Origin: Halocynthiibacter namhaensis
GTDB lineage: Bacteria; Pseudomonadota; Alphaproteobacteria; Rhodobacterales; Rhodobacteraceae
DNA: 64,000 nucleotides
Reading direction: 5' to 3'
Assembly: GCF_000812685.1 (NCBI RefSeq)
Contig: NZ_JWIF01000074.1
Span: forward strand, 124,001-188,000
Below are positions 1-64,000 of the stretch, in pieces. Numbering within the stretch: the first letter of the stretch is position 1; each line of letters starts with the position of its first letter. The translations under genes and the position numbers were made by a program. The notes beneath the pieces are model-generated. The model had not been told where the DNA came from. It did not search any database and saw nothing but the letters and a program-made list of their open reading frames with translations.

Positions 1-609
1 TGGGGTTTCAAGCATTGCTTTAACCGACCAATATTCGCGGTTATTAAAGCTTTCGATTTCCATTTCGCGTTCAACGATCAAACGCAGACAGACCGATTGT
101 ACGCGACCCGCTGATCGTGCGCCAGGCAGTTTACGCCATAGAACCGGTGACAGGTTAAAGCCCACTAGGTAATCGAGGGCGCGGCGTGCCAAGTAAGCTT
201 CAACCAATTCCATATCGACATCACGCGGGTTTTTCATCGCTTCCGTCACGGCGGATTTGGTGATCGCGTTGAAAACCACGCGCTTCACAGGCGTGTCTTT
301 CTTGATGGCCTTACGTTTGGTTAGGGCTTCCTGCAGGTGCCATGAAATTGCTTCGCCTTCGCGGTCGGGGTCGGTCGCGAGGATCAGGTCGTTGTCATCC
401 GCAAGGGCATCGACGATTGCTTTGACGTGCTTTTTGCTGTCGCTCGCGATCTCCCATTTCATGTCGAAATCGTTCTCTGTATCTACGGATCCATCCTTGG
501 GTGGCAGATCGCGCACGTGCCCATAAGAGGCAAGAACCACGTAATCATCACCGAGATACTTGTTAATAGTCTTGGCTTTGGCCGGGGATTCGACGACGAC
601 AACAGGCAT
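1..609 (-). CDS. topA: DNA topoisomerase I, N-terminal part (cut by window edge)
   Basis: Type IA topoisomerase, which relaxes negative supercoils. The first 203 codons are present and the rest lies beyond base 1. The protein opens with MPVVVVESPAKAKTI, the start of the Toprim domain. The metal-binding DPDREGE sits at about residues 80-86, and ARRALDYLVGFNLSP and the GARSAGRVQSVCLR segment of the next domain follow. The ATG at 609 has AAGGA a few bases upstream. The gene lies head-to-tail with dprA, an arrangement common in alphaproteobacteria. Confidence 0.96.
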   Translation of the reverse strand, partial: MPVVVVESPAKAKTINKYLGDDYVVLASYGHVRDLPPKDGSVDTENDFDMKWEIASDSKKHVKAIVDALADDNDLILATDPDREGEAISWHLQEALTKRKAIKKDTPVKRVVFNAITKSAVTEAMKNPRDVDMELVEAYLARRALDYLVGFNLSPVLWRKLPGARSAGRVQSVCLRLIVEREMEIESFNNREYWSVKAMLETP

Positions 610-733
610 GAAATTCCTTTCGACTCATAAAGAGTGTATAGCGGCGCAAAATGTGCGAGGGATGGGATGAAAGTCAATGGGGCAATCTGATCACAACATT
701 ACGAGTGTTGCCCATTGGATGAAATTCAAACCT

Positions 734-1903
734 TCATTCTTGGCGCAACAGCCGTAAAACGCCCCCGGTTTTGCGTTCTATGCGTCCGTCGATTTCCAAT
801 CTGGTTAACAATAGGTCTAGGTCAGGCAAGGTCACGTTGAGATCTTCCATCAGTTGGGTTTCCGCCAAAGGGGCGGTCGTCAATGTGTTGAGAATTTGAT
901 TGTGCAACTCGGCGACCTCTGCCGGGCGTTTGCGTGGCGGGCGCTTGCGCGGGGAACTGTGGTCGAGGTCGCTGACGGTATCTATCAGTTCGGCAGCGGG
1001 TGTTGGTTGATCTTGAAGCTGGGGAAGGGCGGTTAGAATATCATCGACGTTGCGGATCAAGGTCGCGCCATCGCGGATCAACGCGTTGCACCCGCTGGCC
1101 CGCATATCAATTGGATGCCCAGGAACGGCCAATACATCACGTCCCTGATCCAGCGCGTTTTTTGCGGTGATCATAGATCCAGATTTCAACGCGGCTTCCA
1201 CCACCAAGACCCCCTGACTAAGCCCCGAGATGATTCTGTTGCGCATGGGGAAATGCCGCGCCGTGGGTTTTGTGCCTGCAGGATGTTCAGACAGGATTAA
1301 CCCATTTTTCGCAATGCCGTTATGTAAGGCTTTGTTTTCAGATGGGTAAATCACATCGACCCCGCCTGCAACGACAGCAATGGTGCCAAACGCCAAAGCC
1401 CCGTTATGTGCGGCACTGTCTGTCCCGCGTGCTAGGCCTGAAACCACGATGATCCCATTTTTTCCCAACTCACCGGCCAATCGTTTTGCCATGCGCAACC
1501 CGATGGATGACGCGTTGCGCGCGCCGACAATGGCGACGGCCGGGCGTTGCAATAGATCGATATTTCCCTTTGCCCAAAGTGCTGCAGGCGGATCTGGGAT
1601 GTCTTTCAGGGGGGCGGGGTAGAAGGGGTCGCCCCATAAGATTAAGCTTGCCTTGGCGGCCTTTCCTGCCTTGAGTTCCTGATGGACCTGTTCGCGTGCA
1701 ATAGGCGACCAATCTGGGCGGTCTTGCGCCATGACATCAATGGCGACGCGCGCGGATCCGTGTCGATCCAGCAGGCGATAAAATGTTGTTAGCCCGACCT
1801 TTGGCGAACGGATCAATTGCAGCCGCGCAAAACGTTCCTTTGGATCCGGCGGGGCAAGTTCCGCCGTGTTTCCTGTAAACAGATCGTGGTCAATGTGTTC
1901 CAA
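734..1903 (-). CDS. dprA: DNA processing protein DprA (Smf)
   Basis: DprA binds incoming single-stranded DNA and loads RecA during transformation. The 389-residue protein has the Rossmann-like core with VAIVGARNASSIGL near residue 125, VSGLARGTDSAAH near 155 and FPMRNRIISGLS near 220. It ends in a winged-helix domain (about 320-389). No in-frame ATG lies near the front. The best start is TTG at 1903, with GGGG about seven bases upstream. It sits directly upstream of topA on the same strand. Full length, with no sign of damage. Confidence 0.95.
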   Translation of the reverse strand: MEHIDHDLFTGNTAELAPPDPKERFARLQLIRSPKVGLTTFYRLLDRHGSARVAIDVMAQDRPDWSPIAREQVHQELKAGKAAKASLILWGDPFYPAPLKDIPDPPAALWAKGNIDLLQRPAVAIVGARNASSIGLRMAKRLAGELGKNGIIVVSGLARGTDSAAHNGALAFGTIAVVAGGVDVIYPSENKALHNGIAKNGLILSEHPAGTKPTARHFPMRNRIISGLSQGVLVVEAALKSGSMITAKNALDQGRDVLAVPGHPIDMRASGCNALIRDGATLIRNVDDILTALPQLQDQPTPAAELIDTVSDLDHSSPRKRPPRKRPAEVAELHNQILNTLTTAPLAETQLMEDLNVTLPDLDLLLTRLEIDGRIERKTGGVLRLLRQE

Positions 1904-1977
1904 ATCATTCGCCCCAGAGGCCAGATTACCCTGGCACAGACAGTGACACAGAAGCGGTTAATGATTTCTAAAGAAAG

Positions 1978-2487
1978 TCAGGAGAACACATCCGTTGTGT
2001 CTGGTTCAGGCTGGAACAGTGCTTTGTGGAAGACTCGAAGGAGTAACCATGTGAATAAGTTCGCAAGAAGAAAGGGCAAAAGAGCTATGAAAAACACAGA
2101 GGTTTCGCTTAAGCGCAAGAAGAAAATAGACTCCAAACTGGCTCCTAGGTAATGGATCAAAAGCTGCGAGAGCAGGCCACCAAGCAGTGCAACAATCAAG
2201 ACACTACTCAAGCCGCCTCTTCCATGACGAAACAGATATCTGAACAGGAAAAACATAATGGGGAAGGACAAAATCTGAACTACCATAGATATTCCATAGA
2301 TAATCGCGGCATCGTCTGTGAAATTTCGATGTAGAGATGTGATACTTACTTCTATGGTCGCAAAGCTGACAATGGAGACTATAAGTGCAATCACTGGAGC
2401 CAGTATAAGCGCAAGCAGCAGCCGCCATGCAATCTTTTCCTGTGCTGCCTTGGCATTGGTGTGAAACAGCCAGTGAGAACGTCGCAT
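1978..2487 (-). CDS. Hypothetical multi-pass membrane protein
   Basis: I do not recognise a family. The 169-residue protein has a short basic N-terminus and four hydrophobic stretches long enough to span the membrane: about residues 20-45 (LLLALILAPVIALIVSIVSF), 62-85, 95-115 and 133-155. A more basic tail follows. The ATG at 2487 is preferred over a TTG six codons upstream because AAGGGG lies six bases before it. It stands alone between dprA and tldD. No catalytic motif is visible and its role is unknown. Confidence 0.6.
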   Translation of the reverse strand: MRRSHWLFHTNAKAAQEKIAWRLLLALILAPVIALIVSIVSFATIEVSITSLHRNFTDDAAIIYGISMVVQILSFPIMFFLFRYLFRHGRGGLSSVLIVALLGGLLSQLLIHYLGASLESIFFLRLSETSVFFIALLPFLLANLFTWLLLRVFHKALFQPEPDTTDVFS

Positions 2488-2635
2488 GTGAAACCCCTTA
2501 CTCAATAATTCTTATCTTAAACAGCCGTGTGACTGGCACGAGAGGCACATTAGGTCAATCCATAGCGCAATAGAGATATGGCTCTACGCAACAACGTGTT
2601 TGTTACTACACTAGAGCCAAGAAAGCTGTGAAGCA

Positions 2636-4075
2636 TTAGGTTGCAGCGCCACCAACTGTTAGCCCTGAGATCAACAAACTTGGCTGTCCCACGCCCACGG
2701 GCACCCATTGGCCTTGTTTGCCACAGTTGCCCATGCCGGGATCCATTTCCATGTCGTTGCCGATGGTGCGGATTTGGTTCAAGGCGGTGGCACCGTCACC
2801 AATTAGGGTGGCGCCTTTGACGGGGGCGCCGACTTTGCCGCCTTCCACGCGATAAGCTTCGGTACAGGAAAACACGAATTTACCATTGGTGATATCAACC
2901 TGACCACCGCCAAACCCAACCGCATAAATACCGTCTTTTAGCCCAGATAGAACTTCTTCGCGGGTTGCGTCACCGCCCAGCATATAGGTGTTGGTCATGC
3001 GCGGCATTGGCGCATGGGCATAGCTTTGGCGACGACCGTTGCCGGTGGCCTCAACCCCCATCAGGCGGGCGTTTTGGCGATCTTGCATGAAGCCGGTTAG
3101 AATGCCGTCCTCGATCAACACGTTCTTGCCGCCGGGTGTGCCTTCGTCGTCAATCGTGACGGATCCCCGGCGGTCAGGCATGGTGCCATCATCCAAAACG
3201 GTGACGCCTTTTGCAGCGATGCGTTTGCCCATGAGGCCCGCAAAAGCGGATGATCCCTTGCGATTGAAGTCGCCTTCCAGCCCGTGACCAATGGCTTCGT
3301 GCAGCAAAATACCAGGCCAGCCAGGGCCAAGCACAACATCCATGACGCCAGCCGGGGCAGGGACGGCCTCAAGGTTCACATTTGCGACGCGCAATGCTTC
3401 ACGCGCAACCGATTGCCAATGATCGCGCTGCATCAGTCCAAGGATACCGGCACGTCCGCCACCACCAGCACCGCCGCTCTCGCGCCGACCGTCTTTTTCA
3501 ACGATCACTGAGATATTCAGGCGCGCCATGGGGCGGACGTCCGTGAGGCGCGTGCCTTCGGGGCGTAGAATTTCGATTTCCTGCACGGATGCGGCAAGGG
3601 TTGCTGAGACTTGAACAACACGTGGATCAAGACTGCGCAGGAAATCATCGATCTCGCGCAATACTTCAAGCTTCACAGCAAAAGGCGCCTCAGAGATAGG
3701 ATCCAGAGGTTGATAAAGCTGTGTATTCGTACGGCGCGGGGCATCCGCGAGGGTGCCACCTCCAGATGCTACCGCGAGGCGCGCGGTCTCTGCGGCACGC
3801 TTCATGGCAGATTCGGTCATTTCTGTGGAATGGGCATACCCCGTGGTTTCCCCTTTGACCGCCCGCAGGCCAAAGCCTTCGGAGGCATCAAAACTTGCCG
3901 TTTTAAGACGACCGTCGTCAAACACCAATGCCTCAGAGCGGGCGCGTTCCAAGAAAATCTCGCCATCATCCGCGCCATTCAGCGTCTCTCGCAGTAAGGT
4001 TAATGCGCGGGCCTCATCAAATGTCTCGTCAAAAGGGCGGAAACGATCAGTTGCAGGTGTCTGTGGGGTGTTCAT
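2636..4075 (-). CDS. tldD: Metalloprotease TldD
   Basis: TldD is a zinc metalloprotease that, with TldE/PmbA, degrades unfolded peptides and matures some peptide antibiotics and antitoxins. The 479-residue length is normal for the family. The HEAIGHGLEGDF segment near residue 260 holds the HExxxH zinc motif. GFGGGQVDI and the C-terminal MGNCGKQGQ segment are also typical. It is divergent from the cytochrome oxidase operon, with 244 bases between the starts. A tldE/pmbA partner is not in the window. Confidence 0.95.
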   Translation of the reverse strand: MNTPQTPATDRFRPFDETFDEARALTLLRETLNGADDGEIFLERARSEALVFDDGRLKTASFDASEGFGLRAVKGETTGYAHSTEMTESAMKRAAETARLAVASGGGTLADAPRRTNTQLYQPLDPISEAPFAVKLEVLREIDDFLRSLDPRVVQVSATLAASVQEIEILRPEGTRLTDVRPMARLNISVIVEKDGRRESGGAGGGGRAGILGLMQRDHWQSVAREALRVANVNLEAVPAPAGVMDVVLGPGWPGILLHEAIGHGLEGDFNRKGSSAFAGLMGKRIAAKGVTVLDDGTMPDRRGSVTIDDEGTPGGKNVLIEDGILTGFMQDRQNARLMGVEATGNGRRQSYAHAPMPRMTNTYMLGGDATREEVLSGLKDGIYAVGFGGGQVDITNGKFVFSCTEAYRVEGGKVGAPVKGATLIGDGATALNQIRTIGNDMEMDPGMGNCGKQGQWVPVGVGQPSLLISGLTVGGAAT

Positions 4076-4319
4076 TGGTGTGGCTCCGCCTCTGTTTCAA
4101 CGCCATTTAAGCCGTCTTGGCCAATTGGTCGCAGGAAATTGGTGATAAAATCACAAATGTGGGCCAAAAGCGCACATGAATTACTTGTTCCATACGCCTT
4201 AATATGGTTTCAAGCAGGCCAGACACAATTGGATTCCGTCGGTTTTCGCCAAAAGCGGCAGAATTAATCGTCCGTGGCAGTAAAACGGACGACCGGGGAA
4301 AAGTGAACAGGACGAAGAT

Positions 4320-5192
4320 ATGCAACTTAAAAGCACAGTTTCAGGCTTCTTGGCATCAGCAGCCAGCGTAATTTCAGTGGGCAGCGCCTTCGCACAAGAT
4401 TCAGGTGATGGAATCACCGGCCTTGAAGTGATCGGCGCACCAACAGCGGGCGGCGTTAACTTTCAGCCAGCAGCGACAAACATCGCGCAACAAGCCTTTG
4501 GTCTGGATACGCTGGTTCTTTGGATTATTTCAGGTGTCGTCCTTTTCGTTGTTGCCTTGCTTGCCTATGTGATTTTGCGTTTCAACCAGCGTGTAAACAA
4601 AACGCCAGCGACATTTACCCATCATTCACAACTTGAAATCGCATGGACGATACTACCGGTCGTCGTTTTGGTCTTCATTGGTGCCTTCTCTCTGCCGGTT
4701 CTGTTTAACCAGCAAGAAATTCCCGAAGGTGACATTCATATCAAAGCGACAGGCAACCAATGGTACTGGTCCTATGAATACATCGGCACAGACATCGCGT
4801 TTGATAGCTTCATGCTGGGCCGTTCTGCTTTGGAAGAAAATGGCTATACTCAAGACGAATATTTGCTGGCAACTGACACTGCGATTGTTCTGCCATCAGG
4901 CAAAGACATTGTTGTACGTGTGACGGCTGCTGATGTGATCCATTCCTGGGCGATCCCTGCCTTTGGTGTGAAACAAGATGGTGTTCCTGGTCGTACCGCT
5001 GAACTTTGGTTCAATGTAGATGTTGGCAACGAAGGCATCTATTTCGGTCAGTGTTCTGAGCTTTGCGGTAAAGATCACGCCTATATGCCAATCACTGTGA
5101 AAATCGTGACGCAGGCGGAATATGAAGCATGGTTGGGTCGTCAGGCGTCTTTGGACGTTGATGCGACCATCCAAGTTGCTTCCGCTGACTGA
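4320..5192 (+). CDS. ctaC: Cytochrome c oxidase subunit II
   Basis: Subunit II of the aa3-type oxidase carries the CuA centre that accepts electrons from cytochrome c in the periplasm. A cleavable signal peptide (residues 1 to about 26, ending SAFAQ) is followed by two membrane helices (about 60-85 and 110-130) and a cupredoxin domain. That domain has the NQWYWSYEY aromatic stretch, ADVIHSWAIP and the CuA ligands in GQCSELCGKDHAYMP. Length is 290 residues. AGGA lies upstream of the ATG. It is the first gene of the ctaC-ctaB-(small ORF)-ctaG-ctaE operon. Confidence 0.97.
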   Translation: MQLKSTVSGFLASAASVISVGSAFAQDSGDGITGLEVIGAPTAGGVNFQPAATNIAQQAFGLDTLVLWIISGVVLFVVALLAYVILRFNQRVNKTPATFTHHSQLEIAWTILPVVVLVFIGAFSLPVLFNQQEIPEGDIHIKATGNQWYWSYEYIGTDIAFDSFMLGRSALEENGYTQDEYLLATDTAIVLPSGKDIVVRVTAADVIHSWAIPAFGVKQDGVPGRTAELWFNVDVGNEGIYFGQCSELCGKDHAYMPITVKIVTQAEYEAWLGRQASLDVDATIQVASAD

Positions 5193-5250
5193 TCCTGAAG
5201 CCCGGACCCGAGCGGTTGATGCCGCTGGGTCTTCGCAACGTGGAACTGAC

Positions 5251-6198
5251 ATGAGCGATATGAGTGCAGATAAATCAATCACCTCCGGCTTCGAATATGA
5301 AGCCGGTTTTGGCGACTATTACGCCCTGTTGAAGCCACGGGTGATGTCGCTTGTCGTCTTCACAGCCTTCGTTGGCTTGATGGTGGCACCCGTGTCCGTT
5401 CATCCGTTTTTGGCCTTTGTGTCGATCTTGTTTATCGCGCTGGGCGGCGGGGCCTCTGGGGCGTTGAACATGTGGTATGACCACGACATTGACGCCAAAA
5501 TGAAACGCACGATGAACCGCCCAATCCCTGCGGGCAAAGTCACCAAGGAAGAAGCTTTTGGCCTTGGCTGTGCACTTTCCGGTTTTTCCTGCATCATGCT
5601 GGCCTTGGCTGCGAATATTTTTGCTGGCCTGTTTCTGGCGTTTACGATCTTCTTTTATGTGGTGATCTACACCATGTGGCTGAAACGCCTGACACCGCAA
5701 AACATCGTTATTGGTGGCGCGGCTGGTGCCTTTCCCCCGATGATCGGTTGGGCTGTGGCCACCGGTGGTGTGTCAATCGAAAGCATCTTGATGTTCATGA
5801 TTACATTCATCTGGACCCCCCCGCATTTCTGGTCTTTGGCGCTGTTTACGAAGACTGATTACGCGGATGCGGATGTGCCGATGCTGACTGTGACTCATGG
5901 ACGGGTTGCCACACGCAAACACATTCTGGCCTATACCATCCCTCTGGCGATTGTGACGCTGGGGATTGCGGCGACATCCATTGGTGGTTGGGCATATCTG
6001 ATCACGTCCATCGTGCTGAACGCATTGTTTATCCGTGGCGCTGTCCAAATCCTGCGTCGCGATGATGCGGCGGCCGAGGCGGATGATTACAAAGTCGAGC
6101 GCCGCTATTTCAAGCTGTCACTGCTATATCTATTCCTACATTTTTCAGCATTGCTGTTGGAAGCTGGATTGAAATCTTTCGGATGGGGAGGTTTCTAA
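5251..6198 (+). CDS. ctaB: Protoheme IX farnesyltransferase (heme O synthase)
   Basis: CtaB/CyoE adds a farnesyl group to heme b to make heme O, the precursor of the heme A in the oxidase. It belongs to the UbiA prenyltransferase family. NMWYDHDID near residue 75 is the first Asp-rich motif and [12 protein letters not shown] the second. Seven to nine hydrophobic helices are visible. I start at the ATG at 5251, because the longer in-frame extension reads back through the end of ctaC in another frame. The stop overlaps the next start by one base (TAATG). Confidence 0.95.
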
Positions 6199-6386
6199 TG
6201 GATCTCAGAGTTGAACATGAAATTCACAAGCGCCGCTTCAGCCGTAACGCGGGCCTCGGCCTTGTTCTAGCGGCGTTCGTGGCCTTGGTTTTTGGCATCA
6301 CCGTTGTAAAGGTGAACATCATTGGCGATGTACCAGAGGCCTATAACGCCTCACGTGGGTTGACCAACGAAGGGGCGAGCGAATGA
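6198..6386 (+). CDS. Small single-pass membrane protein of the oxidase operon (CoxF-like)
   Basis: A 62-residue protein with a charged N-terminus ([17 protein letters not shown]), one hydrophobic helix (about residues 20-42) and a short periplasmic-like tail. A small ORF at this position between ctaB and ctaG is common in Rhodobacterales oxidase operons and is sometimes called CoxF. I rely on position more than sequence. It starts one base inside the ctaB stop and overlaps ctaG by four bases (ATGA), so it is translationally coupled to both. Its molecular role is not established. Confidence 0.8.
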
Positions 6387-6970
6387 GCGCGCAGCAGCCA
6401 CAAGTAAGTCACGGCAAAACAGTTCTGACATTGGTTGGCGTTGTTTTTCTGATGGGTGGATTGGCCTGGGCGTCGATCCCGCTGTATGACTGGTTCTGCA
6501 AAGTCACGGGTTTTGGCGGCACCACGCAGGTGGCTGCAGATGGATCCGGTGTGGTATTGAATGAAACCATCATTGTGCGTTTCGATGCGTCTTTGGACCG
6601 CGACATGCCATGGGAATTCAAAACCGTACAAGACGACGTCACAATTCGCATCGGCGAAACAGGTCTGATCTATTATGAGGCCTATAACCCAACGGATCGC
6701 GTTGTGGCCGGCACAGCCAGTTACAACGTCGCGCCCTATTCAACAGGCGCTTATTTCACCAAGATTGATTGCTTCTGCTTTACCGAGCAGGTGCTGCAAC
6801 CCGGGGAACGTGTGATGATGCCGGTGACATTCTATGTCGACCCGGAAATCGTAAACGATCGTGAAGCAAAGTTTGCACAACACATCACACTGTCCTACAC
6901 CTTCTATGAAACCGACTTGCCGGAAGATGTGGCGCAACTTGCGTCCGATACTTCGGTGGTACAGAATTAA
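6383..6970 (+). CDS. ctaG: Cytochrome c oxidase assembly protein CtaG (Cox11 type)
   Basis: CtaG delivers copper to the CuB site of subunit I. A single N-terminal membrane anchor (about residues 12-34) precedes a periplasmic Ig-like domain. That domain carries the copper-binding [13 protein letters not shown] motif near residue 128 and the MPVTFYVDP strand that follows it in this family. Length (195 residues) is typical. It overlaps the preceding small membrane protein by four bases. Confidence 0.95.
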
Positions 6971-7001
6971 ACACGAATAGCCTCCAGCAGGGGAAACGCA
7001 C

Positions 7002-7805
7002 ATGGCACACGAAAAAAATCACGATTACCACATCCTAGCCCCAAGCTGGCTGCCATTGATGGCCGCTGCTGCAGGGTTCTTCATGCTGTATGGCGCCGTT
7101 CTTTGGATGGCCAATGATATGCCTTGGATGTTCTTTGCGGGCCTGGCTGGCGTTCTTTATGTGATGTTCGCTTGGTGGTCTGAAATGGTCACTGAAGGTC
7201 AAGGTGGTGTGGATCACACACCGGTTGTGCGCATCGGCTTGCGTGTTGGGTTCATCCTGTTTCTGATGTCTGAAGTTATGTTCTTTGTAACATGGTTCTG
7301 GGCTTTCTTTAAGAATGCTATGTATCCAATGGGCCCAGACAGCCCAGCGATTGATGGTGTTTGGCCACCTGTTGGTATCGAAACATTCGACCCGTTCCAC
7401 CTGCCACTGATCAACACATTGATTCTGCTGTGTTCTGGTGCGGCTTGTACTTGGGCACACCACGCCTTGGCGCATGAAAACAATCGTAAAGACATGATCA
7501 ATGGTCTGTTGATCGCTGTCCTTCTTGGCGTCGTGTTTACGTTCTTCCAAGCCTATGAATACAGCCACGCAACCTTTGGTCTGGGCGGCAGTGTGTATGG
7601 CGGCGTTTTCTACATGGCGACTGGCTTCCACGGTTTCCACGTCATCGTTGGCACCATCTTCCTGTTTGTGTGCCTGATGCGCGCAAAAGCAGGCCACTTT
7701 ACCCAAGAACAGCACGTCGGTTTTGAAGCTGCGGCTTGGTATTGGCACTTTGTGGACGTTGTTTGGCTGTTCCTGTTTGCCGCGGTTTATATCTGGGGCG
7801 CCTAA
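7002..7805 (+). CDS. ctaE: Cytochrome c oxidase subunit III
   Basis: Subunit III of the heme-copper oxidase stabilises the core and contributes to proton uptake. The 267-residue protein has seven hydrophobic segments. It shows the family features [12 protein letters not shown], the glutamate-containing [27 protein letters not shown], and a C-terminal [14 protein letters not shown] helix. AGGGG lies upstream of the ATG. A DUF983 gene often found between ctaE and SURF1 in related genomes is not here; only an intrinsic terminator separates the two. Confidence 0.97.
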
Positions 7806-7833
7806 GGTTGAACCTTCCGGCAATAACGGCTTT

Positions 7834-7871
7834 AAAGCGCAGGTGGAAACATCTGCGCTTTTTCCGTTTTT
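7834..7871 (+). terminator. Intrinsic terminator between ctaE and SURF1
   Basis: A perfect nine-base stem, AAAGCGCAG (7834-7842) pairing with CTGCGCTTT (7853-7861), has a ten-base loop and is followed by T-rich sequence (TTT TT CCG TTTTT). This is a good rho-independent terminator on the plus strand, 29 bases after ctaE. Because SURF1 starts only 30 bases later on the same strand, it probably acts as partial termination, lowering SURF1 relative to the structural subunits. Confidence 0.8.
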
Positions 7872-7900
7872 GGCTCCGGCGCGCATGAGTGAGATGACGA

Positions 7901-8575
7901 ATGAACGGTAAGACAATCCTGACAGTGATCTTTGGTGCAATTGGCTTGGTCATTTTGTTGTGGCTGGGGTTTTGGCAGGTTTCGCGTCTGGCTTGGAAAA
8001 ACGCGAGCCTGGCTGAGATTGAACTGCGCATTCAGGCCGAACCCGTTGCCTTGCCCGATCAACTGGACCCCGAACGCGACCGGTATCTGCCTGTGGCTGT
8101 CACAGGCATCGCAAGCCCTGGGGTGCAGGTTTTCGCGACCGCCAAAGCCCAAGGGGCGGGGTTTCGCATGTTGTCGGTGTTTGAGGTCAAGGGGCGTAGA
8201 ATTTTGCTCGATCGAGGCTATCGCAAACAAACAACGCCCGATGACCTTTTGTCCGAGGTGGAGTTGAGCATCACTGGCAACCTGCTTTGGCCTCAGGAAG
8301 TCGACGGGTTCACACCGGAACCCGAAGGCACCACTTGGTACGCACGTGACATTCCGGCCATCGCTATGTCGCTGAACACCGAGCCGATCCTGATCGTTGC
8401 CCGTAGCGTGACCCCCAATACCTTCAAAGCCAGACCAATGCCGGTTTCAACCGAAGGCATCCCAAATGACCACTTGGGATATGCGATCACATGGTTTTCT
8501 TTGGCATTTATCTGGTTGGTGATGACAGCCGCCGTTGTCTGGCGTATCAGACAACAAACCCCGAAGCTTCAGTGA
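7901..8575 (+). CDS. SURF1 family oxidase biogenesis protein
   Basis: SURF1 (Shy1) proteins bind heme A and help insert it into subunit I of aa3 oxidases. The 224-residue protein has a helix at each end (about 4-24 and 193-213) and the SURF1 hallmarks LLDRGYRK in the middle and NDHLGYAITWFSLA before the last helix. The ATG at 7901 is the only one in frame near the front; its ribosome site is weak. It lies after the ctaE terminator and 13 bases before thrC. Confidence 0.92.
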   Translation: MNGKTILTVIFGAIGLVILLWLGFWQVSRLAWKNASLAEIELRIQAEPVALPDQLDPERDRYLPVAVTGIASPGVQVFATAKAQGAGFRMLSVFEVKGRRILLDRGYRKQTTPDDLLSEVELSITGNLLWPQEVDGFTPEPEGTTWYARDIPAIAMSLNTEPILIVARSVTPNTFKARPMPVSTEGIPNDHLGYAITWFSLAFIWLVMTAAVVWRIRQQTPKLQ

Positions 8576-8588
8576 GCAAAGCAGAGCG

Positions 8589-9977
8589 ATGAAATATATC
8601 TCTACACGTGGCCAAGCGCCGGAACTGACATTTGAAGACGCCATGTTGACTGGCCTTGCGCGCGATGGTGGACTTTATGTGCCTGAAACTGTGCCGACCC
8701 TAACCAAGGATGAAATCGCCGAGATGGCGGGCCTGTCTTATGAAGATATTGCTTACCGCGTCATGCGCCCGTTTGTAGGCGAAAGCTTTGGCGATGACGA
8801 ATTTCGCACGCTGATCAAAAACGCATATGCCGGTTTTGCACATGACGCGCGTGCGCCCCTGAAACAACTTGCCCCGAACCATTTCTTGCTGGAACTGTTC
8901 CACGGTCCGACTTTGGCGTTCAAAGACTTTGCCATGCAGTTGATTGGGCAGATGTTCCAAGCCGCACTGACAAAACGCGGTGAACGCGTGGTGATTGTTG
9001 GTGCGACCTCTGGTGATACCGGGTCCGCCGCGATTGAGGCGTTCAAAGGTCTTGATAACGTCGACGTCTTTATCATGTTCCCAGAAGGGCGCGTATCTGA
9101 GGTGCAACGCCGCCAGATGACCACGCCATCCGAAAGCAATGTGCATGCCTTGGCCGTGAAGGGTGATTTTGACGATTGCCAAGCGCGCCTGAAAGATATG
9201 TTCAACGACCATGATTTCCGCGACGAAGTTGGTCTTGCAGGTGTGAATTCGATCAACTGGGGCCGCGTTTTGGCGCAGGTTGTTTACTATTTTTCCTCCG
9301 CCGTTTCGCTTGGTGCGCCGCATCGTGAAGTGTCCTTCACTGTGCCAACAGGTAACTTTGGCGACATTTTCGCCGGTTATATCGCTAAGAAAATGGGCTT
9401 GCCGATCAACGACCTTGTGATTGCGACGAACCAAAACGACATTCTGCATCGCACCATGGAAACTGGCGCTTACACAAAAGAAGGCGTGACCCCGTCCATC
9501 AGCCCGTCCATGGATATTCAGGTCAGTTCCAACTTTGAACGTGCCCTGTTTGATGCATATGGCCGCGATGGTGCTGCGATCCGCCAACTGATGGAGGACA
9601 TGTCTGAAAAAGGCAGTTTCACCATCAGCCAAGGCGCGATTGAAGCCCTGCGCGAGCAGTTTAAATCTGGCCGCGTTTCCGAAGAAGAAACCAACGAAAC
9701 CATCAAAGATATGCTGGCGCGCACTGGCGAAACCCTGTGCCCACATTCTGCGATTGGCGCGCGTATTGGTGATCAGAACCTGTCTGACGTCCCGATGATC
9801 ACGCTTGCCACAGCACATCCAGCCAAGTTCCCCGCAGCGGTAAAAGCCGCCTGTGGTGTTGACGTTGGTTTACCACCTCACATGGGTGGATTGTTTGACC
9901 GCGACGAGCGCGTCACACCCGTCGCCAACGATCTTTCCGCCCTTACAACCCTCATTCGGGAGCGCCTGAACAAGTGA
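8589..9977 (+). CDS. thrC: Threonine synthase
   Basis: A PLP enzyme that converts O-phosphohomoserine to threonine. At 462 residues it is the longer proteobacterial type, with an N-terminal extension starting MKYISTRGQAPELTFEDA. The PLP lysine is in the GPTLAFKDFAMQ segment near residue 113. The phosphate-binding GATSGDTGSAAIEA loop lies near 140 and PTGNFGDIFAGY near 255. The ATG at 8589 is chosen over upstream in-frame codons that overlap the SURF1 gene. Its stop overlaps the GTG start of the following peptidase gene (GTGA). Confidence 0.96.
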   Translation: MKYISTRGQAPELTFEDAMLTGLARDGGLYVPETVPTLTKDEIAEMAGLSYEDIAYRVMRPFVGESFGDDEFRTLIKNAYAGFAHDARAPLKQLAPNHFLLELFHGPTLAFKDFAMQLIGQMFQAALTKRGERVVIVGATSGDTGSAAIEAFKGLDNVDVFIMFPEGRVSEVQRRQMTTPSESNVHALAVKGDFDDCQARLKDMFNDHDFRDEVGLAGVNSINWGRVLAQVVYYFSSAVSLGAPHREVSFTVPTGNFGDIFAGYIAKKMGLPINDLVIATNQNDILHRTMETGAYTKEGVTPSISPSMDIQVSSNFERALFDAYGRDGAAIRQLMEDMSEKGSFTISQGAIEALREQFKSGRVSEEETNETIKDMLARTGETLCPHSAIGARIGDQNLSDVPMITLATAHPAKFPAAVKAACGVDVGLPPHMGGLFDRDERVTPVANDLSALTTLIRERLNK

Positions 9978-11275
9978 ACGTTGACTTAACCCGTACCGCA
10001 TCCACTGGATCCAGCCAGAAAATTCACACGCTTTCCAATGGGTTTCGGATTATCACCGAACATATGCCTGGTCTTGAAAGCGCCACCCTTGGAATTTGGG
10101 TGAACGCTGGTGGCCGCAATGAGGCTGAAAGTGAAAACGGCATCGCGCATTTCTTGGAACATATGGCGTTCAAAGGCACGGATACACGTTCGGCCCTTGA
10201 TATTGCGGAACAAATTGAAGATGTGGGCGGTTACTTGAATGCCTATACATCGCGCGAAATGACCGCCTATTACGCGCGTGTCTTGGAAAGCGATGTTCCA
10301 TTGGCCTTGGATGTGATCTCGGATATTTTGTTGAACCCAACGTTTGATCCGGCGGAAATCGAGATCGAACGCGGTGTCATTTTGCAAGAAATCGGCCAAG
10401 CGCTTGATACGCCGGATGATGTGATCTTTGATTGGCTGCAAGAACGCGCCTACCCAGATCAGCCGCTTGGGCGCACGATTTTGGGCCCTGGTGAAAAGGT
10501 ATCGGCCTTCCAGAAAGCAGATCTTCAATCCTTCATTGGCACCCATTACGGCCCTGAAAATATGATCCTTGCCGCTGCTGGTGCCATTGATCATGACAAA
10601 CTTGTTGCCCAGGCCGAAGCCCTGTTTGGCACACGCGTTGCGGGGGCTGCACCTGCCTTGATCACCGCGTCTTACCATGGCGGTGAAGTGAAGGTCGAAA
10701 AGGATCTTGAACAAGCGCATTTCGCATTGGCGTTTGAAGGCCCAAGCTACACCGATGATGCCATCTGGGCGGCGCAGCTGTATTCCGGTGTGCTTGGCGG
10801 GGGCATGTCTTCGCGCCTGTTCCAAGAGTTGCGCGAAAAACGTGGGCTTTGTTACACGATCTATGCCCAAGCTGGCGCCTTTGCTGACAGCGGCATGATG
10901 ACGATCTATGCGGGCACCAGTGGTGACCAAGTGGCCGATTTGGCGCTTGTCACCATTGACGAGATGAAACGGGCAGCCGGCACAATCACGCAGGCTGAAT
11001 TGGATCGCGCCCGCGCGCAGATGAAAGCGGGGATGTTGATGGGGCTTGAAAGCCCGTCAAATCGTACGGAACGTCTGGCACGCATGATGTCAATCTGGGG
11101 CAGGGTGCCGCCGGTTGCGGAAGTGGTTGAGAAAATCGACAGTGTTGATTTGACTGCTTTGCAGGACTTCGGTGCAGATATGGCCAGCAACGCAGCGGCG
11201 ACCCTGGCGCAATATGGGCCAGTGTCCGACGCCGTCGATTTGGATGGGATTACACAACGACGCAAGGCTGGCTAA
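9974..11275 (+). CDS. M16 family zinc peptidase (processing peptidase beta-like)
   Basis: A 433-residue M16B peptidase related to the mitochondrial processing peptidase beta subunit. The inverted zinc motif HFLEH is in GIAHFLEHMAFKGT near residue 57, with the downstream glutamate in EIERGVILQEI. The second half has the paired domain with LREKRGLCYTIYAQ near residue 290. Translation starts at GTG 9974, four bases inside thrC. The next gene starts one base inside its stop. The cellular substrate is not known. Confidence 0.94.
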   Translation: MNVDLTRTASTGSSQKIHTLSNGFRIITEHMPGLESATLGIWVNAGGRNEAESENGIAHFLEHMAFKGTDTRSALDIAEQIEDVGGYLNAYTSREMTAYYARVLESDVPLALDVISDILLNPTFDPAEIEIERGVILQEIGQALDTPDDVIFDWLQERAYPDQPLGRTILGPGEKVSAFQKADLQSFIGTHYGPENMILAAAGAIDHDKLVAQAEALFGTRVAGAAPALITASYHGGEVKVEKDLEQAHFALAFEGPSYTDDAIWAAQLYSGVLGGGMSSRLFQELREKRGLCYTIYAQAGAFADSGMMTIYAGTSGDQVADLALVTIDEMKRAAGTITQAELDRARAQMKAGMLMGLESPSNRTERLARMMSIWGRVPPVAEVVEKIDSVDLTALQDFGADMASNAAATLAQYGPVSDAVDLDGITQRRKAG

Positions 11276-11859
11276 TGCTTGGTCGCAATCGGAAACTTCG
11301 GCTTGAAACGCAACGCATGTATCTGCGTCCGCCCCAACACGGTGACTTCCGTGAATGGGCGGCGCTGCGTCGCAACAGCGCCGAATTTCTAACACCGTGG
11401 GAACCGGCCTGGTCGCCAGATCACCTGTCACGCAAGGGTTTCACCAATCGTGTATATTGGGCGCGGCGTTCCATTGCCCAAGGCACAGCAGTGCCTTTGT
11501 TCATTTTTCGCCGGTCTGATAACTATCTGATTGGGGCAATCACAATGGACACGATCCGGCGTGGCCCGGCACAGGCTGCGACGCTTGGATATTGGATCGG
11601 ACAAGGGTTTGCACGCCAAGGTTACATGCGGGAAGCCATTCTTTCTGTTGAACATTTTGCATTCCGCAGTTTGGATTTGTCACGTCTAGAGGCGGCTTGC
11701 CTTCCAGAGAACAAGCCTAGCCGGGGATTGCTTGAGCGATCCGGTTTCAAATATGAAGGTGTCGCGCAAAGCTATCTGCAAATCAATGGCCGCTGGCGCA
11801 CGCATGTATTATACGCAAATCTTCGTGGGGATCGGCGCGGTCGCACTGACGTGTGTTAG
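11275..11859 (+). CDS. GNAT acetyltransferase, RimJ type
   Basis: A 194-residue GNAT protein of the RimJ/RimL kind, which acetylate protein N-termini. It begins with the typical LRLETQRMYLRPPQHGDFREW strand-helix. It has the acetyl-CoA site in LGYWIGQGFARQGYMREA and the later LEAACLPENKPSRGLLERSGF motif. The ATG overlaps the stop of the M16 peptidase (TAATG), so thrC, the peptidase and this gene form one translationally coupled unit. The substrate cannot be read from the sequence. Confidence 0.9.
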   Translation: MLGRNRKLRLETQRMYLRPPQHGDFREWAALRRNSAEFLTPWEPAWSPDHLSRKGFTNRVYWARRSIAQGTAVPLFIFRRSDNYLIGAITMDTIRRGPAQAATLGYWIGQGFARQGYMREAILSVEHFAFRSLDLSRLEAACLPENKPSRGLLERSGFKYEGVAQSYLQINGRWRTHVLYANLRGDRRGRTDVC

Positions 11860-11966
11860 ACCTCACTTCAGGTGGTCGTTTGGGGTAAGAAGAGATTGCG
11901 CAAAACAAACGCTTCTTTCTTGAATGCCGACTTCAGACATGATCAGTTCAGCACCGGAGGCCCCAC

Positions 11967-13382
11967 ATGCTAAACCCTGCCGATCCCGAATTTATTGCAC
12001 ATTTGACGTCGCTTCTTGGCGATGACATTTTGCGCCCTGCATCTGAACTATATTTAGAAGAACCCCGCAAACGCATCACTGGCCATGCAGGCGCGATTGT
12101 GGCGCCACGTGATACGAATGAAGTGTCGCAGATCCTTGCGCTGTGTTCAGAACATCAGGTTGGTGTGATCCCATTTGGCGGTGGTACGGGGCTTGTTGGT
12201 GGGCAACTTATGTCTGCGGATCAAGGGGTTGCCCCGTTGATCCTGTCGCTTGAGCGTATGAACAAGATGCGCGATATTTTCCCTACGGAAAATGTGATGA
12301 TTGTGGAAGCGGGCATGACTTTGGCAGCCATACAGGACGGAGCCGCAGATGAAGACTTGCTGTTTCCGCTGTCATTGGCATCCGAAGGCACATGCCAGAT
12401 CGGCGGAAACCTTGCGACCAATGCGGGCGGTGTGAACGTGCTGCGTTATGGCAACACGCGCGATTTATGTCTTGGGGTTGAGGCCGTTCTCTCTGATGGC
12501 CGGGTTCTGAACAATTTGTCGCGGCTGCGCAAAGACAACACAGGATACGATCTTAAGAACTTGTTGATCGGGTCTGAAGGCACGTTGGGGGTGATCACGG
12601 CCGCCAGTTTACGCCTGTCTGCGCGGCCTGCGCGTGTTGGAACCGCAATTCTGACTGTTCGCGATCCCGCTGCCGCATTGGAACTTTTGTCAAAAGCGCG
12701 CGAGATCACGGGGGATGCTGTTTCCGCATTTGAATTGATCAGCGGCACGGGCATGGAATTTGTGCGTGACACATTGCCAGGTATTCATCAGCCCTTTGCC
12801 CAGTCGCCTGAATGGTCGGTGTTGGTGGAATTTGGTGTGCCTGCGGCGTTGAACCCAGAAACCTTGTTGGAAGATCTCTTTGTTACGGGAAGCGAGGCGG
12901 GTCTCGTGACGGATGGGGTGATTGCCCAGTCTTTGGCCCAACGCACCGAGATGTGGTCTCTGCGGGAACATATTCCCGCTGCAAACAAAAAAATCGGCGC
13001 CATTGGCAGCCATGATATCTCATTGCCACTGTCCGAAATGGCGCGTTTCATCCCCCTTGGCATGGCAGAAATTGCCAAGATCGCACCTGTGCGCGTGAAC
13101 TGTTTTGGTCATTTGGGGGACGGGAACCTGCATTATAATGTCTTCCCACCTGCTGGGCAGAAGGCCAGCGCCTTCGCGGATTATAAAGATGAGATTGAAC
13201 GTTTGATCCATGATTTGGTCCATGCTCATGGCGGGTCATTCAGCGCGGAACATGGGGTGGGGCGGCTGAAATCTGGCGAGCTTACCCGTTACGGCGACCC
13301 AACAAAGCGCGCGATGATGCAGCAGATCAAGCAAGCTTTGGACCCACGTGGCATCATGAACCCCGGCGCGGTTCTAGACTGA
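11967..13382 (+). CDS. FAD-linked oxidase, GlcD / D-2-hydroxyacid dehydrogenase type
   Basis: A 471-residue flavoprotein of the vanillyl-alcohol-oxidase superfamily. The PCMH-type FAD domain has VIPFGGGTGLVGGQ near residue 70 and GGNLATNAGGVNVLRYGNTRD near 150. The C-terminal FAD-oxidase domain has CFGHLGDGNLHYN near 378 and the closing HGGSFSAEHGVGRLK. This fits D-lactate, D-2-hydroxyglutarate or glycolate dehydrogenases; the exact substrate is open. GGAGG precedes the ATG. It stands alone, converging on the lipid-type operon. Confidence 0.9.
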   Translation: MLNPADPEFIAHLTSLLGDDILRPASELYLEEPRKRITGHAGAIVAPRDTNEVSQILALCSEHQVGVIPFGGGTGLVGGQLMSADQGVAPLILSLERMNKMRDIFPTENVMIVEAGMTLAAIQDGAADEDLLFPLSLASEGTCQIGGNLATNAGGVNVLRYGNTRDLCLGVEAVLSDGRVLNNLSRLRKDNTGYDLKNLLIGSEGTLGVITAASLRLSARPARVGTAILTVRDPAAALELLSKAREITGDAVSAFELISGTGMEFVRDTLPGIHQPFAQSPEWSVLVEFGVPAALNPETLLEDLFVTGSEAGLVTDGVIAQSLAQRTEMWSLREHIPAANKKIGAIGSHDISLPLSEMARFIPLGMAEIAKIAPVRVNCFGHLGDGNLHYNVFPPAGQKASAFADYKDEIERLIHDLVHAHGGSFSAEHGVGRLKSGELTRYGDPTKRAMMQQIKQALDPRGIMNPGAVLD

Positions 13383-13395
13383 TTTTCTTGCCGTT

Positions 13396-14532
13396 TCATT
13401 GCATTGGGTCTTCTGCATTTGGGCTGATTACACTTCGGTCGCGTCCGATTCCTGCCAACAATGATAGGCTATGGATGATCAAGGCAAGGCAGCCCACCAG
13501 CCAAGCATAACTTGCGCCACTGTTCAGCGCTTCGAGCATAAGAAATGCACTTGTAAGGTGCCAACCGTAAAGCGCCCAGAGGCGACCTTCGCTTATTCCA
13601 CCGAGGGCAATGGCTCCAAAAGCCAACAAGGCGAAGCGTGTCAGCTGGCTATAACTTGTGTCCGCATATCCATACCCGTAAAGCCACACATATCCGGTGA
13701 CGAGGGCGAATAAGACTATGGTTCCCACCAGAACCATTACCCCATTCGCATGGTAGGAAGGGATGGGCTTTGCGACGCTAACGTTCCAGTTCAACAGGTG
13801 CCGTAAGACGGGGATGTTGCTCGCGATTGCTGGGTTGAACGACGGTGACGCCCCTTTGACGCCATAGTTGAAATCATCTTCGGGAAGGTCGGGGCGATAG
13901 GTGTTGAACAGCTTGTCCCAAATGACAAAACTGCCGGCGTAGTTGCTGTCGGACCAAGCTCTGTCGGCCACGTGATGGATGCGATGGTGGGTTGGGGTGA
14001 CCAGGATATGCTCTAAGAACCCTAGATGAGGTGTCAGTGCGCTGTGGTTCATCAGTTGAATGCCGTAATGTACCACGGACACTGAGATGAACATTTCAAC
14101 CGGAATGCCGAGCAATGCCAATGGGATAAAAAATGGAATAGAAGCCAGTGATGAATACCATGAATTGCGCATTGCGAGGGATAGATTGAAGTGCTCGCCC
14201 TCATGATGAACAACATGGACCGCCCAAAGGATGCGAAACTTGTGATGCAACCGGTGCAGCCAATAGAAGCAAAAGTCCCAACCAATGAGGGCGATGGCCC
14301 AGACAACTGCAACAGGCCAATCGCTGACAAAACCGGTGCCAAACCTGTTCAGGATCAAGCCATAGACGGCGATTTCTAACCCGCGAAACAGCCAAACCAT
14401 CAAATGTCCAGAATTGAGATTAAAGACAACATCGTGCCAATCGACGACATGTCGGCCTTGACGGTTGAATATGATCATTTCCGTTAACACAAGGATCAAC
14501 ATCAAGAGAATGGGGAACGCGACTGCGGTCAT
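13396..14532 (-). CDS. Sterol desaturase / fatty acid hydroxylase family membrane protein
   Basis: Integral membrane di-iron enzyme family that hydroxylates or desaturates lipids. The 378-residue protein shows the histidine clusters HRLHHKF, HVVHHEGEH and HHRIHHV between about residues 120 and 220, within several membrane helices. Further hydrophobic helices follow. I start at the ATG at 14532, which overlaps the stop of the PAP2 gene (ATGA); a longer reading would cover that gene. It is the last gene of the eight-gene operon. The substrate is unknown; the context suggests a long-chain lipid made by the upstream ketosynthase. Confidence 0.88.
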   Translation of the reverse strand: MTAVAFPILLMLILVLTEMIIFNRQGRHVVDWHDVVFNLNSGHLMVWLFRGLEIAVYGLILNRFGTGFVSDWPVAVVWAIALIGWDFCFYWLHRLHHKFRILWAVHVVHHEGEHFNLSLAMRNSWYSSLASIPFFIPLALLGIPVEMFISVSVVHYGIQLMNHSALTPHLGFLEHILVTPTHHRIHHVADRAWSDSNYAGSFVIWDKLFNTYRPDLPEDDFNYGVKGASPSFNPAIASNIPVLRHLLNWNVSVAKPIPSYHANGVMVLVGTIVLFALVTGYVWLYGYGYADTSYSQLTRFALLAFGAIALGGISEGRLWALYGWHLTSAFLMLEALNSGASYAWLVGCLALIIHSLSLLAGIGRDRSVISPNAEDPMQ

Positions 14533-15185
14533 GGCGTGCCCCCCCAACGGATAATGCCATAGCGTTTGAAAATGACGGTAGCTGCACAGGCCAACAGGGC
14601 CAATCCTAGCCCCGCCAGAAGATCGACGAACTGGTGTCGGTGAAGCGGTAAGATAGAAACCATTATCACTACGGCCCATCCCGTCAGCAGCAGGTTGCGC
14701 CAGAGATGTCCCGCCTGCAACAGTGCCAACAGCGCCAAGCATGTCAGTGTCACGTGCAGGGAAGGCAGGCAGTTGACCACTGCATCATAGCGCATCAACA
14801 GTTTAAGCGTTTGTGCGCTTAGGCCTTGTTGCGTGACGTCTGGGAAAACCATGGTCGTTGGGAAAAAACCAAACACAATTGCGGCACCTATTGCGCTGCA
14901 CAGCATGACACAGCTTAGCCATTTCACGCGTTCGGGCTGGGCGCAGAAAAACCCCATGGGAATGAACAGGAAGAACGACATATACACCCAAATCGCGGAT
15001 GGGGTGAACGGGAACCAAAGGTCTATCGATGACGGCGTCAACAGATGTGCGGCTTCGGCGCCGCGCAGGCCCGACAGCGTATAGACAATGCCAATCGATC
15101 CCCAACTGGACACCATCAAGACCAGTCGTGACAAAAACGACAAAGTCACCTTACTGGCGGAAGCGTCGTCTATATTATCGAACAT
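14529..15185 (-). CDS. PAP2-family membrane phosphatase (Aur1/Ipt-like)
   Basis: A 218-residue membrane protein with about six helices. The two readable PAP2 motifs are CLPSLHVTLT near residue 142 and LHRHQFVDLLAG near 182, giving the two catalytic histidines and the aspartate. The first PAP2 motif (KxxxxxxRP) is not evident, as in the Aur1-like branch that transfers or removes lipid phosphate headgroups. It lies 63 bases downstream of the Rieske gene and overlaps the desaturase gene by four bases. The likely role is lipid phosphate removal or headgroup exchange. Confidence 0.85.
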   Translation of the reverse strand: MFDNIDDASASKVTLSFLSRLVLMVSSWGSIGIVYTLSGLRGAEAAHLLTPSSIDLWFPFTPSAIWVYMSFFLFIPMGFFCAQPERVKWLSCVMLCSAIGAAIVFGFFPTTMVFPDVTQQGLSAQTLKLLMRYDAVVNCLPSLHVTLTCLALLALLQAGHLWRNLLLTGWAVVIMVSILPLHRHQFVDLLAGLGLALLACAATVIFKRYGIIRWGGTP

Positions 15186-15248
15186 TGAGAACTCTCCAAA
15201 ATGACATTGAATATTGAGAGGGGGCAGAAGATTGCACTTTTGGCTGGC

Positions 15249-16228
15249 CTAAATATCCAGCGTGACGCGTTGGACATCAACATTATTCGTTTGCCCGTCA
15301 AGCACCTGCGAAATCAGCGGGTATAAAATATCAAGCGGGCCATTTGCATGCGGTGGCTTTCCGGCGGCTTCCCAATTTTCGGTCGCATTTGCCATAATCC
15401 GTAAATCTTGCGAAATTACAATGCGCATCAGGGGCACAAAAAGCAACGCTTTGATCCAGCCAAGGCCATACTGTCGCGGCCCGGTCATCACGGCGAACCC
15501 CCGTAAATGCGTGTCATCTTCACGGGTGAAGTAAAGTGTGGTGACAAGATTTAACCCATGCTTCCCCCAGTATTCGAGGCTTACAACACCGGGGCGGCGA
15601 AAGCGGCTGATGGCGTGACTGCGTTGGCTTTCAAGCAGTCGGGACATCAAGCCATTGGATTGCGTTTCACCACTGTAGCGCATCACAAGTTCTCCAGCGT
15701 CGATCCCGGCTTCAAGGGTCACCTTACTGGTCGGGCCACCACCACCGCGGATAATTCCGCTGTGCACAAACAGAGTGTGAATTGGATCAAGCACGTTTTC
15801 CACGGCATCTGTCAACGTCGCGTGTGCGTGGCTTTCCAAATCCGAGAAACCTGTGCTTGGTGGTCCCATGTCGGCGCAGGAATTTCGCCTGCGGCCTTGG
15901 CGTCGCGGGTGACAAAGACCAGGCCATGTGCTTCGCGGGCGTCCCAAGATCGCACCAAGCGGTTTTTCACGGGACCCTCAGCAAGCGGGATATGCGTGCA
16001 AACGCCTTTTCCGTTGAACCGCCAGCCATGATAGGGGCATTCAACGGTGCCGTCGATAACGCGCCCTTTCGACAGCGAGGCCGAGCGATGTGGGCAACGA
16101 TCGGCAATAGCAGACACGCCATTTAATGTACGGAAGAGGACAAGTTTCTCGCCTTCGAATGTGACGGCGCGCGGTTTTTTCTTCAGCTTTGAGGCGCGCA
16201 ATACGGGGTGCCAATGGGTTTCGGTCAT
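15249..16228 (-). pseudogene. Rieske non-heme iron oxygenase, interrupted by one frameshift
   Basis: The first 120 or so codons (from ATG 16228) encode the Rieske [2Fe-2S] domain, with CPHRSASL and CPYHGWRFNG near residues 45-68. After GEIPAPTWDHQ the frame runs to a stop at 15812. The rest continues in the -1 frame from about 15857 to 15249. It includes NVLDPIHTLFVH, which has the D-x2-H-x4-H mononuclear iron ligands. Joining the frames gives about 326 residues, normal for this family. One missing base between about 15850 and 15875 explains the break, and no slippery heptamer is visible. It overlaps the DUF3419 gene by four bases. A sequencing error or a recent mutation are both possible. 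Confidence 0.85.
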
Positions 16229-17280
16229 GTGGTGATCCTTCCGGCGCGGATGTCATATATGATGGCCCGGTCATGCTTAGTCAGCTGATCTGACAGGGGG
16301 TGATCTATTTCAATACGGTCATCAGGCAAGGCAAGTGGGTTCATGAATATGCGTTCAACAAAACAGGCATTTGGGCGTGCAGCCCGAAGAACACCATCCC
16401 ACGCCTGCGCATAGGTTCTCGGGCTGGTGTACGACCCAAAGTCCGACAACGAAAACCCATCGGCATTGGTGCATCTGTCCAGTTGATGTAGCCCCGTCAG
16501 GCGTATTTCAAGTCGCTCAAGCCGGGCTTGTACGGTTTCATAGTTCTCGGCCAAAAGATGCAACGGCAATGCGTTTGGCAGCGCGGAGTGGCCGCGCAGT
16601 ATCAGTGACGCGAAATCACTGTTGCGAAACAGAAACGTGGAGGACGCGCGTGTAAACGCCCCGGCGAGGCGGGCTTCGACGTGCTGCGGTTTTGGCAGGA
16701 ATGCGCCGCCGGGTTCTCCGATCACGCGTGTCCAAATCCAGGGTCGCCCCAATGTGCGAATGGAAAGCCGCCAGATCCAGTCGTCAAAATGCTGTGCCCA
16801 AATTTTGGCTTGCTCATCAAGATCGTGGGCGTTGAAAAGCGCGTCAATCCTGCGCCCTCGGATCAGACGCGTGCCACATGCGCCCTTGCGCAATACCCGT
16901 TCCCAAAGCCCGGCATACCAAATACCACCTTGGATCTGCCGGCGTTTCAGCGTCCAAAAGGTTGCGTGGTCTTCTGATAGATGTTGGCGTATTTTGTCCC
17001 AATACTCTAACGGATCCCCCGGAAGAATGCCCAGAAAAGTTAGCATTTCGTGGTGATCAAGACAACGGATGGCGGCAATCTTTAAACGAAGTAACGCGTT
17101 CTGGACGGGATTCATATCGACGGAAATGACCGTTTCGGCGTTGGACAGAAGCATGTCTAATGGCCGAGTTCCAGACCCTGTGATACAGACCATGCGTTCA
17201 ACAGAATTGGCCAAACCCGTCAGTTCGCTCCGCCCGTCCTCATTGGATGAAGCGAAGTTGAGATTTTGGAAAAAACTCAT
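16225..17280 (-). CDS. DUF3419 protein, BtaA-like 3-amino-3-carboxypropyl transferase
   Basis: A 351-residue protein of the DUF3419 family. Its characterised member BtaA moves the 3-amino-3-carboxypropyl group of S-adenosylmethionine onto diacylglycerol, the first step of betaine lipid synthesis, releasing methylthioadenosine. The SAM-fold segment MVCITGSGTRPLDMLL near residue 30 and VISVDMNPVQNALLRLK near 52 are clear. No btaB-like methyltransferase lies beside it, so a classical betaine lipid operon is unlikely. It overlaps genes on both sides by four bases. The acceptor is unknown; the operon suggests a lipid. Confidence 0.82.
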   Translation of the reverse strand: MSFFQNLNFASSNEDGRSELTGLANSVERMVCITGSGTRPLDMLLSNAETVISVDMNPVQNALLRLKIAAIRCLDHHEMLTFLGILPGDPLEYWDKIRQHLSEDHATFWTLKRRQIQGGIWYAGLWERVLRKGACGTRLIRGRRIDALFNAHDLDEQAKIWAQHFDDWIWRLSIRTLGRPWIWTRVIGEPGGAFLPKPQHVEARLAGAFTRASSTFLFRNSDFASLILRGHSALPNALPLHLLAENYETVQARLERLEIRLTGLHQLDRCTNADGFSLSDFGSYTSPRTYAQAWDGVLRAARPNACFVERIFMNPLALPDDRIEIDHPLSDQLTKHDRAIIYDIRAGRITT

Positions 17281-18521
17281 TCAGGGGGGCTCCAGCAATT
17301 TTCAATGCGGCGTAATTTTTGACTGGTGTCCAGCTGCAAAGGCGCGTGCTGAAGGTTTACCGAGATATCTAATCCGCGCGTTTCAAAGAGCTTGGCAAGG
17401 CTGGCCAGCGCCGCAAGTGCATCTGCGTTGGCTTGTTCTGGCTTCAACACCAGTGTGACGGATTTTTCCGCCTCACGCCGGACGCGAAAATCGTCAATGC
17501 CACGGGCGGCATCTAAGACAGCGTTGCGCAGAATGTCAGGGGTTATCAGCTTGCCATCGAAAACAAATACATCATCCATGCGCCCAACCACTTCGTCGAT
17601 TACACGTAAGGGGGATCCACAGGAACAGGCGTCGGGCGACAATCTAAGCAGGTCATTCATGCGATACCGCGCCATGATCTGAAACCTGCGTCGAAAGCCT
17701 GTGACCAAAGGGGATACCAAACCGTCATCCATCGGCTCAAACTCAAAATAAGTTGCGTCTTCCGCAAGGTGTAACTTGCCATGGGCACAACTCACCCCGA
17801 ACAACCCTTCTGTCGCCATATAGATCTGCCCAAGTCGCAGGTTGAAATGGGTTTCGATCACATTTCGGTCGATCTGATCCAAGGTTTCAGCCCCGGAAAA
17901 TACTTTACGTGGTTTTAAGTCAGCGCCGGTTTCCGCCAAGTGACGCAACACCCGCGGAGGCGCAGTGATCGTGGTCGGATCAAATGTCATCAGCCTGTCT
18001 TGCCAAGTTTCTGGGCCTTGACGTAGATCGAAAAATTGCAATCGTAACCGCCGGCTTTTGTTTGCCTCGTCATACAGGCTTGAGGACTGCGGCAATATCA
18101 CAGCAACCCTTTCCTTGCGCCACAAAAACTGCGGAGCCGTTTTCGCCAACATCGCCCCAAGCCAACGGTTGCGTTCATCAGATGTCACAGCATAAAGGGC
18201 GCGGTTGCCAGATGTACCGGTTGATGCACCGATACCTACGCCGTTGATCTCGCCGCTTCCTGCCATCGCGTCCCAAGCCTTTGTCTGCGTGATGCCCCCC
18301 AAATTGAACGCTTCAAACTGATCCATGACGATGGCTTTGTCGGTGATCTTAAGGTCGGCCAATTCGGTGGGGTTTTCGGTGTAATATCCCACGCGCGGCA
18401 AGTCGTCTGACAGCCAGCGCTTTAGCCGACGCGCCTGCCAGCGGTCAAACTTTGGGCGTGACATGCGGCTCACCCAAAGGGTTTCCAATAAAGCGGCAAG
18501 CACTTGAGACATTTGTTTCAT
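17277..18521 (-). CDS. Adenylate-forming ligase, F390-synthetase / phenylacetate-CoA ligase type
   Basis: A 414-residue member of the ANL superfamily close to the F390-synthetase-related group. It shows a P-loop-like GIGASTGTSGNRALYAVT near residue 95, the acyl-adenylate region IYMATEGLFGVSC near 232, and the hinge region LRVIDEVVGRMDDVF near 310. These enzymes activate a carboxylate with ATP. Next to an OleA/OleD-like pair it could take the place of the beta-lactone synthetase OleC, or activate a fatty acid for the ketosynthase. It overlaps its neighbours by four bases. Substrate unknown. Confidence 0.82.
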   Translation of the reverse strand: MKQMSQVLAALLETLWVSRMSRPKFDRWQARRLKRWLSDDLPRVGYYTENPTELADLKITDKAIVMDQFEAFNLGGITQTKAWDAMAGSGEINGVGIGASTGTSGNRALYAVTSDERNRWLGAMLAKTAPQFLWRKERVAVILPQSSSLYDEANKSRRLRLQFFDLRQGPETWQDRLMTFDPTTITAPPRVLRHLAETGADLKPRKVFSGAETLDQIDRNVIETHFNLRLGQIYMATEGLFGVSCAHGKLHLAEDATYFEFEPMDDGLVSPLVTGFRRRFQIMARYRMNDLLRLSPDACSCGSPLRVIDEVVGRMDDVFVFDGKLITPDILRNAVLDAARGIDDFRVRREAEKSVTLVLKPEQANADALAALASLAKLFETRGLDISVNLQHAPLQLDTSQKLRRIENCWSPPE

Positions 18522-19336
18522 GTGTTTGGCTTTCGATCATACGCAGTCATTTCCGGGGTGTGACAGAGTAAAACATCGCCACCCGCACGGGCAAAACCGG
18601 CAACCTTTGCCGTGCTTTCACGTTGGGCATGGGGATCTTCCGCGACCAGCCGCCCGGGGTATCCTATCGGGCCACGTGTTAACGCCGCCGTCACCCATTG
18701 CACATCCGCAGCATATAGCATTGGGCGTTCCAGTTGCGGAAAACATAGTCCAAAATGCCCCTCAGCGTGGCCAGGCAATCTGATCGCTAGGATGCGATTA
18801 TCTTCAAATATATCATAGACTAGGCCAAGGCCAAGGGGGCCGTTTACCTGTGGTTTATCAAAGACGTTTTCCAAGCGAACGGTCATATCATTTGGCAAAA
18901 ATTCAGGAAATATCCCACGATGAATATTGGCCCAGATGCTTCGCGTTCTTACGTTCTCAAAGGTCTGTTGGCAGGCAATCAGGCGTGCGTTTGGAAAACG
19001 TGCCAAGGCCGATATGTGATCGACGTGGAAGTGCGTAAGGATGATCGCTTTAACGTCGTCAGCCGTGTAGCCCATCTGCGATAAAGCTTCGATCGGGTCC
19101 CCATCAGGCAGAAGTTCAGGGGAAAACGCCCATGAATACGCCCGCAGCATGGGCGAGCGTCCGGGGGCACTGATGGCTTCGGGGCTGTACCCTGCATCGA
19201 TCAAAACCACACCATCAGGGTGCTCAATGATCCCAACGCGTACCTGCAACGCCAAGCGTTTATTCCAGCGCCCTTTGTTGAGAACCAAGCGTTCCCGCGT
19301 GTGAACATATGCGGTGTTGGTGAAAGTGATTTTCAT
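18518..19336 (-). CDS. Metallo-beta-lactamase-fold hydrolase
   Basis: A 272-residue MBL-fold protein. The HxHxDH metal motif is in ILTHFHVDHISA at about residues 99-110. The third histidine is in RLPGHAEGHFG, the bridging aspartate in MLYAADVQW, and the last histidine in LLCHTPE. The layout resembles lactonase-type and glyoxalase-type MBL enzymes, with a long N-terminal segment. It overlaps the reductase and ligase genes by four bases each. In this context a lactone or thioester hydrolase role is plausible but inferred. Confidence 0.85.
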   Translation of the reverse strand: MKITFTNTAYVHTRERLVLNKGRWNKRLALQVRVGIIEHPDGVVLIDAGYSPEAISAPGRSPMLRAYSWAFSPELLPDGDPIEALSQMGYTADDVKAIILTHFHVDHISALARFPNARLIACQQTFENVRTRSIWANIHRGIFPEFLPNDMTVRLENVFDKPQVNGPLGLGLVYDIFEDNRILAIRLPGHAEGHFGLCFPQLERPMLYAADVQWVTAALTRGPIGYPGRLVAEDPHAQRESTAKVAGFARAGGDVLLCHTPEMTAYDRKPNT

Positions 19337-20310
19337 CGCGTTTTCCCTGCGAAGGTTAGTTCTAATCCCTTAGAAAATGGCACGCGCGGTGACCAATCCA
19401 GCTGGTGTTTCGCTTTGTCGATATTGAGACTTTGCCGATAAGCAAAAAGACCCAATGCATAGGGGGTGATGCGTGGTTCTGAGCCGTTCGGATGAAGCTT
19501 GCTGACCGCATCTGAAATGCGCGCAACGGCGAGGGCTGGGCACAGCGGAACTGAGCGCCACGTCACCGAAACATCTGCGCGTGCGGCGGCAAGTTCTACG
19601 ATGTCACGGACTAACGTTTGCTCGCCGCTTGAGATGTTGAAGCTATGACCTTCTACTTCGGGGCCGGCAACCAATGCCGCTTCGATCGCACTGACGACAT
19701 CGGACACATGGGTCAGATCGATAGCTGCATTTCCGCCATGCAGGCTTGGTAGGGGGCCTCGCTTGGCGGCGGCCAATAAACGGGGTAAGAGTGCCGTGTC
19801 ATTGGCACCATAAATGCCGCGTGGTCGCAAATTGATTGGGTGAACCGTTTGATGTGCAAGCACCCGGCGTTCCGCTTCGGCCTTTGTGGCGGCATAAGCA
19901 TTCACGGGTTTCGGCAAAGGGTGGGTTTCGGTGACATTTTCCTGATCACAAAAGTCAAAATAGATAGTCGGGGACGAGATATTGATGAACCTCTGCACAC
20001 CGGAGGTTTCCGCGATTTTAAGTGCGTTTTCCGTGCCAAGAATATTCGCCCGGTGGAATGCGGAATGCCTTCCCCATGGGGCCGAAAGGGCGGCGCAATG
20101 GATAAAGGCATCCGCACGTCCTATGCGATCAATCGAGGCGTTCGTTGGAGAGGCGAGATCGATCTCGGCGCAGTTAATCCCCTGTTTTCTCAATGCATCA
20201 AGACGTAGTTCGTTCCGACCGATGGCCAAAACATCATATCCTGTTGCCGCGAGATGCGCTGAAACCGCCCCCCCAAGGAAACCCGTCGCACCTGTGACCA
20301 ACACCCGCAT
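19333..20310 (-). CDS. NAD(P)-dependent reductase, 3-beta-HSD / OleD-like
   Basis: A 325-residue extended short-chain dehydrogenase. The nucleotide-binding GATGFLGGAV opens the protein, ISSPTIYF carries the serine region, and NAYAATKAEAERR gives the catalytic Tyr and Lys near residue 140. Sequence style matches the 3-beta-hydroxysteroid dehydrogenase/isomerase group, which includes OleD, the reductase of 2-alkyl-3-ketoacids. The ATG at 20310 follows the ketosynthase stop by one base; a longer reading would overlap that gene. It likely reduces the product of the adjacent ketosynthase. Confidence 0.87.
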   Translation of the reverse strand: MRVLVTGATGFLGGAVSAHLAATGYDVLAIGRNELRLDALRKQGINCAEIDLASPTNASIDRIGRADAFIHCAALSAPWGRHSAFHRANILGTENALKIAETSGVQRFINISSPTIYFDFCDQENVTETHPLPKPVNAYAATKAEAERRVLAHQTVHPINLRPRGIYGANDTALLPRLLAAAKRGPLPSLHGGNAAIDLTHVSDVVSAIEAALVAGPEVEGHSFNISSGEQTLVRDIVELAAARADVSVTWRSVPLCPALAVARISDAVSKLHPNGSEPRITPYALGLFAYRQSLNIDKAKHQLDWSPRVPFSKGLELTFAGKTR

Positions 20311-20311
20311 G

Positions 20312-21319
20312 TCAGACCTCAATCGCCATGCCGCCAAAGCTTACTCCGGCAGAGGTCCCCAATATCAGCAGCCGCGTCCCTTTGCAGATACGTCCATCCT
20401 TTCGCGCAATATCGAGGGCCGTGGGGATGGATGCCGCAATTTGGTTGCCCAAATGGCTGGCGATATTCACGACTTTTTGCGTGTCTAGGCCGATCGAACG
20501 GATCATGTGTTCAAGCGCAATTGGGCTTGCTTGGTGGGGCACAATAAGATCGACGTCGCCTTGGTTCCAACCGGCGCATTGCAATAGATCATCCACAAAA
20601 CCTGAGAAATGGCGATGCGTAACACGGAACAGCGCGGTTCCATCCATGTGGAACACGGCGTTCTGTGCAAATTCTTCGGGCCGCGTGTGGAAATCAATTC
20701 GTGTTCCACCAGAGGCGATGGAACTTGCTTCATATGCGGACGGGTAGGTGCACATCATGCTGGCGCGAATGCAGCCTTGCCCTGGTGTCGCTGTGGTCAA
20801 AATCGCAGCGCCCGCGCCGTCGCCAAAAAGTGCGGCCACTTCGGGTTGCGTTGACCAAGGAAGGGTTTTCGAGGCGACTTCAGACGAGACAACCAGCACC
20901 ATGCGTGCCCGTCCCATAGCAATGCGCGTTGCTGCGATATCAAGCGCGGTTACAAAGCTTAGGCACGTGGAATTGACATCGAATGCCTGCGCAGACCCAT
21001 CATTCATGCCCAATTCGCGCATGATTAAAGGTGCTGTGCTTGGCAGTGCCTGATATGGAAGCCCCGACGCGCCGATTACCAGGTCAATGTCGTTCAGATT
21101 TATGCCTGCGTCATCTAACGCGATACGTGCCGCCTGGACCGCGAGGTCGATTTGACTTTCATTAGTGCAAATGCGGCGTGCGATAACACCGGTCGCCTGT
21201 TCAAGGTGACCGCAGTTTAAATTTAGGCAGTGGTCAAAATCAGTCGACAGCTTTTCGGTCTTTGGCAAGGCATGACCAGTGCCGAGAATTCGGGCAGGGA
21301 GCACATTAAACATTTTCAA
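20312..21319 (-). CDS. 3-oxoacyl-ACP synthase III family protein (OleA/FabH-like)
   Basis: A 335-residue thiolase-superfamily ketosynthase. The Cys-His-Asn triad is readable as C119 in DVNSTCLSF, H262 in LIVPHQAS and N292 in HLGNQIAASIP. The conserved ALFGDGAGAAIL loop lies near 163. Such enzymes join an acyl thioester to malonyl-ACP (FabH) or to a second acyl-CoA (OleA). The partner reductase next door favours the OleA-like reading, but the two cannot be told apart by eye. It is the first gene of the operon. No Shine-Dalgarno sequence precedes its ATG. Confidence 0.88.
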   Translation of the reverse strand: MKMFNVLPARILGTGHALPKTEKLSTDFDHCLNLNCGHLEQATGVIARRICTNESQIDLAVQAARIALDDAGINLNDIDLVIGASGLPYQALPSTAPLIMRELGMNDGSAQAFDVNSTCLSFVTALDIAATRIAMGRARMVLVVSSEVASKTLPWSTQPEVAALFGDGAGAAILTTATPGQGCIRASMMCTYPSAYEASSIASGGTRIDFHTRPEEFAQNAVFHMDGTALFRVTHRHFSGFVDDLLQCAGWNQGDVDLIVPHQASPIALEHMIRSIGLDTQKVVNIASHLGNQIAASIPTALDIARKDGRICKGTRLLILGTSAGVSFGGMAIEV

Positions 21320-21341
21320 ACACGACCATATTATAAATTAC

Positions 21342-21383
21342 TGAACACCGTTCATATATGGGGGAGGGCGCAACGAACGTCAA
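21342..21383 (-). promoter_or_regulatory. Promoter with palindromic operator for the ketosynthase operon
   Basis: On the minus strand TTGACG (21383-21378) and CATATA (21360-21355) are spaced 17 bases apart, a good sigma-70-type promoter. The 13-base palindrome TGAACGGTGTTCA (21354-21342) begins next to the -10 and covers the expected start of transcription, the usual place for a TetR-type repressor site. A TATAAT at 21335-21330 could be an alternative -10 giving a nearly leaderless mRNA. No regulator gene is adjacent. This is read by eye and not tested. Confidence 0.55.
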
Positions 21384-21475
21384 GCGCGTCCTGTAATGTC
21401 TTAAGGCACCAAATGGTTTTGAGCCTTCTACGTTTGGCTGGTGTGGCGAGCGTTTATCGTGGAGCAAGGGGGTCG

Positions 21476-21510
21476 TAATAAAAGAGACCGCCCTGAGAAA
21501 CAGGGCGGTC
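21476..21510 (-). terminator. Intrinsic terminator after apt
   Basis: A perfect ten-base stem GACCGCCCTG / CAGGGCGGTC (21486-21495 and 21501-21510) has a five-base loop. On the minus strand it is followed by TCTTTTATTA. It ends the mtnP-to-apt transcript 120 bases after apt. It separates that unit from the ketosynthase operon, whose promoter lies just beyond. The rest of 21320-21632, outside this hairpin and the promoter, shows nothing I can assign. Confidence 0.85.
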
Positions 21511-21632
21511 GGTTCTTTACGTGTGTTTTGCAAACAGCGTCCGTGGGTAGCGGACCGGTCCTTTCTACGGGGTAATTCTTACCGAAAGATTTATAAAGTT
21601 AGCGAAATTGAGGATTTCTTCGATTTCTAAGT

Positions 21633-22166
21633 TTATAGCCCATCAAATTCGCAAAGCGAGTATACATCCATGCCAAGCGCCTCCAGCTTTTTGCGGCCGC
21701 CAAGGTCAGGCAAGTCGATCACAAAAGCGCATCCGACGATATCCGCGCCCAGTCGTTCAAGCAGCTTGATCCCGGCCTCGGCAGTGCCGCCGGTCGCCAG
21801 AAGATCATCAACAACAAGAACGCGCTCACCTGGTTTTAGCGCATCGTCATGGATCTCGACCGTGGCTTCGCCATATTCCAAAGTGTAATCTTGGCTGATG
21901 GTCTTGCCTGGAAGTTTGCCCTTTTTACGCACAGGGACAAATCCAACAGACAATTGATGTGCGATTGCGCCGCCCAAAATGAAACCACGCGCTTCTAGGC
22001 CGACGATTTTGTCGATGGGTTGGCCAACATAAGGGTGCAACAGTTGATCGATGGCTAAGCGAAACCCACGTGGGTCTTCAAATAGTGTGGTGACATCGCG
22101 AAACATGATGCCTTCATGTGGGAAATCCTCAATCGTGCGGATATAATCCTTGACGGTTTTATTCAT
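21633..22166 (-). CDS. apt: Adenine phosphoribosyltransferase
   Basis: Converts adenine and PRPP to AMP in purine salvage. The 177-residue protein opens [20 protein letters not shown]. It has [17 protein letters not shown] near residue 60 and the PRPP-binding [16 protein letters not shown] near 118, all typical of Apt. Its ATG overlaps the stop of the DUF418 gene (ATGA). It is the last gene of a unit that begins with mtnP, so adenine released by MtnP would be reclaimed here. Confidence 0.96.
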
Positions 22167-23194
22167 CTTACTTTGCCTTCCGTGGTGAGCCGCATCAGGG
22201 CCTCAAGCGGGCCGCGTTTGAACTTATAGAACCAGAGGCGGGCGAACAATGCGGCAATCAGGCAAAATCCAACGGAAATTGCAAATACTGTCATTGTTGT
22301 CAGGCTTCCATCAAGTTTTCCCAAACCTTCAAGCACCCCCATCCCGATGTAGATGTGCGCCATGTATAAGGTTAGGCTCATGCGGCCCGGTGCTGCCAGA
22401 ATGGCCCCGATGTATAAGCGGTCAAGTACTGGCGTTATCCGCAAGACCAACCCCAATGTTGCCAATGCCGAACCCGTCCCGGCCAAGATGTAAAACGGGG
22501 TTGGGGGAAGGGGGGATGTTCCGGTGATTTCAGCAAGTTCTGGATCTAGTGCACCCAAGCCCCAGCTGAGTGTTGTGACGATGACCGCCATGAATATGCC
22601 GCCCACAATCAACCGCAACTGCACATTTTTCGCACCCAAGTCTAGCCGTCCGATCCACATGCCAATCAAAAAGAACGCAGCCCAGGGGAACACAGGGTGC
22701 CAGCCATTGTAAAATGAGTGGCGAAAAAACCCCTGTAGTGACCAAAAGTCATTGTATTTCAATGTGTCAAAGTCCCAGCCTGCCTCGTAATTGAAGGTGA
22801 ACACGGCAATATACCCGATCAACGTGATTGCCACAGCCCCAAGCAATAGGCCTTTGTTCGATGCACGGGTGAACAAGATGCCAATCACAAAATAAAGCGC
22901 GTAGAAATGCAAAATATCTGCATCGAACACGATCATATCCAACATGCCGATGACAAATAAAAATGCAGCGCGGCGCAAAGTAAGGTGCCAAGGTTGCCGC
23001 CCACTAGATTGCCCAAAGGCGAAACCGACCCCGGCGAGGATTACAAACAATGCCGCTGCGCGCCCTTCAAGCCCATTGGTGATAAGTGACGGCAGGTCGG
23101 ACGTGGCATTGACTTGGGTTGCGATCCGAAAATTCACCAAAACCATGCCAAGAAAGGCGATGAAACGCGCGATATCAATGCCTTGCAGTCGCAT
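22163..23194 (-). CDS. DUF418-like multi-pass membrane protein
   Basis: A 343-residue protein with about eight to ten hydrophobic helices. The opening [21 protein letters not shown] resembles the front of DUF418 and acyltransferase-3 proteins. The ending [11 protein letters not shown] resembles the DUF418 C-terminus. The family is abundant and poorly characterised. It overlaps apt by four bases and follows the DUF2269 gene by 11 bases. No catalytic residues can be named with confidence. Confidence 0.75.
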
Positions 23195-23205
23195 GTTGAG
23201 GCTCC

Positions 23206-23691
23206 CTAAAACAGTTGTGGTTTGGTGATCATCAGCCAGAATATTCCGGTCAACCCAAGGAAAGCGGGCCAGCCGAGGAAAAACCAGATTTTAAAAAGGC
23301 GGAAGGCTTCGTCTGGCAGGGGTGAAGCTGTCTCAAGCGCCTGTGCGGCCAAGTTTCTGATTTTGATCTGCAGATGTACGACGGGTAACCAGCAAACCAG
23401 GGCGATGAAATAAAGCGCGTAGGTTGCGATCAGCCACGATTCTGTCAGCGCCCATCCTTGCAAATAGATCAGCCAAAGCCCTGTTGCTGGCTGGATTATC
23501 CCGGCCGGGGTAGTGAAGATCCAATCGGCCAGCACCACACCGCAGACAACCGAATGCACCGTTTCCACGCGTCCTTTGCGGGACAAATGCATGGCCCAAA
23601 CCATTTGAAAAGCGGTTCCAATGCCGGTTCCGAACAACACCGTCGAACACAGGATATGTAGATATTTTGCAACGAAATAGCAATCCATCAT
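23206..23691 (-). CDS. DUF2269 family membrane protein
   Basis: A 161-residue protein with four hydrophobic helices. The family signature is visible in VAKYLHILCSTVLFGTGIGTAF at the front, ADWIFTTPAGIIQPATG near residue 55, and the final FFLGWPAFLGLTGIFWLM helix. DUF2269 proteins often accompany a reductase with a DoxX-like tail, as here. They are of unknown function. The ATG overlaps the stop of the SDR/DoxX gene by four bases (ATGA). Confidence 0.82.
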   Translation of the reverse strand: MMDCYFVAKYLHILCSTVLFGTGIGTAFQMVWAMHLSRKGRVETVHSVVCGVVLADWIFTTPAGIIQPATGLWLIYLQGWALTESWLIATYALYFIALVCWLPVVHLQIKIRNLAAQALETASPLPDEAFRLFKIWFFLGWPAFLGLTGIFWLMITKPQLF

Positions 23692-24962
23692 CGTTCTTCT
23701 TCAAGGATGAGAAAAATACATAATAACAACAAAATTGGAATGTTCTTTAACAGGCCTCCGACTGGTAATAACCACAGAGATGGCGCCAAAACGGTCAACC
23801 CGATACTGTACCCTCCGACAAGTGCCAGCTGGATCCAGCCCATTAATTTCAACCGCCATCCGCGCAATAATGCAAGGGCGATTGCCAAGTCTGCCAAGCC
23901 GCCTAAACGCGCGATTGCGATCAAGGCGCTGTCTGGCAAGGCAGCGCCAGACAACATTGGTAAGAATGCTTCTGACGGCAATAATAGGCCAACTAACCCG
24001 GATAAAACCCACATGAAGATTAGGGTTAGCCGCAATACGGGTCGCAACAGATATAGCCGGGCTTGCCACAAATCTTGTGTGCCTGCTGGGCGGGCGTTGA
24101 TGAAATCAGAAAACCCACGCGGTTTGTTCTTCAACTTCGTCGTGAGGGCTGTGTCCTTCGCTAAGACGCCGACCTCTAGCTGGGATAGGGCGGTGGTGGA
24201 AATTGGCCCCATTTGCATGAAATCCCCACAGCGACCTGCCCATCGCGCAAGCCCCTTTGGCAGCGTGAAACATATGCTAGGCCGCAGACCATACCAGCCG
24301 CGGTATCCTGCGATCATTTGTCGTTGAGACACTTTCTCAGGCCCGCCAATATCGTGGGGGCCTGATCCAAATTGTGAAGGGGTTTCGACGATTTCGCGTG
24401 TGACCCGGGCCAGATCGGCCGCATGTATTGGGTTCATGATCTGCGTCCCTCCGCCGGGAAGAGGTGTTAGCGGTACGCTGGCCAACGCCCGAAGCAATGA
24501 CGATCCGCCATAAGACGTGTCGCCCAAAACGAGGCCGGGGCGCAGACAGGTGACGTTATGAGTTTGGGCAAGGGCTTCGCCCGCGCGACGCCAACGGGCA
24601 AATCTTGTGGTGGCCGTGTCAATGCCCACCGCAGAGATCAAAACTGTTTGCGCGCGGCGTGCCGCTTCATACAGCGCCTTGGGCGCATTGACGTGTACGG
24701 CCTCAAACACGGTGTCGGATGCATTCAATAGGCCAGCGGCATTTATCACCACGTCGCAATCTTCTGCAGCGGTCTTCCAAAAGGATGGGTCATGTGTTTC
24801 GCGCTTGGACAGATCGGCGTGAAAGGTTTTAAACCCCATATTTTTCAAGGCCTTTACCCGTCTGGCGCAGGCAATTACTTCCCATCCTGCTGTGCGAAAC
24901 TCAAACGCGATGTGTCGGCCAATAAAGCCGTCGGCACCAAGAATTAAAATGCGTTTTTTCAC
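23688..24962 (-). CDS. NAD(P)-binding epimerase-like protein fused to a DoxX-like membrane domain
   Basis: A two-part protein of 424 residues. Residues 1 to about 280 form an atypical SDR with LGADGFIGRHIAFEF at the front and LRPGLVLGDTSYGG near 140. From about 300 there are four hydrophobic helices of the DoxX_3 type ending LLLLCIFLILEEER. This fusion is a known architecture, usually paired with DUF2269, and its reaction is not established. It starts with GTG at 24962 within the mtnP stop (GTGA). The expected SDR YxxxK pair is not obvious. Confidence 0.82.
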   Translation of the reverse strand: MKKRILILGADGFIGRHIAFEFRTAGWEVIACARRVKALKNMGFKTFHADLSKRETHDPSFWKTAAEDCDVVINAAGLLNASDTVFEAVHVNAPKALYEAARRAQTVLISAVGIDTATTRFARWRRAGEALAQTHNVTCLRPGLVLGDTSYGGSSLLRALASVPLTPLPGGGTQIMNPIHAADLARVTREIVETPSQFGSGPHDIGGPEKVSQRQMIAGYRGWYGLRPSICFTLPKGLARWAGRCGDFMQMGPISTTALSQLEVGVLAKDTALTTKLKNKPRGFSDFINARPAGTQDLWQARLYLLRPVLRLTLIFMWVLSGLVGLLLPSEAFLPMLSGAALPDSALIAIARLGGLADLAIALALLRGWRLKLMGWIQLALVGGYSIGLTVLAPSLWLLPVGGLLKNIPILLLLCIFLILEEER

Positions 24963-25837
24963 CCGATCACACGTCCTGCAACGGCATCTAGTTTTGCCAT
25001 CAGGGCGGGGTCACGTTTGTCAGCCGCTGTTAGGATCGCAAATTCAAGTGCACGATCACAGCCATGCACACAGGGGGCACGATCAGCGCCCAACACCTCA
25101 GGCAGTCGGGCAACCATGTCTCGCCCCTTGTTCGCATTTCCCATTAATGTCTTAATGATTTCAGTGACATCAACTTCACCATGGTCCGGGTGCCAGCTGT
25201 CATAATCGGTGATCATGGCAACAGACGCATAGCAAAGCTCGGCCTCGCGGGCCAATTTAGCTTCGGGCATGTTGGTCATGCCGATCACATCGCAGCCCCA
25301 GCTTTCGCGGTACATTTTGCTTTCGGCCAGCGTAGAAAACTGAGGGCCTTCCATAGCCAAATAAGTGCCGCCACGATGTACATTTATGTCGGCGTGCCGT
25401 GCCGCAGTTTCGCAAGCGTCCGACAGACGGGGGCAAGTGGGGTGCGCGACCGAGACATGAGCGACACAACCCGTGCCAAAAAAGGACTTCTCTCGCGCAA
25501 ATGTGCGATCAATAAATTGATCTACAATGACGAAGTCGCCGGGTGCCATTTCGTCTCGGAAGGATCCGCAGGCAGATACAGAGATCACATCGGTGACGCC
25601 GATACGCTTCAATGCGTCAATATTTGCGCGATAGGGCACGGTTGACGGGGAATGCACATGGCCTCGGCCGTGACGCGGAAGAAAGGCCATTTTAACGCCA
25701 TTCAACACGCCGGTCAGAACCTCATCCGATGGTGTGCCCCAAGGGGTTTCAATCGCCTGCCAGGCCGCGTTGTCAAGCCCATCAATCTCATAGAGGCCAG
25801 ACCCCCCGATCACGCCAATCATGGTTTCTGTGGTCAT
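24959..25837 (-). CDS. mtnP: S-methyl-5'-thioadenosine phosphorylase
   Basis: Splits methylthioadenosine with phosphate into adenine and 5-methylthioribose-1-phosphate. The 292-residue protein begins with IGVIGGSGLYEIDGL. It has LPRHGRGHVHSPSTVPYRAN near residue 53, MEGPQFSTLAES near 166 and GCDVIGMTNMPEAKLAREAE near 185, the full set for MtnP. ATG 25837 is chosen because GGAG lies seven bases upstream; a TTG one codon earlier is less likely. Its product adenine matches apt at the end of the same unit. Confidence 0.95.
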   Translation of the reverse strand: MTTETMIGVIGGSGLYEIDGLDNAAWQAIETPWGTPSDEVLTGVLNGVKMAFLPRHGRGHVHSPSTVPYRANIDALKRIGVTDVISVSACGSFRDEMAPGDFVIVDQFIDRTFAREKSFFGTGCVAHVSVAHPTCPRLSDACETAARHADINVHRGGTYLAMEGPQFSTLAESKMYRESWGCDVIGMTNMPEAKLAREAELCYASVAMITDYDSWHPDHGEVDVTEIIKTLMGNANKGRDMVARLPEVLGADRAPCVHGCDRALEFAILTAADKRDPALMAKLDAVAGRVIG

Positions 25838-25873
25838 CAATGGGCTCCTGCATTGGGTTGTGTTTGGGGTAAG

Positions 25874-26479
25874 TTAATCATCGGGACGCTTTAGGGTAAA
25901 GACCTCTTCCACCTTTGCATAATCACGATATCCCATGCGGGCCAGCGGCTGGTATTTTGTCGCGTCAAATATTCCGTCTGTCATACAATCATCGTTCAAA
26001 TGTACGCCGATAACTTCGCCAAAGACTACGGTGTTGGCCTCACCCGGCAATTGCACCATTTTTGTCATTTTGCATTCTAAGGCTGCCGGGGCGTTTGCGA
26101 CGCGGGGGACGTTGATGCCTGTGCAATCGAGTTTTTCCAGACCGGCGTGCAGAAACTCATCTTCATCGGCTGTGAGGGCCGCTGAGGTCGCATTCATTGC
26201 GTCGCGCATCTCAAAACCCACGACATTTACGCAAAAAACGCCAGTTTCCTGGATGATGCTTGCGCTGTCTTTCATTCCATCGCGGTCGGGCTTGCCCGAG
26301 GTGGTGGCAAACATCACTTGCGGTGGCTCGTAGGCCACCCCGTTGAAAAAGGAATAGGGAGCAAGGTTGTCGCAGCCTTGTTTATCGCGTGTCGATATCC
26401 AGCCAATGGGACGCGGAGTGATCAACGCATTAAACGGGTTGTGGGGCAGGCCATGGCCATCTTCTGGGCGGTAAAACAT
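25874..26479 (-). CDS. Flavin reductase family protein
   Basis: A 201-residue flavoprotein of the flavin reductase/DIM6-NTAB fold, with FNALITPRPIGWISTRD at the front, NLAPYSFFNGVAYEPPQVMF near residue 40 and the GVFCVNVVG strand. These bind FMN and serve as reductase partners or free-standing reductases. It lies 36 bases upstream of mtnP on the same strand and may share its transcript. No oxygenase partner is adjacent. Confidence 0.88.
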   Translation of the reverse strand: MFYRPEDGHGLPHNPFNALITPRPIGWISTRDKQGCDNLAPYSFFNGVAYEPPQVMFATTSGKPDRDGMKDSASIIQETGVFCVNVVGFEMRDAMNATSAALTADEDEFLHAGLEKLDCTGINVPRVANAPAALECKMTKMVQLPGEANTVVFGEVIGVHLNDDCMTDGIFDATKYQPLARMGYRDYAKVEEVFTLKRPDD

Positions 26480-26575
26480 CTGCTTTCCTTCAAAGGCGTC
26501 GCGGTTTACTCAGAGGTAATGGCGCATTGGTCCGGGGTCCAGTGCTTGGATAGAAAAACTGTGTGAGGGGACGCG

Positions 26576-27064
26576 GTGATTGAACTTAGGCAGGAAACGT
26601 CAGCGGATTGCTGGGAAGTTGAAGCACTTTATGATCTGTGTTTTGCGCCGGGGCGCGAGGCACTATCATCCTATCGTTTGCGCGAAGGCGTGGATCCTGT
26701 TGCTAAACTGTCCATTGTCGCCCGTGACGAGATGAATATCCTTGCAGGCGCAATCCGATATTGGCCGGTCGATGTAAGTGGACAGCGCGTTCTGCTTTTG
26801 GGACCAGTCGCTGTACACCCCACCCACCAAGGCGAAGGTCTTGGGGGGTCCTTAATGCGTCACAGCATTGAACTTGCTAGGGAAACCGGATGGAAACATG
26901 TGATGCTGGTCGGTGATGAACCCTATTATCACAGATTTGGTTTCCGCCGACTGACCGGTGTGTTCATGCCGCCCCCCACAAATCCGGAACGTGTGCTTGG
27001 ACTTGAACTTGTGCCGGGCTGTTGGCTTGGGGTCGCAGGCGATGTTCGTAAGGTCGATGTGTAA
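26576..27064 (+). CDS. GNAT N-acetyltransferase
   Basis: A 162-residue GNAT protein of the YhbS-like kind. The acetyl-CoA motif is LLLGPVAVHPTHQGEGLGGSL near residue 82, followed by VMLVGDEPYYHRFGFRR. Translation starts at GTG 26576, with GAGGGGA about five bases upstream. It is divergent from the flavin reductase gene (97 bases apart) and ends close to a small membrane gene on the other strand. The substrate is unknown. Confidence 0.88.
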   Translation: MIELRQETSADCWEVEALYDLCFAPGREALSSYRLREGVDPVAKLSIVARDEMNILAGAIRYWPVDVSGQRVLLLGPVAVHPTHQGEGLGGSLMRHSIELARETGWKHVMLVGDEPYYHRFGFRRLTGVFMPPPTNPERVLGLELVPGCWLGVAGDVRKVDV

Positions 27065-27068
27065 CTGA

Positions 27069-27266
27069 TTATGGCGTGAAGCGCACAAGGTTTCTGTGAC
27101 GTTTCGTGTTTTGGATGAATGATGCACATCCCATGACCAACAAAGTGCCAGCACCTGAGAGACTGTAACCACAGACCACTGCCCAAACTGGAGCAGCGGT
27201 CAGCCATAGGCTAATGGCAATCGAAATAGCAACAAAAAAGCTAAGCGCAATATCAGAGTGATTCAT
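27069..27266 (-). CDS. Small two-helix membrane protein
   Basis: A 65-residue protein beginning MNHSDIALSFF. It has two hydrophobic stretches (about residues 6-25 and 28-48), then a basic tail ending KRHRNLVRFTP. GGGGAA lies about six bases before the ATG at 27266, which favours this start over one four codons upstream. I do not recognise a family. It converges on the GNAT gene, with only four bases between the stops. Confidence 0.5.
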   Translation of the reverse strand: MNHSDIALSFFVAISIAISLWLTAAPVWAVVCGYSLSGAGTLLVMGCASFIQNTKRHRNLVRFTP

Positions 27267-27359
27267 GGTATTCCCCAAGTCGAAATCGAGACATTAATTA
27301 TGCCCCTAGACTGTCTTGGAAATATTAAATATCCATGAATGTTCCTGATAAGTTCTGGT

Positions 27360-29600
27360 TTAGCGTTTGTGTAAATAATCCAACACTGCAGGTCGCACCG
27401 TTTGGGCTCCGGTCGCACGTGCTTCGTCGATCACGTCCCGCAGTTCTTGCAGGTTTGTACGTCGCAAATGATGTTTGACCGGGCCAATGGATGCAGGGCG
27501 CATGGAAAGCGTGTGCAAGCCAATCGCAGCAAAACAGAGTGCTTCTATCGGGCGCCCGGCATCTTCGCCACAGAATGAAAGCGGTGTATTGCTGGCATGG
27601 CAGCGTTCGACAATCGTTTCCAAGAAATTTAGAAAACTGACGTTCAGAGTGTCATAGCGTTTGCGCACCCGTTCATTTTCACGATCTGCCGCGAAGAAAA
27701 ACTGTTTCAAATCGTTGCCGCCGATTGATATGAAATCCGTCATTTCAAAGAACTGCGGAGGCGAAAACGCCAAGGAGGGTGTTTCCAGCATTGTTCCGAT
27801 TTGCAGGCTTTCGGGCAAGGCATGGCCTAAGACACGTTCGCGTTCGACCTCGCGTAGGATCAGATCTCGGGCCTCTTTGAACTCGGCGAATTCTGCAACC
27901 ATCGGGAACATCACAGATAATGGCCGCCCCTTGGCAGCCCGCAACAGCGCTTGAATTTGCATGCGCATGACACCGGGTTTATCAAGGCCAACCCGGATCG
28001 CACGCCATCCCAAGGCGGGGTTGGGTTCATCCAGCGGGTTCATATAGGGCAGTACTTTGTCTGACCCAATATCAAGCGTACGGAAAATCACGGGCTTGTC
28101 TTGTGCTGCATCCAGAACTTGGGTGTAGGTCGCTGCCAATTCGGCACGTTTGGGCATTTTGTTGCGAACTAAAAATTGCAACTCGGTGCGAAACAAACCC
28201 ACACCTTCCGCGCCCGAGGTGGGCAGGGAGGGGAGATCGGCCATCAGGCCAGCGTTCATGGTCAGCCTGATGACTTCGCCTGAGAGGGTTTCTGCGGGTT
28301 TGTCGCGGATCGATGTATAGCGTTCCTGGGCTTCAGCTTGCATCAAGATCTTGTCGCGAAACGCAGTTGCAACGCTTTCATCAGGGCGCAAATGCACAGT
28401 ACCATGTTCGCCGTCCACAAGAATCTGGTCGCCATTCAGTGCTTCGTTGGTGATACGTTCCGTATGGATCACAAGCGGGATCGCAAGGGCACGTGCAACG
28501 ATGGTGGCATGGGAGCCAACAGAGCCTTCCTCAAGCACGATCCCCTTCAGCCCCCGGCCGTATTCCAGCAACTCAGCGGGGCCAATATTGCGCGCAATAA
28601 GGATCGGGTTTTCGGGCATTTCCGCGCCGGTATTACTGCCCTGACCCGTCAAAATACGCAGCAAGCGATTGGAAAGATCATCTAGGTCGTGCAATCGGTC
28701 GCGCAAATACGCATCCGATGCTTGGGACATGCGCGCGCGGGTGGTGGATTGTTCCTTCTCAACCGCAGCTTCTGCGGAAAGCCCACGTTTGATGTCTTCG
28801 GACATCCGACGCATCCAACCCTTGGAATTGGCAAACATGCGATAGGCTTCAAGAACCTGCACCTGGTCTTTGTCTCCGCCCGCTGCGTTGTCGAGCATTT
28901 CGTCAACGGAAATTCGCAGCTGGTCCACGGCTTCTTCGAGACGCGCTTGTTCCGCTTCGGGATCCTCTGCAATTGGGTTGGTCACAACAACGCGGGCCTC
29001 ATGCAGCCAGACATTGCCTTCTGCCACGCCTTCTTGTGCCACGGATCCGCGCAACATCACTGCCTGGCTGTGGAGGGGGGATAGCGCCGCGCCTTCGCCA
29101 ACAAAGGCCCCTAATTCCGTCATTTCAGCCAAGACCATGGCAACGACTTCTAGGGCATAAACTTCATCATCGGTATATGTGCGCGCGTCTTTGGATTGCA
29201 CGACCAACACGCCCAAGCGTTCACCTAGGCGCTGCACAGGCACGCCTAGGAAAGAGGAAAATACTTCTTCCCCGGTTTCGGGCATATAGCGGAAGCCCTT
29301 TTCGGATGGGGCGTCGGGTGTGTTCACAAGGCGCGAGAACTTTGCAACTTTACCAACCAGGCCCTCGCCGATTTTCATACGGGTTTGGTGCACAGATTCC
29401 GCATTCAAACCATGCGTCGCGCAAAGCTCAAGCGTGTCATCATCGCGAAACAGATAGATAGAACACACTTCGGCCTGCATCGAATCCGCGACAAGTTCGG
29501 TGATCCGATCAAGCCGTGCTTGGCCCGCTGTATCTTGCGCCAGTGTTTCTTGCAGCCGCCCAAGAAGCTTGCGGCTTTCACTTTCAGTGCTGTGTGCCAT
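27360..29600 (-). CDS. ptsP: Phosphoenolpyruvate-protein phosphotransferase PtsP (EI-Ntr)
   Basis: Enzyme I of the nitrogen PTS, which passes phosphate from PEP to NPr. The 746-residue protein has an N-terminal GAF domain (about 1-165), the EI N-terminal domain, the swivelling phosphohistidine domain with VGSHATIVARALAIPLV near residue 365, and the PEP-binding barrel with GLFRTEL and SIGGNDLKQFFFAADREN. Start ATG 29600 has an AGGAC-type site upstream; a longer frame begins beyond it without one. In alphaproteobacteria this gene commonly lies near lysC, as here. Confidence 0.94.
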   Translation of the reverse strand: MAHSTESESRKLLGRLQETLAQDTAGQARLDRITELVADSMQAEVCSIYLFRDDDTLELCATHGLNAESVHQTRMKIGEGLVGKVAKFSRLVNTPDAPSEKGFRYMPETGEEVFSSFLGVPVQRLGERLGVLVVQSKDARTYTDDEVYALEVVAMVLAEMTELGAFVGEGAALSPLHSQAVMLRGSVAQEGVAEGNVWLHEARVVVTNPIAEDPEAEQARLEEAVDQLRISVDEMLDNAAGGDKDQVQVLEAYRMFANSKGWMRRMSEDIKRGLSAEAAVEKEQSTTRARMSQASDAYLRDRLHDLDDLSNRLLRILTGQGSNTGAEMPENPILIARNIGPAELLEYGRGLKGIVLEEGSVGSHATIVARALAIPLVIHTERITNEALNGDQILVDGEHGTVHLRPDESVATAFRDKILMQAEAQERYTSIRDKPAETLSGEVIRLTMNAGLMADLPSLPTSGAEGVGLFRTELQFLVRNKMPKRAELAATYTQVLDAAQDKPVIFRTLDIGSDKVLPYMNPLDEPNPALGWRAIRVGLDKPGVMRMQIQALLRAAKGRPLSVMFPMVAEFAEFKEARDLILREVERERVLGHALPESLQIGTMLETPSLAFSPPQFFEMTDFISIGGNDLKQFFFAADRENERVRKRYDTLNVSFLNFLETIVERCHASNTPLSFCGEDAGRPIEALCFAAIGLHTLSMRPASIGPVKHHLRRTNLQELRDVIDEARATGAQTVRPAVLDYLHKR

Positions 29601-29766
29601 GTTCTGTCCTGTGGAACCCTGTTTTCTGCAGCTTATGCAAAAAACAAAAGAGGAACCAGTGAAATGCGCCACCAGAACCATATCCTTCATTCCAATGACA
29701 ATAAGGATATGTTGCGGTGTGATTGTACTGCGCTATGGTTGCAAGTGGGGGATGAAAGGCAAACCT

Positions 29767-29988
29767 ATGAGAAATGTACGAATAACGCTGTCGAGCTGTG
29801 TAATGGTCGTCGCATTGGCCGGGTGTGAACGAACACCAGAACGGGACCAGGCCATCAATGAATTCCTATGGGGCCAGAATTACAATCAAAGTTGTAATGA
29901 CATTTACAACCAAACCCTGCGTGAAGGATACTCAGAGAGCCGCGCGCAAGAGGCCTATCGTGGCTGTAAGGCCAGCGGTCGGACATAG
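29767..29988 (+). CDS. Small lipoprotein of unknown function
   Basis: A 73-residue protein, MRNVRITLSSCVMVV then the lipobox LAGC near residue 20. The mature part is about 53 residues with two cysteines (SCND and YRGC) that could pair. It is rich in Asn, Gln, Tyr and Arg. AAGG lies seven bases before the ATG at 29767; an upstream ATG at 29752 is also in frame. It lies on the opposite strand to its neighbours, with its own short leader. No family is recognised. Confidence 0.65.
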   Translation: MRNVRITLSSCVMVVALAGCERTPERDQAINEFLWGQNYNQSCNDIYNQTLREGYSESRAQEAYRGCKASGRT

Positions 29989-29994
29989 CTTCGT

Positions 29995-30321
29995 CTACTG
30001 AAAGATCGATAAATCCAAATCAAGTCCGACGCCCAACCATATTCCTCGGTCGCGGTGATCTTGGAGATGCTGCCCGGTGTCTGGATGTGAAAAAACGATC
30101 AGCCCCTGACGGTTCAAAGCAAGCCAGGGCAGAAGTTCTGCGAATTGTTCCGGTGTTGCCCCCAGCTGACATGAAGGCATGGGGTGGGGGCCAACGGGGC
30201 GGTCATGCATGCGCCCCATGGTGACGCCGAATTTTGCAGCGGCTTCATGGCAGATAGCGTCTGCGCGGGCCTTACTGCCGGCTTCATAGTAAATATGTGC
30301 GTGATATCCGATTATGGTCAT
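29995..30321 (-). CDS. DOPA 4,5-dioxygenase family protein
   Basis: A 108-residue protein of the small DOPA-dioxygenase-like fold. It shows IGYHAHIYYEAGSK at the front, MHDRPVGPHPMPSCQL in the middle, and LVFSHPDTGQHLQDHRDRGIW near the end, giving several conserved histidines. Plant and fungal relatives open catechol rings; bacterial members are mostly uncharacterised. ATG 30321 has AGAGG upstream and is preferred over one ten codons earlier. It follows the lysC terminator on the same strand. Confidence 0.85.
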   Translation of the reverse strand: MTIIGYHAHIYYEAGSKARADAICHEAAAKFGVTMGRMHDRPVGPHPMPSCQLGATPEQFAELLPWLALNRQGLIVFSHPDTGQHLQDHRDRGIWLGVGLDLDLSIFQ

Positions 30322-30440
30322 GGGGGCCTCTGCAGAGTGGGTGGTCTGCATGTAATTTGGTCGTGAAGCCCAGGCAGCACAAGCGCAATATCGGTGAGTG
30401 GGTACAGGACCTATGTGCGCCTCTGCACGGAACCCGTCAG

Positions 30441-30481
30441 AAAAAAACCACCGACCTGCAACGGCAAATCGGTGGTTTTTT
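30441..30481 (-). terminator. Intrinsic terminator after lysC
   Basis: ACCACCGA (30447-30454) pairs with TCGGTGGT (30469-30476) across a 14-base loop. The stem is flanked by seven A on the left and T on the right. Read on the minus strand it is a hairpin followed by a U-run, 18 bases after the lysC stop. The symmetry would also let it stop plus-strand transcription. Confidence 0.85.
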
Positions 30482-30498
30482 AGTGTATTTGAAAAAGG

Positions 30499-31734
30499 TT
30501 AGGCTTTTTCCAGCTCAAAGCTGTCATGCAGCGCTTGCACGGCCAATTCCATGTATTTGCGCTCAACCAGAACAGAGATCTTAATCTCGGATGTGGTGAT
30601 CACTTTGATGTTGATGCCTTCGTTTTGTAGCGCTGCAAACATCTGCGCGGCAACACCCGCGTGGGACCGCATGCCGATGCCGACGATGGAGATCTTGGCA
30701 ACAGCTGTGTCAGCGACCAGATCGTGATAGTTGATGTCGCCCGCATCTTTAGAAGCTTGCATTGCCGCTTCTGCACGCGCGACTTGGTCGGTCGGACAGG
30801 AGAACGTCATATCCGTGCGCCCATCTTCAGAGATATTCTGCACGATCATATCGACGTTGACGCCAGCCTCTGACAGGGGGCCAAAGATCGCGGCAGCAAT
30901 GCCAGGACGGTCCGCGACCGAGATCAGGGTGACTTTCGCTTCATCGCGGGAATAGGCGACGCCGGCAACTACATTTGATTCCATGATTTCCTCCTCGGCG
31001 CAGACAAGCGTACCGGAATTTTCATCGTTATCTTCAAAACTGGACAGAACCCGCAGACGCACACCAAAGCGCATCGCAAGTTCAACAGAACGGGTTTGCA
31101 GAACTTTCGCACCTAGGGATGCCAGCTCCAGCATTTCTTCAAAAGCAATCTTATCAAGTTTGCGCGCCTTGTCAGAAATACGCGGGTCGGTGGTGTAAAC
31201 CCCGTCCACGTCAGTATAGATGTCGCAACGTTCCGCGCCAAAAGCGGCGGCAAAGGCCACAGCGGTTGTGTCAGATCCCCCGCGACCCAAGGTCGTGATG
31301 CGCCCTTCATCCGAGATGCCCTGGAAGCCTGCAACAACAGCAACCCGCATACCTTCGCCAAATTTGGCGTTCAGATTGTCGGTTGGGATTTCTTCAATCC
31401 GGGCGTTTGCATGTGCGGACGTGGTTTTCAGCGGCACTTGCCACCCTTGCCAACTGCGCGCCGGCACATCCATTTGCTGCAACGTCAAAGCCATCAAGCC
31501 TGCCGTGACGTTCTCGCCAGAGCTGACCACAGCGTCATATTCGCGTGCATCATACAGCGGCGAGGTCTCATTCACCCAACCCACAAGTTCATTGGTCTTG
31601 CCCGACATTGCCGAGACAATCACGATCACGTCATAGCCTTTGGCGACTTCCACCCCAACCCGCTTGGCCGCACGTTTGATGCGATCAAGGGATCCGACAG
31701 AAGTTCCGCCAAATTTCATTACCAAAAGCGGCAT
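30499..31734 (-). CDS. lysC: Aspartate kinase
   Basis: Phosphorylates aspartate at the head of the Lys/Thr/Met pathway. The 411-residue protein begins MPLLVMKFGGTSVGSLDRI. It has FQGISDEGRITTLGRGGSDT near residue 158 and YTDVDGVYTTDPRI near 200. Two ACT domains follow from about 265, with the FSCPTDQVARAE and IKVITTSEIKISVLV segments. It is the lone-chain monofunctional type. The ATG at 31734 has AAAGGA seven bases upstream; a longer frame has no such site. Confidence 0.96.
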   Translation of the reverse strand: MPLLVMKFGGTSVGSLDRIKRAAKRVGVEVAKGYDVIVIVSAMSGKTNELVGWVNETSPLYDAREYDAVVSSGENVTAGLMALTLQQMDVPARSWQGWQVPLKTTSAHANARIEEIPTDNLNAKFGEGMRVAVVAGFQGISDEGRITTLGRGGSDTTAVAFAAAFGAERCDIYTDVDGVYTTDPRISDKARKLDKIAFEEMLELASLGAKVLQTRSVELAMRFGVRLRVLSSFEDNDENSGTLVCAEEEIMESNVVAGVAYSRDEAKVTLISVADRPGIAAAIFGPLSEAGVNVDMIVQNISEDGRTDMTFSCPTDQVARAEAAMQASKDAGDINYHDLVADTAVAKISIVGIGMRSHAGVAAQMFAALQNEGINIKVITTSEIKISVLVERKYMELAVQALHDSFELEKA

Positions 31735-31860
31735 GGTGTTTCCTTTACCCAGCGCCAATAAATCCAGCATTTCATAGGAGGTTGGTCGCCCGGGGGCAAG
31801 AGCCAAGAGCGCCTTCATGCGCCAGGTCCGCATTGTGCCTAATAAATGGGCATTGGCACC

Positions 31861-32964
31861 TTACGCAGAGGGGGATTCAGAAATGAAGCTGTGTTTGTTT
31901 TTCTCGAGACGGCGGATGAAATTTTGTTGGCGTTTTCCGGGTGGGATGGGCCGCGCGGACGCACGGGAAAACGTGTTTTCGCTTAACTCTGGAAACAGAG
32001 TGAATATTTCTTCCAGCGCTTTTTGGGGAAGGGTTTTGAGCGCCTCTGGGCCGGTGTGCAGGCTTTCCGACGGGGCCCCTTCAGCATAGACAATTTCATG
32101 TTGGTCGAACAGCAGGTGGTAATAGGTCACGGGCCCGTCCACAGGCATGATCTCGATATCTGGAAGTGCAGTTAACTTGATGGCTGAAATCAAGACTTCA
32201 TTCTCGTCAAACATTCGTTTGGAAAGCCGCGACACGGTCAGCATCCGGTGTTGCCGTGAAACAATCAAATCTCGCGCTGGGGTCATATTCGCCAAAGCAC
32301 CAGCTTTAATGCAAACGGGCCGAAGTTTATGGTTTCTCTCAAGTTGGGCAGACGAAATTTCTTTTTTTCCAATCCATCGAATTGGTTGTGTGCCTCTGTC
32401 TCGGGTCATGACCAGATCGCCGGGCGACAGGTTTTCAACGGCCACACATCCGGTTTCAGTTTCAATCATTGTACCTGCGGTAAAACAGACAACATCATCA
32501 ACATCGCCTGTGGATAGAAAAATCCAACCATGCTGTCTGTCAGCGTCAAAGTTTGTCACCGTGATCTGGTCAAACGCAGTGTTGACAGAGACGTTTTCAA
32601 CGATGTTTGTATTGAACGGCGCTTCGTAAACAGCTGTGGTGCCGCTGGTGCCCGTGCTGAGATTTGTGACGACGGGGGTTCCGGCCAGTGTCGATTGAAT
32701 TTCAAGGCGGTCGTTAAAGCCGCCTTGGTAGTTGTTCGAATTCACATCGCCGATGCTAAATGTGAGATCTTTAACGGGTTTGGAAAACGTCAGCGTGAAC
32801 GTATCTGCATCCGTGTCGACTGCGTTGTCGGATTGCACCTGTCCAGTGCTGTTGATGTGAAATCCGCTGGTGAAGGTCGCCGTTACTGTAACGGTTTGGC
32901 CATCAGCGTCGACAATGGTTTGGGCCCCATTGCTTAGCAATGTGGCGAAATTGATCGCGACCAT
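31861..32964 (-). CDS. Hint domain-containing protein
   Basis: A 367-residue protein. Residues 1 to about 165 are a beta-rich domain with TFTLTFSKPVKDLTFSIGD. From about 170 a Hint domain starts at CFTAGTMIETETGCVAVE and continues with the SPGDLVMTRD turn and IVSRQHRMLT. This arrangement is common in Rhodobacterales secreted or surface proteins; whether it self-cleaves is unknown. No signal peptide is visible, so non-classical (type I) export is possible. Start taken at the ATG at 32964, four codons inside the longest frame. Confidence 0.82.
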   Translation of the reverse strand: MVAINFATLLSNGAQTIVDADGQTVTVTATFTSGFHINSTGQVQSDNAVDTDADTFTLTFSKPVKDLTFSIGDVNSNNYQGGFNDRLEIQSTLAGTPVVTNLSTGTSGTTAVYEAPFNTNIVENVSVNTAFDQITVTNFDADRQHGWIFLSTGDVDDVVCFTAGTMIETETGCVAVENLSPGDLVMTRDRGTQPIRWIGKKEISSAQLERNHKLRPVCIKAGALANMTPARDLIVSRQHRMLTVSRLSKRMFDENEVLISAIKLTALPDIEIMPVDGPVTYYHLLFDQHEIVYAEGAPSESLHTGPEALKTLPQKALEEIFTLFPELSENTFSRASARPIPPGKRQQNFIRRLEKNKHSFISESPSA

Positions 32965-33309
32965 TTTGGATTCCAATTGTCCAACAAGAAGGGGGGAGGC
33001 AACGCACAGATTTCACAAACAAGAAAATACGATGATGCAACGAGACCTGTTTGCGGCTCTGACGAGATGCAAGTTGCGCGAACAGTAACGCGCTATGGTT
33101 CGATGTATTCAGAGCAGTCTAAACATCGGAAATATGGCCTAAAAAAGGCATTTTCAAAATTACAATTTTAGATTGCTCGCGTCGATTCCCAAATCACTTT
33201 ATGGGGGTGATTTGGGACCGAAATGCTAATCATAGAGCCCGTGATAGGGGGAGAATGTGTCTACGTTAGAAGCTGGTAATTATTTTGGTGGTTTGCGAAA
33301 TCATCCCAA
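32965..33309. other. 345-base intergenic region, no gene supported
   Basis: Between the Hint gene and an SDR gene, both on the minus strand. It contains an A/T-rich stretch at 33135-33172 and a strong hairpin at 33187-33217. I see no coding sequence with a good ribosome site that does not simply run antisense into the SDR gene. It probably holds the Hint promoter. Confidence 0.6.
33187..33217. repeat. Perfect 11-base inverted repeat
   Basis: TCCCAAATCAC (33187-33197) is followed after nine bases by its exact reverse complement GTGATTTGGGA (33207-33217). No T-run follows on either strand, so it is not a standard terminator. It lies about 220 bases upstream of the Hint gene and about 90 bases beyond the stop of the SDR gene. 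It could be an operator or an mRNA structure. Confidence 0.7.
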
Positions 33310-33960
33310 TTACAATGCGTGCGGTGTTCCGTCGAACGCCAGAAACTCGCCGCTGCGGGTCATACTGAGGCGCGCAAAGTGGCCGATCAACTGTGTTGCG
33401 GACTCGGTCGGTGTGACATGGCCTTCATCACCGCCCATGTCTGTTTGAACCCAGCCGGGATGGTATACGCCAACAGCTATGCCCTCACTGCGCAGATCAT
33501 GGGCAAGGTTGAATGTTAAGTTGATGACAGCGGCCTTAGATGCGCGATAAATATAGCTGCCGCCTTGGGCCTTGTCGCGGGTGCCCATTTGTGAACCGAT
33601 AATCGCGATCTTAGGGCTTTGGGCGCGGCGCAAAGCGGGCAGGGTGGCCTCAATCGTTTTGTAAACACCGGTGACATTGGCAGCGAACGTTTGCGCCCAC
33701 ATGTCAGCAGGCAAATCATCCCCGCTATAGCGACCTTTATCCAGATACACGCCCGCGTTACAAACCAGCAAATCAATGCCCTGGGTTTCCAGAGACTGCC
33801 CTAAATCCTTGGCAGAGCTTTCGCAGGTGACATCAAACGACAAAAAATCACGGCTTTCTGGGCCTCGTGTTGTGCCGATCACGCGTTGGTTTTTCGCCTG
33901 ATACTGAAGCATCATTTCTGCGCCAATGCCCCGATTTGCCCCGGTGATCAGAATTGTCAT
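33310..33960 (-). CDS. Short-chain dehydrogenase/reductase
   Basis: A 216-residue classical SDR. It has TGANRGIGAEMM at the front, NAGVYLD near residue 72, IIGSQMGTRDK near 117 and YIYRASKAAVINL near 132, giving the catalytic Ser, Tyr and Lys. C-factor-like SDRs have this style. It ends in GEFLAFDGTPHAL. It precedes no obvious partner; a DUF1178 gene lies 30 bases upstream on the same strand and the two may be co-transcribed. The substrate is unknown. Confidence 0.88.
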   Translation of the reverse strand: MTILITGANRGIGAEMMLQYQAKNQRVIGTTRGPESRDFLSFDVTCESSAKDLGQSLETQGIDLLVCNAGVYLDKGRYSGDDLPADMWAQTFAANVTGVYKTIEATLPALRRAQSPKIAIIGSQMGTRDKAQGGSYIYRASKAAVINLTFNLAHDLRSEGIAVGVYHPGWVQTDMGGDEGHVTPTESATQLIGHFARLSMTRSGEFLAFDGTPHAL

Positions 33961-33990
33961 GATGTATCTCCCGCCAGAATTTTGGGCAGG

Positions 33991-34467
33991 TTAGTTGGTT
34001 TTGCGCGTGGGGGTAAAGGGCAAAGGCAACACAGGCACGCCGTCTTCGATCAGTGATTTGGCCTCTTCCGGTTTTGCTTCACCCCAAATGGGGCGGCTGT
34101 CGATGTCGCCGTCATGCATGGCGCGCGCTTCCTCTGCAAAGCTCATCCCGACGTATTCCGAGTTTTTTTCAACGTCAGATTTCATCCGTGCGATTGCAGC
34201 TTCAGCATCTGTTTGAGGCGCAGATAGTGGCTTTTCCACCGCGGACGGTGACGGTGGGGCAGTCGCCTCAGCCGGTTCTGCGGGTTTGGCCGCCTTTTTG
34301 CGCGCGGTCGTCACTTGTGGGGCCATCAACGATTTTCGCGTATCTGCAGATCCACAGACAGGGCAGGCATTCATCCTCGCACTTTGAAGCGTTTCAAAGG
34401 CATCGGATGATTTAAACCAGCTTTCAAAGCTGTGATCGTTTTCACATTTCAGCGTATAGCGGATCAT
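33991..34467 (-). CDS. DUF1178 family protein
   Basis: A 158-residue protein of the DUF1178 family. It has the opening MIRYTLKCENDHSFESWF and a zinc-ribbon-like ACPVCGSADTRKSLMAP near residue 34. An Ala/Pro-rich linker follows, then the family C-terminus with YVGMSFAEEARAMHDG and SRPIWGEAKPEEAKSL. The function is not established. It lies just upstream of the SDR gene. Confidence 0.88.
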   Translation of the reverse strand: MIRYTLKCENDHSFESWFKSSDAFETLQSARMNACPVCGSADTRKSLMAPQVTTARKKAAKPAEPAEATAPPSPSAVEKPLSAPQTDAEAAIARMKSDVEKNSEYVGMSFAEEARAMHDGDIDSRPIWGEAKPEEAKSLIEDGVPVLPLPFTPTRKTN

Positions 34468-34579
34468 CTACCCATCCTGTCCCTAAATCGTAAATAAGCC
34501 CCTAGCGCCGCAAAGACAATGATATGTTAAGGCTGGGCGCTGATATTCTGTGATTTGGCGCGCCAAAGTAGGGGCAGAG

Positions 34580-35053
34580 TTAGTCAAAGGTCTTTGGATT
34601 AAAGTTTTGGATGATTTGCGCCAGTTCCGGTTCATCAACCAAACTTGCGGCTTTCTTTGGGGAAAACCATTGCCGTGAACGCTCATTGACTTCGGGGTAG
34701 TCCTTCAAGACTTGCTTCACTTTCAGCGGGAAAATCGCAACGATGCAGGGGATTAATTCATCGGAATTTCCTGATGCTTCCCGCATGGTTGAATACAGGC
34801 CCAACACCGTTTCATAGACCTTGCCTTTTACGCCCGCTTCTTCAAAGGCTTCGACAGATGCAGCTTCTGATGGTGTTTTACCGTCCATCGGCCAGCCCTT
34901 TGGAACGACCCAGCGTCCGACACCGCGAGATGAGATCAGCAAAACCTGTAGGCGTCCCTGATGACGCCGGTAGCATAGGCTACCAAATTGCGTCCGCAAA
35001 GAACGTTTCCCGCCGTCGGCAAGATTGATCGGTTGTTGCTTTGTTGGTATCAT
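34580..35053 (-). CDS. Nudix hydrolase, diphosphoinositol-phosphatase-like
   Basis: A 157-residue Nudix protein with WVVPKGWPMDGKTPSEAA and AFEEAGVKG near residues 50-80. The box departs from the consensus: the RE of REUxEE is replaced by V-E, a variation seen in DIPP-type members that cleave polyphosphate chains. The start is taken at the ATG at 35053, because the 12-codon extension upstream has no better signal. The gene is monocistronic. Confidence 0.85.
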   Translation of the reverse strand: MIPTKQQPINLADGGKRSLRTQFGSLCYRRHQGRLQVLLISSRGVGRWVVPKGWPMDGKTPSEAASVEAFEEAGVKGKVYETVLGLYSTMREASGNSDELIPCIVAIFPLKVKQVLKDYPEVNERSRQWFSPKKAASLVDEPELAQIIQNFNPKTFD

Positions 35054-35370
35054 CGTCAGACTTGTTGTACCTGCCGCGCATAGTATCAAGGATTTGTTTC
35101 AAATACCTTACTATACGGGATATTTCCTGTTCGCATTCACTTTGCCCCTTATTGGAGCAGGCCATCGCATACGCCCATGAACTGTATTTTTCAACCACAA
35201 TGTCCGGTGTTGGTTGTCAAACCCCGCAAAATGGACGGAATTTCTTGAAAAATCGTGATTTGCACGACGCCGGTCCGCCCATGTTTAGTGGGTGAAACTT
35301 TGGACTACCCAAAACCCAGGGGGCTGCCTATAGTGCATATATTGATGATCACCAAGGCAAGGGGACTGCA
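35054..35370. other. 317-base intergenic region between divergent Nudix and nrdR genes
   Basis: This must hold two divergent promoters. I cannot pick clear -35/-10 pairs. The sequence TAGTGCATATATTG (about 35331-35344) loosely resembles half of an NrdR box, but I do not call it. AGGGGA at 35357-35363 is the nrdR ribosome site. No coding sequence is supported. Confidence 0.5.
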
Positions 35371-35838
35371 ATGCGCTGCCCATATTGTGGAAATGTAGAT
35401 ACGCAGGTGAAAGATTCACGCCCTGCGGAAGATCACGTTGCGATCCGTAGACGGCGGTTTTGTCCGTCTTGTGGTGGGCGCTTCACGACTTACGAACGGG
35501 TGCAGCTGCGCGATCTCGTGGTGATCAAATCCAACGGCAAACGTGAAGACTTTGATCGCGACAAATTGGAACGTTCTATTCGAATTTCCATGCAGAAACG
35601 TCCCATCGAACCTGAGCGGATTGATCAGATGATTTCGGGCATTGTGCGCCGCTTGGAAAGCATGGGTGATACTGACATCGCATCTGGCCAAATCGGCGAG
35701 ATCACCATGGAAGCGCTGGCGCGGATTGATACCGTTGCATACGTGCGTTTTGCGAGTGTTTACAAGAACTTCCAAGCCGCCGATGATTTCGATAAATTTG
35801 TCAGCGAACTGCGCCCGCCAGAAGCGGCTGACGACTGA
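35371..35838 (+). CDS. nrdR: Transcriptional repressor NrdR
   Basis: Represses ribonucleotide reductase genes when dATP is plentiful. The 155-residue protein has the N-terminal zinc ribbon (MRCPYCG and [15 protein letters not shown]) followed by the ATP-cone from about residue 48 to 138. Length and sequence are standard. A strong AGGGGA precedes the ATG. ribD follows after 21 bases on the same strand, the usual alphaproteobacterial pairing. Confidence 0.96.
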
Positions 35839-35859
35839 TTTACCCGCAAGGATGTGCTG

Positions 35860-36957
35860 ATGTCGGCTGACGATTTGCGCCATATGAAACATGCGATGTC
35901 GCTTGCAAGGCGTGGATTGGGAACGGTTTGGCCGAACCCTTCGGTTGGCTGCGTTATCGTGAAAAATGGCGTCACGGTTGGGCGTGGCCACACTGCGGTT
36001 GGCGGCCGTCCGCATGGCGAACCTCAGGCGTTGGCTATGGCTGGAAACGCTGCCATGGGCGCGACGGCATATGTCACCCTTGAACCCTGTTCCCACACCG
36101 GTAAAACCCCGCCCTGTGCACGGGCTTTGATTGATTCCGGTATCGTGCGTGTGGTGTCGGCTTTGGAAGATGACGATCCAAGGGTTGCGGGGCGTGGACA
36201 CAAGATCTTGCGTGAGGCAGGGATCGAAGTCGTCACAGGGATCTGTGCATCTGAGGCCCATGCGCTGAACGAGGGTTTTTTTCGGCGGATCAATCTGGGC
36301 CGTCCGATGCTAACTTTGAAACTGGCGTCCAGTTTTGATGGACGTATCGCAACTGCGCGTGGCGAAAGCCAATGGATCACAGGACCGGCTGCGCGGCGCA
36401 ATGTTCATATGGAACGGGCCCGTCATGACGCTGTTTTTGTTGGGGCAGGGACCGCACGTGCCGATGACCCGTCGCTTAACGTGCGTGGGCTTGGTGTGAG
36501 ACAGCAACCGGTGCGCGTGGTCGCCGCGCGGATGCTGGATATTCCTTTAAGCAGCAAGCTTGCGCAGACCGCGCGCGAAATTCCGGTTTGGATAATGCAT
36601 GGCCCATCCGCGCTGCGTGAACATCGTGACGCTTGGACTGCATGCGGTGTGAAACTTATTGAAGTTGCTGAAGAGAATGGCACTTTGTCACCGCTTGCGA
36701 TGATGCAGGCGCTTGGGCACGAAGGCTTGACACGGGTCTATTGTGAAGGCGGGGGGCAGCTTGCTGCGGCTTTGTTGCGTGCCAATATGGTCGATCATAT
36801 TTCAGGCTATACTGCTGGGATCATGCTGGGGGCAGAAGGCCTGTCGGGGCTTGGGCCGATGGGGTTGGATCATTTGGCGGACGCCCCGCGTTTCACCTTG
36901 AAGGATGTGAAAGCTCTTGGAGGCGACACGGTTCACAGCTGGCAACGTGAAAGCTGA
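35860..36957 (+). CDS. ribD: Bifunctional riboflavin biosynthesis deaminase/reductase RibD
   Basis: Two-domain enzyme of riboflavin synthesis with 365 residues. The N-terminal deaminase has PNPSVGCVIVK, a PHGEPQAL motif and the zinc pair in TLEPCSHTGKTPPCARAL. In most RibD proteins the zinc site reads H-A-E; here it is H-G-E. The reductase domain starts near residue 145 with LTLKLASSFDGRIAT. ATG 35860 is eight bases after AAGG, better than the GTG two codons earlier. The stop codon abuts the kpsC stop with no gap. Confidence 0.94.
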   Translation: MSADDLRHMKHAMSLARRGLGTVWPNPSVGCVIVKNGVTVGRGHTAVGGRPHGEPQALAMAGNAAMGATAYVTLEPCSHTGKTPPCARALIDSGIVRVVSALEDDDPRVAGRGHKILREAGIEVVTGICASEAHALNEGFFRRINLGRPMLTLKLASSFDGRIATARGESQWITGPAARRNVHMERARHDAVFVGAGTARADDPSLNVRGLGVRQQPVRVVAARMLDIPLSSKLAQTAREIPVWIMHGPSALREHRDAWTACGVKLIEVAEENGTLSPLAMMQALGHEGLTRVYCEGGGQLAAALLRANMVDHISGYTAGIMLGAEGLSGLGPMGLDHLADAPRFTLKDVKALGGDTVHSWQRES

Positions 36958-39030
36958 TCAACGCGTCCAAATCCAACGATAGCTGGCCAAACGCCCCTGT
37001 AGCTTCGATAAGATCCGATTGTATCGAGAGGGGGCAGGAAAATCCCCCGAGATCAAACGCTCGACGATTGTCTCAGCTGGCGAAGCACGTCCGGATTTTG
37101 GATCAAAATAGCGGGGGTAATCGATTAGGGCCGCATAAGCCAAGCCCGCAACAGTTGGTCGTGCATGACGGCGTTTAGGTGTTTCAGACATATCCTGGGT
37201 AAGCCCCCACCCGGCATAAAACGGTACACCATAACAGGTGACTTTGTTGCCACGCAGAAGGGCTTCAAACCCCATCAGTGACGTCATGGTTGACACTTCA
37301 TCACAGTGATCAAGTAGAACCGCAGGATCGGCATTGTCTATGACGTAATCGGCCCACTGAAGCGCCTCTGATTGATCTAGGCCCCCCGTGCGCAGGCCAA
37401 CTTCACAATCCGGGTGGGGTTTGTATAGGATCTGCGCATCAGGGTTGGCTTCGCGGGTGGCTTGCAGCAAACCTGCATTGCTGCTGATCGCATCCGTTCC
37501 AAACCGAATAGAGGCATCATCTTCGACCTGCCCCGGCACCAATATGCATTTTCGGCCCTCTGCGCGCGGTGGTAAAGTGATTGCGTCTGGTTTCAGATTA
37601 TACTTGCTGAGCCTTGCATCGGTGATTTTATGGATCAGGCGCTCAATGCGTGTATCTTCGGCGTCGCTTAGACGCTGGCGCTCTGCTATCAGGTGTTCCA
37701 ACCGGCTTGGGGTGCGTGGATCATAATATATGCCTACGTCATCCGCGACCAAGGATAGGGGCGGGGTTAAGTTTGCGCCCAGCCCGCGCGAACGTAGGAA
37801 ACCATCTTCAACACGTCTTAGGGTGGTGTGTTTGGCCGCATCGCGAATACGATCATCTGCATATCCAGCCCAAATCATCAGATGTCGGCGGTCATGTCTT
37901 GCATTGGCGGCAGCGCGTTTAGGGCGGTCGTCAAACCGTACTGCGCGTTGATGTCCAAAGAATTTTTGTAGGTGCCCGCGTTTCCAACTGCGCATGGCCA
38001 TGGCGATATAGCCTTGTCGATCCTCTCGCCACTGTCGAACTTCGGCTTCCAACGCACCGATCGCGTCCTCTAAGCTACAGAGGCGATCATTGCACGGGTC
38101 ATACCAAGTCGGGTATAAAATCATTGCTCCGGCAAAAAGCTGGGCACGGGTTAAAACACGTTGGCGCCGATCAACGGGGTGTTCGTCCTGTGTCAGCCCC
38201 CAGCCAGCATAAAAGGGTTGACCAAACACGCGTGGTTTGTGGCCTGCGAAAATGGCTTCAAACCCCAAGGTAGAGGACACTGTGTACACGGCAATCGCCC
38301 CTTGCATTAAGCCATAGGGGGACACTGGACCCGTGAATAAGGTGACGCGGTCGTTCTCGTCACTGGGTGTGAAGTAACCTTCGCGATGGCCAGCGGCGGT
38401 TTCTGGGTGGGTTTTGATTAGTATCTTTGCGTGCGGATGTTCTTGTTGTGCAAAGACCAACATCTCTCGGAAGGTGTTTGAGTTGGCCCCGCTATATGTC
38501 ACCGAGGCGTCACCGCGCGTTTGATCGAGAACCAGTACATAACCGGCTTCGGGTAAGTCATGGGCTGGATCAAAGTTGTTATACTTGGACAGATGGGCCT
38601 TGTGGATGCGCTCGATTGCACCACGGGCACGATTTAATATAGCGGTGTCATCTAAAGGGGTTTGTGTAAGGATTTCTTCAAGTCTAGAGGGGGTGCTGCT
38701 GTCGAAATGCACGGCTTTGTCGTCCAAAAGCAGACCAATGGGTTCACTGCCACTTCGACCGGGTAATACTGATCGCAAGAAAGCATCTTCAACCCGCAGG
38801 ATGGGTGCGTCATGTCTGTCGGCCACCTTTTCACCGCGGGGCGAGGTCGGACTTTTCCCCCAAACGCCTACCATGTCGCCTGCGGAAGGAGTGCCGATTT
38901 TTATCTCATATCCGGCAAGTGTGAGCATGCGCCGGATACGGGGTTGAGTGAGAAAACCACCATTATAGACATAAAGACGCTGGCCCTTTTCAGGTCCAGC
39001 GTCTTGTAAGCCGTTACTCTGCTTCGTCAT
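36958..39030 (-). CDS. kpsC: Capsule polysaccharide beta-Kdo transferase KpsC
   Basis: KpsC builds the beta-Kdo linker between phosphatidylglycerol and group 2-type capsule chains. The 690-residue protein has two tandem transferase modules. The first carries LDQTRGDASVTYSGAN near residue 180 and ILIKTHPET near 210. The second carries VPGQVEDDASIRFG near 505 and YKPHPDCEVG near 545. Each ends in an FYAGWGLTQD segment. It is the last gene of a Kps set, three bases after the export lipoprotein gene. Confidence 0.93.
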   Translation of the reverse strand: MTKQSNGLQDAGPEKGQRLYVYNGGFLTQPRIRRMLTLAGYEIKIGTPSAGDMVGVWGKSPTSPRGEKVADRHDAPILRVEDAFLRSVLPGRSGSEPIGLLLDDKAVHFDSSTPSRLEEILTQTPLDDTAILNRARGAIERIHKAHLSKYNNFDPAHDLPEAGYVLVLDQTRGDASVTYSGANSNTFREMLVFAQQEHPHAKILIKTHPETAAGHREGYFTPSDENDRVTLFTGPVSPYGLMQGAIAVYTVSSTLGFEAIFAGHKPRVFGQPFYAGWGLTQDEHPVDRRQRVLTRAQLFAGAMILYPTWYDPCNDRLCSLEDAIGALEAEVRQWREDRQGYIAMAMRSWKRGHLQKFFGHQRAVRFDDRPKRAAANARHDRRHLMIWAGYADDRIRDAAKHTTLRRVEDGFLRSRGLGANLTPPLSLVADDVGIYYDPRTPSRLEHLIAERQRLSDAEDTRIERLIHKITDARLSKYNLKPDAITLPPRAEGRKCILVPGQVEDDASIRFGTDAISSNAGLLQATREANPDAQILYKPHPDCEVGLRTGGLDQSEALQWADYVIDNADPAVLLDHCDEVSTMTSLMGFEALLRGNKVTCYGVPFYAGWGLTQDMSETPKRRHARPTVAGLAYAALIDYPRYFDPKSGRASPAETIVERLISGDFPAPSRYNRILSKLQGRLASYRWIWTR

Positions 39031-39033
39031 ATG

Positions 39034-40161
39034 TTAATTGGCAATGCTGCTAATGGCAGTCGCAGATTGCAAAGACCCGGTGAGTGCGGAGATGGATTTG
39101 TTCCAACTCACGAATGGGGCCTCAGTGACGTAGATCGTGTCTTCGTCGCGGATCATGAAATCACGCGCGATGAATACGCCGTTCGGTTTCGTTAAATCGA
39201 GGATATATGCAACCCGCTGCGGCCCTGCCAGATCGCTGCGTCCCAGCACGGCATTGGCTGTTTTTGCAGACTCGGTGCGGAAAACGAAGATGCCGGTCGG
39301 GTCCGCGGTGTTTGTAGAGATGCCGCCGACACGCGCGATGGCTTCTACAGCAGAAAGTTCCCGAGATTCGAACGGTACAAGGCCTTGGCCACCGGTTGCG
39401 CCCATAGTGGTGTATGCGCGCTTATCGGCCTCTACGAGGATGCGATCATTGCCACGTAGGGCGATATCCAGTTCTGGATTTTCATACAGATCTTCAAGCC
39501 AGACTGTCCCGCGCTGAGAACCCCGTAGCACTGTGATATGGACGATTTCTGGTGCAATAGAGATGCCGCCAGCGCTGGCAAGCATTGGTGCAAGGGTTCG
39601 CGTTGGACGTTCAATTGTGAACACACCCTGTGTGCCGGCGCTGCCGACAATAGAAACAGTTGCACCGTCCCCAGCCAAGCGCGTCACCAAAACTTGGGGA
39701 TCGGGCGTCTGATCATCAAGTTTCTCTGTAATTATACGACGTAATGCTTCAGGCGTGTTTCCAGCTGCCCGTACACGGCCTGCGTAGGGAACGAAAATCA
39801 TACCGGCACCGTCAACTTGCAGTTCACTCAACGTGGAAGGGGCACCGCGCGTGCCAAGAACGCCAGCGTCAACGTTTTCCCAGATAGAAAGGCCGAGCGT
39901 GTCACCGGGGCGAATCGTGTCGGATCCGATCTGGCTTGCGTTCAGGAAGGCTTGTGAAAATCCGGTTAGGGGTTCTTCGACAATCAGGTTTGATGTTTGG
40001 TTGGTCACCGGAATAATGAATGAGCTATGTTGGACATCATCGGCGCCTGCAAGAATTTCCCGCTTGCTTGGTCCGGAGCGCGGCAAACCGCAAGACGTAA
40101 GCGCAAAAATAACTGCGGTCATAGCAAGGGGTTTCACCCATCCGGTTGTCAAATAAATCAC
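39034..40161 (-). CDS. Polysaccharide export outer-membrane lipoprotein (Wza/KpsD-like)
   Basis: Outer-membrane export channel for capsule, about 375 residues. The signal peptide ends in a lipobox FALTSC near residue 25. The polysaccharide export domain follows from about 85 (IRPGDTLGLSIWEN) with SLBB-like repeats (VSIVGSAGTQGVFTIERP and the later GLVPFESRELSAVEAI). I prefer the GTG at 40161, which places a basic-hydrophobic signal before the lipobox and has GAGGG upstream; an ATG at 40194 is possible. It lies between kpsS and kpsC. Confidence 0.9.
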   Translation of the reverse strand: MIYLTTGWVKPLAMTAVIFALTSCGLPRSGPSKREILAGADDVQHSSFIIPVTNQTSNLIVEEPLTGFSQAFLNASQIGSDTIRPGDTLGLSIWENVDAGVLGTRGAPSTLSELQVDGAGMIFVPYAGRVRAAGNTPEALRRIITEKLDDQTPDPQVLVTRLAGDGATVSIVGSAGTQGVFTIERPTRTLAPMLASAGGISIAPEIVHITVLRGSQRGTVWLEDLYENPELDIALRGNDRILVEADKRAYTTMGATGGQGLVPFESRELSAVEAIARVGGISTNTADPTGIFVFRTESAKTANAVLGRSDLAGPQRVAYILDLTKPNGVFIARDFMIRDEDTIYVTEAPFVSWNKSISALTGSLQSATAISSIAN

Positions 40162-40266
40162 TACTCTGCCCTCATGTATTATTATTTGCGGCATTTTTTG
40201 ACCGCAGTATTATTTAGGGTACCTTACGCAAGGGGTGGTTAGAAATCCAGCTACGTTTGTTGTAGC

Positions 40267-41568
40267 TCACCTTATGCTTTGCAATTGTTGCCTTGGTGCC
40301 GCGTTCCCGGTCATTAATGCCTCATAAGGATCCAGGTCGGCCAACATCATGTCGACGACCTGGCGTAGGGCCTGACGCCGTCCGCGCGCTGAATAATATC
40401 CGCCGATGATTTGCGATGTTTCCAAGATAAAATGCCTATAATCACGGTATGCGCGCGTGTCTGGGCGGTTGGGTTGGGCAAAGAATTCCGCCAAGGGTTG
40501 CTTAGAGACGAATTCCTGTTTTGCGTAGATCGCATCGCCAAAAACCTTCAAAGGCAGTCCGCGCCAAAGCACCTGCTGGCCAGCAGTGGAATTGACGGTG
40601 ATTGCGCTTCTGGCGTGGTTCAAAAGTTTGGCAAGTTTGCCGCCGCGTACATAATGAACCCGTTTTTCGACGCCAAACTCGCGAGCGATTCGCTGAATTT
40701 CCCGCCGTTGAGGGATCCGCCCATCTTCCAATGGGTGGGCCTTGAACACCAAGTGGTGGTGCAAAGGTGCGCCTTCGGAAAATCCTTTAACTGCCGCTTC
40801 CAAGAACTGTGTCATCGTTGCAAAGGGGCTGTGCATACGAAAACTTGAATCATGTTCCAACTGAAGCAAAGCCAGATGAAAGGGGAAGCCACCGTATTTG
40901 ATGCGTGTACTTGCCGCAATCCGGTCCATAGCCAAAAAAGGTGCCAACATGAGGCTTCGGAAATATAGATGAAACTCGCGCCAGACGCTGATTTCACGGT
41001 GGGGTTTAAACCCTTTGTACTTCCGGTTCCGCAGCATCACATACCAATGGTACAGCGCGCCGTAAAACATATGTTGACGCATGTCGCCCCAGTTCGCGGG
41101 AACTTCTGGCACATCCATATCAACGGTTTCCAAGGCTTTTTGCATGTCTTGAAGGTTCAGCTCCATCAGCCGAGAGTTGCCGTTTGATCCACCGCGCTCA
41201 TAGGTGATCCAATAGGGGCGCAAATATCCTTCTTCAAAGATATGTACCCGCAGCCCTCGGGCATTGGCCAATGAGACGGCGGTGGCATGAATGTCGCGGG
41301 TGTCACCATAGAGCACGATATCGCTGACTTTATGGGCGTCCAGCTGGGTTTCAAAAAATGGCCCCCAGTCTTCGGGGGTTCCCATGTAAGGAATATAGCC
41401 CGGCCCACGAAACCACATGGCCTGATCTCCGGCATTAAACCCAACCCGGTGAACCTCGGCACCTGCCGAGCGTAACATTTTTCCGAGCCGTGAAAAAAAC
41501 GGCCCGTGCGGTCCTTGCAAGAACAGAAAACTGCTCCCAGCTGGAGATGGTTGTGAGATTTTACTCAT
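40267..41568 (-). CDS. kpsS: Capsule polysaccharide transferase KpsS
   Basis: KpsS adds the first Kdo of the capsule linker to the lipid acceptor. The 433-residue protein has FLFLQGPHGPFFSRLGKML at the front, VHIFEEGYLRPYWITYE near residue 128, LVFKAHPLEDGR near 300 and ITVNSTAGQQVLWRGLPL near 345, all typical. ATG 41568 is chosen where family similarity begins; its ribosome site is weak. It is the first of the three capsule genes. No polymerase or ABC transporter genes are in the window. Confidence 0.91.
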   Translation of the reverse strand: MSKISQPSPAGSSFLFLQGPHGPFFSRLGKMLRSAGAEVHRVGFNAGDQAMWFRGPGYIPYMGTPEDWGPFFETQLDAHKVSDIVLYGDTRDIHATAVSLANARGLRVHIFEEGYLRPYWITYERGGSNGNSRLMELNLQDMQKALETVDMDVPEVPANWGDMRQHMFYGALYHWYVMLRNRKYKGFKPHREISVWREFHLYFRSLMLAPFLAMDRIAASTRIKYGGFPFHLALLQLEHDSSFRMHSPFATMTQFLEAAVKGFSEGAPLHHHLVFKAHPLEDGRIPQRREIQRIAREFGVEKRVHYVRGGKLAKLLNHARSAITVNSTAGQQVLWRGLPLKVFGDAIYAKQEFVSKQPLAEFFAQPNRPDTRAYRDYRHFILETSQIIGGYYSARGRRQALRQVVDMMLADLDPYEALMTGNAAPRQQLQSIR

Positions 41569-41774
41569 TACTGCCCGCACTTTCTGTGAGTCTACGCCCT
41601 CAGTTGAACCTGATGTTATGTCGCTGAAGTTTAGCCTATTACAGATATAAGGCGAAACTAAGGGTATAGTTACCCATTGCAGGATCATTGCGCAAGTTTG
41701 TCACAAGGGTTTCACTTGCGCCAGCTTTCTCAAAAAGCTAACCCGGGGCAAAGGCATCTAATCAGGGGCGTAGC

Positions 41775-42377
41775 ATGTTTACTGGAATTATTACAGATAT
41801 TGGCGAAGTTCTTGAAGTTGAACAGCGCGGCGATTTGCGTGCGCGTATCGGTACGTCTTATGATGTGGACACCGTTGATATGGGGGCTTCGATTGCGTGT
41901 GATGGTGTGTGCCTCACTGTGATCGCGACCGGGACGGTGCCAATGAATTGGTTCGACGTTGAAATTTCAGCTGAAAGCGTCAATCTGACCAATATTGGCC
42001 GCAATGCATGGTTTGCCGGGCGTCGTCTGAATTTGGAACGTGCGTTGAAGGTGGGCGATGAGCTTGGTGGGCATATCGTATCTGGTCACGTCGATGGAGT
42101 AGCGGAATTGATTGAGCTGCGCGACGAAGGTGACAGCACCCGCATGACGTTCCGTGCCCCTGAAGAACTTGCACGATTTATTGCGCCCAAAGGTTCTGTT
42201 GCGCTGAACGGGGCGTCGTTGACTGTGAATGAGGTCGAAGGATGTACATTCGGCATCAATGTTATTCCTCATACAAAAGAAGTTACGACTTGGGGGGATG
42301 TCAGTGTAGGCGATCATATCAATCTTGAGATAGATACAATGGCCCGCTACGTCGCACGTTTGCGCGATTTCGACTAA
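41775..42377 (+). CDS. ribE: Riboflavin synthase, alpha chain
   Basis: Dismutates two lumazines to riboflavin. The 200-residue protein opens with the classic MFTGIITDIGEV and has two lumazine-binding halves, each with a GGHIVSGHVDG or VALNGASLTVNEV type motif. AGGGGCG precedes the ATG. Its partner ribD is 4.8 kb away across the antisense capsule genes. ribBA and ribH, which often follow, are not in the window. Confidence 0.95.
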   Translation: MFTGIITDIGEVLEVEQRGDLRARIGTSYDVDTVDMGASIACDGVCLTVIATGTVPMNWFDVEISAESVNLTNIGRNAWFAGRRLNLERALKVGDELGGHIVSGHVDGVAELIELRDEGDSTRMTFRAPEELARFIAPKGSVALNGASLTVNEVEGCTFGINVIPHTKEVTTWGDVSVGDHINLEIDTMARYVARLRDFD

Positions 42378-42614
42378 TTTCAGTGCCGCCTCGGTGGCAA
42401 TGAATGTTCAAGCGGGCGGGGTGGTGAAATACATGCACCTTGTCGGTTTCCAAAGTTGGGCGATGGACATGACCGAAGTAAGGCGTGCATAAATTGCGCA
42501 GGGCGTTCGCATCTGTTTGATTGATTTGCTGTGCCGCATTTGTGTAATCGCTATGGACAAGCGCGCGGTGGGGGCTAGGCTAGAGAAAAGACCTAGCCGC
42601 ACAAGAGAGACCCC

Positions 42615-44921
42615 ATGGAAAAATTCGGAAAAAGCCAACCAGTGAAACGGGTTGAAGATGTGCGCTTCTTGACCGGCCAAGGTCAATATGTCGATGACAT
42701 TCGCCCGGACGGCGCGTTGGTGGCTTATTTTTTCCGCTCACCTGTGGCCCATGCCGATATTACCACGCTGGATCTTTCTGATGCGCGGGATGCGGAGGGT
42801 GTGCATCTTGTTTGGTCTATCGCAGATTTAGAAGCGCTGGGCATAGAGATCGGTTTGAACGGTTCCGTGGTGACAAATCGCGACGGATCTGACGGGGCAT
42901 CGCCTTTGCGACCCGTGCTTGCGAAGTCGCGTGTGCGTCATGTAGGGGAAGCGATTGCAGTGATCATAGCGGACAACATGGAAGCCGCAAAGGATGCGGC
43001 CGAGTTGATCGAGTTTGATTTTGACGAATGTCCTGTGCATTTAGGGCTAAGCGTTGGCGGCGATGCGATCCATGATGAAGCCCCCGATAACCTTGCCTTC
43101 GACTGGGGGCTGGGGGATGAAACCGCTACCCAGGCAGCTTTTGATGCTGCGGCCCACCACGTAACTTTGGACATTGGCGATAATCGTGTGATCGTGAACG
43201 CGATGGAACCACGCGGGTGTTTCGCAGAACCTGACCCGACACAAGACGGCCGTTTGCATTTCAGTGTGAATGGGCAGGGCGTTTGGGGGATGAAGAAAGA
43301 TCTGTCAAAAGCGCTGAAGATTGACCCTGAGTCCATCCGGGTGACCAACCCAGATGTGGGGGGAGGCTTTGGCATGAAGGCAATGCATTATCCCGAATAT
43401 ATCCCTGTGGCGGCGGCGGCGCGTATTTTGCAGCGCCCAGTGCACTGGATGGCAGACCGCACCGAAAGCATGTTGTCCGATAATGCAGGGCGGGATCTGA
43501 CATCGACCTGTGAATTGGCCTTTGATGCGGATCATCGCATTCTTGCCTATCGTGTGAATACTATTGCCAATATGGGGGCCTATAATTCGGGTTTCGCCCA
43601 GCCTATTCAAACGCAGTTGTTTTCGCGGGTTCTGATGGGAACTTACGACTGCCAGACGACATGGTTGCGGGTGCAGGGGATCTATACGAACACCACTTGT
43701 GTTGATGCCTATCGTGGCGCTGGGCGGCCTGAAGCCATCTATGCTTTAGAACGCCTGATGGATCGTGCTGCGCGTGAATTGGGCGTTGATCCATGGGAGT
43801 TGCGCCGTATCAACTTTATCAAAAAGGATCAGTTTCCGTATAAGGCGGCGACGGGGGAAACCTATGACGTTGGCGACTTTCATAAGGTTTTGGATCGTGC
43901 CGCATTGGAAAGCGATCAATCAGGGTTCGCAGCGCGCAAAGCCAAAAGTGCGGCGGCGGGTTTGTTGCGGGGACGGGGGCTTTGTTATTATATTGAATCT
44001 ATCCTCGGTGACCCTTCTGAGACATCTAAAGTCGAGTTCACCGCAGATGGCGGGGCAGAATTGCTGGTTGGTACGCAAAGCAATGGCCAAGGACACGAGA
44101 CGGTTTATGCGCAATTCTTGTCTGACCAAAGCGGGATCCCAATTGATCGCATCAAAGTGATACAGGGTGACTCGGCCCGTATTAAGCAAGGTGGTGGCAC
44201 AGGTGGATCACGTTCTGGCACGGTGCAAAATGCCGCGACTTTGGAATGTGTTTCGGTGATTGTGAAAGCGTTGACACCCTTTGTTGCGACACGTTTGGGT
44301 GTGGCAGAAGATGACGTTAGTTTCGATCATGAAAGCTTTCGTGCGGAAGGATCAAATCAGACGCCTGATATCCTGACTGTGGTTGCTTGGGCACGTGAAG
44401 ACGGGCGCGAGGATCTTTTGCAACACGAGGCTAGGATCACTCTTGATGCGCGTTCCTTCCCCAATGGTGCGCATGTGGCTGAGGCAGAAATTGACCCTGA
44501 AACCGGTGTTGTATGTATAGATGGTTACGCCGTCGTCGATGACTTTGGCAACCTTATTAACCCGATGGTGGTAGAAGGTCAGATACATGGCGGTGTTGCG
44601 CAGGGGTTGGGCCAGGCGATCACGGAACAGGTTGGTTTTGATGAAGATGGCCAGCTCCTCACGGCAACGTTCATGGACTATGCAATGCCACGTGCCGATA
44701 ATATGCCATGGGTTACATTCGTGAACGAACCCACGCCTTCAAGTTACAACCCTATGGGAATGAAGGGCTGTGGCGAAGCTGGAACCGTTGGTTCGATGGC
44801 GGCAGTGGCCAATGCGGTACAAGATGCGCTCTGGGAACGTGGGGTGCGTCAGGCAGATATGCCGTTCACACCGCTTCGTGTTTGGGAGATGTTGAAAAAT
44901 GCTTCTGGTGACAAACTTTAA
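42615..44921 (+). CDS. Xanthine dehydrogenase family molybdopterin-binding subunit (form II CoxL-like)
   Basis: The large, molybdenum-cofactor subunit of a molybdenum hydroxylase, 768 residues. It begins with VKRVEDVRFLTGQGQYVDDI. It has VGGGFGMKAM near 248, the form II active-site loop AYRGAGR near 370 (form I CO dehydrogenases have AYxCSFR), GTQSNGQGHE near 482, GGGTGGSRSGT near 515 and the catalytic Glu in KGCGEAGT near 718. The FAD (CoxM) and FeS (CoxS) subunits are not adjacent. The substrate is unknown; CO is not supported. Confidence 0.9.
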   Translation: MEKFGKSQPVKRVEDVRFLTGQGQYVDDIRPDGALVAYFFRSPVAHADITTLDLSDARDAEGVHLVWSIADLEALGIEIGLNGSVVTNRDGSDGASPLRPVLAKSRVRHVGEAIAVIIADNMEAAKDAAELIEFDFDECPVHLGLSVGGDAIHDEAPDNLAFDWGLGDETATQAAFDAAAHHVTLDIGDNRVIVNAMEPRGCFAEPDPTQDGRLHFSVNGQGVWGMKKDLSKALKIDPESIRVTNPDVGGGFGMKAMHYPEYIPVAAAARILQRPVHWMADRTESMLSDNAGRDLTSTCELAFDADHRILAYRVNTIANMGAYNSGFAQPIQTQLFSRVLMGTYDCQTTWLRVQGIYTNTTCVDAYRGAGRPEAIYALERLMDRAARELGVDPWELRRINFIKKDQFPYKAATGETYDVGDFHKVLDRAALESDQSGFAARKAKSAAAGLLRGRGLCYYIESILGDPSETSKVEFTADGGAELLVGTQSNGQGHETVYAQFLSDQSGIPIDRIKVIQGDSARIKQGGGTGGSRSGTVQNAATLECVSVIVKALTPFVATRLGVAEDDVSFDHESFRAEGSNQTPDILTVVAWAREDGREDLLQHEARITLDARSFPNGAHVAEAEIDPETGVVCIDGYAVVDDFGNLINPMVVEGQIHGGVAQGLGQAITEQVGFDEDGQLLTATFMDYAMPRADNMPWVTFVNEPTPSSYNPMGMKGCGEAGTVGSMAAVANAVQDALWERGVRQADMPFTPLRVWEMLKNASGDKL

Positions 44922-44933
44922 AGGAACAGTTTA

Positions 44934-46097
44934 ATGCGCATTGTTCAGCGCATAGCGAATTGGCTGCGTCCATCAAGTTGGCGCAGTGACACCCGTGCTG
45001 TGGCGCGGCGTGGACCTGTAAACCATGTGGTGATCATTGATGGAACCATGTCGTCTTTACACCCAGAATGCCATACCAATGCAGCGATAACTTACAAGCT
45101 ATTGCATGAACGGGCACCAACTGCGGATATGACATTGTTTTATGGCGCCGGTGTGCAGTGGAAATCATGGCGCGACACGGTGGACGTCATCCGAGGGCGG
45201 GGTATTAACCGTCAAATCCGGGCTGCATATGGGCATTTGTCTTCAAAATATAGGCCGGGGGATAGGATATTTCTGTTTGGATATTCGCGTGGGGCTTTCG
45301 CCGTGCGATCCCTTGCAGGTGTCATTGATCGCATTGGTTTGTTGCGCCCAGCAGAAGCGACGGAGCGCAATATACGTCAAGCCTACCGACATTATGAATG
45401 CTCGCCAGGGGCCGAGACTGCCCAAAGGTTCGCGCGCATGTATTGTCATAACACGCCGGTTGAGATCGAGATGATCGGCGTGTGGGATACTGTCAAAGCC
45501 TTGGGGTTTCGTGCCCCGCTGATTTGGCGATTTGTGCCGGATGTCTATGAGTTTCACAATCACACACTTGGGGCATCTGTACGCCATGGGTATCACGCTT
45601 TGGCGTTAGATGAAACGCGCCAGGCCTTTGCGCCAGTTTTGTGGGATACGCCGGGCGATTGGGCTGGGAACGTTGAGCAGATGTGGTTTAAGGGCGCGCA
45701 TAGTGACATTGGCGGTCAGATCGGTGGGCATGAAGAAAGCCGAGGCCTGTCGAATATTCCTCTCGTCTGGGTACTTGGACGGGCGGAAGCGCTGGGCTTG
45801 CAATTGCCTGATGGATGGCGTGCACGGTTCAAGCGAGATGCAACTGCACCGGCGGTTGGATCCTATCGCGGGTGGGGCATGTTGTTTTTAAATCGTCGGC
45901 GACGCAATGTAGGGCGCGATGTATCTGAAATGATCCACGAAAGCGCTGTCGGACATTCGCCCACAGCGCGGATTTTGCGGGCTGACCTCGCGGAACAAAT
46001 TTTGGGCGAAACTTCTGAGGTGGCGGGGCCACAAAAAACCGCCAAACGCATGGGGGGTGATCGGATGCTTGGTGCGGGAGCGGTGCAAGGTGAATAA
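44934..46097 (+). CDS. DUF2235 domain protein (predicted alpha/beta hydrolase)
   Basis: A 387-residue DUF2235 protein. The family includes T6SS phospholipase effectors (Tle1) but also many stand-alone bacterial hydrolases. HVVIIDGTMSS near residue 32 is the first strand and Asp, FLFGYSRGAFAVRSLAG near 118 is the nucleophile elbow (GxSxG type), and EMIGVWDTVKALG near 178 follows. AAGGA lies upstream of its ATG, 12 bases after the molybdenum hydroxylase stop, so they may be co-transcribed. No T6SS genes are nearby. Confidence 0.88.
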   Translation: MRIVQRIANWLRPSSWRSDTRAVARRGPVNHVVIIDGTMSSLHPECHTNAAITYKLLHERAPTADMTLFYGAGVQWKSWRDTVDVIRGRGINRQIRAAYGHLSSKYRPGDRIFLFGYSRGAFAVRSLAGVIDRIGLLRPAEATERNIRQAYRHYECSPGAETAQRFARMYCHNTPVEIEMIGVWDTVKALGFRAPLIWRFVPDVYEFHNHTLGASVRHGYHALALDETRQAFAPVLWDTPGDWAGNVEQMWFKGAHSDIGGQIGGHEESRGLSNIPLVWVLGRAEALGLQLPDGWRARFKRDATAPAVGSYRGWGMLFLNRRRRNVGRDVSEMIHESAVGHSPTARILRADLAEQILGETSEVAGPQKTAKRMGGDRMLGAGAVQGE

Positions 46098-46115
46098 GGC
46101 AGGGCGCATGGTGCG

Positions 46116-46598
46116 TCAGGGTTTCATGATGATGCAGGTTGTCGACCCGGTGGCATAAAGCTTTCCATCGGCGACACCACGCAATTCGCCACGGGAAATC
46201 CCGGTTGATCGACCAGCATGTTGAACGACGCCGACGGCCTCAACCTCTGTGCCTAAGGGAATGGCGCGGTTGATATTTATTTTATATTCCAAGGTTGTGT
46301 AGATGGAGCCTTTCGGCACTTCAGTCATGACCGCGCAAGCCATGCAACTGTCGAGGATCGTACCATACCAACCGCCATGCACCGTCGACATCGGATTGGT
46401 CAGGTCAAATTCAGGCGTGCCGCGAAACACGACGTGACCCTGTTCTACGCTGTGCAGGTGAAATCCCATTGTTTTGCCAATGGGAGGGCCTGACAAAGTG
46501 CCGTTGAGGACATCCTGCATGAATTCCAGACCTGAGCGTGAGAAGAGATCTTCTTGCGTTGGCATTTGAGCGGGGGAGCTTGCGATGAAAGAGGGCAT
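46116..46598 (-). CDS. PaaI-family thioesterase (hotdog fold)
   Basis: A 160-residue hotdog-fold protein with the PaaI-type segments GKTMGFHLHSVEQGHVVF, STVHGGWYGTILDSCMACAV near residue 85 and YTTLEYKININRAIP. Such enzymes hydrolyse acyl-CoA thioesters. The ATG at 46598 has AAGGA about seven bases upstream; the longer frame reaching 46742 lacks one. It converges on the DUF2235 gene and precedes nothing on its strand. The substrate is unknown. Confidence 0.88.
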   Translation of the reverse strand: MPSFIASSPAQMPTQEDLFSRSGLEFMQDVLNGTLSGPPIGKTMGFHLHSVEQGHVVFRGTPEFDLTNPMSTVHGGWYGTILDSCMACAVMTEVPKGSIYTTLEYKININRAIPLGTEVEAVGVVQHAGRSTGISRGELRGVADGKLYATGSTTCIIMKP

Positions 46599-46758
46599 GG
46601 GGATCCTTGATGTTTCCCCCAGTTGGCCATGAGTTGTATTTGTTTTCAACCCTAACGCGGGGTCGCAGGGCTCCCGCCCCTTTAGCAACGGCGAAGTCGT
46701 CGCAAAAAGTGTTGGGCCGGGCGCGCTTCGCGCGAAGATCAAATGGGTCGGTTATAGG

Positions 46759-47625
46759 TTAGGCAACATTTTGCAGTTTGACCTCGGGCTCAATCCCCAA
46801 AGCGCGACAGGTGTCGCGGGTGAGGTTTGGGGTGTTCAGGGTGTAAAAATGTAGGTCTTGTACGCCCCCATCTAGCAAATCTGAGCAGAGTTCTGAACAT
46901 TGGGCGAGGGCAAGCAGTTCATGGCAGTTATCCCGAGCAGCGTTCTCAAACGCTTGACGAATTTCGGCTGGAATTTGGGTGCCACAGCTTTGTGCGAATT
47001 TGCGTGCACCCGCCCAATTTTCGATGGGAAGAATGCCGGGAAGAATACGATCTCCGTCAATGCCAGCGGCTTGGCAGGCATCGCGGAAGCGAAAGAATGT
47101 GTCGGGGTCGAAAAAGAACTGGGTGATCGCAGAAGTCGCGCCCGCTTCGAACTTACGCTTCAACCACGCAATGTTCTGCGCCATGTCTGTGCTTTCGGGA
47201 TGGGTTTCGGGGTAGGCGCCAACGCGGATATTGAAATCGCCCGCATTGGCCAAGCCTTCGATCAACTCAATCGAGTCCGTAAACCCATCGGCGCGCGGAA
47301 TAAATGCACCGCCCCCGGGGGTATCGCCGCGCAGGGCCACCAAATCGCGGACGCCGGCCTTGGCATAGTTGGCGGCAATCGCAAGCGTCTCTTCGCGACT
47401 GGAATCAACACAGGTCAGATGGGCCGCAACATTCAACCCTGTGGCTTTGCCGATGGTGGTCACGGCGTCATGCGTCAATTTTCGGGTTGTGCCGCCCGCG
47501 CCATATGTCACGGATACGAATTCGGGAGCAAAGGGCGCAAGCGCCTGCACCGTGTCCCAAAGTCGAAAGGAAGCCGCGAGCGATTTGGGCGGGAAGAATT
47601 CAAATGAGATATTCGGGCGGGTCAT
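46759..47625 (-). CDS. metF: 5,10-methylenetetrahydrofolate reductase
   Basis: Makes 5-methyl-THF for methionine synthesis. The 288-residue TIM barrel starts ISFEFFPPKS. It has FVSVTYGAGGTTR near residue 40, HLTCVDSSREET near 70, LVALRGDTPGG near 95 and TQFFFDPDTFFRFRD near 160. ATG 47625 is preferred, although a GTG two codons earlier has a closer AAGGA. It is divergent from a LysR gene with a MetR-type box between them, which fits MetR control. Confidence 0.95.
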   Translation of the reverse strand: MTRPNISFEFFPPKSLAASFRLWDTVQALAPFAPEFVSVTYGAGGTTRKLTHDAVTTIGKATGLNVAAHLTCVDSSREETLAIAANYAKAGVRDLVALRGDTPGGGAFIPRADGFTDSIELIEGLANAGDFNIRVGAYPETHPESTDMAQNIAWLKRKFEAGATSAITQFFFDPDTFFRFRDACQAAGIDGDRILPGILPIENWAGARKFAQSCGTQIPAEIRQAFENAARDNCHELLALAQCSELCSDLLDGGVQDLHFYTLNTPNLTRDTCRALGIEPEVKLQNVA

Positions 47626-47687
47626 CGGCACGGCATCCTTGATCAGCTTTGTTTCGGGTTGTTCATTGGATTGCAGGTTGGTTAGAA

Positions 47688-47700
47688 TGAATCAATTTCA
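47688..47700. promoter_or_regulatory. MetR-type operator between metF and metR
   Basis: TGAATCAATTTCA matches the MetR consensus TGAA-N5-TTCA exactly. It sits in the 108-base gap between the divergent metF and LysR genes, about 63 bases from metF and 34 from the regulator start. That is the arrangement known from enterobacterial met genes. Confidence 0.75.
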
Positions 47701-47733
47701 TAATTCTAAAGATCAATATGAGGATTACTTGAA

Positions 47734-48648
47734 TTGCATATCGAACTTCGCCATCTGCGCACCATAAGAGCCATCCATGAATCTGGCGGCCTGGCCCGAG
47801 CGGCGGGGGTTATGAACATCACCCAAAGTGCGCTTTCGCATCAGATAAAAGGGCTTGAAGATCAGGTCGGTGTTGAGCTTTTTGTGAGGCGCACCAAACC
47901 TTTACGCCTGTCATCTGCGGGATTTAGACTGTTGCGTTTGGCCGAGCGGATTTTGCCAGAAGTTGCCGCAACGGAGGAGGAGTTCAGAGGTCTGCATACG
48001 GGGCGTCACGGACGGCTTCATATCGCGATTGAATGCCATGCGTGTTTTGAATGGTTGCTACCAGTTTTAGAAGAATTCCGCAAAGCCTGGCCCGATGTGG
48101 ACGTGGATATCCGCGCGGGGCTGGCGTTTGACGCGCTGTCTGCGCTTGCACGCGAGGACGTGGATCTGGTGATTTCGTCCGATCCTGAGAACCTGCCAGG
48201 CGTGGAATTTAAGCCTTTGTTTGACTATGAACCCTTGTTGGTGGCCGCCGCGCACCATGATTTCGCGCAAAAACCTTGGGTGGACGCGGCGGATTTGCGC
48301 GACGAAACCTTGCTGACCTATCCGGTGGACCGCACGCGCCTTGATGTGTTCACGGAACTGCTGACCCCCGCCAAGATCGAGCCCAAAGCCACCCGAAAAG
48401 TGGAATTGACAGCAGTGATGTTGCTGCTAGTGGCCTCGGGGCGCGGGGTGGCGGTCTTGCCCGATTGGGTCCTGCGCGAGGTGCGCTACAGTTCCGATTA
48501 TATCACCCGATCCCTGACCGAAATCGGCCTAACCAAACGCCTCTATGCCGCCGTGCGATCCGACGACGCCGCCCAACCCTATATGGCGCATCTCATCCGT
48601 CTTGCGCGCACGGAACCTGTGAAGTTGCAACGGGGGTTGGAGGGGTAA
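47734..48648 (+). CDS. metR: LysR-family regulator, MetR-like
   Basis: A 304-residue LysR protein. The helix-turn-helix is GLARAAGVMNITQSALSHQIK at about residues 19-39. The effector domain runs from about 90 with LHIAIECHACFEWLLPVLEEF, which matches the MetR effector start. Translation begins with TTG at 47734, since the reading LHIELRHLRTI is the normal LysR front and AGGA lies upstream. MetR senses homocysteine. The divergent metF and the MetR box between them support this name. Confidence 0.88.
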   Translation: MHIELRHLRTIRAIHESGGLARAAGVMNITQSALSHQIKGLEDQVGVELFVRRTKPLRLSSAGFRLLRLAERILPEVAATEEEFRGLHTGRHGRLHIAIECHACFEWLLPVLEEFRKAWPDVDVDIRAGLAFDALSALAREDVDLVISSDPENLPGVEFKPLFDYEPLLVAAAHHDFAQKPWVDAADLRDETLLTYPVDRTRLDVFTELLTPAKIEPKATRKVELTAVMLLLVASGRGVAVLPDWVLREVRYSSDYITRSLTEIGLTKRLYAAVRSDDAAQPYMAHLIRLARTEPVKLQRGLEG

Positions 48649-48680
48649 CTACAATACTTTAACATGATAGGAGTGTTTTC

Positions 48681-49385
48681 TTGAAGACTTTTGGACAAAC
48701 TATGGCCCGCATTGGGTTAGGCTTAACCGCTATGGCATTTCTTATGTGGTTGATGTGGCCTTCTGATCCTATTCAAGCAATTCGGGATGTCGAAGCAGAA
48801 CCGTTGTTCGCTTTTAGTGTCGCGCTGTTCGTCTGGATTGCGTCTGAGTTTAAGCGCAGCGAAGAAGTGATTTTTAGAGAATCCTCACCTAACGATGTTG
48901 TCGTTGGCCGACGTCTGGTCAGTTATAGCGCTTACCAATTGCGTGAAGTTTTACGCGATCACGAATTTAGTGATGGTTTGCCTTATCGATACTCAACAGA
49001 ACTTCAGGGATTGAGAGACGAGATTTCCATAGGTCTTATGGGTTTTCAAAACAAAAAACTACAAGAGTACTTTGGCAGCTTTTATCATGAGCTAGAACAG
49101 CTTACATTGATGTTAGCCACTTATACGTCGCCTAGTGGTTTGGGGGATGCAACGCTGTTATACGTTAAGGCTCCAAAGCTGCATCGATACGGGGGTATAG
49201 AAGACCGTTTCAATTCTGGTGAATTTACGGATGTTCAGCTCAAAGAAATAAAAGAGCTGAATGAAAAATGCCGTGTTACCTGGTCCTCTCTTCAGAGATT
49301 GATCAAGAAGGTCAAAGAGCAGGTGCCAGAAGTTTTTGATGAAGCAATTGAATACAAGTGGTTCTATTGGCGCTCTGAAGAGTGA
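48681..49385 (+). CDS. Unknown protein with two N-terminal membrane helices
   Basis: A 234-residue protein I do not recognise. Two hydrophobic stretches (about residues 8-27 and 41-56) are followed by a soluble domain rich in charged residues. The motifs SYSAYQLREVL, GLMGFQNKKLQEYFGSFYHELEQL and VTWSSLQRLIKKVKEQV suggest a helical fold. It starts at TTG 48681, seven bases after GGAG in TAGGAG. Its codon and base use is more A/T-rich than its neighbours, which hints at acquisition. It follows metR by 32 bases. Confidence 0.7.
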   Translation: MKTFGQTMARIGLGLTAMAFLMWLMWPSDPIQAIRDVEAEPLFAFSVALFVWIASEFKRSEEVIFRESSPNDVVVGRRLVSYSAYQLREVLRDHEFSDGLPYRYSTELQGLRDEISIGLMGFQNKKLQEYFGSFYHELEQLTLMLATYTSPSGLGDATLLYVKAPKLHRYGGIEDRFNSGEFTDVQLKEIKELNEKCRVTWSSLQRLIKKVKEQVPEVFDEAIEYKWFYWRSEE

Positions 49386-49550
49386 TGCACTTGGTTCCTT
49401 TTACCGGACAAGACCCGTCGATTGAGGGAGGGGTGTCAGATCCGACACCCCCACGTCGGTTTTGCGCGAAATCGGGTCGCGGGGCACTTTCCATGAATGT
49501 TACTTCTAGGGCAGATTAAGCATAACATTCTGACAGAGAGAGTCGTGCTC

Positions 49551-52061
49551 ATGAAAACACAGGTCAAAGCCCTTGTCGTTGGTGGCGGTGCCATCGGGAC
49601 TTCCATTGCCTATCACCTTGCCAAAGCGGGCTGGGATGATGTGATGCTGATTGAGCGGGATGAATTGACATCCGGCTCGACATGGCACGCCGCTGGTCTG
49701 CTGCCACTGTTCAACATGTCCTATGCGACGACGCATATCCACAAATACTCGGTTGATTTTTACAAATCCCTTGAGGCAGAAACCGGTTTGAACGCTGGTT
49801 TTGCTGTGGTGGGAAACTTGCGTATGGCGCAAACAGATGAGCGTATGGACGAATATATGCTTTACGCGTCCACGGCGGAAACCTGTGATGTGCCTTATGA
49901 GTGGCTGACCCCGGATGAGATCAAATCCCGCTGGCCGCTGATCAACACGGAAGATCTGAAAGGCGCGCTGTATCACAACACCGACGGCTATATTAACCCA
50001 GCTGACGTGACCCAGGCGATGGCGAAGGGCGCGCGTCAGCACGGTGCGGATATCGTGCGTAAATTGCAGGCGGATGCCTTCCATTGGAACGGCACGCATT
50101 GGGACGTCACCTGTACCAAGATGGTCGAAAAAGGTGGCAACCTGGTGGAAAGCGACGAACAGGTCGTGATCACGGCGGAACATGTCATTACAGCGTCCGG
50201 TAACCACGCGCAGCGCACAGCGAAAATGCTGGGCATCAAGATGCCAGCCGTGCCTGTGGAACACCAGTTTGTCGTGATGGATCAGGACCCCGAGCTTGTG
50301 AAATATCGCGAAGCTGGCAACCCAGAGCACCCGGTTATCCGTGATGCGGATGCGCAATCCTATGTGCGTGAAGAACGCGGCGGCTGGATCCTTGGTGTGT
50401 ACGAGAAAAACGCACCAGCCTGTTTTGAACATGGTGTGCCGGATTCATTCCGTGCCGATCTGTTCCCACTGGCGCTGGACCGCATTGAAGACCAATACAT
50501 GGCGATGATCCACCGGATGCCGTCTTGTGAAGAAAGCGGCCTGAAAGATGATTTCAACGGCCCGATTTGTTATACCCCTGATGGCAACCCATTGGTTGGT
50601 CCGGCCCCTGGTCTGCGCAACATGTGGTTGGCAGAAGGGTTCTCATTTGGGATCACGGCTGCGGGTGGTACGGGTTATTACCTTGCCCAGATGATGGTTG
50701 ATGGCGAAGCTGAAATCGATATGGCGTCGCTTGACCCGAAACGTTACAGCCAAAGCTGGATGACCACGGAATTCGCGGCGCGTAAGAACGAAGAATGCTA
50801 CGATCACGTCTATGTTTTGCATCACCCGGATGAGGAACGTCCAGCGGCACGCCCATTGCGTTGTGCGCCGGCGTTTGATCGCCAAAAAGCGCTTGGTGCG
50901 CAATTTGGTTGGGTCAATGGGTGGGAGCGTCCGAACTATTACGGCCCACTCGATGCGCCAGAAAACTTTGACCATGACGCGCGGTCCTTCCGCCGTGGTG
51001 GCTGGTGGCAACACGCTGTGGATGAAGCAAAAGCGATCCGCGAAGGCGTTGGGCTTGTGGATGCAACCGCCTTCACCAAACATGTTGTAAAGGGCCCAGG
51101 TGCGACGCAGTTCCTAGATTGGTTCACCTGTAACAAATTGCCAAAAATCGGCCGTATCAACCTGACCTATGCGCTGACATCTAAGGGCACAACACGCACG
51201 GAATACACCATCGTGCGCAACGGCGAGAACAACTACTACCTTGTTTCTGCTGGGGCTTGGACAGAATATGACGCGGATTTCTTGCGCAAAGCTGCGGAAG
51301 ATAAGATGGAAGACTTCGGCTACATCGAAATCCAGGACGTCACCACGCAATGGGGTGTGTTTGCGATTGCCGGGCCAAAATCCCGCGATGTGTTGAAAGA
51401 GATCATCAACGACGCCGATCCAGAAACAGCCTTGTCCAACAAGCGTTTCCCTTGGCTGTCAGCCCGTCAGATCGAATTGGGCATGTGCCCTGTGAATGCG
51501 ATCCGTGTGGCTTATACAGGCGAACTTGGTTGGGAGCTTCATCACCCGATTGAGATGCAGAACTATCTTTGGGATCTGCTGCTGGCCGCTGGCGAGAAAC
51601 ACGGCATGAAACTGGTTGGTGCACGTGCACAAAACTGGTTGCGCCAGGAGAAATCCTACCGTGCGTTTGGCAACGAACTTGGCCGTGATGCAACACCTGC
51701 TGAGGCGGACCTACCGCGCTTTATCGATCTGGAAAAAGATTTCCACGGTAAAGACGCAATGGTTGAAACTGGTGTGCGCTTTAAATGTTGTACGCTTCTG
51801 ATTGATGGGCCGGATGATGCGGATCCTTGGGGTCACGAGGCGCTCTATCTTGAAGATGGCACAACCCGCGTTGGTCGTCTGACCTCTGGTGGCTATTCCG
51901 TGGCCTTCGAGAAATCCATCGGCATGGGCTATGTGTCGCCTGATATCACGGTGCCTGGCACCAAGTTGAAGGTGAAAATGCAGGACAAGCTGTGGGACGC
52001 AGAAGTGACTGTGGACAGCCCTTATGACCCAACCAACGCGACCATTCGTGTAACTGGCTAA
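49551..52061 (+). CDS. FAD-dependent oxidoreductase fused to GcvT domain (dimethylglycine/sarcosine dehydrogenase type)
   Basis: An 836-residue fusion enzyme that demethylates an N-methyl amino acid and passes the one-carbon unit to THF. Residues 1 to about 370 are a DAO-type FAD domain with VVGGGAIGTSIAYHLA and SGSTWHAAGLL, whose His can bind FAD covalently. A short FAO_M linker follows. The GcvT folate domain is at about 430-720 (VDATAFTKHVVKGPGA, RVAYTGELGWELHHP) and its barrel ends near 830 with VGRLTSGGYS. Dimethylglycine is my best substrate guess; sarcosine is possible. The ATG at 49551 follows AGAGAG. Confidence 0.9.
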   Translation: MKTQVKALVVGGGAIGTSIAYHLAKAGWDDVMLIERDELTSGSTWHAAGLLPLFNMSYATTHIHKYSVDFYKSLEAETGLNAGFAVVGNLRMAQTDERMDEYMLYASTAETCDVPYEWLTPDEIKSRWPLINTEDLKGALYHNTDGYINPADVTQAMAKGARQHGADIVRKLQADAFHWNGTHWDVTCTKMVEKGGNLVESDEQVVITAEHVITASGNHAQRTAKMLGIKMPAVPVEHQFVVMDQDPELVKYREAGNPEHPVIRDADAQSYVREERGGWILGVYEKNAPACFEHGVPDSFRADLFPLALDRIEDQYMAMIHRMPSCEESGLKDDFNGPICYTPDGNPLVGPAPGLRNMWLAEGFSFGITAAGGTGYYLAQMMVDGEAEIDMASLDPKRYSQSWMTTEFAARKNEECYDHVYVLHHPDEERPAARPLRCAPAFDRQKALGAQFGWVNGWERPNYYGPLDAPENFDHDARSFRRGGWWQHAVDEAKAIREGVGLVDATAFTKHVVKGPGATQFLDWFTCNKLPKIGRINLTYALTSKGTTRTEYTIVRNGENNYYLVSAGAWTEYDADFLRKAAEDKMEDFGYIEIQDVTTQWGVFAIAGPKSRDVLKEIINDADPETALSNKRFPWLSARQIELGMCPVNAIRVAYTGELGWELHHPIEMQNYLWDLLLAAGEKHGMKLVGARAQNWLRQEKSYRAFGNELGRDATPAEADLPRFIDLEKDFHGKDAMVETGVRFKCCTLLIDGPDDADPWGHEALYLEDGTTRVGRLTSGGYSVAFEKSIGMGYVSPDITVPGTKLKVKMQDKLWDAEVTVDSPYDPTNATIRVTG

Positions 52062-52116
52062 GCTTCAGTGGGGGGCAGCCCCCACACCCCCGGAGTATTT
52101 ATTGCAAGATGGAAAC

Positions 52117-52147
52117 AGCCCTCGCAGAAATGCGGGGGCTTTTGTAT
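52117..52147 (+). terminator. Intrinsic terminator after the FAD/GcvT gene
   Basis: AGCCCTCGCA pairs with TGCGGGGGCT (52117-52126 and 52131-52140, one G-T pair) across a four-base loop. TTTGTATTGT follows. It lies 56 bases after the stop and 45 before the Nudix gene. Confidence 0.8.
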
Positions 52148-52192
52148 TGTTTCCCTTGGTGAGGTGATTTGGATGAACTTGGAGGATGAGAC

Positions 52193-52642
52193 ATGGCTGT
52201 CTGGCGACCGGTACAAACCATTCGGGTGAAAGCACTTGGCTTACATTGGAGAGATGGGAAGTTGCTTGCTGCAGAGGTGAAGTGTGATGATGGCGAGATC
52301 AAGGGGGTGCGTCCCTTGGGGGGCAGTGTTGAATTCGGCGAAGTCTGGCAAGGGGCGTTGCTGCGAGAGTTTCAAGAAGAACTGGGCATTGATGTGCGCA
52401 TTATCAGTGCGCCGACGGTCATTGAGAATTTGTATACGCACGAAGGCAGCCAAGGGCATGAGATCATATTTGTGGCGGAAGTTGCGTTTCCCACCGGTGC
52501 ATTTGCAGGCGAAGATTCGATTGAGTTCTTTGAGGACAACGGCACGAAATGTGTCGCGCGTTGGTTTGACTTAAAGGATTTGGAAAGCCGCGAGATCCCT
52601 CTTTTTCCTGAGGGGATCGCCGCAAAAATTCTGATCAGGTAA
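52193..52642 (+). CDS. Nudix hydrolase
   Basis: A 149-residue Nudix protein. The Nudix box begins GGSVEFGE near residue 43 and ends REFQEELGI near 64, which matches G-x5-E-x7-REUxEExGU closely. GGAGG lies seven bases before the ATG at 52193. The last eight bases overlap the convergent DAO-family gene. The substrate cannot be told from the sequence. Confidence 0.9.
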   Translation: MAVWRPVQTIRVKALGLHWRDGKLLAAEVKCDDGEIKGVRPLGGSVEFGEVWQGALLREFQEELGIDVRIISAPTVIENLYTHEGSQGHEIIFVAEVAFPTGAFAGEDSIEFFEDNGTKCVARWFDLKDLESREIPLFPEGIAAKILIR

Positions 52643-53714
52643 ATCGCGTGGGTGAGAGGCGTTTGATGATGTCGGTGTCGATTTTCGAGGGCCGACCTAT
52701 GATCAGGTCCGCTACGAGTTGCCCCGTGGCAGGTGAGCTTTGCATGCCATAGCCACCTTGGCCTGCGCACCAGAAGAAGCCGGGGGCTTGCCCGTCAAAG
52801 CCCAGCACAAGGTTTCGGTCCGGAGCGAAGCTGCGCAGGCCGGCCCAGTTGGATGTGACGCGGGTGACCTCGCTGGTGACGACCTCTTGGTAGCGGGCGA
52901 TGCCTTCTGCCAGGGTGATATCATCGGCCCAGGCGTCGTGAGCGTCCACCGGGTCCTCATCCGCGGGCGAAATGATCAACGCCCCGGCATCTGGTTTGGC
53001 GTACCAAGTTTCGCCTGGGCCAAATAGGATGGGCCATGCCGAGACGTCTAGGTCTGCGGGGGCAGGGATGCGGGCAACAGATCGGCGAAAGGGTTGAATG
53101 AGAATGCCTTGAGCGCCGGCAATCTGCGCGATGTGACTGGCCCAAGCGCCTGCGGCATTGATTACTACATCTGCAGTGAATGCTTGTTCGCCAGCCATCA
53201 CGTGCCATCGGCCGTTCACGCGGGACATCTTATCAACATGGGCGTTCATAACAAACTTAGCACCATCGGCGCGCGCCATTTTTGTATAGCTTTGCATCAG
53301 GCGGTCTGTGTCGATATCCGACGCGCCATGCGCGTGGGCATAGCGTGTAATCACGTCGGGGTTCAGGATCGGAATAATGGATTGCGCTTGCGTTTTGGTG
53401 AGCTCTGTTAGCCCCATGGCCTCTACATCAGCATCAAATGCTGCATTTTGACCTTCCTTTCCCACAAGCATAAAGCCGCGCGGTGACAAGAAACCGCCGT
53501 CATGGGTGTCCATGAACGAACGGCTGGCTTTGTTGAGGGCGATGGTGGTCTCTTGGCCGTATTGTTCTTCGAATAACGCGGCAGAACGCCCGGATGTGTG
53601 GTACCCAGTCGCGCTTTCAGCTTCGAGCATTGTGACATTGGCGTGTGCTGCGAGATGTGCTGCCGCGCTGAGGCCAGCTACTCCGCCGCCGATAATGAGA
53701 ATATCTTGTTTCAT
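52635..53714 (-). CDS. DAO-family FAD-dependent oxidoreductase
   Basis: A 359-residue flavoprotein with ILIIGGGVAGLSAAAHLA at the front, a SATGYHTSGRSAALFEEQYG segment near residue 38 and VLGFDGQAPGFFWCAGQGGYG near 315. The style is that of D-amino-acid/glycine oxidases and D-arginine dehydrogenase. It converges with the Nudix gene with an eight-base overlap. There is no partner for electron transfer nearby and the substrate is unknown. Confidence 0.88.
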   Translation of the reverse strand: MKQDILIIGGGVAGLSAAAHLAAHANVTMLEAESATGYHTSGRSAALFEEQYGQETTIALNKASRSFMDTHDGGFLSPRGFMLVGKEGQNAAFDADVEAMGLTELTKTQAQSIIPILNPDVITRYAHAHGASDIDTDRLMQSYTKMARADGAKFVMNAHVDKMSRVNGRWHVMAGEQAFTADVVINAAGAWASHIAQIAGAQGILIQPFRRSVARIPAPADLDVSAWPILFGPGETWYAKPDAGALIISPADEDPVDAHDAWADDITLAEGIARYQEVVTSEVTRVTSNWAGLRSFAPDRNLVLGFDGQAPGFFWCAGQGGYGMQSSPATGQLVADLIIGRPSKIDTDIIKRLSPTRFT

Positions 53715-53989
53715 GCGACGAATTTGACATGGGTTAATAGAATATCAAGCGAAATTTCGCGTGCCTAACGTGGCGGAGAATTGCGCTTACTGCATGGCAG
53801 CCATGATGGCACTGCGAACACACGCATATGTGCGCAGCTGCAGGGTGGAAACTTGGTGAAAGATCCCTAACTGAAGGACAGAAAGAACATAGATGTGCGA
53901 TTTCTCAGTGGGTCCCTGCGTGTTGAGGCAGATTGGCCCCGAAAGAACGCTGCGATTGTTGAGAAAGCCTAGGTTGATAAGGATTGAAG

Positions 53990-54292
53990 ATGAAATTGTT
54001 AAAATACATGGCCTCCAGTTTTGGTGGCATCTGCCTTGGGGTATTGATCAATCCGGCATTCGCTGATCCGTCCGTAACAGGGAACGGGGCGTTCCCGCGG
54101 GTATCAAGTGAAGTTGTTCAGGAGGTGCCATCCGTGCCAGCTTCAGTGCAGCCGGGTCACAGCCCAGAAGCGCAGGCAATTTTTGATCAGTTGGCTGCAG
54201 AGGAAAAAGGGCGCTCACCCGTGGCGCGTTCAAGTTTGGGAACGATGATACAGTCCTCAAAACCGGCAATAGATTATCCTGAAGGGCGCTAA
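53990..54292 (+). CDS. Small secreted protein of unknown function
   Basis: A 100-residue protein with a signal peptide (MKLLKYMASSFGGICLGVLI, cleaved after about AFA near residue 25). The mature part is short and Pro/Ser/Ala-rich with no recognised domain. AAGGA lies about six bases before the ATG at 53990; a TTG two codons upstream is less likely. It stands alone in a region with few genes between the DAO gene and rlmB. Confidence 0.6.
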   Translation: MKLLKYMASSFGGICLGVLINPAFADPSVTGNGAFPRVSSEVVQEVPSVPASVQPGHSPEAQAIFDQLAAEEKGRSPVARSSLGTMIQSSKPAIDYPEGR

Positions 54293-54508
54293 ACCTGTCC
54301 AAAGACTTTAGCGTAACCTCCGATGATCGTGTAGCTGTATTGTTTCGCGCAATAGCAAAAGAAGTGACGCCCGTCGGGGAAACGGGCGCCAAGGGCGGAA
54401 CGAGGGACAGAGGAAGCGGATGTTCCAAATCATGCTTCCTGATTGGTATCTAGGTACTGATTTCTAGATAGAAAGGGTTTGTAACCGTTTCGTGAAGATG
54501 TTGGATCT

Positions 54509-55285
54509 TTATGTACTGGCTTTGGTCACTGCATAGAGGCCCACGGCGGCGGCATTCGAAACATTGAGCGACCCAACCCCATCGGCAAAGTCGATTTTCA
54601 CCAAGTGATCACAGGTTTCTTTGGTGCGATCACGTAGACCAGGCCCCTCGGCCCCCAAAACCAACGCGATAGGGCGGCCGGAATAATCATCCGCCATAGT
54701 TTCAATGGAGTGTTCCGCAGTGCCATCAAGGCCAAGCATGACGTAACCCATCTTGCGCAGGCGTTCCATTGTGTCGGCAAGGTTCTTAACACGCAGATAA
54801 GGTTGACGTTCAAGCGCACCAGAGGCGGTTTTTGCTAGGGCACCTGTTTCAGGTGCGGAATGACGATGCGGGGCGATGACAGCGCGGGCACCGAAAACCT
54901 CCGCAGAACGCAGGATCGCACCGACGTTATGAGGATCGGTCACGCGATCAAGTAGGATCAGGCGTGGCATCTTTTGCCCATCCACTGCCATACAGCATTC
55001 GTCAATGGATCCCCAGTTCAAAGGTTTGACCTCAAGGGCCGCGCCTTGGTGCACGGATTGCTTGTCGAGAGGCACGTCAAACTTGCGTGGATCCGTGACT
55101 TCGGGCGTCACGCCGCTCTTTGCAATATCTTCTGCCAATTTGTCATGAGCATTCTTGGTAACCACGAGGCGCAGTTTGACGCGATCAGGGTTCAGCAAAG
55201 CGTCACGCACGGCATGAAGGCCAAAAAGCCAAAAGGTTTCGCGGCGTGCCTGTTCTTTTTCGACCACCCACTTTGGCTTTATCAT
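54509..55285 (-). CDS. rlmB: 23S rRNA 2'-O-ribose methyltransferase RlmB
   Basis: A SPOUT methyltransferase that modifies G2251 of 23S rRNA. The 258-residue protein has an N-terminal substrate-binding domain (WLFGLHAVRDALLNP). The SPOUT domain follows with DRVTDPHNVGAILRSAEVFG near residue 115, IALVLGAEGPGLRD near 205 and GSLNVSNAAAVGLY near 238, the three trefoil-knot motifs. AAGGA precedes the ATG. It is divergent from tRNA-Tyr. Confidence 0.94.
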   Translation of the reverse strand: MIKPKWVVEKEQARRETFWLFGLHAVRDALLNPDRVKLRLVVTKNAHDKLAEDIAKSGVTPEVTDPRKFDVPLDKQSVHQGAALEVKPLNWGSIDECCMAVDGQKMPRLILLDRVTDPHNVGAILRSAEVFGARAVIAPHRHSAPETGALAKTASGALERQPYLRVKNLADTMERLRKMGYVMLGLDGTAEHSIETMADDYSGRPIALVLGAEGPGLRDRTKETCDHLVKIDFADGVGSLNVSNAAAVGLYAVTKAST

Positions 55286-55443
55286 GACTGTAATCCTTAA
55301 TTTTTAGGTCTTTTCTAGCAGTCCTTAAGATGAACCTTGTAGGCTTTGGGCGCAAGTGGGCATTTGATGTGAAATTAAGGTGAGGAATTTGATGTTTTCC
55401 TGTTGACGCCCCCGATGTGTAACTATAAATCCAGCGACAGGTT

Positions 55444-55527
55444 GGGCGTCAGGCCGCAAGGTGTGGCAGGGGACTGTAACTCCCTCGAGGCGACTCACGC
55501 CTGGTTCGATTCCAGGGTCGCCCACCA
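55444..55527 (+). tRNA. tRNA-Tyr (anticodon GTA)
   Basis: Readable cloverleaf of 84 bases with encoded CCA. Acceptor GGGCGTC / GTCGCCC, D-arm GCC...GGC, anticodon stem GGGGA/TCCCT with loop CTGTAAC (GTA at 34-36), long variable arm with stem GAG/CTC, and T-arm CCTGG TTCGATT CCAGG. The acceptor stem has one T-T mispair (position 6 with 67); all other pairs form. The integrase gene begins 90 bases downstream, so the 3' part is probably an attachment site. Confidence 0.92.
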
Positions 55528-55587
55528 TAACGCTATTGCGTTGATTTTCCTTATGTTGTTAGATTTACCCCTACTGAGGGGTCCGTA

Positions 55588-55628
55588 TCTGGACACATTT
55601 CGAGGATTTCTGGACACATGCGGACACA
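55588..55628 (+). repeat. Direct repeats before the integrase gene (possible arm-type sites)
   Basis: TCTGGACACAT occurs at 55588-55598 and again at 55609-55619, 21 bases apart, with a partial third copy (GCGGACACA) at 55620-55628. Two-helical-turn spacing between the tRNA attachment site and the integrase gene suits arm-type binding sites of a tyrosine integrase. The second copy overlaps the integrase ATG, so the site may also regulate the gene. Confidence 0.5.
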
Positions 55629-57071
55629 AAAGGTCGATCATCTCAAGGTAAACGGTGGACGATACTACTATCGCAGGCGTGTTCCAGCGAAGCATCAGAA
55701 GACCTTGGGGATTAAGAACTGGAACCGTCCGTGTGGGAAGGTGTCGTATCAACAGGCTGTTGTGCTCGTCACGGAATGGGCCGTTGAACACGATGCTTTA
55801 TTGTCGCGGCTTGATGATCCCACAGTTGCAGAAAAGACCCGCTACTCCACAGAGGTTCACCTGTTAGAGACACCGATGATGCAGGTCGCAGATACAATGA
55901 CAGACATCGGTATGGCCCCCGGTAACTGGCGCGGTGATGTTATGCTGGCCGCTGCAAAGGTTGCGTTACAAGCTGCTGATGAGCATCCAGAAAAGAGTTC
56001 TGCTGCACGTTTGGTTGGAATAAAAGCATCTTAGCATTGTGTTTTAATGATAATGTCATCACTCCTACTGACCTTGATGAGCGTGATGAATTTGATCTGG
56101 TGAAGCGGAAACTGGAGCGTCGTATCAACGATTTGGGTGGCAACCCTAATACGATCACTGCGATGTCAGAAGCCTACTTCAAAAAAAATCAATTGAAGCC
56201 AGAAGTTCGGAACAAGTATCGTCGTGTGATCAGACGTTTAATCACACAAGTGGGCGATATCCCGTTAGAGCATTTGAATGCAGATAGGCTCCGTGAGTTT
56301 CGTGATGCACAACCAGATGATGTTAAAGCAAGTTCGCTTCAATCATTGTTCACACCAATTAGGGGCATGTTCAAATACGCGATTGGTGAGGGGAAAATAT
56401 CTGATAACCCTATGCCATCTGTGGTGTTGAAGCCTGAGAAACGTTCCACCCAGATGATCAAATGGAAACCATTTTCTCCCGAGGAGGCGCGTCGTATATT
56501 TGCGGCGATGGACGAAGTGTGGGGATCACCGCTGCGTGGGATGTCAGATAAACGTCGCCGGGCTATCCATATGGTTTGTCGGGTTCAGGCGTTTACTGCC
56601 ATGCGCCCCAAAGAAGTTCTGTCTCTGTTGCCTGAAAATGTCACCGACAAAAGTCTGATCGTTATTGGATCGAAAACTGAGGGATCGGACAGGTCTATTC
56701 CGTTGCACCCTGAGATTGCTGATTTCCCAGCATTTTTCCATGCGGGCGGGTTCGATACGTTTTTATCACAAAAGAAGGATCGGGCGCAGACGGTGCGGCA
56801 CAACTTTATCAGGCTCATCAGAGAAATTATGGACCCTCCGATAATTCACAAAAAGAAGGTCCTTTACTCTTGGAGATCGACGTACAGCAATGCAATGCGT
56901 CGTGCTGGCGCTGATGGCGAGATGCGTCGCGCAATACTGGGTCATATTGAGGCAGGTGCATTGGCCCATTACGACGACGGACCTGAGTTCTTCAAGAAGC
57001 GTAAATGGATCAGGGCGTCCGATCCTAGAATCGACTATCCTGACCCAGGTGAAGATGATGATCTGGACTGA
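55618..57071 (+). pseudogene. Tyrosine integrase, split into two frames
   Basis: Phage-type tyrosine recombinase. The first frame (55618-56034, 138 codons) begins with a basic, Tyr-rich segment (YYYRRRVPAKHQ). The second frame (TTG 56037 to 57071) holds the core-binding domain and catalytic domain, with Arg-I in AFTAMRPKEVLSL, the SWRSTYSNAMRRAG region, and LGHIEAGALAHYDD with the likely nucleophile Tyr. The frames overlap in 55983-56034, so one indel would join them. It is probably a dead gene; read-through or sequencing error are alternatives. Confidence 0.82.
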
Positions 57072-57171
57072 AACGTTAACTTAAAAGGCAACCGCAGGGG
57101 AGCGCATCTAAATCGGGATCATTCGGAGGCATCTAATTGTTGGCTACCTACAGCTTTTTGTCCTGCGACTG

Positions 57172-57346
57172 TTATGATGCTTCATATGACCTGACGATCA
57201 AATCCTTGGCACGTTCAAAGTCATCATAGGTTTTCACCGAAACTTCCAAGTCTCCTGTTCCAAAATGGCCGACGGAAGATACATCACGAGTGAACCCATC
57301 CTCTAGCTCTACCACAGTGGTCTTGTCCCGCTTACGTTCCGGTCTC
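57172..57346 (-). pseudogene. 3' end of a DUF5655-domain gene
   Basis: An open stretch of about 57 codons ends at a TAA at 57174-57172. It reads KRDKTTVVELEDG then VGHFGTGDLEVSVKTYDDFE and ends VRSYEAS. This matches the C-terminus of DUF5655 proteins, often nuclease or transporter-associated. It has no start and abuts the IS3-family remnant, so the front of the gene was lost there. It is too short to be functional. Confidence 0.6.
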
Positions 57347-57355
57347 TGAACTCAT

Positions 57356-58012
57356 TTATGCGGCCTTTCGCTCAAAAGCCAAGGGACTTTTCCCGCCAAG
57401 CGATGAGTGGCGACGGCGCGGGTTATAGAACCCGTTGATATACTGGAAGATCGCGCCTTCAGCCTGACGGCGTGTGTCCCAACGGTTGCGCCAAATCAGC
57501 TCAGCCTTAATGGATTTGAAGAACGTCTCGACCATAGAATTATCATAACAATTTCCCTTGCCGCTCATCGAGACCTTGAAACCGTGCTTGGACAAGCGCT
57601 TCTGATACTCATTTGAGCAATATTGGAACCACGATCCGTATGGTGAATGCAATCCTCCGGTGGTTGGCGCAAAGCAACGGCCATATCTAACGCCCGGATT
57701 GCCAGATCCTTCTTCATGCGGTTACTGATAGCCCACCGATGACGCGGCGAGAATACAGGTCAAGGATGACGGCAAGATACAGCCAACCTTCGCTGGTCCA
57801 AATGTAGCTGATGTCGCCAGCCCATTTCTGATTGGGGCCAGTCGCTGAGAAATCTTGATCCAACAGATTTGGTGCAATGTTGAACGTGTGGTTGCTGTCC
57901 GTTGTCGCCTTGTATTTCTGGGTTCTGATGATCTTGATGCCATTCTCGCCCATCAGACGTCCGACCCTGCGATGGCCCACCGGTAATCCCAATTCTTGCA
58001 GTTCCTCGGTCA
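57356..58012 (-). mobile_element. IS3-family transposase OrfB remnant, 5'-truncated and twice frameshifted
   Basis: The C-terminal part of an IS3-family OrfB integrase. It reads LPVGHRRVGRLMGENGIKII, then GPNQKWAGDISYIWT and LAVILDLYSRRVIG with the first and second catalytic regions. After a lost base near 57735 it continues in another frame (SNRMKKDLAIRALDMA). After a second near 57626 it ends with GKGNCYDNSMVETFFKSIKAEL and RRRHSSLGGKSPLAFE, which holds the catalytic Glu. The left half, with OrfA, is absent. Terminal repeats cannot be placed. Confidence 0.85.
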
Positions 58013-58826
58013 GCGCCGCAATTTCAGGGCTGGCACCGGATGCTAGGATCGTAGCACTCAATGCGGCGATTTCGCTGGCAGCGAGGCCAGCTGATTTTGC
58101 GACAACACCTTGTCGATTGATGACCTGCATAATATCGGCTTCGTTCGTCGCCATCGTGTTGCCAAGAAGGTTGACTGTATCGCCTAGAAGCATTGCCTCA
58201 TCTTGCGAAAGCCCTAGGTTTTGCCGCCAACGCGCAAGAGCCATACCAGCCTCATCAGCCGACACCCCGAACGCAACTGCCATCATGGACGCAGATGTTG
58301 CAAATTCAAGTAATTCCGCACGCTTTTGGGCATCTGGCAGATTGGCATCAACAACGCCCATTCGGCCGGCTGCTGCCACGATATCCTCAACTGCTGATGC
58401 TGTGGTCGCAAGACCACCATCGGTGACCAGGTTACGGATATCTTCCTGCAGAAGGCGGAAGCCATTATCCTCATTGAAGTCGATAACTTTGGATATCTCG
58501 GCAAGGCGTACTTCTGCCCTGATCGCGGGTTCAGTCAGCCCCGCGAGAGCTGTACCAATTGCCACCGCACTAAAAGCAGCTTTTCGCATGCGGTCTTTTT
58601 GTCGATCCAATAGCCCGTTCGTGCGCTCAATCTTACTGTTTAATCTTTTTTGGGAATTTGCCAAAGCGTCCGTTGCACGCTGATGAACACGGGATGCGCG
58701 ACCAGCCATACGGCTGGACGCAGCTGATGCGCGCCCCATGCGTTCCTGCAACCTCATGAACCGCCGCGCCGGTCGTGTGGCCCGGTCGATGAGTTCGAGA
58801 ATCATTTCTGCCTTGCGACGGCTCAT
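57714..58826 (-). pseudogene. Phage tail tape-measure gene, truncated and fused in frame to the IS3 transposase
   Basis: The first 271 or so codons encode the front of a TIGR01760-type tape-measure protein: a basic coiled region, then VRLAEISKVIDF, DGGLATTASAVEDIVAAAGR and FATSASMMAVAFGVSADEAG. At about 58012 the frame passes straight into IS3 OrfB sequence (TEELQELGLPVGHRR) and ends at a premature stop. The result is a 370-residue chimera, surely not a working tape measure. It starts four bases inside the chaperone frame (ATGA). Confidence 0.82.
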
Positions 58827-59100
58827 GAGGGTTTGCCACTTTCTTTTTCTGAAGCTTTGCGCTGTTCTTCAGCAACGCGACGATTGAATTCGATGGCTTC
58901 TTCCAACCAAAAAACGAATTCTTCTTCATCCATCAGGTTCAGATCGGAATGCGACCAGCCACAGTCGATCAGATAGACGTGATCAGCGAGGCTGCTTAAT
59001 GCGGCTTTCCCGCTGTGTCGTCCTCGTCGTCGTCATCGCCAAAGACCGCGCTCAGCAAGCCAAGCAACAACTGGCGACGATTTGAAACTATAGCGCTCAT
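58823..59100 (-). CDS. Phage tail assembly chaperone with -1 frameshift site (G/GT type)
   Basis: The zero frame from ATG 59100 gives a 34-residue protein (MSAIVSNRRQLLLGLL then an Asp-rich stretch) ending at 58996. Codons 31-32 are GCG|GGA|AAG, making the heptamer G-GGA-AAG at 59011-59005 in the correct phase. A -1 slip there opens a 92-residue product ending at 58823, whose tail reads DHVYLIDCGWSHSDL and DEEEFVFWLEEAIEF. Phage lambda makes gpG and gpGT at the same heptamer just before its tape-measure gene. Neighbours overlap by ATGA on both sides. Confidence 0.7.
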
Positions 59101-59420
59101 GCCGCCACCTCATAGCATTGTGGAAGGTCAGGTGATTGCATTCCCGTGATAACACCTAAAGGGCCCTTGATTAACGTGATTGGCTCGTACGTTGCTTTGT
59201 TACGGGCATCTGATTGCGCGCCAGAACGCACATCCTCACGGGCTTTAGCTAGGCAGTAAGCATCGCTTAATTCGCTAAGCTTCTGGATCCCAATCCAACC
59301 CAATCGGGTACGATTTTCTAAGCTATTCAGCTCAGCAAGAAGGCTGACCGCAGAGCTAACCCGAAGAGCATTGGCAGCTTTGACAGAAACCCATGTGCGG
59401 CGCAGGCATTGTGCGAACAC
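59097..59420 (-). CDS. Phage-type protein of unknown function, possibly 5'-truncated
   Basis: An open frame of 107 codons ending four bases inside the chaperone start (ATGA). The part from about residue 20 (VSSAVSLLAELNSLENRTRL) to the end (LIKGPLGVITGMQSP) looks coding. The position immediately upstream of a tail chaperone suggests a tail or head-tail gene. The front overlaps the methylase fragment in another frame and is probably an artefact of a junction near 59,400. No family is recognised. Confidence 0.5.
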   Translation of the reverse strand: MFAQCLRRTWVSVKAANALRVSSAVSLLAELNSLENRTRLGWIGIQKLSELSDAYCLAKAREDVRSGAQSDARNKATYEPITLIKGPLGVITGMQSPDLPQCYEVAA

Positions 59421-59701
59421 TGCCCGTAGTTGGCGCGGCGCATATCCGGGTCAGTTTTGCTGAGACGGTCAAATTCAACGCGTGTGGTCAGTTGGAATTT
59501 CAGCACATCTAGAAACTGGGGATAGTGACGTTGCAGGATGCGAAACAGATTGGCGACATCGCGGCCCAGATCGTTGATCACTTCAGCACGAGGCTGGTGT
59601 TGACGCTTCAGAAATATCCCACCCATGCCGACAAAGGGTTCTGCATAAGTGATGTGATTATACCAGCTTGCGCTGTTGTTCTTCGATGAAGTGCAGTTCA
59701 A
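59327..59701 (-). pseudogene. Fragment of a D12-class DNA adenine methylase
   Basis: The middle of this frame reads TYAEPFVGMGGIFLKR, AEVINDLGRDVANLFRILQR and LTTRVEFDRLSKTDPD, which is the region after the SAM-binding front of D12 (Dam-type) methylases. The N-terminal GGK motif and the catalytic DPPY are both missing, so both ends are lost and similarity stops near 59475. A 28-codon frame at 59744-59658 just upstream may be the end of another lost gene. Confidence 0.65.
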
Positions 59702-59894
59702 TCACGCTGTTGTATTGTTCAGGAACTACAATCAGACCGAACATCTCAGCAGAAAACCCTAAGATATCATCTCATTGTTCTGTCTAAACCGGGTAGGTCC
59801 CCTATAGAGGCATGTCATCCTTTTCCCTGCGCGTTTGATCAGGCTGCCTGCTGAATGATTTAACCGTGGTGCGCTGAAAGGCACGATCTCACGG

Positions 59895-60095
59895 TTAGTT
59901 CATGCTATGGTACTCGCCAAAACGCGATCTGGAGGATGCGGGTGATCGCATTTTTCTCCGCGCGCTTAAGGCTTGCTGCATTTCATCACGTTCACGTTCA
60001 CGGATGGGAACAGATTTTTCGGACGTGCGAAAGGGCTGGTTTCCGGTCGAATGACCAAAAACAGGACTGCCTTCAGTAACCTGAATACGATTCAT
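59895..60095 (-). CDS. Small uncharacterised protein
   Basis: A 66-residue basic, polar protein beginning MNRIQVTEGSPVFGH. AGGTGG lies five bases before its ATG, and a promoter-like pair with a perfect TTGACA lies about 50 bases further upstream. These signals, not similarity, are the reason to list it. It is rich in Arg, Ser and Glu with no membrane segment. It may belong to the island or be the first core gene after it. Confidence 0.4.
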   Translation of the reverse strand: MNRIQVTEGSPVFGHSTGNQPFRTSEKSVPIRERERDEMQQALSARRKMRSPASSRSRFGEYHSMN

Positions 60096-60146
60096 GATAT
60101 CCACCTGTATGTTTGTCCGAACTTTGCGATCGTGATGATTGGGGTA

Positions 60147-60176
60147 ATAGAATCATGGAATAGCAATCGGTGTCAA
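60147..60176 (-). promoter_or_regulatory. Candidate promoter for the 59895-60095 gene
   Basis: On the minus strand TTGACA (60176-60171) and TTCTAT (60152-60147) are spaced 18 bases apart. The -35 is a perfect consensus match. The sequence points toward the small gene. Confidence 0.45.
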
Positions 60177-60346
60177 TATACTTTTGAGTGGATTTGATTT
60201 AATTGATTCAATGCCTTGAATGCATATTGGGCCGAGACATGTTTCGGGTGTAAGCTGCCGTGGCAGGGGGCTGCTGCAGTCTTCGGTCTAGTATTTTGGT
60301 GACTGCCTAGGCGGATTCAGCATGATCGCGCCCTCGGGGGCGAGGT

Positions 60347-60377
60347 GTTCAAGGGCAGAACGAGTAAGCCCTTGAAC
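60347..60377 (-). terminator. Hairpin after the M48 gene, possible terminator
   Basis: GTTCAAGGGC (60347-60356) and GCCCTTGAAC (60368-60377) form a perfect ten-base stem, 13 bases after the M48 stop. A second small hairpin CGCCC/GGGCG follows at 60330-60343. There is no U-run, so any termination would not be of the classic intrinsic type. Confidence 0.4.
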
Positions 60378-60389
60378 GGTGTTTCGAAA

Positions 60390-61145
60390 TTATAGACCGG
60401 CGGCGACGCGTTCCACGTTTTCAATGCGTTTGGCATCTGGTGGGTGGGTCGCGAAGATCTGTTGGCGACTGTTACCACCGCGGGCAAAGAACTGAATGCC
60501 TTTGACGGGATCATAACCGGCGCGATGGGCAATGGCTGCGCCTAAACTGTCGGCTTCAAGTTCAAAGCTTTGACTGTAGCCTCGGGATCCAAGGAAACCG
60601 CCGATGCGTGCACCATCGTTTACATTTACCCCGATCTGGCTGGCAAGGATCGCGCCAAGCAGTCCCCCAGCTTGGGAGTTGCGTTGCTGGCGAGGCAAGT
60701 GGTTTCGGATGTGGTGCGAGGTTTCATGGCTGATGATAAAGGCGATTTGATGCGGATCTTTAACTTGGTTCAGCAGGCTTCGCGTCAGGATCACAACGGG
60801 TTGGTTGCCATCGCGTGTTTGAAAGGCGTTCACAGGCGCCTTGGGATTAATGTCCTCAAGGAAGGCGAAGTCACATTCGCGGACGCCACGGGCGCGGCAT
60901 TCAGCTTCTGCAACGGGCTTCACCCGTGCAAGCGCGGCACGGTAATGTGAGGATCCGCGCGATGCGATGATGAGATTCGGATTCCCGGCCGCGATACGTT
61001 GGGCTGCAAGATTTCCCCGATTGGACGGCGCTGCGGGGGCGGACGCAGTGGTCGGCTTTGTCGATGACGGTGCTGTTGTGTTGGTGTCAACACAGCCTGC
61101 CAAAAACGGCACAGCGGTAACAATCGCAATGATTAAATGACGCAA
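60390..61145 (-). CDS. M48-family zinc metalloprotease, lipoprotein
   Basis: A 251-residue periplasmic protease in the style of LoiP/BepA-type M48 enzymes. The signal ends in lipobox FLAGC near residue 18. A Thr/Ser/Pro/Ala linker follows. The zinc motif HETSHH (HExxH) lies near 140, and the third ligand is in SFELEADSLG near 197. The C-terminus is THPPDAKRIENVE. It starts at TTG 61145 with GGAGG six bases upstream. It marks the return to core sequence after the island. Confidence 0.9.
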   Translation of the reverse strand: MRHLIIAIVTAVPFLAGCVDTNTTAPSSTKPTTASAPAAPSNRGNLAAQRIAAGNPNLIIASRGSSHYRAALARVKPVAEAECRARGVRECDFAFLEDINPKAPVNAFQTRDGNQPVVILTRSLLNQVKDPHQIAFIISHETSHHIRNHLPRQQRNSQAGGLLGAILASQIGVNVNDGARIGGFLGSRGYSQSFELEADSLGAAIAHRAGYDPVKGIQFFARGGNSRQQIFATHPPDAKRIENVERVAAGL

Positions 61146-61386
61146 TTTATTCCTCCGGAATATCTGAATTTTGAAGCGTCCCCAAAAGGGGGGCGGTTTT
61201 GTACGGAACGAAGTTTAGGCGTGGATTGGCGAAATGCAAGGCGTTTGGCCTAGCGGACTGCATTTCATCTGTCGCGCAACATATTGGTGGGGTTGGCTAC
61301 TGCGTTTGAACATCATGACAGCACTGTCCATAGCAGAACAGTGCCACCCAAAGATGCATGAGATTAATCCATTGTGGATGTGTGGC

Positions 61387-63321
61387 TTAGTTTTCGCAGT
61401 CGCGGGCAGAGACTGTGCGGTAGATTTCACGGCGCACCATCTTGCGCATATTGCGGGTGATACGTTCGCCGAGAGGGCCACGTAATTCTTGGCGCACAAC
61501 ATCTGAAATAAGGTCGCGCAATGCGTCCTCATTTGCCAAGAGGTCAGTTGCTGTTGAAACAGTTTCTGTCGGCGCTGAGGCCTCTACAGCTGCTGGCAGC
61601 TCTGGGGCAGTGTTTGCTGTGGCCTCAGAGGCGGTCGCAACCGCCGCGTCGCTTGTTTCGATGATGGTTTCTTCGGCTTCCGTATCAACATCAGTGCGTT
61701 CGTCAGCCTCAGGGTCTGCCTCTTGGTCCTGAGAGGTGATTGCTTCTGGGTCAGCAACGGCTTCTTGGATATCCTCGACATCGGTAGATGTTTCTTGTGT
61801 GTCGTTGGCGTCGGTATCCGTCAGAGCGATCTCTGGGGTTACTTCGTCCACGGTTACAATTTCGGCGATCGTTGACGCATCTGTTTCGACAACAGCATCG
61901 TCGACGGCCGCGGCGGCTACGGTCACGATGGTTTCTTCGTCACTTACGGGCAGTTCATCCGCCGATGTTTCGGGGGTGTCGCTGCTGAGCATCTCTGGCT
62001 CAGTGAGCTCGCTCGCCATCAGAATCAATGGCCCATCGAGGGAAGCGACGGGGGCAGGGGGCTCTGCGTTCATAGCAGTATCTGCCGGGGGCTCTGGCGG
62101 TGTCTGATCCATCGTTAGAGAGCCAGCTTCCAGCATGATATCTTCGATTTCGGGACTGTCGCTTAGATCGTCACCATCCTTAGAAACAAGGGGTTGATCC
62201 GCGTTATCTTGCTGTGCGGGGGTGATGGTATCATCGGCTGTCGAGACCTGTTGCATAGCATCTAGCATCTCAGCATCGGCAGCTTCTTCGGTTGTGGTGA
62301 GGTCTGCAGCATTGTCATCGGTCGAAGATTGAAACGGGTGATCGCCGTGCAGGGCGTCTGCCAATAGGGGGTCGGTGTGTTCGGTAATGGGGGCGTCAGA
62401 ACCGAACTCTGTTGCGTGATCCGTGGCCTCGAACACTTGCGGGGCTTCGGGGGTTGCCAAATCCATCGGTGCCACGGCCTCTTCTTGACCGAGAACATAG
62501 GGCGCAAGGGGGGGCTGTGTTTCGGTTTTCGTTACCTGAGGGTCTTCGGCGCGTTGGATGTCGCCCAGCACCAAGGGTGCGTCTTGTGCGGTCGGGGAAA
62601 GATCCGCTGTCGGCGCCGTTGCGTTAGACAAGGTTTCATCGCTGGTGACGCGATCAAGTAACATTGTTGAATTCTGCGCGTCCTCGTCTGATCCGTCTGG
62701 TTCCCATTCATTGTCTTGTTCCGCGATGGCGACTTCCATATGGGCCGCACGTTCTTCCAATCGCTGGAAGCTTGGAACGTCGCTGGGGGACACCGCATCT
62801 TGAAATTCGGCGATGGGTTCATGCGCCAATTGATTGAAGTCCAGTTCGGTCGTGTTCTCGTCCGTTTCGTCGTCTTGGACGGGATCTGAAATCTCTTCCT
62901 CTGGGGGGGAGATTTCAGCAATATCATTCAAATTCGTTGCTTCGGGCACAAGTTTGAGGATGGAAGCGGTCGAAGTGTCGGTCTCTGGTGCAGGCGATTC
63001 TGTCGCCGTTGCAGGGACTTCGAGGGGGCTTTCTGCCTGTTCGGTTGTCTCTTGAATGCGCAGGTCGGGCGAGAGCACAAAACGGGTGTTCCATGTGGTG
63101 TCAGCGGGGTCCGAAGGCGCGATTTCTGACGAGACTTCGGACCCAATATTTGGGGTTAAGCCATTTGTTTCATTGGCATTGTCAGCAGTATTGGTCGCAA
63201 CGCGGATGTTTGATGCAGGCTTAGGGGCTGATGCTGGAACAGTGAGAACTTCGTCGGACACAAGTCTACGAATGGAGGATAACACATCCTCGACTTCAGC
63301 TTTAGAGACGGGTTCTGACAT
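61387..63321 (-). CDS. Large acidic low-complexity protein with PopZ/DUF2497-like ends
   Basis: A 644-residue protein. The N-terminal VEDVLSSIRRLVSDE resembles the ASIRRIISED helix of PopZ/DUF2497 proteins. The C-terminal helix region LRDLISDVVRQELRG and ITRNMRKMVRREIYR resembles their basic end. Between lie about 540 residues almost free of structure, dominated by Asp, Glu, Ala, Thr, Pro and Val. PopZ organises cell poles through exactly this plan, but with a much shorter linker. The name is a hypothesis. It sits downstream of a TolC gene on the same strand. Confidence 0.65.
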   Translation of the reverse strand: MSEPVSKAEVEDVLSSIRRLVSDEVLTVPASAPKPASNIRVATNTADNANETNGLTPNIGSEVSSEIAPSDPADTTWNTRFVLSPDLRIQETTEQAESPLEVPATATESPAPETDTSTASILKLVPEATNLNDIAEISPPEEEISDPVQDDETDENTTELDFNQLAHEPIAEFQDAVSPSDVPSFQRLEERAAHMEVAIAEQDNEWEPDGSDEDAQNSTMLLDRVTSDETLSNATAPTADLSPTAQDAPLVLGDIQRAEDPQVTKTETQPPLAPYVLGQEEAVAPMDLATPEAPQVFEATDHATEFGSDAPITEHTDPLLADALHGDHPFQSSTDDNAADLTTTEEAADAEMLDAMQQVSTADDTITPAQQDNADQPLVSKDGDDLSDSPEIEDIMLEAGSLTMDQTPPEPPADTAMNAEPPAPVASLDGPLILMASELTEPEMLSSDTPETSADELPVSDEETIVTVAAAAVDDAVVETDASTIAEIVTVDEVTPEIALTDTDANDTQETSTDVEDIQEAVADPEAITSQDQEADPEADERTDVDTEAEETIIETSDAAVATASEATANTAPELPAAVEASAPTETVSTATDLLANEDALRDLISDVVRQELRGPLGERITRNMRKMVRREIYRTVSARDCEN

Positions 63322-63542
63322 GGTCTGATCCTGTGGCAGCTTTGCGCGTTAAATACGCATCCTAAGAGGTCCCAATATAGACGTGGACCGGTTCTCACAC
63401 AACAGACAGGTAAAATTCTAAATGATGGGGGATATGTCGACTGGTTATGTCACAGGTGTGATGTCCTGGGCGCATAGATTGCCTGACATCGCGGTATTTC
63501 TGGTGGGGCCCAAAGGGGCCGCGCACCATGATTTAGGGGGGC

Positions 63543-64000
63543 TTAGTTGCCGCCGCCCGCAATAGAACGCAGCAGTGCATCAAGGCGTTCACCTTGTTCG
63601 CTGGTGGGGCGTGTCGGGGCGTTGGATACCGAATTATAGTAAGCTGCTGGATCGTAGGTTTGGACGCCGAGATTCAGGTGTTTAACGGTCAGCAAGCCCA
63701 TGGAAGACAGAAGGGAATAAGCGGCAACTTGCGCGTCGCTTTGTGCCGTCACCAGATTGGAACGCGCATCCAAAAGATCTTGTTCGGCGTTCAAAACATC
63801 AAGCGTTGTGCGTGCACCAAGGCGGGCTTCTTCCCGAATACCTTCCCAAGCCGCGCGAGAGGCACGGATCGCCTGATTAGAGGCGCGAATCTGAGCACCG
63901 GAAATCGCGAGGTTTGACCAAGCAACGCCAACATTTTGTTGAACGGATTGCCCGGCCAGCAAAACCCCGGCGCGGGCTGCGTCACGCTGGGCCATGGAGG
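63543..64000 (-). CDS. TolC-family outer membrane protein, C-terminal part (cut by window edge)
   Basis: The last 152 codons of a TolC-type channel. It shows helical segments typical of the second repeat: RASNQAIRASRAAWEGIREEARLG style spacing, TTLDVLNAEQDLLDARSNLV near the middle and AAYSLLSSMGLLTVKHL near the end. The short Gly-rich tail ends LLRSIAGGGN. The 5' part lies beyond base 64000. The 221-base gap to the PopZ-like gene shows nothing I can assign. Confidence 0.88.
   Translation of the reverse strand, partial: SMAQRDAARAGVLLAGQSVQQNVGVAWSNLAISGAQIRASNQAIRASRAAWEGIREEARLGARTTLDVLNAEQDLLDARSNLVTAQSDAQVAAYSLLSSMGLLTVKHLNLGVQTYDPAAYYNSVSNAPTRPTSEQGERLDALLRSIAGGGN

Follow-up and report, generated by a model that had tools for sequence, protein, structure and literature searches.

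Which product would a bacterium make with a ketosynthase III, a reductase resembling OleD, an adenylating enzyme and a DUF3419 protein of the family of BtaA? An operon of eight minus-strand genes (13396-21319) in Halocynthiibacter namhaensis raises this question. We analyzed it within a 64,000-nucleotide stretch of contig NZ_JWIF01000074.1, here called the window. In our reading, to which we give a probability of about one half, the operon is a movable cassette of modular design whose enzymes make a long-chain, lipid-like product, with the DUF3419 enzyme adding a 3-amino-3-carboxypropyl group from SAM. Neither a description of the gene set nor a known product for any version of the cassette was found in the open-licence PMC literature, in agreement with an earlier note made from the sequence alone, which knew of no matching pathway.

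Organization and boundaries of the operon

The Pfam domains encoded in the operon are ACP_syn_III, Epimerase, Lactamase_B, DUF3419, Rieske, VanA_C, PAP2_3 and FA_hydroxylase (Table 1). Its joints are five 4-base overlaps, one 1-base gap and one 63-base gap. The earlier note had the positions and joints right, and its view of one operon of lipid-type enzyme families is supported. The Rieske gene, which it took for one open frame, is split by a frameshift. It overlooked this break, and likewise the fixed core and its varying tails, the related E. coli cluster and the empty site described below.

The operon is a discrete block. In two genomes of the same genus its flanks are present with just 20 and 37 bases between them, leaving an empty site. 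That the block is missing there as a unit, and that its core gene order recurs in many genomes, points to more than chance.

The single promoter proposed earlier was not borne out, as a promoter scan of 21200-21700 found no promoter-like site on the minus strand; a terminator-like hairpin does part apt from the operon. An Rfam search of 21000-22200 gave no match. No Pho box lies upstream of the operon in the window, and 19 regions upstream of cassettes held five sites with up to four mismatches against 3.46 expected, showing no enrichment.

The genes upstream of the operon are apt and mtnP. The DUF3419 enzyme would release MTA if it is an aminocarboxypropyl transferase, and a link of the operon to MTA salvage was considered. 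Both genes are also present in the two operon-less genomes of the genus and lie near no other cassette; their position here is probably a coincidence.

Table 1. Features of the block, with positions in the window.
Feature	Position	Strand	Basis
Whole block, absent in two same-genus genomes	13376..21486	.	Comparison of flanks
Membrane di-iron fatty-acid-hydroxylase family protein, three His boxes; 48-51% identity to that of the E. coli cassette	13396..14532	-	Pfam, alignment
PAP2-superfamily membrane protein (PAP2_3); 42% identity to PAP2 of the E. coli cassette	14529..15185	-	Pfam, alignment
Rieske oxygenase, C-terminal catalytic part, DxxHxxxxH, different frame	15249..15947	-	ORFs, Pfam, alignment
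Rieske oxygenase, N-terminal part, [2Fe-2S] motif, cut by frameshift	15812..16228	-	ORFs, Pfam, alignment
DUF3419 protein, predicted to transfer 3-amino-3-carboxypropyl from SAM; clade separate from BtaA	16225..17280	-	Pfam, tree, model
Adenylate-forming enzyme, F390-synthetase-related/PaaK-like	17277..18521	-	TIGR02304, structure relatives
Metallo-beta-lactamase-fold hydrolase, HxHxDH motif	18518..19336	-	Pfam, motif
Extended SDR; GxxGxxG and YxxxK present; longest ORF begins 20337	19333..20310	-	Pfam, curated families
Ketosynthase III, 335 aa, start TTG or nearby ATG; Cys119-His262-Asn292; Leu92 at OleA Glu117 position	20312..21319	-	Pfam, alignment
Terminator-like hairpin between apt and operon	21486..21510	-	Motif scan (21510-21486)

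A constant core with changing tails

Four genes on one strand form the core, running from the ketosynthase III through the OleD-like SDR and the metallo-hydrolase to the F390-type ligase. It is present in the window and recurs, with its order unchanged, among Alphaproteobacteria and in Burkholderia; of 5426 complete E. coli genomes, 672 carry it. Three kinds of genes follow the core, namely DUF3419, ATP-grasp, or a PAP2-hydroxylase-desaturase tail. Judging by gene content, the four-enzyme core is constant and the finishing module interchangeable.

Core and DUF3419 stand in order at 17 of the 22 loci with the DUF3419 clade of the cassettes (window counted), seven of these with a Rieske gene in between. 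Nitratireductor pacificus and Roseisalinus antarcticus are among the isolates that carry a DUF3419 cassette. Co-conservation in relatives, which the earlier note had named as a check, holds for the first five genes; the complete eight-gene order was seen in the window only. DUF3419 and ATP-grasp were never found together (22 DUF3419 loci, 14 ATP-grasp loci); the DUF3419 loci were gathered by searching for DUF3419, which fixes its presence in them but not the lack of ATP-grasp. Mapped on the ligase tree, the DUF3419 label takes four changes and the ATP-grasp label five, which indicates that modules were swapped on related cores. The ligase and ketosynthase sets were matches covering 60% of the query with no stops, the truncated L035, L041 and L048 being left off the ligase tree. 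L080 was labelled 'PAP2FAH' on this tree by kinship, an assumption, with no PAP2 or hydroxylase match in roughly 8.5 kb downstream, and the single origin of that group rests on three rows.

Genomes with the PAP2-hydroxylase-desaturase tail behind the core are those of E. coli, B. stagnalis and two others. Like the window, the uncharacterized E. coli narI-purU cluster has the core in the same order, then related PAP2 and hydroxylase genes (Table 1). Unlike the window, it has no DUF3419 or Rieske gene, its last gene codes for an acyl-CoA desaturase, and its core proteins are only 29-37% identical. The asymptomatic E. coli strain ABU 83972 is among its carriers. The plasmid cassettes of Rhizobium sp. 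BT03 and Shinella zoogloeoides, also uncharacterized, share the core order (45-61% identity) and the Rieske gene with the window, but a GNAT and a convergent ATP-grasp gene replace DUF3419. None of the other 21 DUF3419 loci has a fatty-acid hydroxylase or PAP2 gene. In the window, a DUF3419 tail is combined with the PAP2-hydroxylase tail that was elsewhere met in E. coli and its relatives.

Cassettes can do without a head-group enzyme, as the E. coli-type cassettes and those of Paracoccus (L091) and Ketogulonicigenium (L092) encode neither DUF3419 nor ATP-grasp. Two Asticcacaulis loci (L041, L048) have the Rieske-DUF3419 pair with no core within 10 kb up- or downstream. The nearest relatives of the window's DUF3419 protein, L036 and L037, lack a Rieske gene. 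A TetR gene adjoins the core in L053, L091 and L092. Cassettes are often plasmid-borne. The ligase is sparsely distributed, being found in 3 of 385 genomes of the class, a pattern as compatible with an accessory metabolite as with a membrane lipid.

The core enzymes

The catalytic motifs of the core enzymes are intact. The ketosynthase had been called OleA-like. Passages in two papers give a catalytic Glu117 followed by Pro as the hallmark of OleA (PMC4578411, PMC7064751). Among 34 aligned cassette ketosynthases, the Glu117 position holds Ile in 20, Leu in 12, Val in one and a gap in one; the Pro is kept in 33, and the Cys-His-Asn triad of the ketosynthase III fold in all 34. As none of the 33 rows that have a residue at this position keeps the Glu, the cassette ketosynthase is, by its sequence, not an OleA. 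Scores against solved structures were 200 bits for 4v2p, presumably MxnB, 194 for CorB and 95 for OleA 3s21. CorB and 4v2p, pyrone-forming and chain-fusing ketosynthases, likewise have a hydrophobic residue at the position of this glutamate. They serve type I PKS antibiotics, whereas the window encodes no PKS.

The closest curated families of the SDR are OleD and the Shewanella 2-alkyl-3-oxoalkanoate reductase. It is OleD-like, as noted earlier, only in the sense of nearest curated family, with a score below the OleD equivalog cut-off (165.1 bits against 580). The closest solved relatives of the hydrolase are N-acylhomoserine lactonases (55 bits). The ligase has no Pfam match and scores 233.8 bits with TIGR02304 (F390 synthetase-related), under the curated cut-off of 251.9; the E. 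coli cassette member scores 755.5. It also weakly matches models of the ester-forming BagE/FevW and of FlxY. Searching from the side of these two proteins, OleC and OleB were absent among the matches for ligase and hydrolase.

The DUF3419 enzyme and the tailoring genes

The earlier description of the DUF3419 protein as BtaA-like named the right Pfam family (145.3 bits against a cut-off of 28.2), while the protein itself lies in a separate clade. This clade of 22 rows has 99/99 support and stands away from the BtaA-type clade, with 22-24% identity to BtaB-linked BtaA and long, fully supported branches between. A BtaB match lies in 13 of the 14 BtaA-type loci (L017-L030). None was found in the window, as the earlier note had held, or in other cassette loci at E <= 1e-8. 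The source genome has no second DUF3419 match. The predicted model (pLDDT 92.4) matches Rossmann folds of SAM methyltransferases, with a best Z of 14.4 over 156 of 351 residues; Foldseek against the PDB gave no match at E <= 0.001, and a PDB sequence search with the DUF3419 profile gave nothing meaningful. The modelled fold would fit aminocarboxypropyl transfer and methyl transfer alike. The enzyme is predicted to add a methionine-derived amino acid, probably the 3-amino-3-carboxypropyl group of SAM.

The Rieske halves align to residues 3-115 (N-terminal part) and 134-313 (C-terminal part) of an intact relative. The motifs of both are preserved, and the frame of the C-terminal part runs open to its end, which suggests a recent break or an error. 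The frameshift may reflect an inactive gene or an assembly error, or may mark a pathway decaying in this strain.

The most likely start of the hydroxylase is 14532; the ORF as listed is longer and begins at 14742. A search of 72,556 plasmid records found full-length relatives of the hydroxylase only in PAP2-hydroxylase-desaturase cassettes; none was found in 247 other genomes of the same taxonomic family. A PDB sequence search with its profile gave nothing meaningful. With the model of the ornithine-lipid hydroxylase OlsE it scores 80.4 bits, below the cut-off of 475.

Proposed pathway and alternatives

In the proposed pathway, the ketosynthase III would extend or fuse acyl chains and the SDR would reduce the 3-keto group. 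The metallo-hydrolase would free an acid or open a lactone, and the F390-type enzyme would adenylate a carboxylate, linking it to a hydroxyl or amine. The DUF3419 enzyme, often accompanied in cassettes by the Rieske oxygenase, would then transfer 3-amino-3-carboxypropyl from SAM, a head-group step for which other versions may use ATP-grasp or sulfotransferase genes. The PAP2 protein and di-iron hydroxylase, borrowed from the E. coli-type tail, may tailor the product further. More tentatively, the cassettes may form a widespread, undescribed pathway family in which a fixed core makes a long-chain scaffold free of glycerol, to be completed by interchangeable caps: a SAM-derived homoserine-type head from DUF3419, an amino acid from ATP-grasp/GNAT, perhaps a sulfotransferase product, or PAP2/hydroxylase/desaturase tailoring. 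The window would be a natural hybrid of two versions.

Instead of a membrane lipid, the product of the cassettes could be a diffusible small molecule, either metabolite or signal, that resembles a homoserine, pyrone or lactone, with DUF3419 providing a homoserine-type moiety and the metallo-hydrolase acting on a lactone. The sparse, often plasmid-borne distribution, the adjoining TetR genes, the lactonase-like hydrolase, the ketosynthase closest to 4v2p and CorB, and the weak BagE/FevW and FlxY matches of the ligase are consistent with this. That several versions include PAP2, hydroxylase and desaturase proteins of the membrane speaks rather for a lipid-bound substrate, and the flanks as annotated showed no LuxR-type receptor; we regard a small product as rather unlikely. 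An Ole-type pathway, in which two acyl-CoAs are condensed, reduced and converted to a beta-lactone or olefin, is very improbable. Like OleABCD and OleACD, the window encodes a ketosynthase III, a reductase nearest OleD and an adenylating enzyme, and ligase and hydrolase occupy the places of OleC and OleB. However, the OleA glutamate is replaced throughout, the OleA score is half that for CorB, a PaaK/F390-like ligase and a metallo-hydrolase stand where neither OleC nor OleB was matched, and head-group and oxygenase genes are added.

It is also hard to credit, if by a little less, that the DUF3419 protein is a BtaA making diacylglycerol homoserine, the betaine-lipid precursor, without BtaB. The SAM-type fold and aminocarboxypropyl transfer as the expected chemistry are common to this protein and BtaA/BtaB betaine-lipid synthesis, though the partner genes differ. 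The shared family and the lack of another DUF3419 match in the genome favor a BtaA, whereas the separate clade, the low identity and the absence of BtaB at cassette loci argue against one, as does the constant tie of cassette DUF3419 to the core or a Rieske gene. That the island is a decaying, functionless remnant in this strain is improbable as well. The frameshifted Rieske gene and the missing block in two same-genus genomes would suit a remnant, but the remaining seven genes have open frames and intact catalytic motifs, the Rieske break looks recent or erroneous, and L036 and L037 likewise do without a Rieske gene.

Significance

If the modular cassette reading is true, these loci would lead to a class of lipids or lipid-like metabolites not yet charted in bacteria and give DUF3419 a role outside betaine lipids. 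The exchange of DUF3419 and ATP-grasp on near-identical cores would predict the head group of each strain. It would also explain the seven-gene cluster carried by about one in eight complete E. coli genomes.

Results

The joints between the eight operon genes (ketosynthase III, SDR, metallo-hydrolase, ligase, DUF3419, Rieske, PAP2, and hydroxylase) were re-measured as a 1-base gap, four 4-base overlaps, a 63-base gap, and a 4-base overlap, bearing out an earlier note whose domain assignments Pfam and NCBIfam also upheld. The sixth gene, Rieske, is broken: its N-terminal part (retaining CPH...CPYH) and C-terminal part (retaining DxxHxxxxH) lie in different frames. Aligned to the unbroken Rieske protein of Rhizobium sp. 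BT03, they cover its residues 3-115 and 134-313. The break may be genuine or an assembly error. GC content of the operon is about that of the surrounding DNA. Directly upstream are apt and a PNP-family gene, the latter read as a methylthioadenosine phosphorylase; the DUF3419 enzyme would release methylthioadenosine. Both upstream genes are also kept in relatives without the operon.

Features located in the window and in homologous loci from other genomes or plasmids (L numbers)
Feature	Location	Strand	
Eight-gene operon	window 21319 -> 13396	minus	
apt and PNP-family gene	window 21633-25840
Second DUF3419 in the same cassette	L043:2495-3535; L051:6563-7588
E. coli seven-gene lipid-type cluster, narI-purU	L057:5140-12021; L059:3001-9882
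Sulfotransferase and TetR genes, divergent from bare four-gene core	L091:2517-4176; L092:2494-4100
DUF3419 between PEP-synthase-like and dolichol-kinase-like genes (example)	L003:146-4027

Only one of three genus genomes, the window's own, encodes the DUF3419 protein. In the two others, DNA similarity to the window ends at 13375 and restarts at 21487 or 21501; the flanks there lie 20 and 37 bases apart. The operon and about 170 bases upstream are thus absent as a single stretch, and the operon is one unit. With three genomes to compare, acquisition by the window's lineage is tentatively preferred as more parsimonious than two separate losses.

The ketosynthase had been called OleA-like. Among solved chains it scored highest against 4v2p (200 bits) and CorB (194), then FabH (162); OleA (3s21) reached 95. 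The Cys, His, and Asn are retained in all 34 cassette rows, some of them near-copies. PMC4578411 and PMC7064751 describe a glutamate as the hallmark of OleA and PpyS, with Val at that position in MxnB and CorB. Unlike OleA, with its Glu117, 33 cassette rows have I, L, or V there and one has a gap; the enzyme is therefore not an OleA. It may fuse two chains or extend one with malonyl-ACP. A second ketosynthase III (34%) is encoded in the same genome, so it is not the only FabH-type enzyme. The SDR reached 165.1 bits against the OleD model (cut-off 580), and its closest solved structure is sterol-4-carboxylate 3-dehydrogenase. The metallo-hydrolase is closest to N-acylhomoserine lactonase (55 bits), and the ligase is PaaK-like.

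To survey relatives, the DUF3419 protein was used as query. It matched at 59% or more in two of 248 family genomes; the remainder of the 34 matches there were either short fragments or DUF3419 proteins of different types (22-35%). Four of six plasmid matches were near 49%. We compared 22 loci (18 from the species-genome collection, the window, and three from plasmids). In 17, DUF3419 is preceded on its own strand by the ketosynthase, SDR, metallo-hydrolase, and ligase genes, in that order; seven of these have Rieske between ligase and DUF3419. L035 ends at a contig edge within the ligase, L041 and L048 have Rieske and DUF3419 only, and L043 and L051 are rearranged, each with a second DUF3419 (29-30% identical). 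Rieske is present in 13 of the 22 and a GNAT-type gene in eight; PAP2 and hydroxylase are found in the window only. L045, on a contig titled Acidobacteriota, falls within Hyphomonadaceae on a short branch and is probably mis-binned.

A search with the ligase as query picked up cores that lack DUF3419. Those of Rhizobium sp. BT03, Shinella zoogloeoides, and a plasmid labelled Roseateles share 45-64% identity with the core of the window; GNAT and Rieske genes come next, then an ATP-grasp gene in convergent orientation. The plasmid (L055) is flagged UNVERIFIED_ORG and its name is doubtful; its cassette is near the Shinella and Rhizobium ones. Pontibacillus, Paenibacillus, Paraburkholderia, and six further genomes also have ATP-grasp cassettes, the first two with the gene between ketosynthase and SDR. 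Fourteen loci have an ATP-grasp match; in two of them, L056 and L095, the core genes are dispersed or partly missing. Paracoccus sp. MA and Ketogulonicigenium plasmids carry TetR and sulfotransferase genes upstream of the core, the latter possibly another head-group module. Of 5426 complete E. coli genomes, 672 carry core, PAP2, hydroxylase, and desaturase genes between narI and purU, a cluster for which we found no describing paper in the open-licence PMC literature. B. stagnalis and two further genomes share this plan. The core is rare, the ligase being found in three of 385 class genomes (E <= 1e-30) and TIGR02304, the F390 synthetase-related family, in 10 of 398 phylum genomes (E <= 1e-40).

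No ATP-grasp match was found in the 22 DUF3419 loci, nor a DUF3419 match in the 14 ATP-grasp loci. On the ligase tree (34 rows), DUF3419 needs four changes versus a shuffled mean of 11.4, and ATP-grasp five versus 9.5; related cores have thus exchanged their finishing gene. The window's ligase and DUF3419 cluster with those of the five-gene loci L036 and L037. Over nearly the full length, the window's hydroxylase shares 48-51% identity with that of the E. coli cassette, against 29-37% for the core. Among 72,556 plasmid records, at least 80% of the hydroxylase was covered in E. coli and B. stagnalis only, both within PAP2-hydroxylase cassettes; matches in 247 other family genomes extend only to residue 235. 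The window operon is therefore a hybrid, with a PAP2-hydroxylase tail joined to a DUF3419 version.

Discussion

Family genomes hold three DUF3419 types: the BtaA type, with BtaB adjoining in 13 of 14 loci (L017-L030), a second type, and the cassette clade (99/99 support). The second type, between PEP-synthase-like and dolichol-kinase-like genes in all 14 of its loci (L003-L016), looks like another uncharacterised system; its functional labels were assigned here by reading the sequences. The cassette enzyme is predicted to be an aminocarboxypropyl transferase, which rests on kinship with BtaA, described in a review as the betaine-lipid transferase. Its predicted structure (pLDDT 92.4, pTM 0.90) contains a SAM methyltransferase Rossmann core interrupted by a helical insert; the best VIA-align match has Z 14.4 and rmsd 2.5 over 156 residues, and Foldseek gave no match at E <= 0.001.

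We favor, at a probability of about 0.5, a modular pathway to a long-chain product that bears an aminocarboxypropyl head, its order of steps being conjectural. The nature of the scaffold is the weakest point, as a lipid would follow from family resemblance and the membrane enzymes only. A diffusible metabolite built by the same logic is a less likely product, at half that probability. The strongest point of the modular pathway is the exchange of DUF3419 and ATP-grasp, which suggests that both complete one common scaffold.
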